A stretch of 64,000 bases of DNA from positions 1,178,001-1,242,000 of the forward strand of contig NZ_CP040872.1 of assembly GCF_006337065.1 (NCBI RefSeq), in the 5' to 3' direction. The stretch comes from Agromyces laixinhei (lineage in GTDB: Bacteria > Actinomycetota > Actinomycetes > Actinomycetales > Microbacteriaceae). The notes below the pieces were generated by a model. The model searched no databases and was not told the DNA's origin. It saw nothing but the letters and a program-made list of their open reading frames with translations. Of the stretch, positions 1-64,000 are shown one piece after another (position 1 is the stretch's first letter; the number at the start of each line of letters is the position of its first letter). A program made the position numbers and the translations under genes.

Positions 1-448
1 TGCGGGCCATGAGCCCGCGTCGCTCGAGCTCGGCGTTCGGGAACAGGAATCCGTCGGTCGTGACGAGCTCCACCCGCGGCGTGTGCTCCCAACGGGCGAG
101 CAGTTCGCGCAGCAGTCGCGCGATCGTCGACTTGCCGACCGCCACGGAGCCGGCGACGCCGATGACGAACGGCGTCGACTCGAAACGTTCGCGCAGAAAC
201 TCGCTCGTGACCTTGTGCAGCGACTTCGTGCCGCCGACGTAGAGATTCAGCAGGCGGCTGAGCGGCAGGTACACCTCGGCGACCTCGCGCGGGTCGAGCG
301 GCTCGCCGAGTCCTCGCAGTTGCACGAGCTCGGTCTCGGTCAGCGGTGAGGGCATCGAGGGCGCGAGTGCGGCCCACTGGGCCCGATCGAGCTCGGTGAA
401 CGGGGAGATGTGCGCCCCGTTCGGCGATTGACCCTGCTGTTCGAGCAC
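1..448 (-). CDS. coaA: Type I pantothenate kinase, 3' part beyond left edge
   Basis: CoaA phosphorylates pantothenate with ATP, the first step of coenzyme A synthesis in the cytoplasm. The first 149 codons are visible and the C-terminal half lies outside the window. The P-loop [12 protein letters not shown] sits near residues 97-108 and is the family signature; the stretch [10 protein letters not shown] after it is also typical of the bacterial type I enzyme. The GTG start at 448-446 was chosen because a -10-like TACACT ends 6 nt upstream, giving a leaderless transcript. The gene is divergent from glmS across only 58 bp, an order common in Actinobacteria. Identity is clear despite truncation. 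Confidence 0.93.
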
Positions 449-454
449 CGTGCC

Positions 455-460
455 AGTGTA
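455..460 (-). promoter_or_regulatory. coaA -10 hexamer, leaderless start
   Basis: On the minus strand the hexamer TACACT fits TANNNT and ends 6 nt before the coaA GTG codon, so transcription should begin at or next to the start codon. This is inference from spacing; no clear -35 is seen. Confidence 0.55.
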
Positions 461-493
461 GTCAGGAGGAGCGGCCGCACCGCGACGCGACAG

Positions 494-499
494 TAGAAT
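494..499 (+). promoter_or_regulatory. glmS -10 hexamer, leaderless start
   Basis: TAGAAT lies 7 nt upstream of the glmS ATG and no Shine-Dalgarno sequence fits in the gap. This predicts a leaderless mRNA and leaves no room for a glmS ribozyme leader. The coaA and glmS promoters share the 58-bp divergent spacer. Confidence 0.6.
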
Positions 500-506
500 C
501 GACCGC

Positions 507-2357
507 ATGTGTGGAATCGTCGGATACGTCGGAGAGCGCAACAGCCTCGACGTCCTTATGGGAGGCCTTCGCCGCCTCGAATATCGTGGGTACGACTCGG
601 CCGGGGTGGCGGTCGTCGACGACGACGGTGCCATGGAGACGGCCAAGCGCGCCGGAAAGCTGAAGGTGCTCGCCGACGAGCTCGAAGCGAACCCGCTGCA
701 CCGCGGCGGCACCGGCATCGGCCACACCCGCTGGGCGACGCACGGCGGCCCGACCGACGGCAACGCGCATCCCCACCTCGGCGACGAGGGGCGACTCGCA
801 CTCATCCACAACGGCATCATCGAGAACTTCTCCGAGTTGAAGGACGAACTGCTCGCCGAGGGCTTCGTCTTCGAGAGCGAGACCGACACCGAGGTCGCCG
901 CCGTGCTGCTCGGCAGGGAGTACGGGGCGACCGGCGACCTCCGCGAGGCCTTCCGCACCACCGTGTCGCGCCTCGAGGGCGCGTTCACCCTGCTCGCCGT
1001 GCACCGCGCCGAGCCGGGCGTCGTGGTGGGCGCGCGGCGCAATTCCCCGCTCGTCATCGGCCTCGGCGAGGGCGAGAACTTCCTGGGTTCGGATGTCGCG
1101 GCATTCGTCGAGTACACGAAGCGCGCCGTGGCGATCGGCCAGGACCAGATCGTGACGATCACCGCGGGCGACGTCGTCGTCACCGACTTCGAGGGGCGGC
1201 CGGTCGAGGTCGAGCCGTTCGAGGTCGCGTGGGATGCCTCGGCGGCCGAGAAGGGCGGCTGGTCCTCCTTCATGCGCAAAGAGGTGGCAGAGCAGCCCGA
1301 GGCGGTCGCGAAGACGCTGCTCGGCCGCGTCGTCGACGACCAGGTGGTGATTCCCGAACTCGAGTCGTTCGGCGATGAGGAGCTCCGGGGCATCCGTCGC
1401 ATCACGATCGTCGCGTGCGGTACCGCCGCATACGCGGGCACAGTCGCGAAGTACGCGATCGAGCAGTGGGCCCGTGTGCCGGTCGAGGTCGAACTCAGCC
1501 ACGAGTTCCGCTACCGCGAGCCGGTGCTGGGCGACGACACGCTCGTCGTCTCGATCAGCCAGTCGGGCGAGACCATGGACACGCTCATGGCGGTGAAGTA
1601 CGCGAGCGAGCACGGCGCGCGCACGATCTCGGTCTGCAATACGCAGGGGGCCACGATCCCGCGCGAGTCCGACGCGGTCGTGTACACGCACGCCGGGCCC
1701 GAGGTCGCCGTGGCGTCGACCAAGGCCTTCGTGGCGCAGATCGCGGCGCTCTACCTGCTCGGCCTGCACCTCGCGCGCGTGCGCGGCACGCTGTCCGCCG
1801 ATGAGATCGCGGTTCAGCTCCACGAACTGCAGTCCGTGCCTGAGAAGCTCGAGGTCGTCCTCGCCGAATCCGAGAAGGTCGCGCAGCTCGCGCACTGGAT
1901 GGCCGACACACGGTCGGTGCTCTTCCTCGGCCGTCACGTCGGCTTCCCGATCGCGCTCGAGGGCGCACTGAAGCTCAAGGAGCTCGCGTACATCCACGCA
2001 GAGGGCTTCGCCGCCGGCGAGCTCAAGCACGGGCCGATCGCCCTCATCGAGCCCGGCCAGCCCGTCTTCGTCGTCGTGCCGAGCCCGCGCGGCTCCGCCG
2101 CCCTGCACCCGAAGGTCGTCTCGAACATCCAGGAGATCCGGGCTCGCGGCGCGCGCGTCATCGCCATCGCCGAAGCCGGCGACGCCGCCGTGCTGCCGTT
2201 CGCCGACGAGGTGCTGCGCATTCCGCTCGCGGCGCCGCTGTTCGAGCCCCTCCTCGCGGTCGTGCCGCTGCAGATCTTCGCGATGGAGCTCTCGCAGGCC
2301 AAGGGCCTCGACGTCGACCAGCCGCGCAACCTCGCGAAGTCGGTCACGGTCGAGTGA
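507..2357 (+). CDS. glmS: Glutamine--fructose-6-phosphate aminotransferase (isomerizing)
   Basis: GlmS makes glucosamine-6-phosphate from fructose-6-phosphate and glutamine, feeding UDP-GlcNAc for peptidoglycan. The 616-residue length is normal. The N-terminal glutaminase begins MCGIVGYVG with Cys2 as nucleophile after Met removal. Two SIS sugar-isomerase domains follow; the first contains the phosphate-binding [11 protein letters not shown] near residue 350, and the protein ends with the conserved [13 protein letters not shown] tail. The start is fixed by the N-terminal cysteine. It heads a run of cell-wall and tRNA-modification genes (acpS, alr, tsaE) that is typical of Actinobacteria. Confidence 0.98.
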
Positions 2358-2382
2358 GCGAGCAGGTGCGGGAGACGGCGCC

Positions 2383-2769
2383 GTGATCGTCGGAATCGGC
2401 ATCGATGTCGTCGATATCGCTCGGTTCGAACGGTCTCTGACCCGTGCTCCTGCGCTCCGTGAGCGTTTGTTCGCCGAGAGCGAACGGGATCGCCCGGCGC
2501 GGTCGCTCGCGGCCAGATTCGCGGCGAAGGAAGCGCTCATCAAGGCGCTCGGCGGCGATCCCGTCATCCGCTGGCACGACATGCGCGTGGTGCAGGACGA
2601 ACACGGCAACCCCGATTTCGCGCTTTCCGGCGCGATCGCCGAACTCACGGCCGGCCTCGGCGTCGACCGCGTGCATCTCACGATGAGTCATGACGCCGGC
2701 ATCGCGAGCGCCTTCGTCGTGCTCGAGGGCGCGGCCGACCGTGCGACGACCACGGGGAACGCGACGTGA
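2383..2769 (+). CDS. acpS: Holo-[acyl-carrier-protein] synthase
   Basis: AcpS moves the 4'-phosphopantetheine arm of CoA onto apo-ACP, switching on fatty acid synthesis. The 128-residue protein has the family signature GIGIDVVDIARF with metal-binding Asp8, and FAAKEALIKAL with Glu50. The GTG start at 2383 follows GGAGAC at a usable distance and lies 25 nt after glmS. Its stop overlaps the alr start by 4 bp (GTGA), so the two are translationally coupled. In several actinobacteria a NAD(P)HX repair gene (nnr) sits between acpS and alr; it is missing here. Confidence 0.95.
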   Translation: MIVGIGIDVVDIARFERSLTRAPALRERLFAESERDRPARSLAARFAAKEALIKALGGDPVIRWHDMRVVQDEHGNPDFALSGAIAELTAGLGVDRVHLTMSHDAGIASAFVVLEGAADRATTTGNAT

Positions 2770-3920
2770 GCGCGCCACCTGCCGCCGATGCAGCGGATGC
2801 CGCGCCGTTCCGTGAAGCGGTCGTCGATCTGGGCGCCGTCCGCGACAACGTCCGCACTCTCGCCAGGGCGGTGTCGCCCGCGCACGTCATGGTCGTCGTG
2901 AAGGCGAACGGCTACGGGCACGGCGCCGTACCTGTCGCGCGGTCGGCACTCGCGGGCGGCGCCGACTGGCTCGGGGTCGCCGACCTCCACGAGGGCCTCC
3001 AGCTCCGGGCGGCGCGCATCGATGCGCCGATCCTCGCGTGGCTGCACGACCCGGGCGCCGACTTCGCGCCTGCGATCGCCGGTCACCTCGATCTCGGCGC
3101 TTCGTCGCTCGGCCAGCTCTCGGCGATCGCGGCGGCCGCGGCATCCGTCGGCACCGTCGCGGCCGTGCACCTGAAGCTCGACACCGGACTCAGCCGCAGC
3201 GGTATCCCGCCAGAACACTGGCCCGAAACGGTGGCTCGCGCGGCCGAGCTCGAGGCCGACGGTCGAATTCGCGTGCGCGGGATCTTCAGCCACCTGGCCA
3301 ACACCTCGCCCGATGAAGATGCCGTGCAGCTCGCGGCGTTCGAGCGCGGCCTCGAATCGGCTGCAGCGGCCGGACTCCGCCCCGAACTGCGCCACCTCGC
3401 CTCGACGGCCGGTGCACTGAGACTGCCGGCCTCGCGCTTCGACCTCGTGCGCATCGGCATCGGCGCGTACGGCATCCCGCCCTTCGGTGACGGCACGACC
3501 GCTGCCGAACTCGGCCTGCGACCGGCGATGACCCTTCGCGGCAGGGTCGCGGCCGTGCGCCGCATTCCGGCGGGCGCCGGCGTCTCCTACGGCCACATCT
3601 GGCGCGCGGCCCGGCCGACGACCGTCGCACTCGTGCCGCTCGGCTACGCCGACGGAGTGCCGCGCCAGGCGTCGGGCCGCGCCGAGGTCTGGCTCGCCGA
3701 CGCTCGCCGACCCGTCATCGGTCGCATCGCGATGGACCAGTTCGTCGTCGACGTCGGCGACGACCGCGTCGAGACCGGCGACGAGGTCGTGCTGTTCGGC
3801 GACCCCGAGACCGGCGCGCCGTCGGCCGACGACTGGGGCGACGCCGCCGACACCATCGGGTACGACATCGTCACCCGCATCGGACCGCGCGTGCCGAAGC
3901 GCTACGTCGGCGGCGAGTGA
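2766..3920 (+). CDS. alr: Alanine racemase
   Basis: This PLP enzyme interconverts L- and D-alanine and supplies D-Ala for peptidoglycan. The protein has 384 residues, normal for the family. The PLP lysine is Lys46 in VVVKANGYGHG at the end of the first strand of the TIM barrel, and the second catalytic base is Tyr275 in GVSYGHIW. The C-terminal beta domain carries IGRIAMDQFVVDVG. The GTG start overlaps the acpS stop by 4 bp, and the tsaE start overlaps this stop, so it is an internal operon gene. The first 15 residues are Ala-rich and unconserved. Confidence 0.97.
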   Translation: MSAPPAADAADAAPFREAVVDLGAVRDNVRTLARAVSPAHVMVVVKANGYGHGAVPVARSALAGGADWLGVADLHEGLQLRAARIDAPILAWLHDPGADFAPAIAGHLDLGASSLGQLSAIAAAAASVGTVAAVHLKLDTGLSRSGIPPEHWPETVARAAELEADGRIRVRGIFSHLANTSPDEDAVQLAAFERGLESAAAAGLRPELRHLASTAGALRLPASRFDLVRIGIGAYGIPPFGDGTTAAELGLRPAMTLRGRVAAVRRIPAGAGVSYGHIWRAARPTTVALVPLGYADGVPRQASGRAEVWLADARRPVIGRIAMDQFVVDVGDDRVETGDEVVLFGDPETGAPSADDWGDAADTIGYDIVTRIGPRVPKRYVGGE

Positions 3921-4450
3921 TGCGGTTCGAGGCCGCCGATACCGAAGCCATGGAGGCGTTCGGCCGCGAACTCGGCAGTGTGCTCGGCGCGGGCGACGTC
4001 GTCGTGCTCACCGGGCCGCTCGGCGCGGGCAAGACCACCCTCACGCGCGGCATCGGCGCGGGCCTCGGTGTGCGCGGGCCGGTGCAGAGCCCGACGTTCG
4101 TGCTCGCCCGCACCCACCCGAGCCTCGTGGGCGGCGCCCCGCTCGTGCATGTCGACGCCTACCGGCTCGGCAGCGCGGCACTGCTCGACGATCTCGATCT
4201 CGACTTCGGCCGTTCCGTCGTCGTCGTCGAGTGGGGCGCGGGCCTCGTCGAAGACGTCACCGACTCGTGGCTCGAGGTCGTCATCGAGCGGCCGACCGGT
4301 GCGAGCGCCGTCGTCGAGCGACCAGCGGATGCCTCGGCCGGCGGGCTCATCGGCACCGACGCGCTGCTCGACGCCGACGAACCGCGCATCGTGACGGCGA
4401 CGGGCCACGGCCCCCGGTGGGCCGCGACCGAGTACGCCGTGCGCGCGTAG
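3920..4450 (+). CDS. tsaE: tRNA t6A biosynthesis ATPase TsaE
   Basis: TsaE is the ATPase that works with TsaB and TsaD in making N6-threonylcarbamoyl-adenosine at position 37 of ANN-decoding tRNAs. The protein of about 176 residues has the P-loop GPLGAGKT near residues 32-39, the switch-like SPTF stretch, HVDAYRL, and VVEWGAGL, all family hallmarks. The start is either ATG 3920 or the in-frame GTG 3917, which would give the GTGA overlap used by its neighbours. The tail after about residue 125 is longer and less conserved than in E. coli. tsaB and tsaD follow in the same operon. Confidence 0.93.
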   Translation: MRFEAADTEAMEAFGRELGSVLGAGDVVVLTGPLGAGKTTLTRGIGAGLGVRGPVQSPTFVLARTHPSLVGGAPLVHVDAYRLGSAALLDDLDLDFGRSVVVVEWGAGLVEDVTDSWLEVVIERPTGASAVVERPADASAGGLIGTDALLDADEPRIVTATGHGPRWAATEYAVRA

Positions 4451-4453
4451 GCT
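4448..4453 (+). promoter_or_regulatory. tsaB -10 hexamer overlapping the tsaE stop codon
   Basis: TAGGCT begins with the TAG stop codon of tsaE and ends 7 nt before the tsaB ATG. It fits TANNNT at leaderless spacing, so tsaB may have its own promoter inside the operon. Confidence 0.5.
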
Positions 4454-4460
4454 TGAGGGC

Positions 4461-5081
4461 ATGCTTCTCGCGATCGACACCTCGACGGGCACGAGTGTCG
4501 CCGTCGTCGACCGAGACGGTGGCATCCTGGCCGAGACCGGCACCGATGACACCATGCGGCACGCCGAGGTGATCGGCGGCTTCATCGCCGGTGCGCTCGC
4601 CGCAGCCGGCGTCGATCGCCGGGGGCTCTCGGGCGTCACGGCGGGCATGGGCCCCGGGCCGTACACCGGGCTGCGCGTCGGCATCGCCGCGGCACACGCC
4701 TTCGCGCTCGGCATCGACCGCCCCTTCGTGCCGGTCGTCAGCCACGACGCGATCGCCTGGACTCGATACACCGCGGGCGACGCCGGCCCGCTGCAGGTCG
4801 TCACCGACGCTCGCCGACGCGAGTTCGCCGTTTCGGAGTACGACGGCCTCGACGACGACGGACTGCCCGTTCGGGCGGCCGGCCCGGGGCTCGTGCCGCG
4901 AGACGACGTGCCCGCGGCACGGGGCATCCGCTTCGACGCATCGATCGTCTCAGCGGGCGCGATCGGCATGCTCGCCGAACTCGCCTTCGCAGCCGGGCGT
5001 CTGCCGCTCGCGGCCGACGCGCCGCTCTACCTGCGCGCGCCCGACGTGACCCCCTCCGCCGGAAGGAAGGTGTTGCGGTGA
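4461..5081 (+). CDS. tsaB: tRNA t6A biosynthesis protein TsaB
   Basis: TsaB (YeaZ family) is the inactive ASKHA-fold partner that forms a heterodimer with TsaD for threonylcarbamoyl transfer to tRNA. The N-terminus LLAIDTSTGTSVAVV is the ASKHA phosphate-1 strand, and GVTAGMGPGPYTGLRVGIAAA near residue 60 is the most conserved YeaZ motif. The length of 206 residues is normal. It starts 10 nt after tsaE and its stop overlaps the rimI GTG by 4 bp. The tsaE-tsaB-rimI-tsaD order is widespread in Actinobacteria. Confidence 0.95.
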   Translation: MLLAIDTSTGTSVAVVDRDGGILAETGTDDTMRHAEVIGGFIAGALAAAGVDRRGLSGVTAGMGPGPYTGLRVGIAAAHAFALGIDRPFVPVVSHDAIAWTRYTAGDAGPLQVVTDARRREFAVSEYDGLDDDGLPVRAAGPGLVPRDDVPAARGIRFDASIVSAGAIGMLAELAFAAGRLPLAADAPLYLRAPDVTPSAGRKVLR

Positions 5082-5608
5082 GCGTCTTCATGCGCCGTGC
5101 GAAGGTCACCGACCTCGATCGCATCATGGAGCTCGAGCGCGCGACGTTCGAGGCCGACGCCTGGCCCGAAGACGCCATGCGCCGTGAGATCGAGAGCCCG
5201 CACGGCTACTACCTCGTCGCGATCGACGACGAAGCCGATGAGAGCGCTCGCCTGCTGGGCTACGCCGGCCTCCTCGCACCCTCCGGAGGCGGGCAGGCCG
5301 ACGTCCAGACCATCGCGGTCGCCCCGGCGATCCGCGGCATCGGGCTCGGTCGCGGCCTCATGCACGCGCTCATCACCGAGTCCCGCCGCCGTCACGTCGC
5401 CGAGATCTTCCTCGAGGTGCGCGCCGACAACCCCGTGGCCCGTGCTCTCTACGATTCGCTCGGCTTCGAGGAGATCGGCGTGCGACATCGCTACTACCGC
5501 GGCGGCATCGACGCCGTTCACATGCGACTCACCGTGCCGCCCGCAGTCGCCCGGCCCGCGGGTGTCGGCGATGTTGAGGGCGCCAGCGGCGCTGAGGGCG
5601 CCCGATGA
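5078..5608 (+). CDS. rimI: Ribosomal-protein-alanine N-acetyltransferase
   Basis: A GNAT-fold enzyme predicted to acetylate the N-terminus of ribosomal protein S18 and probably other proteins. The 176-residue protein shows the acetyl-CoA pyrophosphate loop R-G-I-G-L-G in [19 protein letters not shown] and the following [20 protein letters not shown], which is typical of RimI. The GTG start overlaps the tsaB stop by 4 bp and the stop overlaps tsaD by 4 bp. The last 25 or so residues are Ala/Gly-rich and extend past the usual GNAT end. Position between tsaB and tsaD strongly supports RimI over other acetyltransferases. Confidence 0.93.
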
Positions 5609-6660
5609 ACCGCGACGCCCCCCTCGTCCTCGGCATCGAGACCTCGTGCGACGAGACCGGCGTCGGCATCGTGCGCGGCACGACCCTGCTCGCCAACACG
5701 ATCGCCTCCTCGATGGAGGAGCACGCGCGCTACGGCGGCGTCGTGCCAGAGGTCGCGGCGCGCGCCCACCTCGAGGCGCTCGGCCCGACGATCCGTTCGG
5801 CCCTCGCCGAGGCATCCGTCTCGCTCGCCGATCTCGACGCGGTGGCCGTGACGAGCGGACCTGGCCTCGCGGGCGCGCTCATGGTCGGGGTCGGCGCCGC
5901 GAAGGCGCTTTCACTCTCGCTCGACGTGCCGCTCTACGCGGTGAACCATCTCGTCGGCCACGTCGGCGCAGACCTGCTCGACACTGCGGCACCGCTCGAG
6001 ACGCCCACCGTCGCACTGCTCGTGTCGGGCGGCCACACCTCGTTGCTGCTCGTGCGCGACCTCGTCTCCGACGTCGAACTGCTCGGCGAGACGGTCGACG
6101 ATGCCGCAGGCGAAGCGTTCGACAAGGTCGCGCGCCTGCTCGGTCTGCCCTACCCGGGCGGGCCCGAGATCGATCGGGCCGCGATCGGCGGAGACCCGGC
6201 CGCCATCCGGTTCCCGCGCGGACTCACCCAGCCGAAGGATCAGGCGGCCCATCGCCACGATTTCAGCTTCTCGGGGCTGAAGACCGCGGTCGCCCGCTGG
6301 GTCGAGCAGCGCGAGGCCGCCGGCGAGCCAGTGCCGCTCGCCGACGTCGCCGCGAGCTTCCGCGAGGCCGTCGTCGACGTGCTCGTCTCGAAGGCGATCG
6401 CAGCCTGCACCGAGCTCGGCGTTCCGAGACTCCTCCTGGGCGGCGGAGTCGTGGCCAACGCTCGCCTCCGCGAGGTGGCGATCGAACGAGCGGATGCCGC
6501 GGGCATCGCCTTGCGAATTCCCCCGCTGTCGCTCTGCACCGACAACGGTGCGATGATCGCGGCCCTGGGCGCCCAGCTCGTGATGGCGGGGCACCCCGCG
6601 TCGACGCTCGACTTCGGTGCCGACTCGACGCTGCCGGCGACCGAGATCCAGGTCACCTGA
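5605..6660 (+). CDS. tsaD: tRNA t6A threonylcarbamoyltransferase TsaD
   Basis: TsaD transfers the threonylcarbamoyl group from TC-AMP to A37 of tRNAs. The 351-residue protein begins [17 protein letters not shown], the family signature. The metal-binding HxxxH pair is His115 and His119 in [11 protein letters not shown]. The late motif [15 protein letters not shown] supplies the conserved metal-binding Asp. The ATG overlaps the rimI stop by 4 bp. It ends the essential operon; the next genes begin after 136 nt with their own promoter. Confidence 0.97.
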
Positions 6661-6694
6661 GGCAAGAACCTCGTGCATCGGAGCCTCTGCACGA

Positions 6695-6700
6695 TAGTGT
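6695..6700 (+). promoter_or_regulatory. Probable -10 for the DUF4190 gene cluster
   Basis: TAGTGT lies about 97 nt upstream of the first DUF4190 start, in the tsaD-DUF4190 spacer. It fits TANNNT, but the -35 region is weak, so the call is tentative. Confidence 0.35.
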
Positions 6701-6796
6701 GGGGGCGAAACAACCGGGGGCGGCGATCATCGATCGCGTCCGGCGCGCACGTCACCGTGGCGATGCGCGAATTCACAGCATCGAGGAGAATCCACC

Positions 6797-7225
6797 GTGA
6801 CCGACCCGAACCTTCCTGAGCAGCCCGCCGGCGCAGTCCCGCCCGTGCCTCCGGCCGCACCCGCGGCGCCTGCGTCCGGTGCGCAGCAGCAGGCTCCCTC
6901 AGCGCCCGCCTACGGTGCAGCGCCGCCGGCTCCGGCGTACGGTGCGCCCGCTGCGAAGCCGTCGCAGGTGCTCAGCATCCTGTCGCTCGTCGGCGGCATC
7001 GTCGGCCTCGTCGCGTCGTTCTTCTACTTCGGTCTGCTCTTCTCGATCGCCGCAGTCGTCCTCGGCTTCATCGCGAAGAAGAAGGAGCCCGCGTCGAAGG
7101 GCATGTGGCTGACCGGTATCATCCTCGGCTTCGTCGGCCTCGTGATCGGCATCATCTTCATCATCCTCGCGATCGTCGCCTTCGCCGTCCTCGCGAGCGT
7201 CGGCACGACCTACGGAAGCTACTGA
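6797..7225 (+). CDS. DUF4190 domain membrane protein, first copy
   Basis: Small membrane protein of unknown function. Residues 1-55 are Pro/Ala-rich and cytoplasmic-looking, with APAYGA-type repeats. A DUF4190-like region follows, with two hydrophobic segments (about residues 58-95 and 107-137) joined by the charged loop AKKKEPASKGMWLTG. The GTG start at 6797 follows GAGGAG by 8 nt. It is the first of three adjacent genes with the same layout (6797, 7272, 7892) and shares the loop and second helix almost identically with the next one, indicating tandem duplication. The wider family is common in Actinobacteria but no role is established. Confidence 0.82.
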   Translation: MTDPNLPEQPAGAVPPVPPAAPAAPASGAQQQAPSAPAYGAAPPAPAYGAPAAKPSQVLSILSLVGGIVGLVASFFYFGLLFSIAAVVLGFIAKKKEPASKGMWLTGIILGFVGLVIGIIFIILAIVAFAVLASVGTTYGSY

Positions 7226-7271
7226 GCCCAGATCTCCGATCTGGACGTTCTGATGCAGAAGGTGGAACACC

Positions 7272-7880
7272 ATGAGTGATCCGAAGAACCCCGACCTCCC
7301 CGACGTGCCCGACGAGCCGCAGGTGCCGAACGTTCCCGAGCCGCAGGTGCCGGGTGTTCCCGAGCCCGAGGTTCCGGCAGCACCAGACGCGCCCACGGCA
7401 CCGGAGCCTCCGGCACCGCCTGCAGCACCGCCGGCACCTCCGGCACCGCCTGCGGCACCTTCGGCCCCGAGTTATGGCGCGCCGACGCCGCCGGCTCCAC
7501 CGGCCTACGGGGCTCCGGCCGCTGGAGCGCCGGCGCAGCCCGCGTACGGCACTCCGGAACAGCCCGCATACGGTGCGGCGTACGCTTCCGCCACGCCCGC
7601 GAAGCCGACGCCGGTGCTGAGCCTGATCTCGCTCATCGCGGGAATCGTCGGTCTCGTCGGCTTCTTCGTCGTGTTCATCCCGTTCGTCGGCGGCATCATG
7701 CAGCTCTTCATCCCGGCTGCCGCCGTCGTGCTCGGCTTCCTCGGCAAGAAGAAGGAACCGGCCGCCAAGGGCATGTGGCTGACCGGCATCATCCTCGGAT
7801 TCGTCGGCATCGGCATCGCTCTGCTGTCGCTCGTGTTGTGGGGCGTGCTCTTCGCGGGCTACGACACGTACTACTACTGA
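7272..7880 (+). CDS. DUF4190 domain membrane protein, second copy
   Basis: A 202-residue relative of the preceding gene. The first 115 residues are dominated by Pro, Ala, Val and Glu, with repeated PxVP and APAYG-like units. After that comes the two-helix DUF4190 region with the loop GKKKEPAAKGMWLTGIILGF, nearly identical to the upstream copy. The ATG at 7272 has a purine-rich AAGGTGGAA upstream. It lies 46 nt after the first copy and 11 nt before the third, so they are probably co-transcribed. The longer Pro-rich tail is the main difference. Function unknown; a scaffold or stress role would be only a guess. Confidence 0.82.
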   Translation: MSDPKNPDLPDVPDEPQVPNVPEPQVPGVPEPEVPAAPDAPTAPEPPAPPAAPPAPPAPPAAPSAPSYGAPTPPAPPAYGAPAAGAPAQPAYGTPEQPAYGAAYASATPAKPTPVLSLISLIAGIVGLVGFFVVFIPFVGGIMQLFIPAAAVVLGFLGKKKEPAAKGMWLTGIILGFVGIGIALLSLVLWGVLFAGYDTYYY

Positions 7881-7891
7881 GGAGCCACCTG

Positions 7892-8374
7892 ATGACCGCG
7901 CGTGAGGGGGTTTCGCCCGACGGCGAGACCCCCGACCGTTCGGTCGGCCCGGCCGGCGCACCCATGCCTCCGGTCCGCCCCGAGGAGCCGACCCTCAGCG
8001 CGGATCCTGCCGTTCGCGAGTTCGATGTGCCGTTCGACACCGGCCAGCTCCAATCGATCTCGACGGGGCAACTCCTCATCGTGCACCGCCCCGGATTCGA
8101 TCCGGTCGAGGAGGCCGAAGAGCAGACGCAGCGCAGGGTGTACAGCTGGGTCGCCGCGGTCGTCGGCACCATGGGCGCCGTGGCGTCGCTCTTCGTCGGC
8201 TGGATGCTGCCCCTCTCGATCGCTGCGATCGTCTTCGGCGTGCTCGGCCTCCGCCGCGAGGAGCATGGCCGCCCGCTCGCCTTCGTCGGCATCGGCACGG
8301 GCCTTGCCGGACTCGTGTTCTCGGCCGTCTGGATCGGGTACTACGCGATCGTATTCGGCGCCCTTCCGAGCTGA
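7892..8374 (+). CDS. DUF4190-like membrane protein, third copy
   Basis: A 160-residue membrane protein. Residues 1-90 are polar, with Pro-rich stretches and a segment QSISTGQLLIVHRPGFDPVE. Two hydrophobic helices follow (about 94-120 and 127-155) joined by the charged loop GLRREEHGRPLAFVG, matching the layout of the two upstream DUF4190 proteins but more diverged. The ATG at 7892 follows GAGGAG at 7879-7884, only 11 nt after the previous stop, which argues for one operon. No catalytic motif is visible. Confidence 0.75.
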   Translation: MTAREGVSPDGETPDRSVGPAGAPMPPVRPEEPTLSADPAVREFDVPFDTGQLQSISTGQLLIVHRPGFDPVEEAEEQTQRRVYSWVAAVVGTMGAVASLFVGWMLPLSIAAIVFGVLGLRREEHGRPLAFVGIGTGLAGLVFSAVWIGYYAIVFGALPS

Positions 8375-8423
8375 CGGACGCCGTCGCACCGACCGCCGCG
8401 GATGCCACGGGGCCCGAGGCGGT

Positions 8424-9611
8424 TCAGAGCCGCTCGACGAGCAGCGTGACGTGACGCCCCGCTTCACGCGTCAGCACGATGGTGGCCGACGACGTGCCCT
8501 TCAGCTTCAGCCGGGTGCGAAGCTGCGCCGGGTCGACGTCCACTCCGCGCTTCTTGATCTCGAGCGTGCCGATCCCTCGGGCGGCAAGGGCCTGGCGCAA
8601 CTGGCGCTCGTCGGCCGGCAACCGTTCGATCACGCGGAAACCGCGAGCGAACGGCGAATCGAATGCCGTGTCGGCGGTGAGGTACGCAATGCCGGCGTTC
8701 AGCATCCACGCACCGTTCGCGCGGGCGAGGTCGCCGATCAGGCGTGCGCGGATCACGGCGCCGTCGGGCTCGTAGAGGTACTCGCCGAGCGGGCCGACGG
8801 GGGCGTCTTCGCTGTCGGCTTCGGCCGTGAGTTCCTGCGCAGTGTCGCCGCGGATCACGAGGGCCGCACGGCGGATTCCCGGTCGGGCGACAGCCCCGAA
8901 CCACACCCCGAGCTCGACGAGATCGCCGTCGACCGAGATCCACTGCGCCTCGGTGTTCGCCGGGATCACGTCGCGGTCGGTGCCCGGGCCGAGCTTCACG
9001 CCGACCGGCATGCGGTCGCCGAGGCCGAAGGCGAACTCGAGCGAGGGGGAGTAGGCCGAGGCATCCCTGATTCTCGTTGTCGTACCCGCCTCGGTGGTTC
9101 GACGCGCCGGATCGAGCCAGGCGCCGTCGATGCCGCCGAGTGCGACGCTCTCGGCCGATTCATGCAGCACCTGTACCCGCGGGAACGGCGTGAGGTTGTA
9201 TGCGGCGACGGCTGCGGTGACCTCGTCGGCGTCGGCGGCGGTGACTTCGAGGTCGATCGCCGCCATCGCGAGCGTGTCGCCGCCGATGCCGCAGCCGAGG
9301 TCGGCGACGTGGTGCACCCCGGCGCGTGAGAACCGCCCGGCATGGATGGCCGCGACCTTCAGTCGGGTGGCCTGTTCGAGTCCGGCCTCGGTGAAGAGCA
9401 TGCGGGAGGCGAACGGGCCGAACTTGGCCTCGGCCTTCGCGCGGAGTCTGGCCTGGCTGAGCACGGCGGCGACGAGCGCCGGCGCGTGACCCTGCTTGCG
9501 GAGGTCGGAGACCGTCTTGACGATGTCGGCCTTCGAGTCCCAATCGGGGAGCGCGTCGAGCAGCGTGAGACCCTCTGGGGAGAGCAGTTCGACGAGTTCG
9601 GCGCGATCCAC
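8424..9611 (-). CDS. SAM-dependent methyltransferase with THUMP-like domain
   Basis: A 395-residue class I methyltransferase. The first 95 residues form a helical region, followed by the SAM-binding glycine-rich loop VADLGCGIGGDTLAMA near residues 102-117 and the acidic strand-2 region VTAADAD. GAWLDPARRT matches the NPPY-like position of the catalytic motif. The C-terminal ~80 residues (ERLPADERQLRQALAARGIG and on) resemble the THUMP-like domain found in this actinobacterial family, so an RNA substrate is likely but unproven. The gene is monocistronic, convergent with the DUF4190 cluster and divergent from groES. Confidence 0.85.
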   Translation of the reverse strand: MDRAELVELLSPEGLTLLDALPDWDSKADIVKTVSDLRKQGHAPALVAAVLSQARLRAKAEAKFGPFASRMLFTEAGLEQATRLKVAAIHAGRFSRAGVHHVADLGCGIGGDTLAMAAIDLEVTAADADEVTAAVAAYNLTPFPRVQVLHESAESVALGGIDGAWLDPARRTTEAGTTTRIRDASAYSPSLEFAFGLGDRMPVGVKLGPGTDRDVIPANTEAQWISVDGDLVELGVWFGAVARPGIRRAALVIRGDTAQELTAEADSEDAPVGPLGEYLYEPDGAVIRARLIGDLARANGAWMLNAGIAYLTADTAFDSPFARGFRVIERLPADERQLRQALAARGIGTLEIKKRGVDVDPAQLRTRLKLKGTSSATIVLTREAGRHVTLLVERL

Positions 9612-9664
9612 CCGGCCACGCTAGCATCGTGCGGTCACCGCTGTTCCGCCCATGGCTGAACGGG

Positions 9665-9691
9665 CTGGCACTCACGTTGCACGAGTGCCAA
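9665..9691. promoter_or_regulatory. CIRCE element 1 (HrcA operator)
   Basis: The half-site CTGGCACTC at 9665-9673 is separated by exactly 9 nt from GAGTGCCAA at 9683-9691. This matches the CIRCE consensus TTAGCACTC-N9-GAGTGCTAA. A -35-like TTGCAC lies in the spacer, so bound HrcA would cover the groES promoter. Confidence 0.88.
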
Positions 9692-9705
9692 ATCGGCCCT
9701 AGACT
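9677..9705 (+). promoter_or_regulatory. groES promoter (-35 TTGCAC, -10 TAGACT)
   Basis: TTGCAC at 9677-9682 and TAGACT at 9700-9705 are spaced by 17 nt, a good sigmaA-type promoter. The -35 lies inside CIRCE 1 and the start site is expected inside CIRCE 2, explaining heat-shock repression by HrcA. Confidence 0.7.
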
Positions 9706-9709
9706 CGAC

Positions 9710-9736
9710 CTAGCACTCTCGCTCTGAGGCTGCTAA
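9710..9736. promoter_or_regulatory. CIRCE element 2, imperfect
   Basis: CTAGCACTC at 9710-9718, a 9-nt spacer, then GGCTGCTAA at 9728-9736. The left arm matches the CIRCE consensus at 8 of 9 positions and the right arm at 7 of 9. It overlaps the expected groES transcription start. Confidence 0.72.
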
Positions 9737-9784
9737 CAAGTCTTCGTCAAGACAGTTCATTCACTGAGAGTAAAGGGGTCAACC

Positions 9785-10081
9785 GTGTCGGTTTCCATCA
9801 AGCCGCTCGAGGATCGCATCGTCATCAAGCAGGTCGACGCCGAGCAGACCACGGCATCGGGTCTGGTCATCCCCGACACCGCCAAGGAGAAGCCCCAGGA
9901 GGGCGAGGTCGTGGCGGTCGGCCCCGGCCGCATCGATGACAACGGCAACCGCGTTCCGCTCGACGTCGCCGTCGGCGACAAGGTGATCTACTCCAAGTAC
10001 GGCGGCACCGAGGTCAAGTTCGGCGGCGACGACCTGCTCGTCCTGTCGGCCCGCGACGTGCTCGCAGTCGTCGTCCGCTGA
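9785..10081 (+). CDS. groES: Co-chaperonin GroES
   Basis: GroES is the heptameric lid of the GroEL chaperonin. The 98-residue length is standard. The N-terminus [15 protein letters not shown] is the family signature, the mobile loop is around [21 protein letters not shown] (residues 19-39), and the end [29 protein letters not shown] is typical. The GTG start at 9785 follows AAGGGG. Expression is predicted to be heat-inducible through two CIRCE operators. Unusually, no groEL follows; a terminator and rarD come next, so groEL must be elsewhere in the genome. Confidence 0.97.
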
Positions 10082-10098
10082 GTCGACACGATTCATCC

Positions 10099-10134
10099 GA
10101 GGCCGGGTCGCCCCACACGGGGCGTCCCGGCCTC
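10099..10134 (+). terminator. groES terminator
   Basis: A GC-rich hairpin 18 nt after groES: arms GAGGCCGGG (10099-10107) and CCCGGCCTC (10126-10134), continued by CGCCCC/GGGGCG around an ACAC loop with one internal mismatch. There is no strong T-run, as is usual for high-GC actinobacteria. Confidence 0.7.
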
Positions 10135-10245
10135 GTCGTATTCCGGCGACGGATGCCGCAGCCGCTCTGCTCACCCGCTTCGATGTCGGCCGGATCTCGA
10201 CGGTGAACGGCTGACTCGGCACCGTGCGGCGCCGGTGCCCGGGCG

Positions 10246-10251
10246 TAGTCT
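10246..10251 (+). promoter_or_regulatory. rarD -10 hexamer, leaderless start
   Basis: TAGTCT ends 6 nt before the GTG at 10258, supporting a leaderless transcript and choosing 10258 over the in-frame GTG at 10252. Confidence 0.55.
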
Positions 10252-10257
10252 GTGCTG

Positions 10258-11214
10258 GTGTCATCGCGCTCAGAGACCTCCGCCGGCCCCGCGACGAGCG
10301 CCGCAGCGGGGGTGAGTCGATCCGGCCTCGTCTACGCGATCGCCGCCTACGCGCTCTGGGGCTTCCTTCCCGTCTACTTCATCGCGCTCGCACCGGCGAG
10401 CCCGTTCGAGGTCGTGCCGTGGCGGGTCCTCTTCTCCCTCGTCTTCTGCGCGCTGATCATCGCGGTCACGCGTGCGTGGAGGCCGCTCGCCCTCCTCTTC
10501 CGCGATCGCCGCATCCTGCTGACGATGGGTCTCGCCGGCGTTCTCATCTACGTCAACTGGCAGACGTACGTGTATGCGGCGCTCTCGAACCAGGTCGTCG
10601 AAGCGGCGCTCGGCTACTTCATCAACCCGATCGTCACGGTGTTCCTCGGTGTCTTCGTGATGCGAGAGCGGCTCAATCCGACGCAGTGGACGGCGGTCGG
10701 CATCTCGATCATCGCCGTCATCGTGCTGGCGATCGGTTACGGCCAATTGCCGTGGATCGCCCTCGTGCTGGCATTCTCGTTCGGCTTCTACGGGCTCATC
10801 AAGAAGCGCGTCGGGCCGAAGGTCGACGCGGTCTCCGGCCTGACCCTCGAGACGGTCTGGCTCGCGCCGCTCGCGATCGTGCAACTCGTCTTCGTCGGCA
10901 TGACGACCGGACTCACGATCGGCACCGTCAGTGTGTGGCACACCGTGCTGCTGATCGGGCTCGGCGCGGTCACCGCGGTACCCCTGCTGCTCTTCGCCGC
11001 AGCCTCGCGCCGGCTGCCGCTCATCTACATGGGCTTCATCCAGTACTTCGCGCCGTTCATCCAGTTCCTCGTCGGCGTCTTCGTGCTGCAAGAGCCGATG
11101 CCGCCGGAACGGTGGATCGGATTCGGACTCGTCTGGGTGGCGCTCATCGTGCTGACGTTCGATCTGCTGCGGGGCGTTCGTGCGTCACGTCGCATCGTCG
11201 TCGAGCCCGCCTGA
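10258..11214 (+). CDS. rarD: EamA family transporter RarD
   Basis: A drug/metabolite transporter superfamily permease. The protein of about 318 residues has ten hydrophobic segments arranged as two EamA halves. RarD-specific features are visible: YAIAAYALWGFLPVYFIAL at the first helix, PWRVLFSLVF, and YVNWQTYVYAAL followed by EAALGYFINPIVTVFLG. The substrate is not known; RarD of E. coli was only linked to chloramphenicol sensitivity. GTG 10258 is preferred because of the -10 box 6 nt upstream; GTG 10252 would add two residues. It is a single-gene unit between groES and the liv binding protein. Confidence 0.9.
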   Translation: MSSRSETSAGPATSAAAGVSRSGLVYAIAAYALWGFLPVYFIALAPASPFEVVPWRVLFSLVFCALIIAVTRAWRPLALLFRDRRILLTMGLAGVLIYVNWQTYVYAALSNQVVEAALGYFINPIVTVFLGVFVMRERLNPTQWTAVGISIIAVIVLAIGYGQLPWIALVLAFSFGFYGLIKKRVGPKVDAVSGLTLETVWLAPLAIVQLVFVGMTTGLTIGTVSVWHTVLLIGLGAVTAVPLLLFAAASRRLPLIYMGFIQYFAPFIQFLVGVFVLQEPMPPERWIGFGLVWVALIVLTFDLLRGVRASRRIVVEPA

Positions 11215-11386
11215 GCGGTCGGCCACGGGGCCGGAGGCTGGTCGGTCGGGCACGGCCCGAGGCATGCGCCGGCGCGCGATCCCCGCGTGAGAGCGCGTCT
11301 TCGCGCGGCTTCCGTGCGCGCGAACCCGATCAGGTGACGGCGTGGTAACGATTGGGCCGGTGTTACCGGGTTGTGACCGCAGCGGC

Positions 11387-11415
11387 TTGTTTCGCCATGG
11401 GCTGCAGAATACTGT
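11387..11415 (+). promoter_or_regulatory. Promoter of the liv-type binding protein gene
   Basis: TTGTTT (11387-11392) and TACTGT (11410-11415) are separated by 17 nt. The expected start near 11422 gives a leader of about 57 nt ending in a Shine-Dalgarno sequence. GTnAC repeats lie just upstream at 11345-11377. Confidence 0.55.
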
Positions 11416-11478
11416 CAGACAACGGCGTCATCACGGCGCTGCATTGTGTACCAATTTCCTTCAGTCCCAAGGAGCAAC

Positions 11479-12783
11479 ATGAGCGTATTCGCGAAGGCCA
11501 CGGCCTCTCGCTCGGCTCGCGCAGCTTGGACGGGTGTCGCCCTTGCGGGCGCCAGCGCCCTCCTCCTCACTGCGTGCAGTTCGGGCACTCCCGCCCCGGC
11601 CGATACGGAAGAGCCGGCTGCAGACACCGACTGCGCGCAGCCGATCGCTGAGGGCGAGCGCAACCTCACCCTCAACCTCGGAACGATCCTTCCGCAGAGT
11701 GGTTCGCTCGCGTTCCTCGGCCCGCCCGAAGAAGCCGGCGTGCAGCTCGGTGCCGACGACGTCAATGCGGTCGACTCGGGCCTGACGGCCGACGTCACGT
11801 TCCGAGACTCGGGCGACACCACGACCGACATCGCGACCGTCTCCGTCACCGACCTCCTCTCGCAGGATGTGTCGGCGATCATCGGTGCCGCTTCGTCCGG
11901 TGTGTCGAAGACGGTCATCGACCAGATCGTGTCTGCCGGCGTCATCCAGTTCTCGCCTGCGAACACCTCAGCCGACTTCACCGACTACGACGACAACGGC
12001 CTGTACTGGCGTACGTCGCCGTCCGACGTGCTGCAGGGTGAAGTGCTCGGCAACCGCATCGCCGCCGACGGCAACTCGACGCTGGGCCTGATCGTCCTCA
12101 ACGACGCATACGGCACCGGTCTCGCGGACTACACCAAGACCGCGTTCGAGGCGGCCGGTGGCGAAGTCGTCGCCGAGGCCCTCTTCAACGAGGGTGACTC
12201 GAGCTTCGACTCGCAGATCGCCGATGTGACCGCCGCCAACCCCGATGCGATCGCGCTGATCACCTTCGACCAGGCGAAGATCATCGTTCCGGCGCTCGTC
12301 GGCAGCGGCTACCCCGGTGAGAACCTGTACTTCGTCGACGGAAACCTCTCCGACTACAGTGCAGACTTCGCACCCGGTCTCATCACCGGCGCGCAGGGCA
12401 CCCTCCCGGGTATCGACACCGAGAAGCTCGGTGACTTCACCGACAAGCTGCTCGCCGTCGACCCCGCCCTCACCGATTACAGCTACGCGGCGGAGTCCTA
12501 CGACGCCGTGGTGCTGCTCTCGCTCGCGGCCTACGCGGCCAACAGCACTGAGGGCGCCGACATCGCCGCCTACCTCCAGCAGGTCTCGGGTGGTTGCGGT
12601 GAAGGTGAGAAGGTCACCACCTACGAAGATGGCATCGCACTGCTCGCCGAGGGCCAGCAGATCGATTACGACGGCCCCTCCGGTCCGATCACGTTCGACG
12701 AGAACGGCGACCCGACCGAGGCGACCATCGGCATCTACGAGTACGGAGACGACAACACCTACTCGCGCACCGGCGATGGCTGA
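11479..12783 (+). CDS. Branched-chain amino acid ABC transporter substrate-binding lipoprotein
   Basis: Extracytoplasmic binding protein (LivK/type 1 periplasmic-binding fold) that should deliver leucine-type amino acids or related compounds to the LivHMGF permease encoded convergently. The start ATG 11479 follows AAGGAG and gives 434 residues with a charged n-region, a hydrophobic core, and the lipobox LLTAC placing the lipidated Cys at residue 33. After a short Thr/Pro/Glu linker comes TLNLGTILPQSGSLAFLGPP, the family entry motif. ABC subunits are on the other strand with terminators between, so the binding protein is regulated separately. The exact ligand cannot be told from sequence. Confidence 0.92.
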   Translation: MSVFAKATASRSARAAWTGVALAGASALLLTACSSGTPAPADTEEPAADTDCAQPIAEGERNLTLNLGTILPQSGSLAFLGPPEEAGVQLGADDVNAVDSGLTADVTFRDSGDTTTDIATVSVTDLLSQDVSAIIGAASSGVSKTVIDQIVSAGVIQFSPANTSADFTDYDDNGLYWRTSPSDVLQGEVLGNRIAADGNSTLGLIVLNDAYGTGLADYTKTAFEAAGGEVVAEALFNEGDSSFDSQIADVTAANPDAIALITFDQAKIIVPALVGSGYPGENLYFVDGNLSDYSADFAPGLITGAQGTLPGIDTEKLGDFTDKLLAVDPALTDYSYAAESYDAVVLLSLAAYAANSTEGADIAAYLQQVSGGCGEGEKVTTYEDGIALLAEGQQIDYDGPSGPITFDENGDPTEATIGIYEYGDDNTYSRTGDG

Positions 12784-12802
12784 TCCGAGTTCGTGAACTG
12801 AG

Positions 12803-12832
12803 AAGGGCCCCGGCTTCGGCCGGGGCCCTTTT
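12803..12832 (+). terminator. Intrinsic terminator of the liv binding protein gene
   Basis: Perfect 12-bp stem, AAGGGCCCCGGC (12803-12814) and its complement (12819-12830), TTCG loop, and a TTTT run at 12829-12832. A textbook rho-independent terminator 20 nt after the stop. Confidence 0.93.
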
Positions 12833-12967
12833 CGGTCTCTCCGGGGGCGTTCCGGCACTGCTTCGCGCCGTGGCGGGCCCGATCATTGCGCTCGCTGCAG
12901 CACCCGCGGAGAGCGCGTGGACGACGGCGGAGCCCGGCGGGCGGGCGGCCGAGCGCAGGCAACGAGA

Positions 12968-12999
12968 AATGGGGCGGATGCCGCAGCATCCGCCCCATT
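12968..12999 (-). terminator. Terminator of the livHMGF operon
   Basis: Stem of 14 bp (12968-12981 with 12986-12999) around a 4-nt loop, followed on the minus strand by a T-rich TTTCTC run. It lies 16 nt past the livF stop. Confidence 0.82.
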
Positions 13000-13014
13000 C
13001 ATCGTGCGTGGAGT

Positions 13015-13791
13015 TTACTCGTCCTCGTCCTGGCCGAGCGTGCCGAGGTAGAGTCCGATCACCTTCGGGTCGTTCAGGAGCTCACGGCCGGTGCCCGTGT
13101 AGGCGTCGCGGCCCTGGTCGAGCACGTAGCCGCGATCGCAGATCTGCAGGCAGCGGCGCGCGTTCTGCTCGACCATGATGGTCGTGACGCCCGCCCTGTT
13201 GATCTCCTTGACGCGCAGGAACGCCTCATCTTGGCGAACCGGCGAGAGGCCGGCCGACGGCTCGTCGAGCAGCATGACGTGCGGGCCCATCATCAGCGCG
13301 CGCGACATGGCCACCATCTGGCGCTCACCTCCGGAGAGCGACCCGGCGCGCTGGCCGAGACGATCGGCGAGTTCGGGGAAGATCTCTCGCACGAACTCGA
13401 GCCGCTCCTTCACGCCCTTCGGCTTCAGGTACATGCCCATCTCGAGGTTCTCCTGGATCGTGAGCGACGGGAACACGTTGTTCGTCTGCGGCACGAACCC
13501 GACGCCCTTCGCCACGAGCTTGTTCGCCTTCAGGTTGGTGATCTCTTCACCGTTCAGGCGGATCTGACCCTCGCGCACCTTCACCAGCCCGAAGATCGCC
13601 TTCAGGAGTGTCGACTTGCCGGCGCCATTGGGGCCGATGATGCCGATGAGCTCACCGGGCGCCGCCGTCAGCGAGGTGCCGTGCAGGATATTGATGCCCG
13701 GCAGGTATCCGGCGACGACGTCGCGCACCTCGACCACGAGGTTCGTGGCCGGGGGCTCGACGACGGCGGGAGCCGCGTTACTGTTCGTCAT
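13015..13791 (-). CDS. livF: Branched-chain amino acid ABC transporter ATPase LivF
   Basis: The second ATPase of a LivHMGF importer. The protein has 258 residues with Walker A GPNGAGKST, the signature LSGGERQMVAMSRALM, and Walker B VMLLDEPSAGLSP, followed by the switch region TIMVEQNARRCLQICDRGYVLDQG, typical of LivF. It is the last gene of the minus-strand operon; its ATG overlaps the livG stop by 14 bp, showing coupling. The N-terminal 20 residues are an Asn/Ala/Pro-rich lead not found in every homologue. A strong hairpin terminator follows. Confidence 0.95.
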   Translation of the reverse strand: MTNSNAAPAVVEPPATNLVVEVRDVVAGYLPGINILHGTSLTAAPGELIGIIGPNGAGKSTLLKAIFGLVKVREGQIRLNGEEITNLKANKLVAKGVGFVPQTNNVFPSLTIQENLEMGMYLKPKGVKERLEFVREIFPELADRLGQRAGSLSGGERQMVAMSRALMMGPHVMLLDEPSAGLSPVRQDEAFLRVKEINRAGVTTIMVEQNARRCLQICDRGYVLDQGRDAYTGTGRELLNDPKVIGLYLGTLGQDEDE

Positions 13792-14689
13792 CGATGAGCT
13801 CCTTCAGTGCTTCGACGGTCTCCGTGTCGGTCGAGCCGAGGTCGGAGTCATGGTGTGCCCCGAGATAGGCGTCGATCACGGCGGGATTCTCCATGACCTC
13901 GTGCGGGCCGCCCTCGGCGACCACCTTGCCCTCGGCCATCACGATCACCCAGTCGGCGATGTGGCGCACCATGTGCATGTCGTGCTCGACGAAGAGCACG
14001 GTCATGCCCTGCTCTTTGAGAGCGAGCACGTGGTCGAGCAGCGACTGGGTGAGGGCCGGGTTGACCCCGGCCATCGGCTCATCGAGCATGACGAGGGTCG
14101 GATCGCTCATCAGCGCCCTCGCCATCTCGAGGAGCTTGCGCTGCCCGCCCGACAGACTGGCCGCGTAGTCGTCCTTCTTGGCGTCGAGCTTGAACCGCCC
14201 GAGGAGTTCCAGGGCCTTCGCCTCGATCTCGTCGTCTTGCTTGCGCCAGAGCGACGGGATGAGTGAGCGGAAGAGGTTCTCCCCGATCTGATCCTTCGCA
14301 CCGAGCTTCATGTTGTCCATCACCGTCAGGAGGCCGAGCGACTTGGTGAGCTGGAACGTGCGGATGAGGCCCATGCGCGCCACGCGGTAGGCGGGCACGT
14401 GCGCCAGCGAGCGACCTTCGAACGACCAGGTGCCGGTGTCGGGCTTGTCGAAGCCGGTCAGCAGGTTGAAGAAGGTGGTCTTGCCGGCACCGTTGGGACC
14501 GATGAGCGCGGTGATCGCGCCGCGCGGGATCTCGACGTGGTCGACGTCGACAGCGGTGAGGCCGCCGAAGGTGCGAGTGACACCGTCGGCGATCAGGATC
14601 GGATCGTGCTTCTTGACGCCGGGCGCCGCGTCTCCGACGTGGAGCCCGGTGGTTTTCGTGGGCCTCGAGGAGGCGGTTTCACTTGACAA
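13778..14689 (-). CDS. livG: Branched-chain amino acid ABC transporter ATPase LivG
   Basis: The first ATPase of the importer: 303 residues with Walker A GPNGAGKTT, the LivG insert around FRSLIPSLWRKQDDEIEAKA, signature LSGGQRKLLEMARALM, Walker B LVMLDEPMAGVNP, and FVEHDMHMVRHIADWVIVM. No ATG or GTG is available near the start; TTG 14689, just inside the livM stop and about 9 nt after AGGAG, is the best candidate and gives translational coupling. About 30 residues precede the ABC core and 25 acidic residues follow it. Function is secure; start is less so. Confidence 0.93.
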   Translation of the reverse strand: MSSETASSRPTKTTGLHVGDAAPGVKKHDPILIADGVTRTFGGLTAVDVDHVEIPRGAITALIGPNGAGKTTFFNLLTGFDKPDTGTWSFEGRSLAHVPAYRVARMGLIRTFQLTKSLGLLTVMDNMKLGAKDQIGENLFRSLIPSLWRKQDDEIEAKALELLGRFKLDAKKDDYAASLSGGQRKLLEMARALMSDPTLVMLDEPMAGVNPALTQSLLDHVLALKEQGMTVLFVEHDMHMVRHIADWVIVMAEGKVVAEGGPHEVMENPAVIDAYLGAHHDSDLGSTDTETVEALKELIDDEQ

Positions 14690-15659
14690 AAGCGAGCTCC
14701 TTCTTGTTTCCGAGGATACCCTGTGGCATGAACACCACTATCAGCATGATGGCCACTCCGACGAGGATGAACCGGAGCTGACCGGCCTGCACCTGCGTCA
14801 TGAACGGGAACCAGCCGGCCGCGACGGCACGGGAGACGAATCCCGAGAAGAACGACAACAGCACCCAGAAGACGATCGAACCGACGATCGGCCCGAGGAT
14901 GGTCGCCGCCCCTCCGAGGAGCAGGACCGCGTAGATGATGAACGTCAGCGTCGGCTGGAAATACGACGGGACGACCGCGCGCGGCATGACGAAGATCATG
15001 CCCGCGAGCGTTCCGAAGAGCCCGCCGAGGATGAGGCTCTGCATCTTGTACGAGTAGACGTTCTTTCCGAGCGCACGCACGGCGTCTTCGTCTTCGCGGA
15101 TGCCCTTGATCACGCGGCCCCACGGGCTGCGCATGATGAGCCAGGTGAAGACCGCGCAGATCGCGACGACGATCCACCCGAGCACGAGGAAGAACCACAC
15201 TCGGTTGTCGAACACCCACGGACCGAACCCGTACCGCCCCTCAGGGAACGGATTGAACGCGAGCAGGTCGCCCTGGTACTGCGACAGGCCGTTCGCCGAT
15301 CCTGTCACGGCGTTGAAGGTGTTGGTCGTGAAGATCAGCCGCAGCACTTCCGCCGCCGCGATGGTCACGATGGCGAGATAGTCTGCTCGCAATCGCAGCG
15401 TCGGGATACCGAGGATGAGTGCGAAGATGGCGGATGCCACGAGCCCCGTGAGCACGCAGGCCCACCACGGCCAGCCGAGCTTGAGCGCAGGGATGGCGTA
15501 CCCGTAGGCGCCGAGCAGCATGAAGCCGGCCTGTCCGAAGTTCAGCAGGCCCGTGAAGCCGAAGTGGATCGCCAGACCCAGCGCGGCGAGCGCGTACGCG
15601 GCGGTGGTCGGGCTGATCAGCTCGACGGCCGCATTTCCGAAGATTGCTCCCCAATCCAT
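14679..15659 (-). CDS. livM: Branched-chain amino acid ABC transporter permease LivM
   Basis: One of two membrane subunits of the importer. The 326-residue protein has about eight hydrophobic segments and the LivM motif LHFGFTGLLNFGQAGFMLLGAY-like stretch near residues 31-52, with the EAA-type loop around WGRVIKGIREDEDAVRALGKN that contacts the ATPase. The C-terminus FMPQGILGNKKELAFVK is typical. It starts 12 nt after livH and overlaps livG. Together with LivH it forms the channel for the substrate delivered by the lipoprotein at 11479. Confidence 0.94.
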   Translation of the reverse strand: MDWGAIFGNAAVELISPTTAAYALAALGLAIHFGFTGLLNFGQAGFMLLGAYGYAIPALKLGWPWWACVLTGLVASAIFALILGIPTLRLRADYLAIVTIAAAEVLRLIFTTNTFNAVTGSANGLSQYQGDLLAFNPFPEGRYGFGPWVFDNRVWFFLVLGWIVVAICAVFTWLIMRSPWGRVIKGIREDEDAVRALGKNVYSYKMQSLILGGLFGTLAGMIFVMPRAVVPSYFQPTLTFIIYAVLLLGGAATILGPIVGSIVFWVLLSFFSGFVSRAVAAGWFPFMTQVQAGQLRFILVGVAIMLIVVFMPQGILGNKKELAFVK

Positions 15660-15671
15660 GATCAGGCCCTC

Positions 15672-17045
15672 CTATCCGATTCTCTCTCGACGGCCCAGGA
15701 TTCCCTGTGGCCGGAACAGCAGCACGACGATCATGATGACCAGTGCGCCGACGTACTTCATGTCGCTCGGCAGCCACAGCGTCGACAGTTCGACGAAGAG
15801 CCCCACGATGATCGCGCCGATGAGCGCGCCGAACGCGGTGCCGAGACCGCCGAGGACGACCGCGGCGAAGATGAGCAGCAGGATCTGGAACCCCATGTCC
15901 CAGCTGACGCCCGGCCGGAAGTAGGCCCAGAGGATGCCGGAGAGGCCGGCGAGCGCCGAGCCGAGCACCCACACGATGCGGATGACGTAGTTCACGTCGA
16001 TGCCGCTCGCGGAGGCGAGGCTCGGGTTGTCGGAGACCGCCCGCGTCGCCTTGCCGATGCGGGTTCGCTGCAGGAAGAACGCGACCGCCAGCAGCACGAT
16101 GATGCTGGTGCCCATGCTCGCGACATCGATCCAGCTGAGCGAGACCGGTCCGAGTGAGAACCTCGCGACTCCCGTCGCACCCTTGAGCTGGAACGTCTGC
16201 CCGCCGTAGAAGAACTGGAACAGGTACCGCAGCGCGAGCGAGAGTCCGATGCTGACGATCATCAGCGGGATCAGGCCGATGCCCTTCTTGCGAAGCGGCT
16301 TCCAGAGCCCGGCATCGAGCACCAGGCCGAGCAGGGCGCTGAGTGCCACCGCGATGATGATGGCGAGCCACATCGGCACACCCAACGTGGTGCCGAAGGT
16401 GAAGGTCATCAACGCACCGAACGTGATGAGCTCGGCGTGCGCGAAGTTCGACAGGCCGGTCGTGCCGAAGATCAGTGAGAGGCCGATGGCTGCGAGCGCG
16501 AGCAGCAGACCGAAGTTCAGGCCGTTCACGGCTCGCTCCAGGAACTGGTTCCAGAAGCTGACGGTCACCCGTTCGCCCTCGCCGAGGAAGAAGTTCACCG
16601 ACGCGTTGCGCGTCTGCCCGAACGAGCCTTCGCGTTCCGCGCCGCCTTCTTCGGCGACGATGACGCCCTCGGGAAGGGTGTCCTCGTCGAGGATCACGGT
16701 GTAGGTGCCCTTCTCGGGCACGCCCACCTGCCAGCGGCCGTCGACATCGGTCTCGGTGTCGGCTTCGAAGCCGTTGCCCTCGACGGAGATCTTGACGCCC
16801 TCGACGGGTTCACCGTCGAACTGCACGTTCCCGTTGAAGTGGTATTCGAACTCTTCAGCGGGCTCCTCGGTCGCTGCGGGCTCCTCGGTTGCTGCGGGCT
16901 CCTCGGTTGCTGCGGCGGCACTCACATCCTCCGCCATCGCAGGGGACGCTGCGATGCCGGACAGGGTGAGTGCGGTCAACAGGAATCCGAGGAGTATGAG
17001 CCACCTCCCGGGCGACCGATGAGCGAGCGTTCGTGTGGGTTTCAC
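15672..17045 (-). CDS. livH: LivH permease fused to an N-terminal extracellular Ig-like domain
   Basis: A 457-residue permease, much longer than the usual LivH (about 290-310). GTG 17045 follows GGAGG at good spacing. Residues 1-37 form a signal sequence ending AMA. An acidic linker with EEPAAT repeats follows, then about 90 residues of a carboxypeptidase-regulatory/CNA-B-like beta fold ([19 protein letters not shown] ... [18 protein letters not shown]). After residue 165 comes a normal LivH core: [38 protein letters not shown], and the C-terminal [16 protein letters not shown]. The extra domain should lie outside the membrane. What it binds is unknown. It is the first gene of the operon. Confidence 0.9.
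16861..16914 (-). repeat. Three 18-bp tandem repeats in the livH linker
   Basis: Three units of 18 bp (16861-16878, 16879-16896, 16897-16914) differ by one base and encode the acidic Glu-Glu-Pro-Ala-Ala-Thr linker between the signal sequence and the Ig-like domain. Copy number could vary between strains. Confidence 0.9.
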
Positions 17046-17098
17046 TGCACCTCCAAGGGCACCCGTCGGGCTGGTGGCCTTCCGGGTTCGGTCCTTAT

Positions 17099-17120
17099 CC
17101 GTCGACGACGTCGTCGACGG
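17099..17120. promoter_or_regulatory. 22-bp perfect palindrome in the livH leader
   Basis: CCGTCGACGAC followed directly by its reverse complement, in non-coding DNA, immediately downstream of a CATAAT -10-like hexamer on the minus strand (17135-17130). It could be an operator or a 5'-end mRNA hairpin of the livHMGF operon. Confidence 0.45.
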
Positions 17121-17276
17121 TACTTGCCGATTATGTCTCATACGTTTCGCACAAGAGGCAAACGGCGTTCGATTGTTATCCGGGAATGCCCGCGATGCAA
17201 ACTCGCTTAACATTGATATCGCGGGCCCGACCATCGGCACGCTGATTCTCGAGCAGAACTCGACATGAGGAGCGAC

Positions 17277-18780
<1,504 letters not shown>

Positions 18781-18783
18781 CGG

Positions 18784-19938
18784 TCAGCGCCGTGCATCCG
18801 CCAGCCGCGTGATCGCTTCGGCGAGCACCTCCGGCGTGCAGCCGAAGTTCAGTCGGGCATGGCCGCCGCCGACGCTCGCACCGAACTGCGGGCCGATACC
18901 GAGGGCGACCTTCGCGTGTTCGAGCGCGTACGCGGCGGGGTCGTGACCCCAGCCGAGCGCCGACAGATCGAGCCACGCGAGGTAGGTGGCATCGGGGATC
19001 CGATAGCGAACGCCGGGCAGCTCATCGGCGAGGAGCTCGGCGAGCAGACGGCGGTTGTCGTCGAGGCTCGCGAGCACGCCGTCGAGCCATGGGCCGCCGT
19101 GCCGGAAGGCCGCGATGGTCGCGATCACCCCGAACTGGCTCATGCGCCACTCGACCTCGTACGGCAATGCGGTGCGAACCCGATCGCCGCGCTCGCTCGC
19201 GGTCACGATGAGCGCCGTCTTCAGCCCCGCGATGTTGAACGCCTTCGTGGCCGCCGTGACGGCGATGCCGTGCTCGCGTGCCGCGTCGGAGACCGTGAGG
19301 AAGGGCGTGTAGTCGACGCCCGGCTGCACGAGCGGTCCGTGCACCTCGTCGGAGATGACCGTCACGTCGTGTCGGGCCGCGATCTCGGCGAGGGCGGCCA
19401 GCTGCGAGGCATCCGGTACCAGGCCGATCGGATTGTGCGGGTTGCAGAGCACCATGGCCCTGGCGCCTGCGGCGAACGCCGCGTCGATGCCGGCGAGGTC
19501 GAGTGACCAGCCGTCGTCGATGCCGCCGAGCATCGGCACTTCGACGACCGTGCCGGATGCCTCGGTCACGAGATCGAAGAAGGGCGGGTAGATCGGCGGG
19601 GTGATGACGACGCCGTCGCCCGGAGCGGTGACCCGCCGCAGCAGCTCGACGATGCCCATGCTCACATCGCCGGTGCATCGCACACGGGCGGGGTCGACGT
19701 TCCAGCCGAGACGGGTCTCGGCGAAGCCCCGGAACGCTTCGGCCACCTGGAGGCTTCCGGCCGAGTAGCCCGTGTCGGAGCGGTCGACGGCCGCGTGCAG
19801 CGCCGCCTTGATCGGCTCGGCGAGCGGGTAGTCCATCTCGGCGACGGGCAGCGGCAGCACGTCGGCGGGGTAGAGGCGCCACTTCGCACTCGTTCGCGTG
19901 CGGAGGACGTCGAGAGGTTCTGCTGCGGTGCGTTGCAT
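18784..19938 (-). CDS. PatB/MalY-type aminotransferase (probable cystathionine beta-lyase)
   Basis: A fold-type I PLP enzyme of 384 residues. The family splits cystathionine to homocysteine or acts as a C-S lyase. The motif PVAEMDYPLAEPI at residues 31-43 and TGDVSMGIVELLRR near 89 are typical of MalY/PatB, as is CNPHNPIG at 165-172. The PLP lysine is Lys232 in AATKAFNIAGLKTA, and SDEVHGPLV carries the conserved Asp/Glu. ATG 19938 gives an N-terminus right for the family. The gene is convergent with guaB (3 nt apart) and divergent from the ABC-F gene. Substrate specificity, beta-lyase or aminotransferase, cannot be settled from sequence. Confidence 0.87.
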   Translation of the reverse strand: MQRTAAEPLDVLRTRTSAKWRLYPADVLPLPVAEMDYPLAEPIKAALHAAVDRSDTGYSAGSLQVAEAFRGFAETRLGWNVDPARVRCTGDVSMGIVELLRRVTAPGDGVVITPPIYPPFFDLVTEASGTVVEVPMLGGIDDGWSLDLAGIDAAFAAGARAMVLCNPHNPIGLVPDASQLAALAEIAARHDVTVISDEVHGPLVQPGVDYTPFLTVSDAAREHGIAVTAATKAFNIAGLKTALIVTASERGDRVRTALPYEVEWRMSQFGVIATIAAFRHGGPWLDGVLASLDDNRRLLAELLADELPGVRYRIPDATYLAWLDLSALGWGHDPAAYALEHAKVALGIGPQFGASVGGGHARLNFGCTPEVLAEAITRLADARR

Positions 19939-19991
19939 GCCTCCAGCTTGCCGCAGAACGGCGGCGGGTGGCAGGTGCAATCGGGGCCCGC

Positions 19992-19997
19992 TAGTCT
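19992..19997 (+). promoter_or_regulatory. -10 hexamer upstream of the ABC-F gene
   Basis: TAGTCT fits TANNNT in the divergent spacer and predicts a leader of about 58 nt before ATG 20062. An in-frame GTG at 20026 is an alternative start. Confidence 0.45.
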
Positions 19998-20061
19998 GGA
20001 AGGCTGCCCGTCGGGCGGCGTCGGGGTGCACCCACCCGGCCGCGAACCGATCGGACGACGC

Positions 20062-21858
20062 ATGGGATTCATCGACGTCAACGGCGTCTCGTTCTCGCTG
20101 CCCGACGGCCGGCCCCTGCTCGCCGACCTCGCCTTCCGCGTGACGGATGGCGCGACCACCGCGCTCATCGGCGCGAACGGCGCGGGCAAGTCGACGCTGC
20201 TGCGCATCATCCGCGGTGAGCTGCGGCCCGACGAGGGCAGCGTGCAGGTCGACGGCGGCCTCGGCGTGATGGATCAGTTCGTCGGCACCGGCGTCACGGC
20301 CCCCGGCACGGATGCAACGGTGCACGGTCTGCTCGTCTCGGTCGCGCCGACCAGGGTGCGTGCTGCGGCCGTCGAGCTCGAGGCATCCGAGAACGCACTC
20401 ATCGAACGCGACGACACGGCCGCGCAGATGCGGTACGCCACCGCGCTCGCCGAATACGCGGAGGCCGGCGGCTACGACCAGGAGGTGGTGTGGGATCACT
20501 GCACGGTCGCGGCGCTCGGAATCCCGTTCGAGCGGGCGAAGTGGCGTGAGCTCGCGACGCTCTCGGGCGGCGAGCAGAAGCGGCTCGCGCTCGAGGCGCT
20601 CCTGCGCGGGCCCGAGCAGGTGCTGCTGCTCGACGAGCCCGACAACTCGCTCGACGTGCCCGGCAAGCGCTGGCTCGAATCTCAGCTGCGGACCACGCCG
20701 AAGACGGTGCTGCTCGTCTCGCACGACCGCGAGCTGCTCGCCCGTGCCGCCGACCGCATCGTGACCCTCGAGCTCGGCGCTGCCGGCAACACCGCGTGGG
20801 TGCACGGCGGCAGCTTCGAGGGGTACCACCGGGCTCGCGATGAGCGCTTCGAGCGCCTCGACGAGCTGCGCCGCCGGTGGGACGAGCAGCACGCTGCGCT
20901 GAAGACCCTCGTCGCCACGCTGAAGGTGAAGGCGACGTACAACGACGGGATGGCCTCCCGGTACCAGGCCGCGGTCACGCGTCTGCGCAGGTTCGAGGAG
21001 GCCGGGCCGCCCGAGGAGCGCCCGCCGGCGCAGGCCGTCTCGATGCGACTCCGCGGCTCGCGAACCGGCAAGCGCGCCGTCGTCGGCGAACGGCTCGAGC
21101 TCACGGGGCTCATGAAACCGTTCGACCTCGAGGTCTGGTACGGCGACCGCGTCGCGGTGCTCGGCTCGAACGGTTCGGGCAAGTCGCACTTCCTTCGGCT
21201 CCTCGCCGGCGGCGGCACCGAGCCCGATCGCACGCTCGGCCACGTCACGACGGTGGGAGAGGGGCTCGACCGGGTGCCGCACACCGGGCGTGCCGTGCTC
21301 GGTGCGCGAGTCGTGCCCGGCTGGTTCGCGCAGAATCACGAGCACCCCGAGTTCCGCGGTCGAACCCTCCTCGACATCCTGCATCGCGGCGACGCGAATC
21401 GCGACGGCATGGCGCGGGAGGCCGCGAGTTCGGCCCTCGACCGGTACGGGCTCGCGGCATCCGCGCTGCAGAGCTTCGACTCGCTCTCAGGCGGCCAGCA
21501 GGCGCGACTGCAGATCCTGCTGCTCGAGCTCTCGGGCGCGACACTGCTGCTGCTCGACGAACCGACCGACAACCTCGACCTGGTCTCGGCCGAAGCGCTC
21601 GAAGAGGGGCTGTCGCGCTTCGACGGCACGGTGCTCGCGGTCACGCACGACCGGTGGTTCGCGCGCGGCTTCGACCGGTTCATCGTCTTCGGCGGCGACG
21701 GCGAGGTCTACGAATCGGATGCCCCGGTGTGGGCTGACGGTCAGCACGGCGCAGCGGAGCTGCGACGGGCTTCCGTCAGAAAGGCGGCAGCCGTAGCGCT
21801 CGCGACGCGAAGCGTTGCGGAGCGTGCCACGGAAGACCGTGGAACGCGACACGGGTAG
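20062..21858 (+). CDS. ABC-F family ATP-binding protein
   Basis: A soluble protein of 598 residues with two ABC cassettes and no membrane segments, as in ABC-F translation factors. Cassette 1 has GANGAGKST, LSGGEQKRLALEALLRG and LLLDEPDNSLD; cassette 2 has GSNGSGKSH, LSGGQQARLQILLLEL and LLLDEPTDNLDL. Between them is a charged, probably coiled-coil linker (ERFERLDELRRRWDEQHAALK) that in characterised members reaches into the ribosomal E site. It could relieve stalled ribosomes or give antibiotic protection; the linker is too generic to choose. The C-terminal 30 residues after VYESDAPVW are unconserved and basic. ATG 20062 is chosen; GTG 20026 is possible. Confidence 0.9.
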   Translation: MGFIDVNGVSFSLPDGRPLLADLAFRVTDGATTALIGANGAGKSTLLRIIRGELRPDEGSVQVDGGLGVMDQFVGTGVTAPGTDATVHGLLVSVAPTRVRAAAVELEASENALIERDDTAAQMRYATALAEYAEAGGYDQEVVWDHCTVAALGIPFERAKWRELATLSGGEQKRLALEALLRGPEQVLLLDEPDNSLDVPGKRWLESQLRTTPKTVLLVSHDRELLARAADRIVTLELGAAGNTAWVHGGSFEGYHRARDERFERLDELRRRWDEQHAALKTLVATLKVKATYNDGMASRYQAAVTRLRRFEEAGPPEERPPAQAVSMRLRGSRTGKRAVVGERLELTGLMKPFDLEVWYGDRVAVLGSNGSGKSHFLRLLAGGGTEPDRTLGHVTTVGEGLDRVPHTGRAVLGARVVPGWFAQNHEHPEFRGRTLLDILHRGDANRDGMAREAASSALDRYGLAASALQSFDSLSGGQQARLQILLLELSGATLLLLDEPTDNLDLVSAEALEEGLSRFDGTVLAVTHDRWFARGFDRFIVFGGDGEVYESDAPVWADGQHGAAELRRASVRKAAAVALATRSVAERATEDRGTRHG

Positions 21859-21861
21859 GGT
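21856..21861 (+). promoter_or_regulatory. guaB3 -10 hexamer, leaderless start
   Basis: TAGGGT, at the very end of the upstream ABC-F gene, lies 6 nt before GTG 21868. Its position fixes 21868 rather than GTG 21865 as the likely start. Confidence 0.55.
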
Positions 21862-21867
21862 TGAGTG

Positions 21868-22992
21868 GTGACCCAGGAGATCGAGATCGGCCGCTCCAAG
21901 CGGGGCCAGCGCGTCTATGCATTCGATGACATCGCGATCGTGCCGAGCCGGCGCACCCGCGATCCCGAAGATGTCTCGGTCGGTTGGTCCATCGACGCGT
22001 ACCAGTTCGACATCCCCTTCCTCGCCGCCCCCATGGACTCCGTCGTCTCGCCGCAGACGGCCATCATGATGGGCCAGCTCGGCGGCCTCGGAGTGCTCGA
22101 CCTCGAGGGACTCTGGACCCGGTACGAAGACCCCGAGCCCGTGCTCGCCGAGATCCGCAACCTCACGCCGGAGCGCGCGACCAGGCGCATGCAGCAGCTC
22201 TACTCCGAGCCGATCAAGCCCGAGCTCGTCACCGCGCGCCTCGCCGAGATCCGCGCCGCTGGGGTCACGGTCGCGGGTGCGCTCTCTCCGCAGCGCACAC
22301 AGGAGCTCTACGAGACCGTCGTCGCCGCGGGCGTCGACCTCTTCGTGATCCGCGGCACCACGGTGTCGGCCGAGCACGTCTCGAAGAACCAGGAGCCGCT
22401 GAACCTCAAGAAGTTCATCTACGAGCTCGACGTGCCGGTCATCGTCGGCGGGGCCGCGACCTACACCGCGGCCCTGCACCTCATGCGCACGGGCGCCGCG
22501 GGCGTGCTCGTCGGCTTCGGCGGCGGGGCGGCATCGACGACGCGCGCCACGCTCGGCATCCACGCACCGATGGCCACGGCGGTGGCGGATGTCGCAGGTG
22601 CACGTCGTGACTACCTCGACGAGTCGGGCGGGCGCTACGTGCACGTCATCGCCGACGGCGGCGTCGGCAAGTCGGGCGACATCGTGAAGGCGATCGCGTG
22701 CGGCGCCGACGCGATCATGCTCGGCACGGCGCTGGCACGGGCGACGGATGCCCCGGGCGGCGGGTACCACTGGGGCGCCGAGGCGCACCATCCGAAGCTC
22801 CCGCGCGGCCAGCGAGTGCACGTCGGGCAGGTCGCCCCGCTCGAGGAGGTGCTCTACGGCCCGGCGCCGTCGGCCGACGGCGTGACGAACCTCGTCGGCG
22901 GCCTGAGGCGTTCGATGGCGACCACGGGGTACTCCGACCTCAAGGAGTTCCAGCGCGTCGACGTGATCGTCGCGCCGTACCAGTCGTCCTGA
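21868..22992 (+). CDS. guaB3: GuaB3 family IMP dehydrogenase-related protein
   Basis: A 374-residue TIM-barrel protein of the IMPDH/GMP reductase family without the CBS module. It begins TQEIEIGRSKRGQRVYAFDDIAIVPSRRTR, characteristic of GuaB3, and has IADGGVGKSGDIVKAIACGADAIMLG for phosphate binding. At the usual catalytic loop position the sequence is GFGGGAASTTRATLGI, lacking the GPGSICTTR cysteine, so classical IMPDH activity is doubtful; a GMP reductase role has been shown for some GuaB3 proteins. Leaderless from GTG 21868. It lies about 3 kb from the frameshifted guaB, the usual close association in Actinobacteria. Confidence 0.9.
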   Translation: MTQEIEIGRSKRGQRVYAFDDIAIVPSRRTRDPEDVSVGWSIDAYQFDIPFLAAPMDSVVSPQTAIMMGQLGGLGVLDLEGLWTRYEDPEPVLAEIRNLTPERATRRMQQLYSEPIKPELVTARLAEIRAAGVTVAGALSPQRTQELYETVVAAGVDLFVIRGTTVSAEHVSKNQEPLNLKKFIYELDVPVIVGGAATYTAALHLMRTGAAGVLVGFGGGAASTTRATLGIHAPMATAVADVAGARRDYLDESGGRYVHVIADGGVGKSGDIVKAIACGADAIMLGTALARATDAPGGGYHWGAEAHHPKLPRGQRVHVGQVAPLEEVLYGPAPSADGVTNLVGGLRRSMATTGYSDLKEFQRVDVIVAPYQSS

Positions 22993-23026
22993 CGCGCGTT
23001 CCGTAGCGCCATGGCGGGCGCTCGGG

Positions 23027-23032
23027 TAGCGT
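23027..23032 (+). promoter_or_regulatory. glpD -10 hexamer
   Basis: TAGCGT fits TANNNT in the guaB3-glpD spacer, giving a leader of about 44 nt with GGGGAG before ATG 23083. Confidence 0.4.
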
Positions 23033-23082
23033 GGAAACGGATCGCGCAGCCTTGCCGTGAGGCCGCGGGGATGGGGAGCACG

Positions 23083-24828
23083 ATGGCGACTCAGCAGTCG
23101 GCGAGACTCAAGCCGGTGACGCGTTCGACCAAGCTCGGGCCCGAGGAGCGAGCGGCCGCGATCACGCGGCTGAAGGAGAAGGAGCTCGACATCCTCGTGG
23201 TGGGCGGCGGCATCGTCGGCACCGGAGCCGCGCTCGACGCCGTGACCCGCGGATTGTCGACGGGCCTGCTCGAAGCCCGTGACTGGGCATCGGGCACCTC
23301 GAGTCGTTCATCGAAGCTCGTGCACGGCGGCATCCGCTATCTCGAACAGCTCGACTTCAGGCTCGTGCGCGAGGCGCTCATCGAACGCGGCTTGCTGTTG
23401 CAGCGCATCGCGCCGCACCTCGTCAAGCCCGTGCGGTTCCTGTATCCGCTGAAGACCCGTGTCATCGAGCGGTTCTACGTCGGCGCGGGCATGCTGCTCT
23501 ACGACATCTTCAGCTACACGGGCGGGCGCCCGCCCGGGGTGCCGCATCACCGGCACCTCTCGAAACGGCAGGTGATGCGCGCCATCCCGTCGCTCTCGAA
23601 GGATGCGCTCGTCGGCGGCCTCACCTACTACGACGCGCAGGTCGACGACGCACGATACGTCGCCTCGCTCGCCCGCACCGCGTCGTTCTACGGCGCCCAC
23701 GTCGCGAGCCGCGTCAAGGTCGAGGGCTTCATCAAGGTCGGTGAGCGCGTCGTCGGTGTGAAGGCGCACGACCTCGAGACCGACGAGCACTTCGAGGTGC
23801 GCGCCAAGCAGGTCGTGAACGCCACCGGCGTGTGGACGGATGACACGCAGCGCATGGTCGGCGAACGCGGCACGTTCAAGGTGCGCGCGTCCAAGGGGAT
23901 CCACCTCGTCGTGCCGCGCGACCGCATCCAGTCGGCGATGGGCATGATCTTCCGCACCGAGAAGAGCGTGCTGTTCGTGATCCCGTGGGGCCGGCACTGG
24001 CTCATCGGCACGACCGATACCGACTGGAACCTCGACAAGGCGCACCCGGCGGCGACCGCAGCCGATATCGACTACCTCCTCGAGCACGTCAACTCCGTGC
24101 TCGGCATCCCGCTCACCAGGGAGGACGTCGAGGGCGTGTACGCGGGCCTGCGGCCACTGCTCGCCGGCGAGAGCGACCAGACTTCCAAGCTCTCGCGCGA
24201 GCACCTCGTCGCCCACACCGTTCCGGGGCTCGTCGTCATCGCGGGCGGCAAGTGGACCACCTACCGGGTCATGGCGAAGGATGCCATCGACGCCGCAGCA
24301 GACGCGCTCGACGGCAAGGTGCCGAAGTCGACCACGCAGGACATCCCGCTGCTCGGCGCCGAGGGCTACCAGGCGGCCTGGAACAAGCGCGGCAAGATCG
24401 CGCGTGCGTTCGACGTGCACAAGGTGCGCATCGAACACCTGCTGAACCGCTACGGCACGATGACCGACGAACTGCTCGACCTGATCCGTGACGACCCCTC
24501 GCTCGGCGAAGCGCTGCCGGGCGCCGACGACTACCTCGGTGCAGAGGTCGTCTACGCGGCGACGCACGAGGGCGCACTGCATCTCGACGACGTGCTCGCC
24601 CGACGCACTCGCATCTCGATCGAGGCGTGGGACCGGGGCGTCTCCGCCGCACCGGTCGCGGCGAGGCTCATGGGCAGGGCACTCGGATGGAACGAGGCTC
24701 GGCAGACACTCGAGGTCGAGCGTTACCTGCAGCGCGTCGAGGCCGAGCGCGCCTCGCAGGAGCAGCCAGATGACGAATCGGCCGACCGAGTGCGCCTCGA
24801 GGCTCCCGACATCGTGCAGGTGGACTGA
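23083..24828 (+). CDS. glpD: Glycerol-3-phosphate dehydrogenase (FAD-dependent)
   Basis: GlpD oxidises glycerol-3-phosphate to dihydroxyacetone phosphate at the inner face of the membrane and passes electrons to quinone. The protein has 581 residues. The FAD Rossmann motif LVVGGGIVGTGAALDA is near residues 40-55, followed by ASGTSSRSSKLVHGGIRYLEQ, a family signature; AGGKWTTYRVMAKDAIDAA lies further on, and the C-terminal ~130 residues form the helical DAO_C domain. ATG 23083 follows GGGGAG; the in-frame ATG 23071 is less likely. It stands alone with no glpF or glpK nearby. Confidence 0.95.
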   Translation: MATQQSARLKPVTRSTKLGPEERAAAITRLKEKELDILVVGGGIVGTGAALDAVTRGLSTGLLEARDWASGTSSRSSKLVHGGIRYLEQLDFRLVREALIERGLLLQRIAPHLVKPVRFLYPLKTRVIERFYVGAGMLLYDIFSYTGGRPPGVPHHRHLSKRQVMRAIPSLSKDALVGGLTYYDAQVDDARYVASLARTASFYGAHVASRVKVEGFIKVGERVVGVKAHDLETDEHFEVRAKQVVNATGVWTDDTQRMVGERGTFKVRASKGIHLVVPRDRIQSAMGMIFRTEKSVLFVIPWGRHWLIGTTDTDWNLDKAHPAATAADIDYLLEHVNSVLGIPLTREDVEGVYAGLRPLLAGESDQTSKLSREHLVAHTVPGLVVIAGGKWTTYRVMAKDAIDAAADALDGKVPKSTTQDIPLLGAEGYQAAWNKRGKIARAFDVHKVRIEHLLNRYGTMTDELLDLIRDDPSLGEALPGADDYLGAEVVYAATHEGALHLDDVLARRTRISIEAWDRGVSAAPVAARLMGRALGWNEARQTLEVERYLQRVEAERASQEQPDDESADRVRLEAPDIVQVD

Positions 24829-24866
24829 GCACTCGGCCGGGCACCGGTGACCGCCCGGCGCGCAGA

Positions 24867-24872
24867 TAGACT
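24867..24872 (+). promoter_or_regulatory. -10 hexamer for the RCK_C-SURF1 genes
   Basis: TAGACT in the glpD downstream spacer; about 34 nt of leader would carry the GAGGAG ribosome site at 24898-24903 before ATG 24912. Confidence 0.5.
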
Positions 24873-24911
24873 TGATCGCGTACGACCCCCAGAGATCGAG
24901 GAGCCTGCGCG

Positions 24912-25412
24912 ATGGTCGAAGTCCGCCGAGTCGCCCTTCCCGGGGTCGGCGTGCTGCACTCGATCACAACGGCCGATGGAGCGGAAGTGTCGGTCGTGGC
25001 GCATCGCACCGGTTCGAGCGACCTCGTCTGCCGACGCGCCGGGGCGCCAGACGACAGCGGCACGGTCTCCCTGCGACTCGAGGAGGACGAGGCGCACACG
25101 GTTGCCGAACTCCTCGGCGGCACGCGCATCGTCGAGTCGATCGCAGAGCTCGAGGCTCTCCCCGGGGTTCCGATCGGCTGGGTCACCCTCGATGAAGACG
25201 ATGCCATCGCCGGACGCCCGATCGGTGAGCTGCCTGCGGCATCCGGGGTCGCCGTCGTCGCCGTGGTGCGCGATGACCATGCGCATCCGTCGCCGGCGGA
25301 CGACTTCGTGATGCGCTTCGGCGACACTCTCGTCGCGGTGGGCCCTGCAGAGGGCATCGAAGGGGTCTTCCGTGCCGTTCACACGGGCGCAGACGGAGAC
25401 GCCGAGGCCTGA
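24912..25412 (+). CDS. Cation:proton antiporter regulatory subunit (TrkA-C domain)
   Basis: A soluble 166-residue protein resembling KhtT-type regulators that gate potassium or cation/proton antiporters. Residues 1-85 form an N-terminal region with VEVRRVALPGVGVLHSI; residues 95-160 form an RCK_C/TrkA_C domain (LDEDDAIAGRPIGELPAASGVAVVAVVR ... FGDTLVAVGPAEGIEGV). Usually the antiporter gene follows directly. Here the next gene is SURF1, overlapping by one base, and no antiporter is in the window, so its partner is encoded elsewhere or lost. The ATG has GAGGAG 8 nt upstream. Confidence 0.85.
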   Translation: MVEVRRVALPGVGVLHSITTADGAEVSVVAHRTGSSDLVCRRAGAPDDSGTVSLRLEEDEAHTVAELLGGTRIVESIAELEALPGVPIGWVTLDEDDAIAGRPIGELPAASGVAVVAVVRDDHAHPSPADDFVMRFGDTLVAVGPAEGIEGVFRAVHTGADGDAEA

Positions 25413-26200
25413 TGCTGAAGATGATGCTGCGCCCGCGATGGGTGCTCGCACTGCTGCTTGCGCTGGGCATCGCCGCGGCCTTCGCGCTGCTCGGCCAATG
25501 GCAGCTCGAGCGCGCCGTCGAGTCCTCGGCCGTCGTCGAACGGCCGACCGAGAAGGTGCGCCCCTTCGCCGGCATCGCAGATCCCGACCGACCGACCGAG
25601 CAGGCCGTGACCGCCCAACTCGTCGAGGTGACGGGCACCGTGGTGCCCGGTGACACGGTCATCGTCGAAGGGCGATTGAACGACGCCGCCGCCGGGTACT
25701 GGCCCGTCGTGCACCTCGAAGTGACGGATGGCGCGCCGGGCGGGCTGCCCGTCGCGCTCGGCTGGGCGGCCGATGAACGCGCCGCCCACGAGGCCGCCGA
25801 CGCATTCGAGCGGTCGATCGACCCGGCAGAACCGATCACGTTCGAGGGCCGGTTCCTGCCGAGCGAGGCGCCGATCGCCCCAGACCATGAGGGCGACCCG
25901 TTCTCGATGCAGACGGTCGCCGTGGCGCAGCTCATCAACGTCTGGGCCGACTACGACGACCGGCCCGTCTACTTCGGCTACGTCACCGCGGCCGAGGCGC
26001 CGGCCGGGCTCGACGCGATCGCCTCGCCGCCGCCCGAACAGGAGCAGCAGCTCGACTGGCTGAACGTCTTCTACGCGATCGAGTGGGCCGTCTTCGCCGG
26101 GTTCGCGATCTATCTCTGGTATCGCCTCGTGCGCGACGCCGTCGAACGCGAGCGCGAGGAGCAGCAGGCCGAGGCCGAGGCATCCGCTGACGCCGCGTAG
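25412..26200 (+). CDS. SURF1 family cytochrome oxidase assembly protein
   Basis: SURF1 proteins help insert haem into subunit I of cytochrome c oxidase. The 262-residue protein has the expected shape: one N-terminal transmembrane helix (about residues 9-29) followed directly by GQWQLERA (the family GxWQ-type motif), a long extracytoplasmic domain, and a C-terminal helix (about 218-240, LNVFYAIEWAVFAGFAIYLW). A charged cytoplasmic tail ends it. The start overlaps the upstream stop (TGATG). Oxidase subunit genes are not in the window, as is common for actinobacterial SURF1. Confidence 0.9.
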   Translation: MLKMMLRPRWVLALLLALGIAAAFALLGQWQLERAVESSAVVERPTEKVRPFAGIADPDRPTEQAVTAQLVEVTGTVVPGDTVIVEGRLNDAAAGYWPVVHLEVTDGAPGGLPVALGWAADERAAHEAADAFERSIDPAEPITFEGRFLPSEAPIAPDHEGDPFSMQTVAVAQLINVWADYDDRPVYFGYVTAAEAPAGLDAIASPPPEQEQQLDWLNVFYAIEWAVFAGFAIYLWYRLVRDAVEREREEQQAEAEASADAA

Positions 26201-26203
26201 ACT
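26198..26203 (+). promoter_or_regulatory. DUF3817 gene -10 hexamer overlapping the SURF1 stop codon
   Basis: TAGACT starts with the SURF1 TAG stop and lies 6 nt before ATG 26210, the same arrangement as at tsaE/tsaB. Confidence 0.5.
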
Positions 26204-26209
26204 GGCGTC

Positions 26210-26718
26210 ATGCCCCTCGAGCCGAAATCCGCCGATCTGCCGCGCATTCGCGGGGCGCTGAAGTTCTACCAGGTCGCTTCGGTGATCACCGGTGTCATGC
26301 TCCTGCTGCTGTGCGCCGAGATGATCCTGAAGTACGCATTCCACCTCGAGCTCTACGCCTTCGGCGACCAAGGCGTGCTCGCCGTCACCCCGGTGATCGA
26401 GACGGCCGCCGGTCTCGAGTCGACCGGAACCGGCGTGAACCTCTCGACCGGCATCCTCATCGCCCACGGCTGGTTCTACGTCGTCTACCTCTTCAGCGAC
26501 TTCCGGCTCTGGAGCCTCATGCGCTGGCCGTTCAGCCGCTTCATCATCATCGCGCTCGGCGGCATCGTGCCGTTGCTCTCGTTCTTCCTCGAGGCGCGCA
26601 TCGGCCGCGAGGTGCGCGGCTACCTCGACCGCCGTGAGGCTGAGGCATCCGCGACTGCCGCATCCGCGACTGCCGCATCCGAGACCACCGACAACTCCGA
26701 CACCGTGGAGGCCCAGCA

Positions 26719-26722
<4 letters not shown>
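26210..26722 (+). CDS. DUF3817 domain membrane protein
   Basis: A 170-residue membrane protein with three hydrophobic segments (about residues 20-45, 80-105, 113-132) and an Ala/Ser/Thr/Glu-rich cytoplasmic tail. [20 protein letters not shown] at the N-terminus and the [16 protein letters not shown] stretch are typical of DUF3817, a family common in Actinobacteria and often found next to guaA. The stop overlaps the guaA GTG by 4 bp. The tail contains near-repeats of Ala-Ser-Ala-Thr-Ala. Function is unknown; the guaA linkage is conserved but gives no clear hint. Confidence 0.87.
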
Positions 26723-28304
<1,582 letters not shown>

Positions 28305-28356
28305 ACTCCGCGCTGAAATGCGCATCCTCACGCGGGCGGCGGCGGGGGCACGTTCC

Positions 28357-28403
28357 CAGCACTCTGCTGTTGATGCGCCACGCGCATCAACAGCAGAGTG
28401 CTG
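28357..28403. repeat. Perfect 22-bp inverted repeat with 3-nt loop
   Basis: Arms 28357-28378 and 28382-28403 are perfectly complementary, with loop CAC. It lies between the convergent guaA and Bax-inhibitor genes. It lacks a T-run and precedes the likely real terminator at 28479-28508, so it may be a mobile palindromic repeat or a transcription-blocking cruciform. Confidence 0.75.
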
Positions 28404-28478
28404 TGGCAGTGGGGGTGTTCCGTGCGGGACCGGCGCGTCCGGCGAGCCGCGGAGGTCTGGCCGGCAGCACCCGAAACG

Positions 28479-28508
28479 AAGAACGGCCGCCCGAGGGCGG
28501 CCGTTCTT
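28479..28508. terminator. Bidirectional terminator between guaA and the BI-1 gene
   Basis: Stem of 14 bp, AAGAACGGCCGCCC (28479-28492) with its complement (28495-28508). T-rich bases follow on both strands (TTCTTGTTG on plus, TTCTTCGTTT on minus). It lies 17 nt from the minus-strand stop. Confidence 0.8.
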
Positions 28509-28525
28509 GTTGCGCGGTGTCGAGG

Positions 28526-29335
28526 TCAGTCGCTCGACTGCGCGATCGCGAGCATGCGCAGAATCTCGAGGTAGAGCCAGATGACCGTGACCATGATGCC
28601 GAAGACACCCGACCACTCGAACTTCTTCGGTGCGCGGTTGCGCACGCCACGCTGGATGAAGTCGAAGTCGAGCACGAGCGAGTACGCCGCCATGATGACG
28701 ACGAGCACGCCGAGGAGCAGGCCGATCGGGATGCCGAAGATCTCTGCCGAGCGCAGGCCGAACGCGTTGTCGGTCACGCCGAAGAGCATGAGGCCGAGGT
28801 TCACGAGCGAGAAGACGCCGTAGCCGACCATGGCGATGAGGAAGATCTTCGTCGCCTTCTTCGATGCGCGGATCTTGCCCGAGGCGAAGAGCGCGAGGGT
28901 GACGCCGACGACGACGAGGGTCGCGATGACGGCCTGCGTCACGATGCCTGGGAACTGCACCTCGTAGAAGGCCGAGATGCCGCCCACGAAGACGCCCTGC
29001 ACGGCCGAGTAGGCGAGCACGAGGGCGGGCGAGGGCGACTTCTTGAAGATGTTGACGAGCGCGAGCACGAAGCCGACGATGCCGGCGCCGATCCAGAGGA
29101 ACGGCATCGACTCGGCGGTGACCCAGCCGAGGGCAGCGCCGACGACGAGGAGACCGAATGCGACGGCCGACTTCTGGATGGTCGTCTCGATCGCCATGGT
29201 CTCGCCCGCGGGCGGGGTGGACGGCTGGTCGTACATCTCTTGCAGCTGCTGTGCGGAGACGTCTTGCGCGGCGGCCACGCCCCCTTGCGCGGAGAACGCG
29301 GAGTTCCGCGAGAAGGCGGGGTTGTCGAGAGCCAT
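28526..29335 (-). CDS. Bax inhibitor-1/YccA family membrane protein
   Basis: A 269-residue integral membrane protein. Residues 1-50 are polar (MALDNPAFSRNSAFSAQGG), followed by seven hydrophobic segments between residues 56 and 265. The family signature LVLDFDFIQRGVRNRAPKKFEWSG-type stretch before the last helix (about residues 222-245) contains the Asp residues that in homologues form a pH-sensitive calcium-leak gate. ATG 29335 follows GAGG. It is a single gene between two convergent or divergent neighbours. Its cellular role in bacteria is unclear. Confidence 0.92.
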   Translation of the reverse strand: MALDNPAFSRNSAFSAQGGVAAAQDVSAQQLQEMYDQPSTPPAGETMAIETTIQKSAVAFGLLVVGAALGWVTAESMPFLWIGAGIVGFVLALVNIFKKSPSPALVLAYSAVQGVFVGGISAFYEVQFPGIVTQAVIATLVVVGVTLALFASGKIRASKKATKIFLIAMVGYGVFSLVNLGLMLFGVTDNAFGLRSAEIFGIPIGLLLGVLVVIMAAYSLVLDFDFIQRGVRNRAPKKFEWSGVFGIMVTVIWLYLEILRMLAIAQSSD

Positions 29336-29443
29336 GGGTTTCCTCTGCTTTCGGCTGTGTGCGGGCTTCCAACCTACCCGAGTTATCCATGACAACGCCG
29401 TGAATTCCCACGGAATTCCCGCGCAGGCATACGCAGTGCTGGT

Positions 29444-29449
29444 TACGCT
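29444..29449 (+). promoter_or_regulatory. -10 hexamer of the 29.4-38.2 kb operon, leaderless start
   Basis: TACGCT lies 6 nt before ATG 29456. It is the only clear promoter seen for the eight-gene operon that follows. Confidence 0.5.
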
Positions 29450-29455
29450 GGGCGG

Positions 29456-30508
29456 ATGCAGCACGACGATGCGCCTCGCCCGCTCGTGATCGGGCACCGC
29501 GGCGCACCCGGGTACCGCCCCGAGCACACGCGATCGGCCTATGAACTGGCGTTCGCCCTCGGTGCCGATGCCGTTGAACCCGATATCGTCGCCACGCGCG
29601 ACGGCGTGCTCGTGCTCCGCCACGAGAACGAGATCTCGGGCACCACCGATGTCGCGGACCGACCCGAGTTCGCCGGTCGGCGCACGACCCGCGAGATCGA
29701 CGGCACCGCGCTCACCGGCTGGTTCACCGAGGACTTCACCTGGGCCGAGCTCGCGACGCTGCGTGCCCGCGAGCGCCTCGGGGCGCTGCGCCGGTCGAGC
29801 GCGAGCTTCGACGGCCGGTTCCCCCTCATCAGGCTCCGCGAACTCTTCGAGATCATCGACATCGCGGCCGACCAGCAGCGCCGGATGCTGCGCATGGTGG
29901 CCGAGTTCAAGCACGCCGCGCACTTCGACGCCCTCGGGTTGCCGCTCGACGAGTTGTTCCGGGCCGAGCTCGAGGCGGCCGGGTGGGGGCGCGGCGACGA
30001 GCGGCTCATCATGGAGGCGTTCGAGCCGACACTGCTCGAGCGACTCGGGGCTCGGGGCATCCGGGGCAAGCGGGTGCTGCTCATCGAGGGATCGGGTGCT
30101 CCGTGGGACCTCGTGCTCGAACAGGGCAAGGCCGCGCCGCGCTACGACTCCTTCGTGACCGAGGCCGGGCTGCTCGGGCTCGCCGGCCGCTTCGACGGAG
30201 TGAGCGTCGGCACGGCGCGGCTCGTCGGCGAGACGAGACGACAGCGAGCGGATGCCGCGGGCGCGCCCCTCAGCGGCGCCGAACTCGTCGATGCCGCGCA
30301 CGCGGCCGACCTCGAGATCTACACCTGGACCCTGCGGCCCGAGAACCGGTTCCTCTCCGGGCGATTCCGGCGCGGCACCGTGCGGGCCGCGTTCGGCGAC
30401 TGGGCGGGCGAGTTCGCCGAGATCATCGGCATGGGGGTCGACGGAGTGTTCGTCGATCACCCCGACCTCGGCGTCGACGTGCGCACGATGCTCTCCGAGG
30501 CTCGCTGA
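29456..30508 (+). CDS. Glycerophosphodiester phosphodiesterase family protein
   Basis: A 350-residue GDPD enzyme that should hydrolyse a glycerophosphodiester or related phospholipid head group. The N-terminus LVIGHRGAPGYRPEHT holds His14-Arg15, followed by Glu41 and Asp43 in AVEPDIVATRDGVLVLRHEN and His56; these are the metal and catalytic residues. The barrel continues to ADLEIYTWTLRPENRF and ends GMGVDGVFVDHPDLGVDV. No signal peptide is seen, so it is cytoplasmic. Only 2 nt separate it from the adenylate-forming gene, so it heads the biosynthetic-looking operon. It may recycle lipid for the pathway or be a bystander. Confidence 0.9.
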   Translation: MQHDDAPRPLVIGHRGAPGYRPEHTRSAYELAFALGADAVEPDIVATRDGVLVLRHENEISGTTDVADRPEFAGRRTTREIDGTALTGWFTEDFTWAELATLRARERLGALRRSSASFDGRFPLIRLRELFEIIDIAADQQRRMLRMVAEFKHAAHFDALGLPLDELFRAELEAAGWGRGDERLIMEAFEPTLLERLGARGIRGKRVLLIEGSGAPWDLVLEQGKAAPRYDSFVTEAGLLGLAGRFDGVSVGTARLVGETRRQRADAAGAPLSGAELVDAAHAADLEIYTWTLRPENRFLSGRFRRGTVRAAFGDWAGEFAEIIGMGVDGVFVDHPDLGVDVRTMLSEAR

Positions 30509-30510
30509 GC

Positions 30511-31908
30511 GTGCCGGAGCAGGACGGCGCCGACACCCGGTGCAGGACGCCACGTGATGCGACGCTGCCGGCGATCGCCGCGGCGCGGTTCGTTCGGGCA
30601 CGGTGGGTCGACCGCATCGGCGGGGCGGCGAGCCTCGAGCGACGGCAGCGCCGCGGTCTCGAACGGCTGTTGCGCGAGCGGATGCCGCGTGCCGCCCACT
30701 ACCGCGGCGGACTCGACCGGCTCGGAGACGCACCCGTCGTCGACAAGGCGACCGTGCTCGCCGACTTCTCCGGCTTCAACGTGCGGGGCATCCCGCTCGA
30801 CACCGCGCTCGCCGAAGCGCGGGCGGCCGAAGCGAGCCGCGATTTCCGCGGCGAGCTGCCGGGCGGTGTGACGGTCGGCCTCTCGAGCGGCACCTCGGGG
30901 CGCCCGGGGGTCTTCCTCGTCGACCCCGCAGAGCGGATGCGCTGGGCGGGCACCGTGCTCGGCCGACTGCTCGACCGGCGGAGTCTCGTCCAGCTGGTGC
31001 AGCCGTGGCTGCCGCCGCTGCGCATCGCCTTCGCGCTGCGCGCGAACTCCAACCTCTACGAGTCGGTCGCGAGCCGTCGCCTGTCATTCGCCTTCGTCGA
31101 TCTCGTCGCGCCGTTCGAACAGATCCGGCAGGGGGTGGCCGGTGCCCGACCCGATGTGCTCGTCGCCCCGTCGAGCCTGCTCGTCGAACTTGCGCGCGCC
31201 GGGCTTCGCGGCGAGCTCGGCATCGAGCCGCGGCTCGTCGTCGCCGTCGCCGAGGTGCTCGACGACGCCGACTCCGAACTCGTCGAATCGGCGTGGGGTG
31301 TACGGCCCCGGCGGGTCTACCAGGCGACCGAGGGGCTGCTGGCCCTCGACTGCGACCGTGGGCGGTTGCACCTGAACGAGCAGAGCATCGTCGTCGAATC
31401 GGAGTGGATCGACGGATCCGAGGTCGTGGGCGGGCGTTTCGTGCCCATCGTCACCGATTTCGATCGCAGCACGCAGCTCATCGTGCGGTACCGACTCGAC
31501 GATGTGCTGCGGATGCCCGCCCGCGGGCAGCGGTGCGGCTGCGGAAATCCCGCCCGAGTGATCGACGCCGTCGAAGGGCGTGCCGACGAGGTCATCGAGG
31601 CATTCGCCCCCGACGGACGGGTCGTGCGCGTCTTTCCCGATGCGGTGCGACGCGCGATGACGACCGCCTCGACGGCGGAATGGGGCATCCGATGGGCGCC
31701 CGATGCGATCGAGGTCGCCATCGATCCGCTCGACCCCGAACACGCGCGCGCGGTTCGCGGCGTGCTCGCCCGACTCTTCGAGACGGTCGGGGCGGTGCTG
31801 CCCGAACTCGACGTCGTGGCGCTCGCGCCGCGGCAGCTCGGCGCGAAGCAGGTGCGCATCGCCCGCGCACATGCCGCGACACAGGAGGAGACCGCCGATG
31901 TCGTCTGA
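30511..31908 (+). CDS. Adenylate-forming enzyme, F390 synthetase/PaaK-like
   Basis: A 465-residue member of the ANL superfamily, of the short PaaK/coenzyme F390 synthetase-related type. Seen motifs: GLSSGTSGRPGVFLVD near residues 123-138 (P-loop), YQATEG at 270 (A5), YRLDDVL at 327 (A7), the Cys-x-Cys-Gly stretch at about 346, GRADEVIEA, and the C-terminal Lys in GAKQVRIAR near 446. It should activate a carboxylic acid as the acyl-AMP, perhaps onward to CoA. GTG 30511 is 2 nt after the GDPD stop and the gene overlaps the following SDR by 11 bp. The acid is unknown; the KAS III-like gene downstream suggests a fatty or aromatic acid. Confidence 0.85.
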   Translation: MPEQDGADTRCRTPRDATLPAIAAARFVRARWVDRIGGAASLERRQRRGLERLLRERMPRAAHYRGGLDRLGDAPVVDKATVLADFSGFNVRGIPLDTALAEARAAEASRDFRGELPGGVTVGLSSGTSGRPGVFLVDPAERMRWAGTVLGRLLDRRSLVQLVQPWLPPLRIAFALRANSNLYESVASRRLSFAFVDLVAPFEQIRQGVAGARPDVLVAPSSLLVELARAGLRGELGIEPRLVVAVAEVLDDADSELVESAWGVRPRRVYQATEGLLALDCDRGRLHLNEQSIVVESEWIDGSEVVGGRFVPIVTDFDRSTQLIVRYRLDDVLRMPARGQRCGCGNPARVIDAVEGRADEVIEAFAPDGRVVRVFPDAVRRAMTTASTAEWGIRWAPDAIEVAIDPLDPEHARAVRGVLARLFETVGAVLPELDVVALAPRQLGAKQVRIARAHAATQEETADVV

Positions 31909-32890
31909 GCCCGTACGGATCCTCGTCACCGGAGCGACCGGGTTCGTCGGCGGTGCACTGCTGCGCGCGCTTCGCTGCCGGCCCGGTGCGGAGGCCCGTG
32001 GCATCGGACGACGACGGGTGCCCGATGGAGATATCGCGAGCATCGACCTCTGCCGACCCGTGACCGCGACGTTCGCGACCGAGTTCCGCCCCGACGTCAT
32101 CGTGCACGCGGCGGCGCGCGCGAGCCAATGGGGCAGCCGCGCGCAGTTCGAAGCCCAGAACGTGGACGCGACCGCGAACGTACTCGACCTCGCGCGGCGC
32201 ACGGGCCTGCCCCGAATCGTGTACGTCTCGTCGAGCTCCGTCTTCTACCGGCCGGCTGATCAGTACGACATCACCGAGGAGACGCCGATCGGGCCCGACT
32301 ACCTGAACGACTACGCGCGCACGAAGCACGCAGGCGAGTTGCTGGTGCGCGAGTACCCGGGCGAGTGGGTGATCGCGCGGCCGCGCGCAGTGTTCGGGCC
32401 CGGCGACACGACCCTGCTGCCGCGGATCATCGCGGCAGCGGCGGCCGGGCGCCTGCCGTTCATCGGCGACGCGGCGGCACCCGCAGTCGGCGATCTCATC
32501 TACATCGACACGCTCGTCGACCAGCTCATCGCAGCAGCGCTGCGGCCGGGGCTCTCCGGCACCTGCGTGAACCTCACGAACGGCGAGCCGGTACCGCTCA
32601 TGCCGACGATCGGGCGGATCCTCGCCGAGCTCGACCTTCCGGCTCCCACCCGGTACATCGGGCGCGGCACGGCGCTCGGACTCGCCGCCGCCGCCGAGAC
32701 CGTGTGGCGCCTCGGCCGTCTTCGCGGCGAACCGCCCCTGACTCGGTACGCGGTCTGGCTGCTCGCCTCCTCGAAGACCTTCGACGTCTCGAACGCCGAG
32801 CGGTTGTTCGGGGCGCCGAGCGTTTCGATGGACGACGCGCTCGCCCGCACGATCGCCGCCGTGCGGAGCGATGCGAGGGCCACCCGATGA
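31898..32890 (+). CDS. NAD(P)-dependent epimerase/dehydratase (3beta-HSD-like SDR)
   Basis: An extended short-chain dehydrogenase of 330 residues. The cofactor motif is TGATGFVGG (Gly12, Gly15, Gly18); VSSSSVFY and the catalytic Tyr139 and Lys143 (YARTK) follow. The stretch ARPRAVFGPGDTTLLPRII and the loop GDAAAPAVGDLIYIDTLVD resemble 3beta-hydroxysteroid dehydrogenase-like enzymes, a group that includes OleD (2-alkyl-3-ketoacid reductase) and HpnA. ATG 31898 has AGGAGGAG 8 nt upstream and overlaps the previous gene. I infer reduction of a beta-keto or sugar intermediate in the operon's pathway; the substrate is open. Confidence 0.87.
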   Translation: MSSEPVRILVTGATGFVGGALLRALRCRPGAEARGIGRRRVPDGDIASIDLCRPVTATFATEFRPDVIVHAAARASQWGSRAQFEAQNVDATANVLDLARRTGLPRIVYVSSSSVFYRPADQYDITEETPIGPDYLNDYARTKHAGELLVREYPGEWVIARPRAVFGPGDTTLLPRIIAAAAAGRLPFIGDAAAPAVGDLIYIDTLVDQLIAAALRPGLSGTCVNLTNGEPVPLMPTIGRILAELDLPAPTRYIGRGTALGLAAAAETVWRLGRLRGEPPLTRYAVWLLASSKTFDVSNAERLFGAPSVSMDDALARTIAAVRSDARATR

Positions 32891-34062
32891 GACGCGCCGA
32901 CCGCTTCGCCGTCGCCGCCGCCGTCGGGTACTCGGCTCTCATGCTCACGAAGGCCGCTGCCGCGGCGCTGGCCGTCGAGCGGCGCCGTGCGCGTCTGCGA
33001 TCGGCCACGGGCGCCGCGGTGGCCCCGTCGGCCGTCACGATCGTGCAGCCGATCCTCTCGGGCGATCCGCAACTCGTCGACACCCTCGCGAACACCCTCG
33101 CGGTCGCGGGTGATTCGCCCGTGCTGTGGCTCGTCGACGCAGCGGACCCCGAGGGGCGTCGCACTGCGGAGGAGGCGGGCTCGCGGCATCCACTCGCCGC
33201 CGTGCGCATCGTCGACTGCCCGCCGTGCCCGCCTCGAGTCGGCCCGAAGACCTTCAAACTGCACCTCGCCGAATCGCTGATCGAGACCGACGCGTTCGCG
33301 GTCGTCGACGACGACACGCGGGTGACGGCCGAGGGCCTCGCGGCGCTCCGCGACGGGCTGCGAATCGCCGAGGTGAGCACCGGGCTCCCCAGCTATGTTC
33401 CGGGCGCCGGCATCTGGTCGCGCCTGCTCGCGCAGTTCGTCAACGACCAGGCCACGCTCTCGTACCTGCCCGCATCGGCGATCGGCGGACCGCGCACCAT
33501 CAACGGCATGACCTGGGCGATGCGACTCGACACGCTCGAGCGGATCGGCGGCTTCTCGCCGTTGCTGCCACTGCTCGCCGACGATCTCGCGGTGGCGACC
33601 CGAGTGCGCGAGACGGGCGGCTCGATCGATCAGAGCGAGGTCGTGCAGTTCGTCTCGACGACCGTCGACGGCGGGCGCCGGTACGGCGATCTCATGCATC
33701 GCTGGATGGTCTTCGCGACGCTCCTGCTCCGTGCCGAGCGCCCGGTGCGGCGTGCGGGCATCGCGGCCGGGTATGCGGTGCCGGCGGTGCTGCTCGGCGC
33801 GCTCGTGGCAGCGAGTGCCGTGCGACCGACGACGGCGCGTGTCACGGCGCTCGCCGGCACCCTGGCACTGCGTTCCGCGATCATCGCAGCCGTGCAGCGC
33901 ATCGTCGCCGGGCGGTTCCGGCACGACCCGGTGCTGTCGCTCGCCGGCGAACTCGTGCTGCCGGTGCAGTTCGGCCGGGCGCTCGCCGACCGTCGCATCG
34001 TGTGGCGGGGCCGGCGATATCTCGTGCATGCCAACGATCGCTTCGAAGAGGCACCGCGATGA
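32887..34062 (+). CDS. Membrane glycosyltransferase, GT21 (ceramide glucosyltransferase)-like
   Basis: A 391-residue membrane-bound GT-A glycosyltransferase. It has an N-terminal hydrophobic segment (about 8-30), a donor-binding acidic cluster AVVDDDTRVT near residue 140, LADDLAVATRVRETGG (second acidic motif), and a DLMHRWMVF stretch matching the (Q/R)xxRW motif. C-terminal helices follow and the end RRIVWRGRRYLVHANDRF is typical of the ceramide glucosyltransferase/HpnI group. It should transfer a sugar to a lipid on the cytoplasmic face. ATGA overlaps join it to both neighbours. Sugar and acceptor are unknown; no ceramide genes are in the window. Confidence 0.85.
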   Translation: MRRADRFAVAAAVGYSALMLTKAAAAALAVERRRARLRSATGAAVAPSAVTIVQPILSGDPQLVDTLANTLAVAGDSPVLWLVDAADPEGRRTAEEAGSRHPLAAVRIVDCPPCPPRVGPKTFKLHLAESLIETDAFAVVDDDTRVTAEGLAALRDGLRIAEVSTGLPSYVPGAGIWSRLLAQFVNDQATLSYLPASAIGGPRTINGMTWAMRLDTLERIGGFSPLLPLLADDLAVATRVRETGGSIDQSEVVQFVSTTVDGGRRYGDLMHRWMVFATLLLRAERPVRRAGIAAGYAVPAVLLGALVAASAVRPTTARVTALAGTLALRSAIIAAVQRIVAGRFRHDPVLSLAGELVLPVQFGRALADRRIVWRGRRYLVHANDRFEEAPR

Positions 34063-34631
34063 CGCTCGGAGTCTGCTTTCTGACCGGCCGCAGCGACCGC
34101 GCGAACTCGGCGCTCTCGCCCGCTCAGCAGGCCTTTCTCGATGGCCTCCCGCTCGCCCCGGAGGAGCGTGTCGGGGTGAATTTCCCCTACTTGCCGGCGA
34201 GCGGACCGTGGCGCCGTACTCCGCTGCCGGTCGCGAGCGCACGAAACGTTCGCGACTACTTCGCGTCGCGGCGACCCGCGTTCGCCCTCATGTACTCCGC
34301 CGCCGTTCGCGCGGTGCTCACGGCGACCGATCGCACCCTCGTGCTCGCCGGGAGCTGCGGGCTCGAGCTCCTCGCGAACCTCGAGCTCGACGACGACGCA
34401 CTCGCCCGGGTGCACGTCGTGGCCTACGGGCCGGTGGCGAGGTCGCTGCCGCGCGCCGCGACGGTCGAGACCGTGACCGGGCGCTCCGACGCGCTGGCCC
34501 GGCGCTCGACCGGTGCCCCCGACCACGAGATCGACGGGCATCATCTCGACTACCTCTCGTCGCCGGAGCTGCGCGCCGTCGTCGTCGCCGCGATCGCGCG
34601 GCTGCGCGCAGAACAGGACGTGCGCCGATGA
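34059..34631 (+). CDS. Small protein, possible reduced alpha/beta-hydrolase
   Basis: A 190-residue protein I do not firmly recognise. No signal peptide or membrane helix. The stretch LVLAGSCGLELLANL near residues 95-109 has the form of a nucleophile elbow (small-x-Ser-x-small) after a hydrophobic strand, and DGHHLDYLSSPELRAVVV near the C-terminus resembles the His loop of alpha/beta-hydrolases; the acid residue and the oxyanion loop at the N-terminus are unclear. It has 4-bp overlaps with the GT21-like gene before it and the GT1-like gene after it, so it belongs to the operon. It could be a thioesterase or hydrolase acting on the pathway's acyl product. Confidence 0.72.
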   Translation: MTLGVCFLTGRSDRANSALSPAQQAFLDGLPLAPEERVGVNFPYLPASGPWRRTPLPVASARNVRDYFASRRPAFALMYSAAVRAVLTATDRTLVLAGSCGLELLANLELDDDALARVHVVAYGPVARSLPRAATVETVTGRSDALARRSTGAPDHEIDGHHLDYLSSPELRAVVVAAIARLRAEQDVRR

Positions 34632-35983
34632 CGGGTCACGTCGAACTCGTGTCACCGCCCTTCGCGGGCCACCTGCACCCGATGCTCGGCATCGGCGCCG
34701 AACTGGTGCGGCGAGGGGTGCCGGTGCGTGTCGTCAGCACCGGATCGGCGCGTGCCGAGATCGAGGCGGCCGGCCTGCCGGCGGTGGCGCTCGAAAGCGC
34801 CGACGATCGGGTGATCGCCGCGATCGTCGACCCGCCCGAGCGCATCGGGGCGAACCCGGTGCGACTGCACCGGCAGTTCCGCGGCACGCTCGGAGTGCTC
34901 GCCACGATCAGCGAGGAACTCGATCGGCGATACCTGGAGGAGCTGCCCGCGATCGTCGTCGCCGATTTCACCCTGCCGGTCGCCGGCATGGCCGCGAGGC
35001 GCCACGGCGCCCGGTGGTTCACCGCGATACCCTCACCCGCCGCGATCGGCTCGGTCGACGGCACCCCGGCGTACTTTGGCGGTTGGTCGCCGCCTCGCGG
35101 GCTCTCAGGCCGGGCGAGGGATGCCGCCGGCCGAGGGGCGGCTCGCGCGTTCAAGCGCGGGGTCTTCGCCATGAACGCGGCACGGCTGCGGGCGCTCGGG
35201 TTCTCGGGGGCGTTCCGGCACGATGGCACCGAGCAGGTCTACTCGCCCGACACCGTGCTCGGTCTCGGGCTCGCGGAACTCGAGCTGCAGCGCACCTGGC
35301 CGCCCGCGATGCGGTTCGTCGGACCGGTGCGCTACACGCCGCCGGGCCGTCCGGGAGCGTGGGGTGCGCCGGCATCCTCAGATCGCGAACCGCACGCCTC
35401 GTCGCCGGATGCCGCGGCGCCGCGCCGACCTCGCGTGCTCGTCTCCTGCGGCACGCACCTGGCGGGCACGAAAGCCGAACTGCTCGAGACCGCCGAGCTG
35501 GTGGCCGAACTCCTGCCCGGGGTGCACCTCGAGATGACGCTCGGCGGAACGCGGGCGAACGGCGGCGGCGACCTGACGCGAGTCCGGCTCCTCGAGTATG
35601 CCGACTACGGCGAACTCGGCGGCTACGATGCGGTCGTCCACCATGGCGGCGCAGGCATCGTGCACGCCGCGCTCGCCGCGGGCCTGCCCGCCGTCGTGGT
35701 TCCCATCGACTACGATCAGCCCGACCTCGCCGCGCGTCTCGTGCACCATGGGCTCGCCGAACGGCTCTCGCCCGCCGAGTTACGGGGGGCTTCCGGAGCA
35801 GCCAGGCTCGCCGCGGCGATCGAACGGGCGCTCGCCCCGGCCGAGGCGCGGCGGCGCGCCCTCGAGCGATTCCGGCTGGCGAGCGGCGAGCACGACGGTG
35901 CGGCGGGGGCCGCTGATCTGATCGAGGAGGCATGGGTGTCGGGAGCGGGAGTCGGCGACGAATCGGGCGGGGTACGCAGATGA
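34628..35983 (+). CDS. Glycosyltransferase, GT1/UGT-like
   Basis: A 451-residue GT-B glycosyltransferase. The N-terminal domain starts HVELVSPPFAGHLHPMLGIGAELVRRG, the acceptor-side motif of UGT/MGT enzymes with the probable catalytic His near residue 15. The C-terminal domain holds VVHHGGAGIVHAALAAGLPAVVVPIDYDQPDLAARL, the donor-nucleotide signature. No signal peptide is present. The middle (about residues 235-265) is a Pro/Ser-rich linker. It is the second sugar transferase of the operon and probably glycosylates a hydroxyl on a small hydrophobic molecule using a UDP- or dTDP-sugar. It overlaps both neighbours by 4 bp. Confidence 0.87.
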   Translation: MTGHVELVSPPFAGHLHPMLGIGAELVRRGVPVRVVSTGSARAEIEAAGLPAVALESADDRVIAAIVDPPERIGANPVRLHRQFRGTLGVLATISEELDRRYLEELPAIVVADFTLPVAGMAARRHGARWFTAIPSPAAIGSVDGTPAYFGGWSPPRGLSGRARDAAGRGAARAFKRGVFAMNAARLRALGFSGAFRHDGTEQVYSPDTVLGLGLAELELQRTWPPAMRFVGPVRYTPPGRPGAWGAPASSDREPHASSPDAAAPRRPRVLVSCGTHLAGTKAELLETAELVAELLPGVHLEMTLGGTRANGGGDLTRVRLLEYADYGELGGYDAVVHHGGAGIVHAALAAGLPAVVVPIDYDQPDLAARLVHHGLAERLSPAELRGASGAARLAAAIERALAPAEARRRALERFRLASGEHDGAAGAADLIEEAWVSGAGVGDESGGVRR

Positions 35984-37029
35984 CGCTCGTGACCGAGCGG
36001 CCGCAGCGAACGGATGCCGCGCGCTGGACGACCTCGGCCCGCATCGCGGGTCTCGGGGTCTACCTGCCTGAGCACTGGCGCTCGACGAGCGAGACCGAAG
36101 CGCGCATCGCCGCTGCGAACCCCGGACTCGGGCTGCCGACCGGCATCATCGCCCGTCTCACCGGCGTGCGCGGCGTGCACGTGCGGCCTGAGGGGTGGCA
36201 GACCTCCGACCTCGCGGTGGCCGCTGCGCGGAAGGCACTCGCCGATGCCCCCGGACCGATCGACCTGCTCGTCTTCGCCTCGGCGAGCCAAGACCTCATC
36301 GAGCCGGCGACCGCGCACATCGTGGCGGCGAAGCTCGGGCTGTCGGCAGCGGTCATGGACGTGAAGAACGCGTGCAACAGCCTGCTCGTCGGCATGCAGG
36401 TCGCCGAGGCGCTCATCGCGACCGGGCAGGCGCGGCGAGCCCTCGTCGTGAGCGGCGAGCAGCCCTCGCACGCGGTGCGCTGGAAGCTCGCCGGCAACGC
36501 GCAGTTCCTGCGCTCCTTCCCCGGCTACACCATGAGCGACGGCGGGGCCGCAGTGGTGCTCGAATCGAGCGAACGATCGGGCGCCGGCATCATCGGCTCC
36601 CGGTTCAGTGCGCACTCGCAGTACTGGGACGTCGGCACGCTGCCGACCGGCGGTTCGATCAACCCGCACGCGGTCGGGGGCAGCTACTTCGACATGGACG
36701 GGCGCGCCCTCGAGCGAGCCTTCCGTCGTGTCGGGCTCGGCATCTTCCATGAGACGCTCGCCGGTGCAGGCCTGCGAACCGGGGATCTCGCGTTCGTCGC
36801 CGTGCATCAGGTCGCGCTGCCGATGCATCGCCGTATCGTCGACCTGCTCGGCGTCGATCCCGCGATCACCGAGGAGACGATCTCGGCGCACGGCAACCTC
36901 GCGAGCGTCTCCCTGCCCGTGCAGCTCGAACGCGCACTCGGACGGGGACGGATCCGATCCGGTGACCTCGTCGCGCTCGTCGGTCTCGCGGGCGGCATCA
37001 GCCTGGGCGTGACGGTGATGAGGTGGTGA
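35980..37029 (+). CDS. 3-oxoacyl-ACP synthase III-like (KAS III/OleA-type) condensing enzyme
   Basis: A 349-residue thiolase-fold enzyme. The catalytic triad is visible: Cys132 in VMDVKNACNSLLVGMQ, His276 in VAVHQVALPMHRRI, and Asn306 in SAHGNLASVSLPVQL. The MSDGGAAVVLE strand is also typical. The housekeeping FabH sits with fabD/acpP in actinobacteria; here it is among glycosyltransferases and a P450, so it is probably a specialised condensing enzyme, as in OleA or secondary-metabolite KAS III. It should form a C-C bond between two acyl thioesters. ATGA overlap upstream; the P450 GTG overlaps its stop. Confidence 0.88.
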   Translation: MTLVTERPQRTDAARWTTSARIAGLGVYLPEHWRSTSETEARIAAANPGLGLPTGIIARLTGVRGVHVRPEGWQTSDLAVAAARKALADAPGPIDLLVFASASQDLIEPATAHIVAAKLGLSAAVMDVKNACNSLLVGMQVAEALIATGQARRALVVSGEQPSHAVRWKLAGNAQFLRSFPGYTMSDGGAAVVLESSERSGAGIIGSRFSAHSQYWDVGTLPTGGSINPHAVGGSYFDMDGRALERAFRRVGLGIFHETLAGAGLRTGDLAFVAVHQVALPMHRRIVDLLGVDPAITEETISAHGNLASVSLPVQLERALGRGRIRSGDLVALVGLAGGISLGVTVMRW

Positions 37030-38219
37030 CGCGCGCAGCTGCGCCGGATCGCACCGCGATGCGATGGGAGGAGCGCGTGATGCGCGCGGCGCATCCGCTC
37101 GCCTACCCGATGCTCGCGAGCATCACGCGTCCGGTGCTCCGGGTGCCCGGCCTCGGCACGGTCGTGACGGATGCCGCGTTGCTGCGCGCCGTGCTCATGG
37201 ACACCGCCTCGTTCGCGAAGACCGGCCCGGGGTCGCCGAGCGAGCTCTGGACGCCCGTGCTCGGACCGCGGGTGCTGCTGAACATGGAGGGGGCCGACCA
37301 CCTCGAACTGCGGCGGCGGCTCGCGCCGCTCTTCACGCCGGCCGCGGTGAGCGCGATCGTCGATCGCACGCTCGGCGAGCCGTACGCGTCGCTGCGGGAA
37401 CGACTCGAAGCGGGAGAGCGGGTCGAACTGGTCGCCGAGGCGCGCCGGTGTGCCAGCTCCGTGATTTCGGCCCTCGTCGGCCTGCCGGCCTCGGTCGTCG
37501 ACGACCGGCTCTTCCGCCGGATCGCCACGGTGACGGGTGCCGTGCGGCTCTCTCGGCCGCGGATGACGCCGGCGCAGGTGCGCCATGCGCGTGGTGTCAT
37601 GGCCGAGCTGACCGGCCATGCCGCGGCGGCATGGCGGCGAGGCGACCCCGAGACCGTGCCGGGTCGCATGCGCGAGCTCGGCCTCGACGAGCAGGAGTCG
37701 CTCGGCGCCGTCGGCGCCTTCGTGCTGACGGGCACCGAGACGCTCGTCGCCTACCTGCCCCGGATCATCTGCCTGCTGGCGGACACCGGATGGCTCCGCC
37801 GTCTCTCCGGCGATCGCGGTCATGTCGATGCGGCCATCGCGGAGGGCCTCCGCGTGACGACCCCGTCGCCCGTCATGCTGCGGAGCGTGGCGCGTGAGGC
37901 CCGCGTCGGCGACGTGGTCGTACGTCCCGGCGAACGGATCGTGCTCGCGACCTTCCTCGCCGATCGGATCGCGCCCGGGTTCGATCCGATCGGAAACCCG
38001 GCCGCGAGTCTCCGTCAGCTCTGGTTCGGTGCCGGTGCCCATTTCTGCCTCGGCGCCCCGCTCGCGATGGCGCAGATCCGCGGCATGCTCACGGCGGTGC
38101 TCGATGCCGAGGCTGTGCGCCCGCTCGCGGTGCATTCGCGCCGCGCGGCACGCGGAGTGCTGATTCCGGGCTATCGGAGCGTCGTGCTCGGCGGGGTGTC
38201 GGAGGCCGCGACGGCCTGA
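37026..38219 (+). CDS. Cytochrome P450
   Basis: A 397-residue soluble bacterial P450 monooxygenase. The haem-binding loop FGAGAHFCLGAPLAM puts the thiolate ligand at Cys341. The K-helix ExxR is EGLR in AIAEGLRVTTPSPVMLRSV, and the I-helix has VLTGTETL, with the acid-alcohol pair. It probably hydroxylates the product of the operon, giving a hydroxyl for the glycosyltransferases. GTG 37026 overlaps the KAS III stop (GTGA); GTG 37023 is also possible. No ferredoxin is adjacent, so electrons must come from elsewhere. It is the last gene of the operon, only 4 nt from a convergent gene. Confidence 0.9.
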   Translation: MTRAAAPDRTAMRWEERVMRAAHPLAYPMLASITRPVLRVPGLGTVVTDAALLRAVLMDTASFAKTGPGSPSELWTPVLGPRVLLNMEGADHLELRRRLAPLFTPAAVSAIVDRTLGEPYASLRERLEAGERVELVAEARRCASSVISALVGLPASVVDDRLFRRIATVTGAVRLSRPRMTPAQVRHARGVMAELTGHAAAAWRRGDPETVPGRMRELGLDEQESLGAVGAFVLTGTETLVAYLPRIICLLADTGWLRRLSGDRGHVDAAIAEGLRVTTPSPVMLRSVAREARVGDVVVRPGERIVLATFLADRIAPGFDPIGNPAASLRQLWFGAGAHFCLGAPLAMAQIRGMLTAVLDAEAVRPLAVHSRRAARGVLIPGYRSVVLGGVSEAATA

Positions 38220-38223
38220 CGCC

Positions 38224-39048
38224 TCACCACGCCGCGACGAGCTCGATGCCCTCCGCCTCGATCGCCGATCGGAACCGGTCGTCGCGGAGCACGGCGAGCT
38301 CCCATGTGCGAACGACCCCGTCGGTGCCGACGACCGCGTGCTCGGGCGCGGGGTGCATGAAGATCTCGCTCGTGCCATCGGGAAGCGCCCCGAGGATGCG
38401 GAGGTAGTCGTCGAGAAGCGCGTCGTAGCCGCCGAGTTGCGCGGCGGACCGGCGGTTCGTCGCGATCGCGGCGGGGATGCGCACGCCGAGCGCGTCGGCC
38501 GCTTCCACGCCGCCCGCGTGCACCGAGGCAGCGTCGGCCTGGGGAGGGCCGCCGAGGTAGAGCGTCGGATCGCGTGGGAGCCGGAATCCCAAGCCGTGGC
38601 GCGCCGAGAGTCCGAGGGCCTCGCCGATGAACGATCGCCCCGTGAGGCCGTACAGCGTGCCGGCGTGCGAATCGAGGGCGAGCGGTCGGATGCCCCAGCC
38701 CTGCAGGCGCCGGAGCTGCGCATCGAGCTCGTCGGCGACCTCGGCGGCATCCGCCCCGGCGCCCACGTCGTCGGGGTCGAACGGCAGCACGCCGTCGCCC
38801 GAGACGAGCGAGGGTGCCGCGAGGATCGGGTGCCAGCCGGCGAGCCCGCGCTCGCTCGAGAGCGTCGCGTGCAGGCGCGCCGCGATGCCCGCGTCGGCGA
38901 CGGCCCTCGCCGCGGCCTCTGCCCCGGGCGCGACGACGATGACCGTCGCCGCCGTGATCGCTCCCTCGGCGGCCAGAGCCGCGATCTCGGCGGCGCTGCC
39001 GGTCTCACGGCCGAGGTCGTCGGCCGTCAGCACGAGTCGTCGGGTCAT
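38224..39048 (-). CDS. ChbG/HpnK-type (YdjC-like) carbohydrate deacetylase
   Basis: A 274-residue metal-dependent deacetylase of the YdjC/ChbG family, which removes acetyl from chitooligosaccharides (ChbG) or GlcNAc-hopanoid (HpnK). Metal-site residues are visible: the Asp pair in LVLTADDLGRE near residues 10-11, His in AARLHATLSSERG, His in ALDSHAGTLYG, and His in EIFMHPAPEH. The ATG overlaps the stop of the GPH transporter by 4 bp, so they form a two-gene operon convergent with the P450. This suggests sugar uptake and deacetylation, but a link to the neighbouring glycosylation operon is also possible. Confidence 0.85.
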   Translation of the reverse strand: MTRRLVLTADDLGRETGSAAEIAALAAEGAITAATVIVVAPGAEAAARAVADAGIAARLHATLSSERGLAGWHPILAAPSLVSGDGVLPFDPDDVGAGADAAEVADELDAQLRRLQGWGIRPLALDSHAGTLYGLTGRSFIGEALGLSARHGLGFRLPRDPTLYLGGPPQADAASVHAGGVEAADALGVRIPAAIATNRRSAAQLGGYDALLDDYLRILGALPDGTSEIFMHPAPEHAVVGTDGVVRTWELAVLRDDRFRSAIEAEGIELVAAW

Positions 39049-40436
39049 TGCGCGGTCTCGTCGTCGGACGCGGTGCCGCGCACCGTGGCGAGCGTCATCT
39101 CGCCGTCGGCCTCCGCTTCGGAGAGGCTGTCGGGAACCCGGATGAAGCGAGCGAGCACGGCCCCGATCACGCAGAGGATGAACGGATAGACGCAGAGGTA
39201 GACGCGCCATGCGACATCCGCTCGGCTGCCGGGGTCGTCGCCGGAGTTGTAGCCGAAGACGATGCCGAGTGAGGCGAGGGCAAGGCCCGTGATGATGCCG
39301 TTCAGGCGCCCGAAGAAGCCGAAGGCCGAGAGGAAGAGCCCCTCGCGGTGCTGACCGTGACGGCGGGCGTCGTCGTCGAGCACGCGGGCCACGATGAGAT
39401 CGTTCGTGGCGAGCATGCCCGAGTAACCGGCTCCGACGAGGAGTCCGGCCAGGAGGGCGGTCACGAGGTCGACCGCGAAGAAGAGCGGAATGAAGCTGAG
39501 TGCGAGGATGACGAACGCGAGTCGCCAGGTGAACGCCGCGCCCTTGCGCCGGATCACGCGCGTCCAGACGACGAGCCCGGCCGCCGAACAGAGGATGACG
39601 GTGGCCTGGAGATAGAGCGCGTTCGCGACGGGCAGGCCGAGGGAGTAGCGCACGTAGAGCTGGAGGCCCGCGAGCACGAGGGCCATGGCGCTCGCGTAAC
39701 AGGCGCCCGCGACGCCGATCGACCAGAACCTCGGGTTGCGGATGATCGTGAGGAGCGTCGCGAAGAAGCGCGGCCGCGCGCCGGCGGCGTAGCGCGGGTT
39801 CTCCTTCGCGCTGAACGCCATGAACAGGATGACGGCCGTGGCGATCGCGCCGTAGATGACCGCGGTCGTGGTGAACCCGACCGTCGTGTCTTCGGTGCCG
39901 AAGACGGAGGTCGTCAGCAGCGGCGTCACGGCGAGCGAGATCACGAGGGCGACGAGCTGGAAACCCTGTCGCAGCGAGTTCGCGACCGCGCGCTTGCGCT
40001 CGCGCGGGAAGAGCTCGGGCAGGAGCGCCCCGTAGTTGGCGTTCAACATCGAGTCGAATGCCTCGCAGAGGATCGCGAAGATCGCGAACCACAGCACGAG
40101 GCCGAGTCCCTCGAGGGAGTCGGGCGCGGAGAAGAAGGCGATCATGCTCGCGGCGAGGAGGGGAGCGCCGATGACGAGCCACGGGCGGCGGCGACCCCAG
40201 CGGGTGCGGGTGCGGTCGGAGAGGAAGCCGAGCACCGGATTGTCGACGGCGTCGATCACCGAATAGACGATCATGACGCCCGCGTACACGCGCACGTCGA
40301 GTCCGAGGATGTCGACGTAGTACAGGATCATCGAACCCTTGATCATGTTGATCGGGATCGAGGTGCCGAACATGCCGATGGCGTAGCGCCAGGGGGCCGT
40401 GGCTGGGGGAGGCGTCGTCTCGGCGCGTTCGGTCAT
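39045..40436 (-). CDS. MFS transporter, GPH sugar:cation symporter-like
   Basis: A 463-residue membrane protein with twelve hydrophobic segments. The GPH-family motif is in DAVDNPVLGFLSDRTRTRWGRRRPWLVIGAP, including the Asp pair and the cytoplasmic basic loop, near residues 61-92. The second half has RRKGAAFTWRLAF. ATG 40436 follows GAAGGA. It probably imports a glycoside or oligosaccharide with a cation; substrate unknown. It is co-transcribed with the deacetylase downstream and divergent from pcrA across 114 bp that contains an AATGT-N4-ACATT inverted repeat. Confidence 0.87.
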   Translation of the reverse strand: MTERAETTPPPATAPWRYAIGMFGTSIPINMIKGSMILYYVDILGLDVRVYAGVMIVYSVIDAVDNPVLGFLSDRTRTRWGRRRPWLVIGAPLLAASMIAFFSAPDSLEGLGLVLWFAIFAILCEAFDSMLNANYGALLPELFPRERKRAVANSLRQGFQLVALVISLAVTPLLTTSVFGTEDTTVGFTTTAVIYGAIATAVILFMAFSAKENPRYAAGARPRFFATLLTIIRNPRFWSIGVAGACYASAMALVLAGLQLYVRYSLGLPVANALYLQATVILCSAAGLVVWTRVIRRKGAAFTWRLAFVILALSFIPLFFAVDLVTALLAGLLVGAGYSGMLATNDLIVARVLDDDARRHGQHREGLFLSAFGFFGRLNGIITGLALASLGIVFGYNSGDDPGSRADVAWRVYLCVYPFILCVIGAVLARFIRVPDSLSEAEADGEMTLATVRGTASDDETAQ

Positions 40437-40461
40437 CGTCGTCCTTCGCTGGGGGCACGCA

Positions 40462-40475
40462 AATGTTACGACATT
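40462..40475. promoter_or_regulatory. Inverted repeat AATGT-N4-ACATT upstream of the GPH transporter
   Basis: AT-rich dyad 26 nt upstream of the transporter start, in a GC-rich intergenic region. It could be an operator for a sugar-responsive regulator; no regulator gene is adjacent. Confidence 0.35.
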
Positions 40476-40535
40476 CTGAGGATGTCCGTCGATGGGGGCA
40501 CCGGAGCCCGCCGGGGCGATGTCGGCGGCCGCGCC

Positions 40536-40541
40536 TAGACT
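40536..40541 (+). promoter_or_regulatory. pcrA -10 hexamer, near-leaderless
   Basis: TAGACT ends 9 nt before the pcrA ATG at 40551, so the mRNA leader would be only 2-3 nt. Confidence 0.55.
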
Positions 40542-40550
40542 TGAACGGAC

Positions 40551-43019
40551 ATGACGCTGATCCTCGACCCCGACGACCCGGCCGGCTGGCGCGAGGCGCC
40601 GACCGCGACCTCCGACGGCCATTCCGGCTCCCGACTGACCGACGGGCTCAATCCCGAGCAGCGCGAGGCGGTCGAGTACCGCGGGCCCGCGCTCCTCATC
40701 GTCGCGGGCGCCGGCTCCGGCAAGACCCGTGTGCTGACCCACCGCATCGCGAGCCTCATCGAGAGCCGTGAGGCGTGGCCGAGTCAGATCCTCGCGATCA
40801 CCTTCACGAACAAGGCGGCCTCCGAGATGCGAGAGCGCGTCCAGGCGCTCCTCGGCGAGAGCGCCTCGGGCATGTGGATCTCGACGTTCCACTCCGCGTG
40901 CGTGCGCATCCTCCGCCGCGAAGCCGAGTCGATCGGTCTGTCGTCGACGTTCACGATCTACGACTCGGCCGACCAGCGGACGATCCTCAAGCGCATCATC
41001 AAAGAACTCGACGCCGACACGCTGGGCTTCACGCCGGCAAGCGCACAGGCCAAGATCTCGAAGCTCAAGAACGAACTCGCCGACGTCGAGACCCACGCGC
41101 GAAATGCCAACACGAACGACCCGCAAGAGGTCATGTTCCTCGAGATCTTCCGTCAGTACACGCAGCGGCTGCGTGCGGCGAGCGCCCTCGACTTCGATGA
41201 CCTCATCGCCGAGACGGTCTACCTCTTCCGAGCCTTCCCGAAGGTCGCAGCGCTCTACCAGCGGCGATTCCGGCATCTTCTCGTCGACGAGTACCAAGAC
41301 ACGAACCACGCCCAATACTCGCTCATCCACGAGCTCACGAGAGCAGTGCCGCGCGAGGTGGTCTCCGAGCTCGACGAGCACGGCATCCTGGTGCGCGGGC
41401 TGACGGATGCCTCGGGGTCGATCCCGGGGGCGAGCCTCACGGTCGTCGGCGACTCCGACCAGTCGATCTACGCGTTCCGCGGCGCAGACATCCGCAACAT
41501 CTCGGAGTTCGAGCGCGACTTCCCGGGTGCCAAGGTCGTGCTCCTCGAGCAGAACTACCGCTCGACGCAGAACATCCTCTCTGCGGCGAACGCCGTCATC
41601 TCGAACAACTTCGACCGTAAAGAGAAGAAACTCTGGACAGCCGACGGCGATGGCGAGCAGATCACGGGCTACACGGGGTATACGGCGCACGACGAGGCGC
41701 AGTTCGTGGCCGATGAGATCGAGTCGTTGCACCGCACGGGCATCGCCTATCGAGACATCGCGGTCTTCTACCGCACCAATGCGCAGACGCGCGCGCTGGA
41801 GGAGATCTTCGTGCGCTCCGCACTGCCGTACCGCGTCGTCGGCGGTACGAAGTTCTACGAACGCGCCGAGATCAAAGACGCGATGGCCTACCTCATCGCC
41901 GTGGCGAACCCCGTCGACGAGCTCGCCCTCCGACGCATCCTGAACACGCCGAAGCGCGGCATCGGGCCGGCGACCGAGACGGCGCTCGCGTCGTTCGCCG
42001 AGCAGAACGAGCTCACCTTCCGGCAGGCGATGCGAGCCGCCGACGGGCTCGGCCTCGGGCCGAAGGTGACCGGGGCCATCGCGGCGCTCGCGAGCGTGCT
42101 CGATGAGGCCGCGGCGATGCTCGTGCCCTCGGCCGAGGGCATCGAGGCCGGCACGAACGTCGGGGCCGCCAAGGTGTCCGACGTGCTCGTCTTCCTCGTG
42201 GAGCGATCGGGCCTGCTCGATGCGCTGCGCAACAGCCGCGACCCGCAAGACGAGACCCGAGCTGAGAACGTCGAGGAGCTCGTCGCGCAGACCCGCGACT
42301 TCGATCGCGAGAACCCCGGTGCGACACTCGTCGACTTCCTCACCCAGGTCTCGCTCGTGGCCGCAGCAGACGAGCTCGACGACGCATCCGGCACCGTCTC
42401 GCTCATGACGCTGCACACGGCCAAGGGTCTCGAGTACCACGCCGTCTTCGTCACCGGCATCGAAGAGGGGTTGCTGCCGCACCAGATGTCGGCCTCCGAG
42501 CCGGGCGGCCCGGCAGAGGAGCGACGCCTCTTCTACGTCGGCATCACCCGGGCCCGCAAGCGCCTCTACCTCTCGCTCGCGATGAGCCGGGCCCAGTTCG
42601 GCGAGGTCGCCGTGGCGATGCCGTCGCGCTATCTGCAGGAGATTCCAGAGGGGCTCATCGACTGGCGCCAGTCGCCTGGCATGGCGACCTCGCGCGGCGG
42701 CACGCAGCCGCGCGCGCTGAACGCCCGTCGCGGTGCGCCCGGCGGGGCGTGGGGCACGCGCGATCGCGACCTCGAGCGGTTCAGCGTGACGAGGGCCGAC
42801 AAGCCGAAGACCGAGTGGGCCAATCGGGTCACCGGCACCGTGCGCGACAACGGCGACCTCACCCTTGCGGCCGGTGACCGTATCCGCCACACCGACTTCG
42901 GCGAGGGCAAGGTCAGCCAGGTCACGGGTGAGGGCACGAAGCGCATCGCCCACGTCGACTTCGACACCGCGGGCCGGAAGAAACTCCTCATCAAGATCGC
43001 GCCGATCGAGAAGTTGTGA
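40551..43019 (+). CDS. pcrA: ATP-dependent DNA helicase PcrA (UvrD family)
   Basis: A superfamily 1A 3'-5' helicase for DNA repair and clearing RecA or transcription conflicts. The 822-residue protein has motif I AGAGSGKTRVLTHR near residues 52-65, motif II LLVDEYQDTN, motif III VVGDSDQSIYAFRGA, motif V TLHTAKGLEY, and motif VI RRLFYVGITRARKRL. A C-terminal Tudor-like module GDRIRHTDFGEGKVSQVTG, which binds RNA polymerase in PcrA, is present. An acidic insert around residues 525-550 (SAEGIEAGTNVGAAK) extends the 2B region. Its stop overlaps the NUDIX gene by 4 bp. Confidence 0.96.
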   Translation: MTLILDPDDPAGWREAPTATSDGHSGSRLTDGLNPEQREAVEYRGPALLIVAGAGSGKTRVLTHRIASLIESREAWPSQILAITFTNKAASEMRERVQALLGESASGMWISTFHSACVRILRREAESIGLSSTFTIYDSADQRTILKRIIKELDADTLGFTPASAQAKISKLKNELADVETHARNANTNDPQEVMFLEIFRQYTQRLRAASALDFDDLIAETVYLFRAFPKVAALYQRRFRHLLVDEYQDTNHAQYSLIHELTRAVPREVVSELDEHGILVRGLTDASGSIPGASLTVVGDSDQSIYAFRGADIRNISEFERDFPGAKVVLLEQNYRSTQNILSAANAVISNNFDRKEKKLWTADGDGEQITGYTGYTAHDEAQFVADEIESLHRTGIAYRDIAVFYRTNAQTRALEEIFVRSALPYRVVGGTKFYERAEIKDAMAYLIAVANPVDELALRRILNTPKRGIGPATETALASFAEQNELTFRQAMRAADGLGLGPKVTGAIAALASVLDEAAAMLVPSAEGIEAGTNVGAAKVSDVLVFLVERSGLLDALRNSRDPQDETRAENVEELVAQTRDFDRENPGATLVDFLTQVSLVAAADELDDASGTVSLMTLHTAKGLEYHAVFVTGIEEGLLPHQMSASEPGGPAEERRLFYVGITRARKRLYLSLAMSRAQFGEVAVAMPSRYLQEIPEGLIDWRQSPGMATSRGGTQPRALNARRGAPGGAWGTRDRDLERFSVTRADKPKTEWANRVTGTVRDNGDLTLAAGDRIRHTDFGEGKVSQVTGEGTKRIAHVDFDTAGRKKLLIKIAPIEKL

Positions 43020-43558
43020 CCTGGCCGACGCGAGCGCGGCGCACCGTGTACGAGAACCAGTGGATCACCGTCACCGAAGACGCGGTCGCGAGGCCCGACG
43101 GCAGCGACGGCATCTACGGTGTCGTCGAGCTCCGCAACGATGCCGTGTTCGTCGTCGCGATGACCGATGACGATGAAGTGCTCCTCGTCACGATCGACCG
43201 GCATACCGTCGGCACCTCGATCGAGGTGCCGGCGGGCGGCACCGACGGCGAGGACCCGCTCGTCGCGGCCCGACGGGAGCTCCTCGAGGAGACCGGCCAC
43301 GAAGCGGCGGAGTGGCGCGAGATCGGGCGCATGAATGCCCTGAACGGCATCTGCCGCGCCGCTGAGATCGTGTATCTCGCGACCGGCGTGCGGCGCGTGG
43401 CATCCGTCGCCGAATCGCAGGCCGAGGAGGGCATCAGCGGCGTTCGAGCCGTGCCCTTCGCCGAGGTCATCCGCATGGTGGCAGCAGGTGAGATCACCGA
43501 CGGCGAGACGGTCGCCGCGCTCCTCTACGCGGCCTCGGCGCTCGGCCGGATCAGCTGA
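43016..43558 (+). CDS. NUDIX hydrolase
   Basis: A 180-residue NUDIX enzyme hydrolysing a nucleoside diphosphate linked to another group, perhaps ADP-ribose or a sugar nucleotide. The Nudix box is around residues 74-96, with ARRELLEETGHE intact (REL-x-EE-x-G); the spacing between its first Gly and the Glu is one residue shorter than in the standard box. The preceding SIEVPAGG fits ADP-ribose pyrophosphatase-like members. The GTG start overlaps the pcrA stop by 4 bp, so expression is coupled to the helicase. Confidence 0.88.
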   Translation: MTWPTRARRTVYENQWITVTEDAVARPDGSDGIYGVVELRNDAVFVVAMTDDDEVLLVTIDRHTVGTSIEVPAGGTDGEDPLVAARRELLEETGHEAAEWREIGRMNALNGICRAAEIVYLATGVRRVASVAESQAEEGISGVRAVPFAEVIRMVAAGEITDGETVAALLYAASALGRIS

Positions 43559-43596
43559 CGCTCACGGTGGGGCTCTGGCATTCGCGCGGATCATTG

Positions 43597-43614
43597 TGTA
43601 GTATTCATGCTACA
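43597..43614. promoter_or_regulatory. Operator-like 18-bp palindrome upstream of the ABC-2/XRE operon
   Basis: TGTAGTATTCATGCTACA is an 18-bp dyad with one mismatched pair. It contains -10-like TAGTAT and lies next to TACATT (43611-43616) and TAGTCT (43620-43625), so a bound repressor would block the operon promoter. The XRE protein encoded at 45412 is a candidate. Confidence 0.55.
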
Positions 43615-43652
43615 TTTCGTAGTCTTGTCCATTCGATGGTGAGGGGCGTTCC

Positions 43653-44570
43653 ATGGGTGCCGAACCGGTCGTCGACGTACGCGGCCTTCGCATGGAGTAC
43701 GCGGGTCGAACCGTGCTCGATGACATCGATCTGCGCATCGACCGCGGTGAGGTGGTCGCGCTGCTCGGCCCGAACGGCGCAGGCAAGACCACCACCATCG
43801 AGATCCTCGAGGGATTCCGTCAACGCGTGGGCGGCGAGGTCTCGGTACTGGGCGACGATCCCGAACGAGCCGGCGACGCATGGCGGGCGAAGGTCGGCGT
43901 CGTTCTGCAGTCGTGGCGCGATCACGGGCGCTGGCGTGTCGGTCAGTTGCTCCAGCAGTTCGGTGCGCTGTATGAGCCGTACTCGCGACCAGGCCGCGCG
44001 GGACCCTACCGCGCCGGAGAGCTGCTCGACCTCGTCGGGCTCGCCGGCCATCGCGACGTCCAGGTGCGGTCCCTCTCAGGCGGGCAGCGCCGCCGCCTCG
44101 ACGTGGCGATCGGGCTCGTCGGCAGGCCCGAGCTGCTGTTCCTCGACGAGCCGACCACGGGCTTCGACCCGGTCGCCCGGCACGAGTTCCACGAACTCGT
44201 CCACCGGCTGAGCGACTTCGACGACACGACTGTGCTGCTCACGACCCACGACCTCGCCGAGGCCGAGAAGATCGCCGGTCGCATCCTCATCCTCGACAGC
44301 GGCCGCATCGTGGCCGACGGCAGCGCCGTGGCGCTCGCGGGCGAGGTCGCCGGCGCGAGTGAGATCACCTGGCGGGAGGACGGTGTGCGCCACGTGCACA
44401 GCGCCGCCGATCCCGTGCCGTTCGTGCGCGAACTGCTCGACCGCCCGGCTGTCGAGATCACCGAGTTGCAGGTGCGCGCTCAGACGCTCGAAGAGACCTA
44501 CCTCGCGATGGTGGCGCGCCGCGAAGCAGTGACGGTCGGCGGCGCCGTCGAGGAGTTGGGAACGGTATGA
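43653..44570 (+). CDS. ABC-2 type exporter, ATP-binding protein
   Basis: The ATPase of a drug or lipid exporter, 305 residues. Walker A is GPNGAGKTTT near residues 38-47, the Q-loop is in VGVVLQSWRDHG, the signature is LSGGQRRRLDVAIGLVG, Walker B LLFLDEPTTGFDP, and the switch His is in LLTTHDLAEAEKIAG. About 80 residues of C-terminal regulatory domain follow, as in CcmA/NatA-like drug exporters. ATG 43653 is preceded by AGGGG. Its stop overlaps the permease ATG. An 18-bp palindrome sits in the promoter region, so induction by the exported compound is plausible. Confidence 0.92.
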   Translation: MGAEPVVDVRGLRMEYAGRTVLDDIDLRIDRGEVVALLGPNGAGKTTTIEILEGFRQRVGGEVSVLGDDPERAGDAWRAKVGVVLQSWRDHGRWRVGQLLQQFGALYEPYSRPGRAGPYRAGELLDLVGLAGHRDVQVRSLSGGQRRRLDVAIGLVGRPELLFLDEPTTGFDPVARHEFHELVHRLSDFDDTTVLLTTHDLAEAEKIAGRILILDSGRIVADGSAVALAGEVAGASEITWREDGVRHVHSAADPVPFVRELLDRPAVEITELQVRAQTLEETYLAMVARREAVTVGGAVEELGTV

Positions 44571-45415
44571 ATGCCAACGTCACTGCTGCCCGCGCGGGAA
44601 TCCGGCGCGGCATCACGGAACACCGGATCTCGCTGAGCACCCCGAGCGAGACCGCATTCATGGTCATCGGTCTCGTCGCGGTGGGCATCGTCCTCTGGCT
44701 CAACCGCGACAACGAGATCGTGCCGGGTTTCGGCACCGCGTTGTTCATCGTGCCGAGCATCATCACCATCCAGTTGCTGTTCATCACCTGCTACGGCCTT
44801 GCGACGGTCGTCGTCACCGAGCGCGAAGACGGAACGCTCATCCGCGCCCGATCGCTCCCCAACGGACTGCGCGTGTACTCGACGGGAATCCTCACGCGCA
44901 CGATGTGCGAGCTCGTCGAGACGATCGTGCTGACGATCGTCATCGCCGCCGTGATCCTCGGCGGATCGCTCGGGGTCGACGGCACGGGCTTCGTCGTGAT
45001 CGCCGGCATGCTGATCCTCGGCACCGTCGCGCTCACGACCTTCGGTTTCGTGATCGGCACCGTCTTCCGCAATCCGCGCTCGGTCGGCGGCTGGGGATTT
45101 CTCATGGTCGGGGTCCTCGCGTACGTCTCGGGCCTCATTCAGCCGCTCGCCTCGATGCCGGGGTGGGTGCAGGTGATCGGGCAGGGGTCGCCCCTCTACT
45201 GGATCGGGCACGCCTTCCGCGCCGCGTTCCTCCCCGAGTCGGCCGGCGCGTTCGAGCTCGGAGGCGGCTGGCAACTCGGCATCGCCTTCGCGGTCGTGGG
45301 TGCCTGGGCCGTCGCGGGACTCCTGCTCGCACCGGTGCTGCTGCGGCGGGTCGCCCGCCGTGAGACGGGGTCGGCGATCGAGGCGCGGCGGCAGGCCGCG
45401 TTGCAGCGCGTATGA
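44567..45415 (+). CDS. ABC-2 type exporter, permease
   Basis: A 282-residue membrane protein with six hydrophobic segments and a short cytoplasmic N-terminus, typical of the ABC2_membrane family. The stretch ATVVVTEREDGTLIRARSLPNGLRVYSTGIL near residues 83-113 is the coupling helix region that docks on the ATPase. It forms the exporter with the upstream cassette and overlaps both neighbours by 4 bp. The substrate is unknown; comparable systems confer resistance to antibiotics such as daunorubicin-like drugs. Confidence 0.9.
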   Translation: MNANVTAARAGIRRGITEHRISLSTPSETAFMVIGLVAVGIVLWLNRDNEIVPGFGTALFIVPSIITIQLLFITCYGLATVVVTEREDGTLIRARSLPNGLRVYSTGILTRTMCELVETIVLTIVIAAVILGGSLGVDGTGFVVIAGMLILGTVALTTFGFVIGTVFRNPRSVGGWGFLMVGVLAYVSGLIQPLASMPGWVQVIGQGSPLYWIGHAFRAAFLPESAGAFELGGGWQLGIAFAVVGAWAVAGLLLAPVLLRRVARRETGSAIEARRQAALQRV

Positions 45416-45693
45416 CCGTCGAGAGCGAGTCGCCGGGCGCTCGCGCGGGCCGCCGAAGCGGCGCCGACGGCGTGCACAACCGCGTTGCGATGCTCCGCAC
45501 CGAACGCCGGGTCTCGCGGCGCGAGCTCGCCGATGCGATCGGAGTGCACTACCAGACCGTCGGCTACCTCGAGCGCGGTGAGTTCAACCCGAGCCTGCAC
45601 CTCGCATTGCGGATCGCGCGGTTCTTCGAGGTTCCGGTCGAGTTCGTCTTCTCGCTCGACGAGTTCGCGCGCATCGGCCCGAATGACGGGTGA
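45412..45693 (+). CDS. XRE-family HTH transcriptional regulator
   Basis: A 93-residue DNA-binding protein. About 20 polar N-terminal residues precede an HTH_3 domain: NRVAMLRTERRVSRRELADAI, then GVHYQTVGYLERGEFNPSLHLALRIARFF, with the recognition helix around YQTVGYLERG. The short C-terminal part EVPVEFVFSLDEF has no sensor domain, like the small YozG/ImmR-type regulators. It overlaps the exporter permease by 4 bp. It may autoregulate the exporter operon through the 43597-43614 palindrome; this is inference. Confidence 0.9.
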   Translation: MTVESESPGARAGRRSGADGVHNRVAMLRTERRVSRRELADAIGVHYQTVGYLERGEFNPSLHLALRIARFFEVPVEFVFSLDEFARIGPNDG

Positions 45694-45836
45694 GCGGCGG
45701 GTTCGGTGCCGATCGCAAGGGGAGTAGCATGGACGGCGGCCCGTGCGGTTGTCTCGACTTCGAGAGATCCATGGTCGGGCCGACACCCACCAGCCCCTGT
45801 GCGCTCTCGCGCGTGCGGATCGATTGGAAGTAGAGC

Positions 45837-47003
45837 GTGGATCTTTACGAGTACCAGGCCAGAGACCTGTTCGAGAGGTACGGGGTCCCCGTGCTTCCGG
45901 GCATCGTCGCCGACACCGCCGACGAGGTTCGCGCGGCCGCTGAGAAGCTCGGCGGCGTCGTGGTCGTCAAGGCCCAGGTGAAGACGGGCGGCCGCGGCAA
46001 GGCCGGCGGCGTCAAGGTCGCGAAGACCCCAGATGAGGCGTACGAGGCCGCGAAGGCGATCCTCGGTCTCGACATCAAGGGCCACATCGTCAAGCGGGTC
46101 ATGGTCGCCGGCGGCGCACGCATCGCCCAGGAGTTCTACTTCTCGGTGCTGCTCGACCGTGCCAACCGGTCATACCTCTCGCTCACGAGCGTCGAGGGCG
46201 GCATGGAGATCGAGGTGCTCGCGGTCGAGAAGCCCGAGGCGCTCGCGCGCATCGAGGTCGACCCGATCGCGGGTGTCGACGTCGCGAAGGCCCGCGAGAT
46301 CGCGGTCGCCGCGAACTTCCCGACCGAACTCGTCGACAAGGTCGCCGACGTCTTCGTGAAGCTCTACGAGGTCTACAAGGGCGAAGACGCGACGCTGGTC
46401 GAGGTCAACCCGCTGATCCTCGACGAAGACGGCAACGTCGTCGCGCTCGACGGCAAGGTCTCGCTCGACGAGAACGCCGAGTTCCGTCACCCGAACCATG
46501 CGCTGCTCGAAGACCGGGCCGCCGCAGACCCGCTCGAGGCCGCGGCGAAGGAGCTCGACCTCAACTACGTCAAGCTCGACGGCGAGGTCGGCATCATCGG
46601 CAACGGCGCGGGCCTCGTCATGTCGACGCTCGACGTGGTCGCCTACGCCGGTGAGAACCACGGCGGCGTCAAGCCCGCCAACTTCCTCGACATCGGCGGC
46701 GGCGCCTCGGCCGAGGTCATGGCCAACGGCCTCGGCATCATCCTCGGCGACCCGCAGGTCAAGAGCGTGTTCGTGAACGTCTTCGGCGGCATCACGGCGT
46801 GCGACCAGGTCGCCAAGGGCATCGTGGGAGCGCTCGCCGAGCTCGGCTCGACCGCGAACAAGCCGCTCGTCGTGCGGCTCGACGGCAACAACGTCGTCGA
46901 GGGCCGTCGCATCCTCGAGGAGGCAGCGCACCCGCTGGTGACCCTCGCCGAGAACATGGACCAGGGTGCCGCCAAGGCGGCCGAGCTGGCGAACGCCGCG
47001 TAA
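45837..47003 (+). CDS. sucC: Succinyl-CoA synthetase (ADP-forming) subunit beta
   Basis: SucC is the nucleotide-binding beta subunit of the TCA-cycle succinyl-CoA ligase. The 388-residue protein begins [22 protein letters not shown], the ATP-grasp N-terminus, with [21 protein letters not shown] (residues 42-62) as the nucleotide lid and [19 protein letters not shown] for metal binding. The C-terminal domain has [17 protein letters not shown]. It starts at GTG 45837 and sits 16 nt upstream of sucD. The 143-nt upstream region holds a possible -10 TAGCAT at 45725-45730 but no recognised riboswitch. Confidence 0.97.
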
Positions 47004-47019
47004 GCAGAAGGATTCAGAC

Positions 47020-47922
47020 ATGACGATCTTCCTCAACAAGGACTCCAAGGTCATCGTCCAGGGCATCACCGGCGGCGAGGGCTCGAAGCACACGTCGCGC
47101 ATGCTCGCGGCGGGCACCCAGGTGGTCGGCGGCGTGAACGCGCGCAAGGCCGGCACGACGGTGCTGCACAACGATGCAGCGGGCAACCCGGTCGAGCTGC
47201 CGGTGTTCGCATCGGTCGCCGAGGCGATGGCCGAGACGGGGGCGGATGTCTCCATCGCCTTCGTTCCGCCGGCCTTCACGAAGGACGCGGTGGTCGAGGC
47301 GATCGACGCCGCGATCCCGCTCCTCGTCATCATCACCGAGGGCGTGCCCGTGCAGGACTCGGCCGAGTTCTGGGCCTACGCCACGCAGAAGGGCAACGCC
47401 ACCCGCATCATCGGGCCGAACTGCCCCGGCATCATCAGCCCCGGCGAGGCGCTCGTCGGCATCACTCCGGCGAACATCACCGGCAAGGGACCGATCGGCC
47501 TCGTGTCGAAGTCGGGCACGCTCACGTACCAGATGATGTACGAACTGCGCGATCTCGGCTTCTCGACCGCGATCGGCATCGGCGGCGACCCGGTCATCGG
47601 CACGACGCACATCGACGCGCTCGCCGCGTTCGAGGCCGACCCCGAGACCAAGGCCATCGTGATGATCGGCGAGATCGGCGGCGATGCCGAGGAGCGCGCG
47701 GCCGACTTCATCAAGGCCAACGTCACGAAGCCGGTCGTCGGCTATGTGGCGGGCTTCACTGCTCCCGAGGGCAAGACGATGGGCCACGCCGGCGCCATCG
47801 TCTCGGGCTCGGCGGGCACCGCTCAGGCCAAGAAGGAGGCTCTCGAGGCCGCCGGGGTGAAGGTCGGCAAGACGCCGTCCGAGACGGCGCAGCTGCTGCG
47901 CGACGTGTACGCGGCGCTCTAG
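47020..47922 (+). CDS. sucD: Succinyl-CoA synthetase subunit alpha
   Basis: SucD binds CoA and carries the phospho-histidine. The 300-residue protein starts [24 protein letters not shown] (CoA-binding Rossmann fold), has [14 protein letters not shown] and the phosphorylated His256 in [15 protein letters not shown]. It lies 16 nt after sucC, with AGAAGGA before its ATG, and is followed by a strong terminator. sucCD next to a PerM/DUF6350 gene and purNH is an order shared with M. tuberculosis. Confidence 0.97.
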
Positions 47923-47935
47923 GAGTACTCCCGTG

Positions 47936-47967
47936 AACGGCCCCGCAGGCACGCCTGCGGGGCCGTT
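47936..47967 (+). terminator. sucCD terminator
   Basis: Perfect 15-bp stem, AACGGCCCCGCAGGC (47936-47950) and its complement (47953-47967), 13 nt after the sucD stop. Few T residues follow, as usual in high-GC genomes. Confidence 0.82.
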
Positions 47968-48000
47968 CCGCGTCGGCGGCACTCGTGCCAGAGTTGAGGC

Positions 48001-48528
48001 ATGAGTGAGCAGCCGACGTCGAGGGAGGGCAGGAGCCAAGCCCACCGCATCGTTCGCGCGACCTTCGTGACCGAGGAGTCCGTCTACGGCGTGCTGCTCG
48101 TCTCGGGCATGATCGTCGCGTCCGGCGGTCACGGTGAGAGCGCCTGGCGGGTGTTCTGGAGCGTCGCGGTCACCGTCGTGGTCTTCTGGGCCGCGCACGT
48201 GTACGCGGGAACGGTCGCCCACCACGGCCTCGACGACGACCGGATCGTCGGTCTCGGGGAGTCCTTCCGGATCGCGCGGCGCCGGTCACGCGGTCTGCTG
48301 TTCTCAGCCGCCATCCCGCTGCTCATCCTCCTGCTCGGTGCGACCCGCGCGATCCCCGACACCTTCGCGCTCTGGGCTGCCCTCTGGGCGGGAGTCGTCG
48401 TGCTCGCGGTGCTCGGATTCGTCGCGTTCCACCGCCGCGGCGCATGGTGGCCGGTCCAGATCCTCGGGTCGATCGTCACTGCCGCGTTCGGCATCGCGCT
48501 CATCGTGCTGAAGGCCGTCGTGCACTGA
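48001..48528 (+). CDS. Hypothetical membrane protein
   Basis: A 175-residue protein of no family I recognise. It has a 25-residue polar N-terminus and about five hydrophobic segments (residues 28-45, 50-70, 103-118, 122-142, 148-170). A soluble loop between helices 2 and 3 contains HVYAGTVAHHGLDDDRIVGLGESFRIARRRSRG, with paired His and acidic residues that could bind metal or protons. It sits between the sucCD terminator and a convergent ABC permease gene. No Shine-Dalgarno site is strong. Confidence 0.72.
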   Translation: MSEQPTSREGRSQAHRIVRATFVTEESVYGVLLVSGMIVASGGHGESAWRVFWSVAVTVVVFWAAHVYAGTVAHHGLDDDRIVGLGESFRIARRRSRGLLFSAAIPLLILLLGATRAIPDTFALWAALWAGVVVLAVLGFVAFHRRGAWWPVQILGSIVTAAFGIALIVLKAVVH

Positions 48529-48567
48529 AGCCCCGGCGGCAGGTGCGACGAGCGAGCTTCAGTCGCG

Positions 48568-50049
48568 TCATCCGCGGTGGCGCCAGCGGCTGAACCCGAC
48601 GCTGATGAGGACAATGGTCGCGCCGGCGAGCAGGAGGGGAGCATCGAATGCGAGTGCCGCCGATGCGCCGGCCAGCGCAGCGAGCAGCATTCCATCCAGG
48701 GCCCAGGCCATTCGAACGACCGGGTCGAGATCGCCCACGGGTGTCGGGATCGGGGTGAGCAGGGCCGGTGGGAGCGGGCCCTTCAGGGCGTTGCCGACCC
48801 GGCTGGCGAGGGCGAGCGGCCCGAGTGCGAGCGCGCCGACGACGGCGGGTCCGATACCGGTGCCGGTCGAGCACACGATGACCACTGCGAGCAGCACGAG
48901 AAGTGTCACGATGAGCGGGAACAGCGTGTGATTGGCAAGCAGACGCTCGTCACTGATCCCGTACAGGGGGAAGTCCGACGCGATGCTCGCCGCATGCCGA
49001 ACGCCGTCGGTGAGCGGGCCGACGCCCGCGAAGACGGTCAGCCCGGCGGCCGCTCCGAGCGGCCAGCCCGGCGTGCCCGGCGCGAACGCCAACGTGATGA
49101 GAACCCCGGCCGCGACGATCGCGACGACACCGGCGACGAACCGGCCCGGTGTGCGGACGGCCGAGATCGCATCGCTGATCAGGAAGGTCGCAGGCAGCCA
49201 CCTGATCGATCGGACGGTGCGGATGCGTCGTCCGAGGTGCGGTCGTGTCTGATAGATCGTGGCCGCTGCACTGAAGTCCATGATGGTCGCATGGGCCGTC
49301 GACGAGTCCCAGCGCGCGGCCTGTGCGACCAGCCCCGCACTGTCGAGCCGGTTCATCAGCGCCGGCGCCGCGGTGACGAGGGCAGCGGTCAGGGCAATCA
49401 TCGGGATGAGCAGGAGCGGCGAGCCGCCGGGGTAGGCGAGCCCGACCCAACCCCACGGGGTGAATGGGTGTGCGGCGGGGGCGGCGGTGGCCGCTCCGAG
49501 CGAGAGGATGCCGAGCGCGATCGGCAGCGCTGCGCGTGGGAGGGCCTGGCCTGCAAGCCAGGCCACGGTCGTGATGACTCCGACGAGCGTGCCGACCATT
49601 GCGAAGCTCGCGGCACTCAGGGGGTCTGCCAGTTCGTGGCTGACCAGACTGCCGGCAAGCAACCCAGCGATGATCGTGGTCAGCGCGGTCACGAGGGAAC
49701 CGGCGATCAGCAGAGGGCGGAGGAAGGTGTCAGACCGGGGAAGGTCGCTGGTGGCGAGGGCGTGGGTCAAGAATGACGGCCGCAACGCCGGTCCGCGGTT
49801 CCGACCCAGGAGCAGCGCGCCGGCCCACAGCCCTGCCACGACGAGCACCGTCACGGCCGGTGCCGTCGACGACGCGAGCACGGCGACACTTTCGGCGCTG
49901 GTGGCGCTGAGCCACACGGCCCGTGCGAGCGGCGCCACGGCAACGACGGCGATCATGAAGACCATGTAGGCCAGGAACGCGCGATCACGTCTCGAGCGAG
50001 CGTTGCGCGCACGCCAGATCCTCATCGCGCCGGCCGATCGACTGCTCAT
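48568..50049 (-). CDS. ABC exporter permease, multi-spanning
   Basis: A 493-residue protein with about 12 hydrophobic segments and few charged loops. No family signature is recognised, but the ATG overlaps the stop of a compact ABC ATPase by 4 bp, so it is the membrane half of that transporter. A cytoplasmic loop near residues 240-290 (RWDSSTAHATIMDFSAAATIYQTRPHLGRRIRTVRSIRWLP) is the likely ATPase contact. Fused or doubled six-helix permeases of this sort occur in actinobacterial ABC-2-like exporters. Substrate unknown. Confidence 0.75.
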   Translation of the reverse strand: MSSRSAGAMRIWRARNARSRRDRAFLAYMVFMIAVVAVAPLARAVWLSATSAESVAVLASSTAPAVTVLVVAGLWAGALLLGRNRGPALRPSFLTHALATSDLPRSDTFLRPLLIAGSLVTALTTIIAGLLAGSLVSHELADPLSAASFAMVGTLVGVITTVAWLAGQALPRAALPIALGILSLGAATAAPAAHPFTPWGWVGLAYPGGSPLLLIPMIALTAALVTAAPALMNRLDSAGLVAQAARWDSSTAHATIMDFSAAATIYQTRPHLGRRIRTVRSIRWLPATFLISDAISAVRTPGRFVAGVVAIVAAGVLITLAFAPGTPGWPLGAAAGLTVFAGVGPLTDGVRHAASIASDFPLYGISDERLLANHTLFPLIVTLLVLLAVVIVCSTGTGIGPAVVGALALGPLALASRVGNALKGPLPPALLTPIPTPVGDLDPVVRMAWALDGMLLAALAGASAALAFDAPLLLAGATIVLISVGFSRWRHRG

Positions 50050-50684
50050 GCTGCGGCGTCCAGCCGGAGGGTGCGATCGGCAAGCGCATCCGCGAGGACC
50101 GGGCTGTGCGTGGCGACCACGAGGGTCGCCCCGCCATCGCGCCGAGCGCGCAACGCGTCGATCACCGACCCGATGTGCTCCGGGTCCAGCCGTTGCTCTG
50201 GCTCATCGAGGATCAGCACCTCGAACGGCCGAGCCAGCACGAGCGCGAGACCGAACAGCTGCGTCTGCCCGGAGGACAGCTCGTGCGGGAATCTCGTGCC
50301 CAGAGCGCCCAGCCCCAACTCCGCCAGAACGCCCTGCGCAAGCTCCGTACTCGCGTGCGGGTCGTCGAGCCACGTCGTCGCCACAAGCAGGACGTGATCG
50401 GACACTGTGAGGTCGGGCGACATCGGTGGCAACCCGACCATCGCGGCAACCCGTCGACGGAAACGGCGGTCACGCGCGGCCACTGGAGCGCCGCCGATCC
50501 GCACGCTCCCGCTCGACGCCTGACGCGCACCGGCCAGCACGCGCAACAGCGTCGATTTGCCGGTCCCGTTCCTGCCGCGCACGATCAGAGCCTCGCCGCG
50601 CCGGGCCGTCACCGAGACCGGCGCCAACAGGGTCGCATCACCCGCGATGACACCAACCTCGTCGACCTCGATCACAACGGCCAT
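50046..50684 (-). CDS. ABC exporter ATP-binding protein, short form
   Basis: A compact ATPase of about 212 residues, the size of CcmA-like cassettes. Walker A is GRNGTGKSTLLR near residues 35-46, the signature is LSSGQTQLFGLALVLA, Walker B LILDEPEQRLDPE, and the switch His is in VVATHSPVLADAL. The signature LSSGQ deviates from LSGGQ. ATG 50684 puts the domain at the N-terminus; an in-frame ATG at 50726 would add 14 residues of no clear fold. It is divergent from the gene at 50742 and translationally coupled to the permease. Confidence 0.83.
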   Translation of the reverse strand: MAVVIEVDEVGVIAGDATLLAPVSVTARRGEALIVRGRNGTGKSTLLRVLAGARQASSGSVRIGGAPVAARDRRFRRRVAAMVGLPPMSPDLTVSDHVLLVATTWLDDPHASTELAQGVLAELGLGALGTRFPHELSSGQTQLFGLALVLARPFEVLILDEPEQRLDPEHIGSVIDALRARRDGGATLVVATHSPVLADALADRTLRLDAAA

Positions 50685-50741
50685 CCTTCCATGCCGCTGG
50701 AATCTCGCCAGAACCGCTAATGTCATGGACAGGGGTGTCTC

Positions 50742-52229
50742 ATGTCGGATGCAGACGGCAACGCACTCGAGGCGCGGATCGCGGCGCTGGAGTCCGAGAA
50801 CGCGGCCCTGCGCGCCGGGCTCGCGCGGGATGGTTCGTCAGACGGCACGGATGCCGCGGCATCCGCAGCGCCGAAGGTCAGACGCCGCTGGGGCCGGAGC
50901 CTCACCGCCGTCGTGCTCATCGTCGTCGGCCTGCTGCTCGCGCCCATCGCCGTGATCACCGCGTGGGCCCGGCTCGAACTGGCCGACACGAACCGGTTCG
51001 TGGCGACGTTCGCGCCGATCATCGAGGACCCCGAGGTGCAGGCCTTCATCGGCGACGAAGTGACCGCCGCCATCGAAGAGCAGGTCGACATCCCGGGGCT
51101 CACGGCCGACGTGTTCGACGGCATCCGCTCGCTCGACCTGCCGCCGCGGGCCAGCGACGCGCTCGGCATGCTCGAGGGGCCCGCGACCCAGGGCATCCAA
51201 TCGCTCATCGGCGACGTCGTCGACCGCCTGATCGAGTCTCCGGCCTTCGCCGACATCTGGGCCAACACGCTGCGCATCACGCACACGCAGTTCGTGGCCG
51301 CGATGCAGGGCGACCCCGATGCCGCGCTCGCCGTCGACGGCGACGGCACGATCTCGGTCCAGCTCGGTCCCATCGTCGAATCGGTGAAGCAACGACTCGT
51401 CGACCAGGGGGTCGGATTCGCGCAGGCCATTCCCGCGGTCGACCGCAGCGTCGTCATCGCGCAGGATGACGCGTTCGCGCTCATCCGCACGCTGTACGCG
51501 CTCGCCGTGGGCGTGGGCACCTGGTTGCCGTGGATCATGCTGGCGTTCCTCGTCATCGGGGTCGTCGTCGCACGCAACCGCGTGCGAGCACTCGTGTGGG
51601 CGGCGGGCGGTTTCGCGCTCATGATGGCGCTGCTCGCGAGCGGCATCGGCATCGGTCGCTGGTACTTCGTCGGGGCGGTGAGCCCGTCGGTCATGCCGGC
51701 CGACGCGGCGGACTCGATCTACTCGGGGCTCGTCGAACTCATGAAGTCGACGGTCGTCGCGCTCCTCGTGCTCGGCGTGCTCGTCGCCGTCGTGGCGTGG
51801 TTCTCAGGACCATGGCGGCCGGCTCGCGCCCTGCGCGGCTTCGCCGACTCGGGATTCGGCGCGGTGCGGCGCGCTGCGTCCGCGCACGGCATCACGACCG
51901 GTCGCTTCGGCATCGGGCTCGACCGTTGGCGGGTCGCGGTCTACATCGCGATCGCCGTCGTCGCGGCGCTCGTCGTGCTGTTCTCGCGCCCGGTCACCAC
52001 GGGCCTCGTCATCGCGACCCTGCTGCTCGCCCTCCTTGCGCTGCTCATCGTCGAACTGCTGCGGCGGCCGCAGGCCGAGGTCGCTGCCGCCCCCGACGAC
52101 GAGCTCGACACCGACGACGAGCTCGACACCGACGAGCTCGACACCGACGACAAGCTCGACACCGACGAGCCGGCACTCGTCGCTGCCGAGTCCTCGAGTC
52201 GGGCCGACACCCCGCCCCCTGCCGACTGA
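50742..52229 (+). CDS. Hypothetical membrane protein with acidic repeat tail
   Basis: A 495-residue protein. Residues 1-30 form a short coiled coil (LEARIAALESENAALRAGLARD), then one transmembrane helix (about 55-75) leads into an extracytoplasmic alpha/beta region to residue ~245. Four or five helices follow (about 255-275, 285-307, 330-352, 398-417, 420-440), and the tail has repeats of Asp-Glu-Leu-Asp-Thr-Asp. The layout matches a conserved actinobacterial membrane family of unknown role; I cannot assign it. A -10 TAATGT (50718-50723) gives a leader of about 12 nt. Confidence 0.78.
   Translation: MSDADGNALEARIAALESENAALRAGLARDGSSDGTDAAASAAPKVRRRWGRSLTAVVLIVVGLLLAPIAVITAWARLELADTNRFVATFAPIIEDPEVQAFIGDEVTAAIEEQVDIPGLTADVFDGIRSLDLPPRASDALGMLEGPATQGIQSLIGDVVDRLIESPAFADIWANTLRITHTQFVAAMQGDPDAALAVDGDGTISVQLGPIVESVKQRLVDQGVGFAQAIPAVDRSVVIAQDDAFALIRTLYALAVGVGTWLPWIMLAFLVIGVVVARNRVRALVWAAGGFALMMALLASGIGIGRWYFVGAVSPSVMPADAADSIYSGLVELMKSTVVALLVLGVLVAVVAWFSGPWRPARALRGFADSGFGAVRRAASAHGITTGRFGIGLDRWRVAVYIAIAVVAALVVLFSRPVTTGLVIATLLLALLALLIVELLRRPQAEVAAAPDDELDTDDELDTDELDTDDKLDTDEPALVAAESSSRADTPPPAD
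52095..52163 (+). repeat. 18/15-bp tandem repeats coding the acidic tail
   Basis: Units at 52095, 52113, 52131 (15 bp) and 52146 encode Asp-Asp-Glu-Leu-Asp-Thr and variants. The in-frame length changes suggest slippage that keeps the reading frame. Confidence 0.88.
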
Positions 52230-52245
52230 GCGACACCTGCCGGGA

Positions 52246-52251
52246 TAGGCT
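52246..52251 (+). promoter_or_regulatory. -10 hexamer of the DUF6350 gene, near-leaderless
   Basis: TAGGCT ends 9 nt before ATG 52261, in the 31-nt gap between two membrane protein genes. Confidence 0.5.
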
Positions 52252-52260
52252 CTCGGTGGA

Positions 52261-53532
52261 ATGAGACGCACGACGATCGCCCTGCTCGCCGGCCTCGAGG
52301 CATCCGTCGCCGCCCTCATCGGCCTCGGCATCGCACTCGTGCCGCTCATGTTGCTGTGGGCGGTGCACTTCGGTCTCGCGATCGACGTCACGATCTTTCT
52401 CAGGGCCTCGGCAGATGTGTGGCTGCTCGGCCACGGCGTCGATCTCGTGCTGCAGCTCGACCCGCTGACGGCTGCCCGTACCGGCCTGCCGGGGGCCGGC
52501 GATCCGTTCCCGATCACGATCGCGTTGCTCGGCTTCGCACTCATCACCGTGGTGTTCGGCCGCCGCATCGGGCGACGCTCGGCCGCCGAGGGGCAGTCGT
52601 TCACGGGCGGCATCTCGGCCGTCGTCGTGTACGCGCTCGTCGGATTCGTGCTGGCGTCGGTTGCGGGCGTCGACGGCGCGCGGCCCGTGATCTGGCAAGC
52701 GGCACTGCTGCCGGCATTCGCGATGGCCGTCGGCGTCGTGATCGGTGCGGTTCCCGAGACCCTCCGCAACGATCAGGCGACGGATGCCGCGGACGGCTTC
52801 GTGCGCCGCCGCGTCGCCGAACTGCCCACGGCACTGGTCGACGCCGCGCGCGCGATCGTGCGTGCGGGGGCGGGGGCCGCGTTCGGGGTGCTCGCGGTCG
52901 CCGCTGTGCTCGTCGCCGTGCTCGTCGCCGTCGACTACGCGACGATCGCGGGCCTCTACCAGTCCCTCGGCAGCGGCATCGACGGCGGTATCGCGCTCAC
53001 CGTCGCCGAGCTCTCGCTCATGCCGAACCTCGTCATCTGGGGGGCGGCCTGGCTGCTCGGACCGGGATTCGCGATCGGCACCGGCACGACGGTTGCGCCT
53101 GCCGGCACGCTGGTCGGCCCGATGCCCGGCATCCCGCTGCTCGGCGCGCTGCCGAACGAGGCGCAGCCGTACGGCGCCCTGTGGCTCATCGTGCCGGTGC
53201 TGTTCGGCTTCGTCGGGGCCCGGCTCGTCGTCGCCTCGGGGGCACCGCGGTCGTCGTCGCGCGGCGTGTGGTGGTTCCCGCTCGTGATCGGCGTCGGATC
53301 AGGAGCGGTCGCCGGGCTCGTGCTCGGGCTGCTCGCGTGGTGGTCGGGCGGCGCGGCGGGGCCGGGCCGCCTGGCGGAGGTCGGTCCCGATCCGTGGCCC
53401 GTGGCCGGTGTCGCCGCCCTCACGGTCGGGATCGGCGCGATCGTCGGAGCGTACTCGGCACCTCGGCGCCGCCGTCTCGACGATGCGTTCTTCGAGGGAA
53501 TCGGGGCGGATCCAGTGAGCGAATCCCGCTGA
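52261..53532 (+). CDS. DUF6350 family (PerM-like) membrane protein
   Basis: A 423-residue membrane protein with about nine hydrophobic segments, from LLAGLEASVAALIGLGIALVPLMLLWAVHFG-type N-terminal helices to a C-terminal VGIGAIVGAYSAPRRRRLDD. The motif ELSLMPNLVIWGAAWLLGPGFAIGTGT near residues 245-270 is the most conserved part of DUF6350 proteins. Gene order supports the call: in M. tuberculosis the cell-division-linked PerM gene lies between sucCD and purNH, as this one does. A role in division or envelope stress is inferred from that homologue. Confidence 0.83.
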   Translation: MRRTTIALLAGLEASVAALIGLGIALVPLMLLWAVHFGLAIDVTIFLRASADVWLLGHGVDLVLQLDPLTAARTGLPGAGDPFPITIALLGFALITVVFGRRIGRRSAAEGQSFTGGISAVVVYALVGFVLASVAGVDGARPVIWQAALLPAFAMAVGVVIGAVPETLRNDQATDAADGFVRRRVAELPTALVDAARAIVRAGAGAAFGVLAVAAVLVAVLVAVDYATIAGLYQSLGSGIDGGIALTVAELSLMPNLVIWGAAWLLGPGFAIGTGTTVAPAGTLVGPMPGIPLLGALPNEAQPYGALWLIVPVLFGFVGARLVVASGAPRSSSRGVWWFPLVIGVGSGAVAGLVLGLLAWWSGGAAGPGRLAEVGPDPWPVAGVAALTVGIGAIVGAYSAPRRRRLDDAFFEGIGADPVSESR

Positions 53533-53565
53533 CGTTCGGGGCTGCCGCGGCGGGCGGGCAAGTGC

Positions 53566-53571
53566 TAGCCT
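53566..53571 (+). promoter_or_regulatory. -10 hexamer of the APC transporter gene
   Basis: TAGCCT gives a leader of about 32 nt that carries AGGAGGA upstream of ATG 53610. Confidence 0.45.
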
Positions 53572-53609
53572 GCGCGTGACGGCGTGTGGCACGTGATCGA
53601 GGAGGATCG

Positions 53610-55157
53610 ATGTCAGCTCCGAACGAGACCGCGAGACCAGTCGCCCACGGCAAGGGGCTCGCCACCGGAACGCTCGGGCTGTGGGGCTCGACCGTCATCG
53701 GGCTCGCTTCGACGGCGCCCGTGTACTCGCTCGCGGCCACCCTCGGGTTCGTCGTGCTCGCGGTGGGCGCGCAGGCGCCGATCGCGTTCATCATCGCGTT
53801 CGTGCCGATGCTGCTCATCGCCTTCGCGTATCGCGAGCTGAACCGAGCCGTGCCTGATTGCGGCACCACCTTCACGTGGGCGACGAAGGCGTTCGGACCA
53901 TGGGTGGGATGGCTCGGCGGTTGGGGCGTCGCCGTCGCCGGCACCGTCGTGCTCGCGAACCTCGCGCAGATCGGCGGCATCTACTTCTGGCTTCTGGTCG
54001 CCCCGGATCTCGCCGAGAGCGTGCCGCTCGTCACTGCGACGGGCGTCGTGTTCATCGCGCTCATGAGCTGGATCAGTTGGCGGGGGCTCGAGATCGGCGA
54101 GCGGATCCAGAATGTCCTTCTCGGAGTGCAGTATCTCGCACTCGTGCTCTTCGTGGTGTTCGCGACGGTGGCGGTGATCACCGGCACCGCGCCCGAGGGT
54201 GCCACCGCACCGAGCGGCGAATGGTTCAACCCATTCGCGTTCGAATCGTTCGGGGGCCTCGTCGAGGCGGTGCTGCTCGCGCTGTTCATCTACTGGGGCT
54301 GGGACACGTGCCTCGCGCTGAACGAGGAGACCCGCGACCCGAAGCGCATCCCGGGCCGTGCCGCAGTGCTCACGACCCTCATCCTGCTCGTGACCTACGT
54401 CGGCGTCGCGGTCGCCGCGATGTCATACTCCGGGCTCGGCGAGGCGGGGCTCGGACTCGGCAACGAGGGCAATGCCGACGACGTGTTCTTCGCGCTGAAG
54501 GACGCGCTCTTCGGCCCGTGGGCCTGGCTCCTCGTCGCCGCCGTGATGATCTCTGCGGTCTCGTCGACACAGACCACCATCCTGCCGACCGCGCGCGGCA
54601 CTCTCGCGATGGCGGTCTACCAGGCACTGCCGAAACGGTTCGCCACGGTGCATCCGCGGTACCGGACGCCCTCGTTCTCGACCCTGCTCATGGGGTTCGT
54701 CGCGATCGTGTTCTACGTCGGAATGACGTTCATCAGTGACAACATCCTGCAGGACACGATCCTCTCGCTCGGTCTCGCCATCGCGTTCTACTACGCCATC
54801 ACCGGCTTCGCGTGCGTGTGGTACTTTCGCCGGACGCTCTTCACCTCGTGGCGCAACTTCTGGAACCGACTCGTGTTCCCGTTGGCCGGCGCGCTCCTGC
54901 TGACGGGGGCGTTCGTCTTCTCGGCGATCGACATGCTCGACCCCGACTACGGATACACGGTGCTCTTCGGCATCGGCGGGGTCTTCGTCGTCGGGGTCGG
55001 TTCGCTTGCGCTCGGTGCGGTGCTCATGGTCGTCTGGTCGTTCTTCGCGCAATCGCGGCCGTTCTTCCGTGGTGAATCGTTGAATCGCGAGACAGACGTG
55101 CTCGTGCCCGAAGACGAGCAGACGCTGATCCGCTCGGTCGACGGCGGCGTCGGGTGA
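53610..55157 (+). CDS. APC family amino acid permease
   Basis: A 515-residue amino acid/polyamine transporter with about 12-13 hydrophobic segments. The helix 1 stretch [25 protein letters not shown] holds the unwound substrate-binding segment, and [35 protein letters not shown] is the conserved second and third helix region of APC proteins. [20 protein letters not shown] further supports the family. ATG 53610 has a near-perfect AGGAGG. The substrate is not predictable. It interrupts the PerM-purN order seen in other actinobacteria. Confidence 0.9.
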
Positions 55158-55240
55158 GAGGGGTTCCGGGCGAGCGGATGCCGCGGACGAGCGGTTGCCC
55201 GGCCGGCCGGGCGCCGCGAGGCTGTGCGCGGCACAGCCGG

Positions 55241-55246
55241 TAGGCT
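55241..55246 (+). promoter_or_regulatory. purN -10 hexamer, leaderless start
   Basis: TAGGCT ends 6 nt before GTG 55253. The purN-purH pair is probably transcribed from here. No PurR or purine riboswitch sequence was seen. Confidence 0.58.
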
Positions 55247-55252
55247 CGGAGG

Positions 55253-55846
55253 GTGCTGCAGCTCGTCGTCCTCATCTCGGGCACCGGATCCAACCTTCGT
55301 GCCCTGCTCGACGCCTCCGCCGATGCGGAGTTCCCGGCGCGGGTCGTCGCGATCGGCGCCGACCGCAACGCCGACGGGCTCGTGCTCGGCGAGGAGTACG
55401 GCGTGCCGACCTTCTCGGTGCCGTTCACGGCGTACCCCGACCGCGACAGCTGGGGCGACGCACTCATCGAGGAGGTGCGGCGGTGGGGGCCCGACCTCGT
55501 CGTGCTCTCAGGCCTGATGCGGCTCGTGCCGCCGGCGGTCGTCGACGCGTTCTCGCCGAACCTCATCAACACCCACCCCGCCTACCTGCCCGAGTTCCCC
55601 GGCCCGCACGGGGTACGCGACGCGCTCGCCGCCGGCGTGGCCCAGACCGGCGCGAGCCTCATCATCGTCGACAACTCGGTCGACGGGGGCCCGATCATCG
55701 CGCAGGAGCGCATCCCGGTGCTGCCTGGCGACACCGAGTCGAGCCTTCACGAACGCATCAAGCCCGTCGAGCGACGATTGCTCATCGAGACCGTGCTCGA
55801 CATCGCCAATTCGCACCTCGACCTGAAGGAACTCGCACGATCATGA
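55253..55846 (+). CDS. purN: Phosphoribosylglycinamide formyltransferase
   Basis: PurN adds a formyl group from 10-formyl-THF to GAR in purine synthesis. The 197-residue protein starts [20 protein letters not shown], with the phosphate-binding SGTGSN. The catalytic Asn and His lie in [26 protein letters not shown] and the catalytic Asp in [12 protein letters not shown] 55253 is leaderless by spacing. Its stop overlaps the purH ATG by 4 bp, the usual actinobacterial purNH operon. Confidence 0.96.
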
Positions 55847-57492
55847 GCGGACCCACCCACGACCCGAGCCTGTACCGCGAACGCGACCTCGTGCCAGCGC
55901 GCCGCGCCCTCATCGCCGTGAGCGACAAGCGCGGCCTGGTCGAACTCGCCACCGCGCTCGTCGGCGCCGGAGTCGAGATCGTCTCGACGGGCGGAACGGG
56001 CACGACGATCGCAGACGCCGGCCTTCCGGTCACGCAGGTGGCCGAGGTCACGGGCTACCCCGAGCACCTCGACGGGCGCGTGCGCACGCTGCACCCCGCC
56101 GTGCACTCCGGCCTCCTCGCCGACCTTCGTCTCGCGACCCACGAGACCGAGCTCGCCGGCCTCGGCATCGAGCCCTACGAGCTCGTCGTCGTGAACCTCT
56201 ACCCCTTCGCCGAGACCGTCGCCGCCGGCGCGGCGCCCGATGCCGTCATCGAGCAGATCGACATCGGCGGGCCCGCCATGGTGCGCGCCGCGGCCAAGAA
56301 CCACGCGAACGTCGCCGTGGTCGTCTCACCCGGGCGCTACGACGACATCGTCGCCGCCGTCTCCGCGGGCGGCACCACCCTCGCCCAGCGTGCCGAACTC
56401 GCGCGCGAGGCATTCCGCCACACCGCGTCGTACGACGTCGCGGTCGCCAGCTGGCTCGGCAGCGTCGTCGCCCCCGACCAGCCTGCTGAAGCGTCGCCGT
56501 TCCCCGCCTGGGTCGGCGGCACCTGGACGAAGGACGCAGATCTCCGCTACGGCGAGAACTCGCACCAGCAGGCCGCGCTGTACGCTGCGCAGGGCGGACT
56601 GCCCGGCATCGCGCAGGCGGTGCAGCTGCACGGCAAAGAGATGTCGTACAACAACTTCGTCGACGCGGATGCCGCGGTGCGAGCCGCGTTCGACTTCGAC
56701 GAGCCCGCGGTGGCGATCATCAAGCACGCGAACCCGTGCGGCATCGCCGTCGCATCCGCTTCGTCGACGCTTCGGCAGCCACAGGGCGCCGCGAGCCCGG
56801 GCAACGGCGCGGCCATCGCCGACGCCCATCGTCGGGCGCACGAGTGCGACCCGGTGTCGGCCTACGGCGGGGTGATCGCCGCGAACCGCATCGTCTCCCG
56901 CGAGATGGCCGAGACCGTCTCGGGCATCTTCACCGAGGTGCTCATCGCCCCCGCCTTCGACGGCAGCGCGCTCGAACTCCTCTCGCAGAAGAAGAACATC
57001 CGGCTCCTGACCCTGCCCGAGGGCTTCACCCCCTCCGCGGTCGAACTGCGCCAGGTATCGGGCGGCATGCTGCTGCAACAGGCCGACCGGCACTTCGCGC
57101 CCGCCTCCGAGTGGACCCTCGCCGCGGGCGATCCCGCCGACGATGCGACGCTCGCCGACCTCGAGTTCGCCTGGAAGGCCTGCCGCGCGGTCAAGTCCAA
57201 CGCGATCCTGCTCGCGTCGGGCGGTGCCTCGGTCGGGGTCGGCATGGGTCAGGTCAACCGGGTGGATTCGTGCAGGCTCGCGGTCGAGCGCGCGGGGGAG
57301 CGGGCAGCGGGGTCGGTTGCGGCGTCCGACGCGTTCTTCCCCTTCGCCGACGGCCTGCAGATCCTCCTCGACGCGGGGGTGCGCGCGGTCGTGCAGCCGG
57401 GCGGCTCGGTGCGCGACGAGGAGGTCGTCGCGGCCGCCCGCGAGGCCGGCGTCACGATGTACTTCACCGGCGAACGCCACTTCTTCCACTGA
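55843..57492 (+). CDS. purH: Bifunctional AICAR transformylase/IMP cyclohydrolase
   Basis: PurH carries out the last two steps of IMP synthesis. The protein has 549 residues. The N-terminal MGS-like cyclohydrolase domain has [15 protein letters not shown] and [38 protein letters not shown]. The transformylase domain contains [27 protein letters not shown] and [12 protein letters not shown], and ends with [14 protein letters not shown]. It is coupled to purN. Its product IMP is the substrate of the guaB and guaA steps encoded elsewhere in the window. Confidence 0.97.
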
Positions 57493-57515
57493 GGTTCTCA
57501 GGGTCCCGGCGGCGG

Positions 57516-57521
57516 TATCCT
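57516..57521 (+). promoter_or_regulatory. -10 hexamer of the Leu/Val dehydrogenase gene
   Basis: TATCCT fits TANNNT in the 103-nt spacer after purH. The leader would be about 68 nt, with AAGGAGA before ATG 57596. Confidence 0.45.
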
Positions 57522-57595
57522 TGACAGGTACCCGCGCTCATGAGGCGCGAGGCCAGGTTCCGCCCACGAAGCGGATGATTCAAGGAGAACGATCG

Positions 57596-58687
57596 ATGAC
57601 GATCACCCATGCACCGGCGACCACCGTCACAGCCAGCGCCGAACTGCCGACGGAGGCACCCGACCACGAACGGGTGCTCATCACCCGCGGCCCCCGCTCC
57701 GGTCTCACGATCATCGTGGCCGTGCATTCGACCCGCCTCGGCCAGGCCCTCGGCGGCGCCCGGCTCTGGCACTACGGCCACTGGACCGATGCCCTCGCCG
57801 ACGCGCTCCGCCTCTCGCAGGCGATGACGCTGAAGAATGCCGCGGCCGGGCTCGCCCGCGGCGGCGGCAAGTCGGTCGTCGCGATTCCGGCGGGTGCGAC
57901 GATCGACGCCGCGACCGCGCACGACGCCATGCTCGACCTCGGCGACGCCGTCGAGTCGCTTGACGGGGCGTACATGACCGCCGAAGACGTCGGCACGAGC
58001 GCCGAGCTCATGGCCGTCGTGCACGAGCGCACCGAGCACGTCTGCGGCCTCCCGGCAGAGCAGGGCGGCGTCGGCGAGCCGGCGGATGCCACGGCCGCCG
58101 GCGTGCACGCCGCGATCCTCGCGACCCTCGGCGAGGTCGTCGGTTCGAGCGATCCCGCCGGCCGGCACTTCGTCATCGCCGGACTCGGGCAGGTCGGCGG
58201 ACGACTGGCCAAGAGCCTCGCCGCGGCGGGCGCGCGGCTCACCGTCACGGATGTCGCGGAGTCCAAGCGCGCTCTCGCCGACGCCCTCGGCGCGGCGTGG
58301 GTGCACCCGGCCGAGGCGCACCTCGTCGAAGCCGACGTGTTCGTACCGTGCGGACTCGGCGGCGTGCTCACGCCCGGGGTCGTGCGCGAACTGCGGGTGG
58401 CCGCCGTCGTCGGTGCCGCCAACAACCAGCTCGCCTCCCGAGACGTCGCAACGCTGCTGCAGGAGCGCGGCATCGTCTGGGCGCCCGACTTCGTCGTCAA
58501 TGCCGGCGGTGTGATCTACCTCGACGTCGCCTCGGTCCCCGGTGCCGACCAGGCAGCCCTCGACGCCCGCATCGAGGGGATCGGCGACACCGTGGCATCC
58601 GTGCTGCGCAGCGCTCGCGCCGACGGCACGACGACGCTGATGGCGGCCGAGCGGCTCGCCCGCGCGCGGCTCGACGCGGCAGGTTGA
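57596..58687 (+). CDS. Leucine/valine dehydrogenase-like (Glu/Leu/Phe/Val dehydrogenase)
   Basis: An NAD-dependent amino acid dehydrogenase of 363 residues, the size of leucine and valine dehydrogenases. LSQAMTLKNAAAGLARGGGKSVVAIP (residues 73-98) holds the substrate Lys80 and catalytic Lys92 region. TAEDVGTSAELMAVV contributes the active-site Asp, and the NAD Rossmann motif is VIAGLGQVGGRLA. It would deaminate branched-chain amino acids to keto acids, which fits the branched-chain amino acid importer elsewhere in the window. Leu, Val or Phe preference is not decided. It is a single-gene unit. Confidence 0.9.
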   Translation: MTITHAPATTVTASAELPTEAPDHERVLITRGPRSGLTIIVAVHSTRLGQALGGARLWHYGHWTDALADALRLSQAMTLKNAAAGLARGGGKSVVAIPAGATIDAATAHDAMLDLGDAVESLDGAYMTAEDVGTSAELMAVVHERTEHVCGLPAEQGGVGEPADATAAGVHAAILATLGEVVGSSDPAGRHFVIAGLGQVGGRLAKSLAAAGARLTVTDVAESKRALADALGAAWVHPAEAHLVEADVFVPCGLGGVLTPGVVRELRVAAVVGAANNQLASRDVATLLQERGIVWAPDFVVNAGGVIYLDVASVPGADQAALDARIEGIGDTVASVLRSARADGTTTLMAAERLARARLDAAG

Positions 58688-58719
58688 CGTTTCGCGCGCG
58701 GAGTACCGCGGCGCGCCAG

Positions 58720-58725
58720 TAGGCT
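58720..58725 (+). promoter_or_regulatory. -10 hexamer of the dimethylargininase gene, near-leaderless
   Basis: TAGGCT ends 8 nt before ATG 58734, consistent with an almost leaderless mRNA. Confidence 0.5.
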
Positions 58726-58733
58726 CGGGTCTC

Positions 58734-59987
58734 ATGACGACCCCCGCCATGCCCCCGACCGCCCCGGCCCGATTCAGGCCGGCGATCACTCCGGGGCGCC
58801 GGGTGGCGGCCGTGCTCGCCTCCGCGGCCGCCGTCGCGTTCGCCGCGATGCTCGTGTCGCTGCTCGCGTTCTTCATCGGCAGCGGGCAGTCGCCGCAGGT
58901 GCTCGGCCAGGTGTTCGGGCACTTCGCGCTTGCCGCGTTCGTGGTGTGGATGCTCCTGTCGGTCGCGAACGCGGTGGGGGCGACGCGGGCCTGGTTCTTG
59001 ACGCTCATCACGGGTTTCGCCTCGGGATGCCTCGCTGCGCTGCTTGCGACGAGCGTCACGGCCAGTGCCGCGGGCAACACCTTCTCTGGAGCGATCGTGC
59101 TCTTCGTGATCGGTTCGCTCGTCAGCCTCAACCTGATCTTCATCCTCGCGGTGATCGTCGGTGAGATGCTGCTCGCCCCCGTGGTCTTCCGGCGGATTCT
59201 CGACTATGCGCCCGCGGCGACCGACCGGCGCATGGCGCTCGTGCGCATCCCCGCCTCGAATCTCGATGAGGCCGTGCTGACCCATCGCGACCGGAAGCCC
59301 ACCGACCAGGCTCTCGCAGACAAGCAGTGGGACAACTACTGTGCAGCCCTCGTCGCCGAGGGCTGGGAGACCATCGAGGTCGATGCGGCGCCCGATCTCG
59401 CCGACTCGGTCTTCGTCGAGGACATGGTCGTGCTGTTCGGCGATCTCGCCGTGCTCGCGAGCCCCGGCGCCGAGTCCCGCCGCCCCGAGATCGAGGCGAT
59501 CGAGCGCGCGGTGCGCGCCGTGCCGGGCCTGACGGTCACGCGCATCCAGCTGCCGGGCACGCTCGACGGCGGCGACGTGCTGAAGGTCGGATCGACGGTC
59601 TACGTCGGGGCATCGAGCCGCACGAACTCCGAGGGCATCCGGCAGCTCCGCACCCTGCTCACGCCGCACCGGTACACCGTGGTCGCGGTGCCCATCTCGA
59701 AGGCGTTGCACCTGAAGAGCGCAGCCACGGCGTTGCCCGACGGCACGATCATCGGCGACCCGGCCCTGCTCGACGGCACGACGTTGTTCCCGCGCTTCCT
59801 ACCCGTACCCGAGCCCGAGGGCGTCGCCGTCGTCGAGTTGTCGCGTGAGTCGCTGCTCATGTCGTCGTCGGCGCCGCAGACGGCTGCGATGGTCGCGGGC
59901 CTCGGCTACCGGGTCGTGACCGTCGACATCGGCGAGTTCGAGAAGCTCGAGGGCTGCGTCACGTGCCTGTCGGTGCGGGTGCGCTGA
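58734..59987 (+). CDS. Membrane-anchored dimethylargininase (DDAH-like)
   Basis: A 417-residue fusion. Residues 1-150 form a membrane domain with four hydrophobic helices (about 23-48, 62-80, 86-107, 118-148). Residues 165-417 match N(G),N(G)-dimethylarginine dimethylaminohydrolase, an amidinotransferase-fold enzyme releasing citrulline and dimethylamine. The active site is visible: TLDGGDVLKVG, His326 in KALHLKSAATALPDG, and the nucleophile Cys411 in [11 protein letters not shown] at the very C-terminus. Classical DDAH is soluble and about 255 residues. The enzyme domain should lie on the cytoplasmic side if the number of helices is even. Substrate in the cell is unknown. The 3' end overlaps the convergent ABC gene by 29 bp. 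Confidence 0.88.
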   Translation: MTTPAMPPTAPARFRPAITPGRRVAAVLASAAAVAFAAMLVSLLAFFIGSGQSPQVLGQVFGHFALAAFVVWMLLSVANAVGATRAWFLTLITGFASGCLAALLATSVTASAAGNTFSGAIVLFVIGSLVSLNLIFILAVIVGEMLLAPVVFRRILDYAPAATDRRMALVRIPASNLDEAVLTHRDRKPTDQALADKQWDNYCAALVAEGWETIEVDAAPDLADSVFVEDMVVLFGDLAVLASPGAESRRPEIEAIERAVRAVPGLTVTRIQLPGTLDGGDVLKVGSTVYVGASSRTNSEGIRQLRTLLTPHRYTVVAVPISKALHLKSAATALPDGTIIGDPALLDGTTLFPRFLPVPEPEGVAVVELSRESLLMSSSAPQTAAMVAGLGYRVVTVDIGEFEKLEGCVTCLSVRVR

Positions 59988-60657
59988 GCGAGACCGCCCG
60001 GCCGTCGTGCAGTTCGAGCACTCGATCGGCGCGGCCGACCAGTGCCGGGTCGTGCGTCGTGATGACGGCGGCGACGCCCCGAGCGTGCACGAGCTCGCCG
60101 ATGAGGTCCATGACGGTCGCGGCGGTGCCGCTGTCGAGCTGACCGGTGGGCTCGTCGGCGAGCAGCAGCTGTGGTCGCACCGCGAGTGCTCGGGCGATGC
60201 CGACGCGCTGCTGCTGGCCGCCTGAGAGCTCGTAGGGGCGCTGGGCCGCGTGATCCGCGAGACCGACGAGGTCGAGCGACTCGGCGACCCGGGCGTTGCG
60301 TTCGGCGGGGTCCATGCGTTGAAGGCGGAGCGGCACCTCGACGTTCTCGGCCGCCGAGAGCACCGGGATCAGGCCGAACGACTGGAAGATGTAGCCCAGT
60401 CGGTCGCGACGCACGGCGGCGAGCTCGTCTTCGCCGAGCGTCGAGAGTTCGTCGTCACCGAGGTGAACCCGCCCCGACGTCGGCCGGTCGAGGCCGCCGA
60501 GCAGATTCAGCAGCGTCGTCTTGCCCGCGCCCGACGGCCCGGTCACGACGAGCAGCTCTCCGGGCCGCACTTCGAGCGAGACCTCGGTCACGGCGCGCAC
60601 CGGGCCGGCCTTCGACTCGAAGACCCGGCTGATCGATTCGGCGCGAAGCGTCGTCAT
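59959..60657 (-). CDS. ABC transporter ATP-binding protein (MacB/LolD-like)
   Basis: A 232-residue cassette of the MacB/LolD/FtsE class that pairs with FtsX-type permeases. Walker [10 protein letters not shown] near residues 40-48, Q-loop [17 protein letters not shown], signature [16 protein letters not shown], Walker [14 protein letters not shown] and [13 protein letters not shown] are all present. ATG 60657 overlaps the stop of the other ATPase by 4 bp. With the permease at 61768 it forms a three-gene export system with two different ATPases, which may act as a heterodimer. Its 3' end runs 29 bp into the convergent dimethylargininase gene. Confidence 0.92.
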
Positions 60658-61763
60658 CGCTCCTCCTTCGGTTCGTGGCCGGCGGGGTTGCCTGAGGCAC
60701 CCGCACGGCCCTCGGCCGCGCGCTCTTCGGCACGGCGGGCGCGCCGGGTCGGCGGTGTCGGCGGTGCGGGCGGTTCGGGCGCCGGCGCGGGCGAGTGCGA
60801 AGCCGGTGCCTCCGATGCCGGTGACCGTTCCGCAACGCGCGGCACCGCGGCATCCGCTCGCCCGTCGTCGCCGGGCCACACGCCGACGTGATCGGCTTCG
60901 AGTGCCAGGCGCACGCGGTCTCGCAGCTCGAGGTTCTGCATGAAGTCGTGGGGAAGCTGCAGCCGGCCGACCCGGTCGAGCACCGCGAACTCCTCGGCGA
61001 CATGCTGCTCCTCGCCGTGCTCGTCGACACGCGTCGAGCGCAGTACTTCGGTCGAGGTGCGCCCGTCGCGGATCTGCACGGTGCGCCGCACATGATCGGA
61101 GACGGTCGGGTCGTGGGTGACGATGAGCGTGGTGACCCCGAGCTCCTCGTTGACGCCGCGCATCGCTTCGAGCACCGCGGCCGACGTCGACTCGTCGAGC
61201 TCGCCGGTCGGCTCGTCGGCGAGCAGCACCTGCGGGGCGTTCGCGAGCGCGACGGCGACCGCGACACGCTGTTGCTGCCCGCCCGAGAGTTCGCCGGGCC
61301 GGCGGTCGCGCATCTCGCCGACGTCGAGCAGTTCGAGCAGCTCGTCGACCCGGTTCGCGCGGGCGGCTCCGCGGAGCGTACCCGCGACGTTCATCGCGAG
61401 GGCGATGTTCTCGGCGGCGGTGAGGTAGGGCAGGAGGTTGCGCGAGGTCTGCTGCCAGACGAAGCCCACCGTGTGCCGTTGGTAGGTCACCCGTTCGCGA
61501 CCGCCCATCGAGAGCAGGTCGTGCCCCGCGACGTTCGCGACACCGGCCGTGGCGGTGTCGAGACCCGAGAGGATCGTCAGGAGCGTCGACTTGCCCGAAC
61601 CGGAGGCGCCGACGACGGCGACCATCTCGCCCGGGTCGACCCGGAGGTTCAGCCCCTGGAGCGCTTGCACCTCGACACCGTCGGCGCTGAAGATCCGTAC
61701 GAGGTCGGTGCACAAGATGTGCGGCTGCGTCGATGCCGACGCCGGAGTCTCGATCGGGGTCAC
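60654..61763 (-). CDS. ABC ATP-binding protein with AbrB-like C-terminal extension
   Basis: A 369-residue protein. Residues 15-245 are a MacB-like cassette with [46 protein letters not shown] and [13 protein letters not shown]. Residues 262-300 (AVLDRVGRLQLPHDFMQNLE and on) resemble the SpoVT/AbrB swapped-hairpin fold, with the D-x-x-G-R-(I/L)-x-(L)-P core. The last 60 residues are Pro/Ala/Glu/Arg-rich and disordered. GTG 61763 follows GGAAGGA and lies 4 nt after the permease stop. The tail may regulate or oligomerise the transporter; DNA binding is not shown. Confidence 0.88.
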   Translation of the reverse strand: MTPIETPASASTQPHILCTDLVRIFSADGVEVQALQGLNLRVDPGEMVAVVGASGSGKSTLLTILSGLDTATAGVANVAGHDLLSMGGRERVTYQRHTVGFVWQQTSRNLLPYLTAAENIALAMNVAGTLRGAARANRVDELLELLDVGEMRDRRPGELSGGQQQRVAVAVALANAPQVLLADEPTGELDESTSAAVLEAMRGVNEELGVTTLIVTHDPTVSDHVRRTVQIRDGRTSTEVLRSTRVDEHGEEQHVAEEFAVLDRVGRLQLPHDFMQNLELRDRVRLALEADHVGVWPGDDGRADAAVPRVAERSPASEAPASHSPAPAPEPPAPPTPPTRRARRAEERAAEGRAGASGNPAGHEPKEER

Positions 61764-61767
61764 GGAG

Positions 61768-64000
61768 TCATCCTTCCTCTTCCTTGCGCATCGCGCGAGC
61801 CGCGTTGACGCTGCCGTCGATGCGCGATGCCGCAGCCGCCGCGACGACGGTCACGAGCACGCTGGCCGCGAGCACCGCGGTGATGAGCCACGGGTCGAGC
61901 GTCACGGCGGGTTGGGCATCGCCGTCGGTGAAGGCCCGCAGGTCGATTCCGGTGAGCACGACGAACGGCAGCGCGATGCCGAGCACCGCTCCCGCCGCGA
62001 GCGCGATGAGCGCGACCGGGCCGATCTCCAACACGACGAGCGCGCGTTCACCGCGACGGCCGAGGCCGAGCGTCGAGAGCAGCGGCAGCAGCCGGTCGCG
62101 GGCGGGGCGGCCGACGACGAGGGTCAGCACGATCGCGAGCGCCGTGAGCAGGCTCGCCAGGACGATCGCGACCACGAGCGAGATCACGAGCCCCTGCGTC
62201 GTCGGCCGTTCGCGCAACTCGGCGAACACCTCACCGGGCGTGACGACGACGGCGTCGTCGCCGGCGATCTCGGCGAGGGCGGTGGTGATCGCGTCGGCGT
62301 CGGCGCCGGGCTCGAAGCGCACGAGCACCGAGCGGGGCACGAGCGTGTCGGTGAAGGGTTTCGCGTTCGCGACGTCCATGAGCACCCAGTTCGATCGTGG
62401 CGAGAACGCGGTCCGGCCGTCGACGACCCCGAGCGAGTCGAAGTCCTCCCCGTCGAGTTCGGCCGATTCGGCGTCGGCGACGAAGTCCGCAACCCGCTTC
62501 GAGAGCAGCACCGGAACGGCGTCGTCTTCGTCGCTCGCGGCGAGCGCGTCGGGCAGGGGGGTGGGTGCGTCGCGTCCCTGCTGCACGGTCCGCATCTCGG
62601 CCGAGTCGACGACGATGAGGGCCGAGGTGCGCGAGCGTCCGTCAGCGGTGACCCTCGTGGGCTTCGTCGAATACACGGGGGCGATCGCCTCGACGCCGGT
62701 GACGGCCGCGAACTCGTCGAGCTGATCGAGCGTGAAGGGGATGCCGCTCACGGAGGCGTCGGCGCCGACCTGCGCGTCCGCGGCGCGTTCGACGCCCGAC
62801 TGCACGGTGCCGAGCAGCACCGAGGAGAACACGGCGACCGAGACGCCCACGACGACGGCCAGCACGGGCACGAGCCCTGCCGAGGGGTCGCGCAGTGCCC
62901 GGGCAGACCCGAGGAACGGCACGAGGTCGGCCCTGCGCGCGGTTCGGCGCACGAGTGCCGCGAGCGGAATCGGGTAGCACCGCAGCACGACGATGCACGC
63001 GAACAGCGAGAGGAGGAGCGGCACGGCCGCGAGCAACGGGTCGACTCCGGTCGTCGCGGTGGAGGTGGTGAGGCCGCGGCGGAAGAGGAGCACGACCGCG
63101 GTGACGGCGATCACCGCGACGAGCAGTTCGGCGATCCAGCGGACGCGACCGGGGCTTCGCCGGCCGAGATCGCTGCGGGCACGGCGGAGCGGGCTGAGGC
63201 CGGGTTCGGCCGCCACGAGCAGGGCCGCCGGGGTGAGGGCGAAGAGCCCCGCGATCGCCCATCCGCCCGCCCCGGCGTCGGCGGGAACGGCGAGGATGCC
63301 GATCAGACCGCCGATGACCGCGGCGGGCAGGCCGACGGCGAGGCCTTCGAGCGCGAGGATGCCGCGGAGCTGACGCGGCGACGCGCCGCGGGCGGCCGCC
63401 AGCTCGAGCCCGGTGCGCCGTCGTTCGAACACCACACGGGATCCGAGCACGAGCACGGCGACCATCACGCCGATCGGCCCCGAGGCGATTGCGGCGAGCA
63501 CGGCGTCGCTCGAGCCTGCGGCGAGGGCGGCGTCGCCCAGCGCCTCGGTGAGACCACTCGTGAACGCGACGTCGCCGACGGTCGCGAACCAGAACTCGAA
63601 GGAACCCGAACCGAGCACGAACTCCTGGCTCGTGAACTCGCCGAGCTGCGCGATGAGTTCGGCCGAGTCGGCGGCGCGGATGCGCTCGGGTTCGACCGGG
63701 AACCACACTTCCATCGCGCTCGGCAGTTCGGAGTCCTGCAGGGCGGCCCACGAGACGGGGTCGGCGAAGCCGAGTCCCGTGACCTCGGTCTCCCCGCTCG
63801 GCGCGAACGCGACCGATGCTTCGAGCGCCACGGGCGACAGGTGCGTCCAGAAGCCGTCGTCGGGGTCGATCGCGGCGAAGGTGCCGACCAGTCGCACGTC
63901 GTGCGGAGTGGTGCCGATCGGGATCGATCGGTCTTCGCCCTCCTCCCAGCTCATCTCTTCGGCAACGGCGTCGGCGAGCACGATCTCGAGCGGGGTGCTG
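61768..64000 (-). CDS. FtsX/MacB-type ABC transporter permease, N-terminus beyond right edge
   Basis: The large membrane subunit of the three-gene exporter. The visible 743 residues have no start codon that must be the true one, and the reading frame stays open to the window edge, so the gene is partial. It shows two FtsX-like membrane modules: helices around LAAIASGPIGVMVAVLVLG, then a cluster of about six helices, then a large extracytoplasmic domain, and final helices near LVISLVVAIVLASLLTALAIVLTLV. The pieces ERRRTGLELAAARGASPRQLRGILALEG are the FtsX coupling loop. It probably exports lipoprotein, peptide or antibiotic substrates; which one is unknown. Confidence 0.87.
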   Translation of the reverse strand, partial: STPLEIVLADAVAEEMSWEEGEDRSIPIGTTPHDVRLVGTFAAIDPDDGFWTHLSPVALEASVAFAPSGETEVTGLGFADPVSWAALQDSELPSAMEVWFPVEPERIRAADSAELIAQLGEFTSQEFVLGSGSFEFWFATVGDVAFTSGLTEALGDAALAAGSSDAVLAAIASGPIGVMVAVLVLGSRVVFERRRTGLELAAARGASPRQLRGILALEGLAVGLPAAVIGGLIGILAVPADAGAGGWAIAGLFALTPAALLVAAEPGLSPLRRARSDLGRRSPGRVRWIAELLVAVIAVTAVVLLFRRGLTTSTATTGVDPLLAAVPLLLSLFACIVVLRCYPIPLAALVRRTARRADLVPFLGSARALRDPSAGLVPVLAVVVGVSVAVFSSVLLGTVQSGVERAADAQVGADASVSGIPFTLDQLDEFAAVTGVEAIAPVYSTKPTRVTADGRSRTSALIVVDSAEMRTVQQGRDAPTPLPDALAASDEDDAVPVLLSKRVADFVADAESAELDGEDFDSLGVVDGRTAFSPRSNWVLMDVANAKPFTDTLVPRSVLVRFEPGADADAITTALAEIAGDDAVVVTPGEVFAELRERPTTQGLVISLVVAIVLASLLTALAIVLTLVVGRPARDRLLPLLSTLGLGRRGERALVVLEIGPVALIALAAGAVLGIALPFVVLTGIDLRAFTDGDAQPAVTLDPWLITAVLAASVLVTVVAAAAASRIDGSVNAARAMRKEEEG

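Follow-up and report, generated by a model that had tools for sequence, protein, structure and literature searches.

The 64,000-nucleotide stretch of Agromyces laixinhei DNA analysed here (the window) carries a seven-gene operon (30511-38219) in which an enzyme of the TIGR02304 family occupies the place of OleC, something that is new relative to the published cluster of this kind. The operon appears to encode a pathway of the fatty-acid-joining OleA type, with an unstudied enzyme instead of the usual ring-closing one, and probably makes an unknown sugar-decorated lipid. Agromyces is a genus of soil bacteria. The genes of the operon, and the gene directly upstream, are as follows:

29456..30508, plus strand, GDPD (glycerophosphodiester phosphodiesterase; PF03009), part of the Agromyces core and directly upstream of the operon
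30511..31908, plus strand, TIGR02304 F390 synthetase-related adenylate-forming enzyme (PaaK-like; 291.8 bits)
31898..32890, plus strand, OleD-like SDR reductase (best NCBIfam model OleD NF042422; GATGFVG and YARTK motifs; tree)
32887..34062, plus strand, GT21/HpnI-like glycosyltransferase (PF13506; TIGR03472 91.1 bits, below the cut-off of 310)
34059..34631, plus strand, small Ser-Asp-His alpha/beta hydrolase (HYD), lipase/thioesterase-like (S99, D144, H162)
34628..35983, plus strand, GT1/MGT-like glycosyltransferase (TIGR01426 63.3 bits, below the cut-off of 260; natural-product GT matches in the PDB)
35980..37029, plus strand, OleA-type KAS III (PF08545 and PF08541; Glu108, Cys132, His276, Asn306)
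37026..38219, plus strand, cytochrome P450 (PF00067; heme-Cys motif FGAGAHFCLG intact)

All eight reading frames are intact, and against each of three relatives all eight genes show coding-type evolution, with more differences at codon position 3 than at positions 1 and 2. The tight packing given in the preliminary description was confirmed, with a 2-nt gap between the GDPD and adenylating genes, an 11-bp overlap between the adenylating gene and the SDR, and overlaps of 4 bp at each of the five remaining junctions. The P450 starts with GTG at 37026, with an alternative in frame at 37023. Profile searches likewise upheld the family calls for the GDPD, adenylating enzyme, SDR, GT21, GT1, KAS III and P450. 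The operon is, however, counted here as seven genes and not as the eight proposed previously, because the GDPD occupies the same spot in operon-negative Agromyces, as seen in all ten such genomes read (picked from the best GDPD matches, not randomly). A full-length GDPD homologue with at least 64% identity is found in 54 of 60 Agromyces genomes. That the GDPD is nevertheless a working eighth member, trimming a glycerophospho-linked product, would agree with its 2-nt spacing in the window, but this is very improbable given its conservation without the operon, the lack of a match to it in those Herbiconiux and OleC-type loci that were retrieved, and the ~0.57 kb that separates the matched parts of the GDPD and adenylating genes in genome G002.

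The operon is present in five of the 60 Agromyces genomes, each of which has all seven genes, in unchanged order and at this one place. Because order and location are kept in all five, the gene set is not a product of chance, and the possibility raised earlier that homologues of these genes do not co-occur in other genomes was not borne out. In genome G050 the seven genes are spread across two contigs. Two neighbours lack parts of the set: genome G070 has TIGR02304, SDR and P450 genes with no KAS beside them, and G991 has GT21, HYD, GT1, P450 and SDR genes without the KAS or the adenylating enzyme.

The KAS III was identified to be of the OleA type. Its catalytic residues Cys132, His276 and Asn306, previously described as intact, were confirmed by alignment to OleA and FabH, and Glu108 aligns with the Glu within EPSTA of Xanthomonas campestris OleA (chain 3row), which we take to be Glu117 from the number in the title of a cited paper. 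FabHs in the residue survey are without Glu at this site. A housekeeping FabH identity was rejected for the operon KAS, since the genome encodes its own FabH at another location (it exceeds its cut-off, at 371.1 bits), with Thr where OleA has the Glu. The published OleA pattern is EPxx[AS]x(14,18)DxxNACL (PMC7158056). The KAS carries EPATA-x14-DVKNACN, with N and not L as the last residue, and because the exact pattern is missed at this position the enzyme is named OleA-type here rather than canonical olefin OleA.

In trees, the KAS groups with canonical OleA (SH-aLRT 86 or 94; support unstarred, branches long) and is separate both from FabH and from the KASs of a KAS-SDR-MBL-TIGR02304 module found elsewhere. 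It nests inside a widespread actinobacterial cluster type, KAS-GT2-P450-OleC-OleD. The KAS tree was a quick IQ-TREE run with SH-aLRT only, using 64 of 97 rows after 33 OleC-type locus ids were dropped (near-duplicates, truncated and some divergent); the second KAS tree had 69 rows, with the genome's FabH entered twice (L107, L209), and of 32 background loci all but L109 and L111 yielded a match that could be used. The earlier proposal of OleA-like chemistry agrees with the presence of Glu108 and with a KAS clade apart from FabH, the support for which is not starred, and the grouping with housekeeping FabH that had been named as its refutation was not seen.

Sequence scores over the whole chain are less clear, and slightly favour two FabH-named PDB chains (112.7 and 112.2 bits) over OleA (107.2 bits). 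Between the NCBIfam models PRK09352 and PRK09258 there is little difference for the KAS (156.7 and 152.5), and the scores of both the KAS and the SDR fall under every curated NCBIfam cut-off shown. These scores may suggest a decarboxylating KAS of the FabH type, and an ordinary 3-hydroxy-fatty-acid glycolipid as the operon product, as with the module. This is unlikely, as Glu108, the EPxx[AS] element, the position in the tree apart from FabH and module KASs, and a structure model nearest to OleA structures in the VIA list (where these, all from one species, lead by only ~2 Z units) speak against it.

Among the closest known systems is the Actinoplanes atraurantiacus OleA-GT-OleC-P450-OleD cluster, for which a glycosylated beta-lactone was proposed as the product (PMC7064751). 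In the same source, OleA from Actinoplanes acted on a p-nitrophenyl ester, whereas with the acyl-CoAs that were tried the purified protein recovered gave no condensation, and beta-lactone enzyme inhibitors and hydroxy-acid surfactants are named among the products of such pathways. The earlier claim of an undescribed operon consequently does not hold for the parent cluster of OleA, GT, OleC, P450 and OleD, which is in that source (PMC7064751), but it does for the replacement by TIGR02304. The window shares with this actinobacterial cluster an OleA-type KAS, a P450, an OleD-like SDR, a glycosyltransferase and the absence of OleB from the operon, and its KAS nests within the cluster type as represented by 67 loci, a comparison that does not include the Actinoplanes proteins themselves. 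The window differs in having TIGR02304 instead of OleC, an SDR from another OleD-like branch, and GT21, GT1 and a Ser hydrolase in place of GT2.

OleC is an ANL beta-lactone synthetase, and the reaction that it catalyses is lactone closure. There is no OleC in the operon, and the best match to cluster-type OleC in the window genome is 62 bits, versus 579-1084 in three OleC-type genomes. The adenylating enzyme instead scores 291.8 bits against TIGR02304, over the curated cut-off of 251.9, and its S[ST]GTSG and TEG motifs and C-terminal Lys are kept in all 21 relatives. Across loci, OleC alone occurs in 67, TIGR02304 alone in 12, both in none and neither in five (the contig-end loci L028, L032, L067 and L099, plus the odd locus L075). 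An OleC counterpart had been suggested previously; an adenylating enzyme does sit in OleC's place, but OleC itself has been replaced by a member of another subfamily, a swap that was not recognised. No TIGR02304 enzyme with a tested function, and no paper on TIGR02304 or on an OleA-TIGR02304 hybrid, was found in the open-licence PMC papers searched.

For the SDR, a match to OleD had also been proposed, and OleD NF042422 is indeed its best NCBIfam model, at 175.6 bits, below a cut-off of 580 that none of the 248 genomes of the order passes. The P450 and two glycosyltransferases were present as described (PF00067; GT21, PF13506; GT1, MGT-like). Of 84 relatives, 83 have the heme-Cys motif of the P450; the one without it is an incomplete match where a contig ends. 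With the heme Cys present, a non-catalytic, EryCII-like role was rejected. The P450 groups with the Microbacteriaceae branch of the OleC-type cluster (SH-aLRT 89, in a tree with a midpoint root only and no outgroup). The SDR and P450 trees were also quick IQ-TREE runs with SH-aLRT only, using 58 of 91 rows for the SDR and 47 of 84 for the P450, with 38 OleC-type locus ids dropped (near-duplicates, truncated and some divergent). Weak scores to HpnA (87.7 of 367.65) and HpnI (91.1 of 310) could point to hopanoid decoration as the role of these genes, yet this is extremely improbable, with OleD models far above HpnA for the SDR and with a KAS, TIGR02304 and a P450 as partners, none of which is, to our knowledge, a known hopanoid gene.

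The small hydrolase, on the other hand, is not the OleB counterpart that it was taken for. OleB is a beta-lactone decarboxylase with Asp as its nucleophile, and it reportedly shares features with haloalkane dehalogenases. HYD has a Ser-Asp-His triad with no Asp nucleophile at the elbow, and an OleB identity was rejected on its Ser nucleophile. Ser99, which lies within A-G-S-C-G, Asp144 and His162 are invariant in 67 sequences. The nearest folds to its structure model (pLDDT 96.9) include, among the matches listed, minimal lipases and thioesterases; the 50 listed rows of one fold search contain no OleB or haloalkane-dehalogenase chains, which alone proves nothing. Within the family, six out of 398 genomes gave a match to HYD; four of the six lie outside Agromyces, and of these G991 was read. 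Relative to the OleABCD olefin pathway, the operon therefore shares an OleA-type KAS and an OleD-like SDR, but is without OleB and an ANL-type OleC, and adds a P450, glycosyltransferases and a Ser hydrolase.

Built by homology on the gene content, residues, ancestry and OleC replacement observed here, a hybrid OleA-type pathway can be proposed, with about an even chance of being correct, in which a 2-alkyl-3-hydroxy acid would be activated by TIGR02304 instead of OleC and then hydroxylated and glycosylated. Substrates, step order and product are all predicted in the same way. In the first step the KAS, using Glu108 as its base, would join two acyl-CoAs head to head through a Claisen condensation without decarboxylation. 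The 2-alkyl-3-keto acid that it releases would be reduced by the SDR to a 2-alkyl-3-hydroxy acid. TIGR02304 would adenylate this free acid in OleC's stead, most likely closing a beta-lactone. The P450 may then hydroxylate an acyl chain, GT21 and GT1 attach one or two sugars, and the small Ser hydrolase edit or release acyl intermediates, giving a glycosylated 2-alkyl-3-hydroxy lipid or beta-lactone. Points that count against this pathway are the behaviour of purified Actinoplanes OleA towards acyl-CoAs, the mismatch of the KAS to the last position of the OleA pattern, the low NCBIfam scores of the KAS and SDR, the unstarred grouping with canonical OleA, the slightly higher FabH sequence scores, the small lead of OleA in structure, the glycerol attachment suggested for a D. 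psychrophila ligase, and the incomplete gene sets of G070 and G991.

A possible but less favoured reading keeps the OleA-type backbone and has TIGR02304 activate the 3-hydroxy acid so that it is passed on to a different nucleophile (CoA, an amine, or a sugar or glycerol hydroxyl), resulting in an open-chain glycolipid. TIGR02304 is PaaK-like, and the only solved relatives found among its PDB matches are two phenylacetate-CoA ligases. An ATP-grasp gene lies near TIGR02304 in five of ten plasmid regions read, with a GNAT gene too in four of those five, and a Psychromicrobium locus has an ATP-grasp-GNAT fusion, neighbours that suggest acyl or amino-acyl coupling. A lipid cluster of D. psychrophila includes a ligase annotated as F390 synthetase, for which glycerol attachment, and not lactone closure, was suggested (PMC2649909). 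However, no ATP-grasp or GNAT match lies beside TIGR02304 in the window, and its position there mirrors that of OleC, a lactone-closing enzyme.

The proposed lactone-forming hybrid bears on TIGR02304 more generally, as the Psychromicrobium, Herbiconiux and Agromyces loci amount to a natural swap experiment in which TIGR02304 sits where a beta-lactone synthetase belongs, giving it a concrete, testable substrate class, the 2-alkyl-3-hydroxy acids. Elsewhere, TIGR02304 is part of the KAS III-SDR-MBL-TIGR02304 module, which was seen in E. coli, Paraburkholderia, Ketogulonicigenium, Pseudomonas, Paenibacillus, Pontibacillus, Rhizobium, Shinella and Paracoccus, and for which no paper was found among open-licence PMC papers. 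Among 5426 complete E. coli genomes, 672 (~1/8) have this module, to which the substrate idea extends. Tentatively, TIGR02304 may represent, next to OleC, a second family of enzymes that activate 3-hydroxy acids and form beta-lactones, one derived from PaaK that took the place of OleC in this lineage, and the KAS-SDR-lactonase/thioesterase-TIGR02304 module of many bacteria may be an unnoticed Ole-like lipid pathway.

The module and the window share TIGR02304 and an OleD-like SDR, but the module has an MBL (11 of 11 read) and a KAS without the Glu typical of OleA (absent from all 11 read), and the window has neither. The window's P450 had no match in the four module loci searched (L207, L217, L218, L221). 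The plasmid search matched 42 records, the ten regions read being chosen among the better-matching annotated rows; plasmids gave no match to HYD and only one weak Fusobacterium match to GT21. The GT21-hydrolase-GT1 cassette of the window also adjoins such a module in another actinomycete, G101.

The operon is real, conserved and variably present. It combines a predicted OleA/P450 pathway of a kind already described with genes for adenylation and glycosylation that belong to a module (KAS III-SDR-MBL-TIGR02304), for which no description was found in a literature search. The eight plus-strand genes claimed in the preliminary description are present as described when reading frames are checked, with a 2-nt gap in the window from the GDPD end to the GTG of the adenylating gene, and overlaps of 11 or 4 bp at the remaining six junctions. 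Compared with three relatives, each of the eight genes differs more at third codon positions than at first or second ones. The family assignments were also upheld by Pfam and NCBIfam: the adenylating enzyme scores above the TIGR02304 cut-off and two OleD models score highest for the SDR (both NCBIfam), GT21 is HpnI-like, GT1 is MGT-like, and the KAS III and P450 matches are clear. At E 0.001, the 190-aa hydrolase between GT21 and GT1 had no family match in Pfam or NCBIfam.

The genome carrying the window is a single contig of 3.44 Mb, and the nearest named loci, among the 80 best of the 115 that a KAS search of genome contigs confirmed, are from Agromyces. Of 60 genomes from the genus, 5 have a close KAS (75–91% identity, or the window's own). 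G023 is a sixth genome with a KAS, of 55% identity, which belongs to a cluster of OleC type at a different place in that genome. GDPD is found at full length with at least 64% identity in 54 of the 60, and as pieces in two more. A pcrA-like helicase gene comes after GDPD in all ten operon-negative genomes read, including G023, with YdjC and MFS genes intervening in two. GDPD had been counted as an operon member, which is not upheld, as it is kept at the site in operon-negative Agromyces. Because none of the seven other genes is at the GDPD site in these ten genomes, and all seven occupy that same spot in operon-bearing ones, the operon spans 30511–38219 and is a variable insert within a fixed core neighbourhood.

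Between the operon and pcrA, the minus strand of the window (38224–40458) encodes a YdjC-like deacetylase and an MFS transporter, a pair without a match at the site in the other eight operon-negative genomes or in operon-bearing G018, G050, G002 and G046. In G046 (locus L204), GT1 and a Bax-inhibitor-like gene each match as two adjoining pieces, which may reflect frameshifts or strong divergence. An OleA of canonical type, bearing the EP Glu, is present in one Agromyces genome (L118, G041:C60).

The parent architecture was surveyed in 84 loci, being the best 80 of the 115 together with the window and three further Agromyces. In most of them KAS-GT2-P450-OleC-SDR are all oriented the same way, an arrangement found across Microbacteriaceae, Micrococcaceae, Promicromonosporaceae, Cellulomonadaceae and Pseudonocardiaceae. 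Counting same-strand genes within 7.5 kb, OleC occurs without TIGR02304 in 67 of the 84, TIGR02304 without OleC in 12, both in none and neither in five, four of which are truncated by contig ends. The parent cluster has the gene set described for Actinoplanes atraurantiacus, for which a hydroxylated, glycosylated beta-lactone has been proposed; the Actinoplanes OleA cleaved a p-nitrophenyl ester, but the recovered protein condensed none of the tested acyl-CoAs (PMC7064751). Several OleC-type loci (e.g., L041:16286, L071:8529) have a second, divergent P450 (∼32–39% identity) nearby on the opposite strand.

Three layouts occur among KAS loci with TIGR02304.

Layouts of KAS loci with TIGR02304
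Agromyces: seven genes, as in the window
Herbiconiux and kin: TIGR02304-SDR-KAS-P450
Psychromicrobium: TIGR02304, ATP-grasp-GNAT fusion, KAS, P450, SDR

The KAS tree places Agromyces and Herbiconiux together in a single clade (98, starred) nested in the parent clade (99, starred). A P450 tree without an outgroup joins them to the Microbacteriaceae branch of the parent cluster (89, not starred). Their SDRs fall outside the parent SDR clade (100, starred), adjoining that of the actinomycete G101 (93, not starred). Because the Psychromicrobium SDR remains within the parent clade, the core change in that lineage is from OleC to TIGR02304. TIGR02304 proteins of P450-type loci and of the module lie on opposite sides of a branch (98/95). 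No OleC orthologue was found elsewhere in the 14 TIGR02304 genomes searched (best 94 bits; 579, 649 and 1084 bits in three OleC-type genomes). The 761-aa ATP-grasp-GNAT fusion (L048:7687–9972) has halves matching separate TIGR02304 neighbors in Paraburkholderia and Paenibacillus.

MBL, the module's hydrolase, is beside TIGR02304 in 11 of 11 loci read whose KAS lacks the OleA Glu, and in 0 of 14 genomes with TIGR02304 and a window-type P450 (13 with a Glu-bearing KAS, plus G070); G991, without TIGR02304, has no MBL either. OleA releases its product as a free acid; after a FabH-type enzyme, the product is still a thioester. We infer that MBL may be a thioesterase freeing the acid for TIGR02304 in the module, in which case OleA chemistry would make it unnecessary. 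This predicts the same free-acid substrate class for TIGR02304 in the module and the OleA-type operon. The product of OleA chemistry is described as a beta-keto acid (PMC7158056).

The glycosyltransferase cassette is linked to the module because G101 has both side by side, with FabH-type KAS, MBL and TIGR02304 adjoining SDR, GT21, hydrolase and GT1. Another shuffled version is the GT21-hydrolase-GT1-P450-SDR run of G991 (L276:8711–13986), with P450 and SDR of parent type and no KAS, OleC or TIGR02304 match. In G070, TIGR02304-SDR-P450 (L206, G070:C12) stands without an adjoining OleA-type KAS, ∼58 additional residues interrupt the P450 match in frame, and a canonical-type OleA with Glu is on a different contig (L255).

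TIGR02304 above cut-off is rare in the phylum, found in 7 of 120 relatives (window's genome included) and in 1 of 396 genomes sampled across the phylum, the window's own. Literature searches on TIGR02304, F390 synthetase-related and CoF synthetase found no paper; a D. psychrophila lipid cluster has an F390-synthetase-annotated gene, for which glycerol attachment has been suggested (PMC2649909). Among plasmids, 42 records match TIGR02304, and KAS III, SDR, MBL and TIGR02304 form a single run in 10 of 10 regions read, with an extra ATP-grasp gene inside the two Bacilli runs. On E. coli plasmid NZ_CP141085.1 (L216:6029–12910), the module is followed by genes for PAP2, an OlsE-like member of the sterol desaturase family and an acyl-CoA desaturase, the stretch being flanked by narI and purU; no paper on it was found in the literature search. 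Minus the acyl-CoA desaturase gene, it is carried by 672 of the 5426 complete genomes of E. coli, with 671 of 673 places chromosomal. The top scores of its SDR and MBL are to OleD and lactonase models, respectively, below cut-offs.
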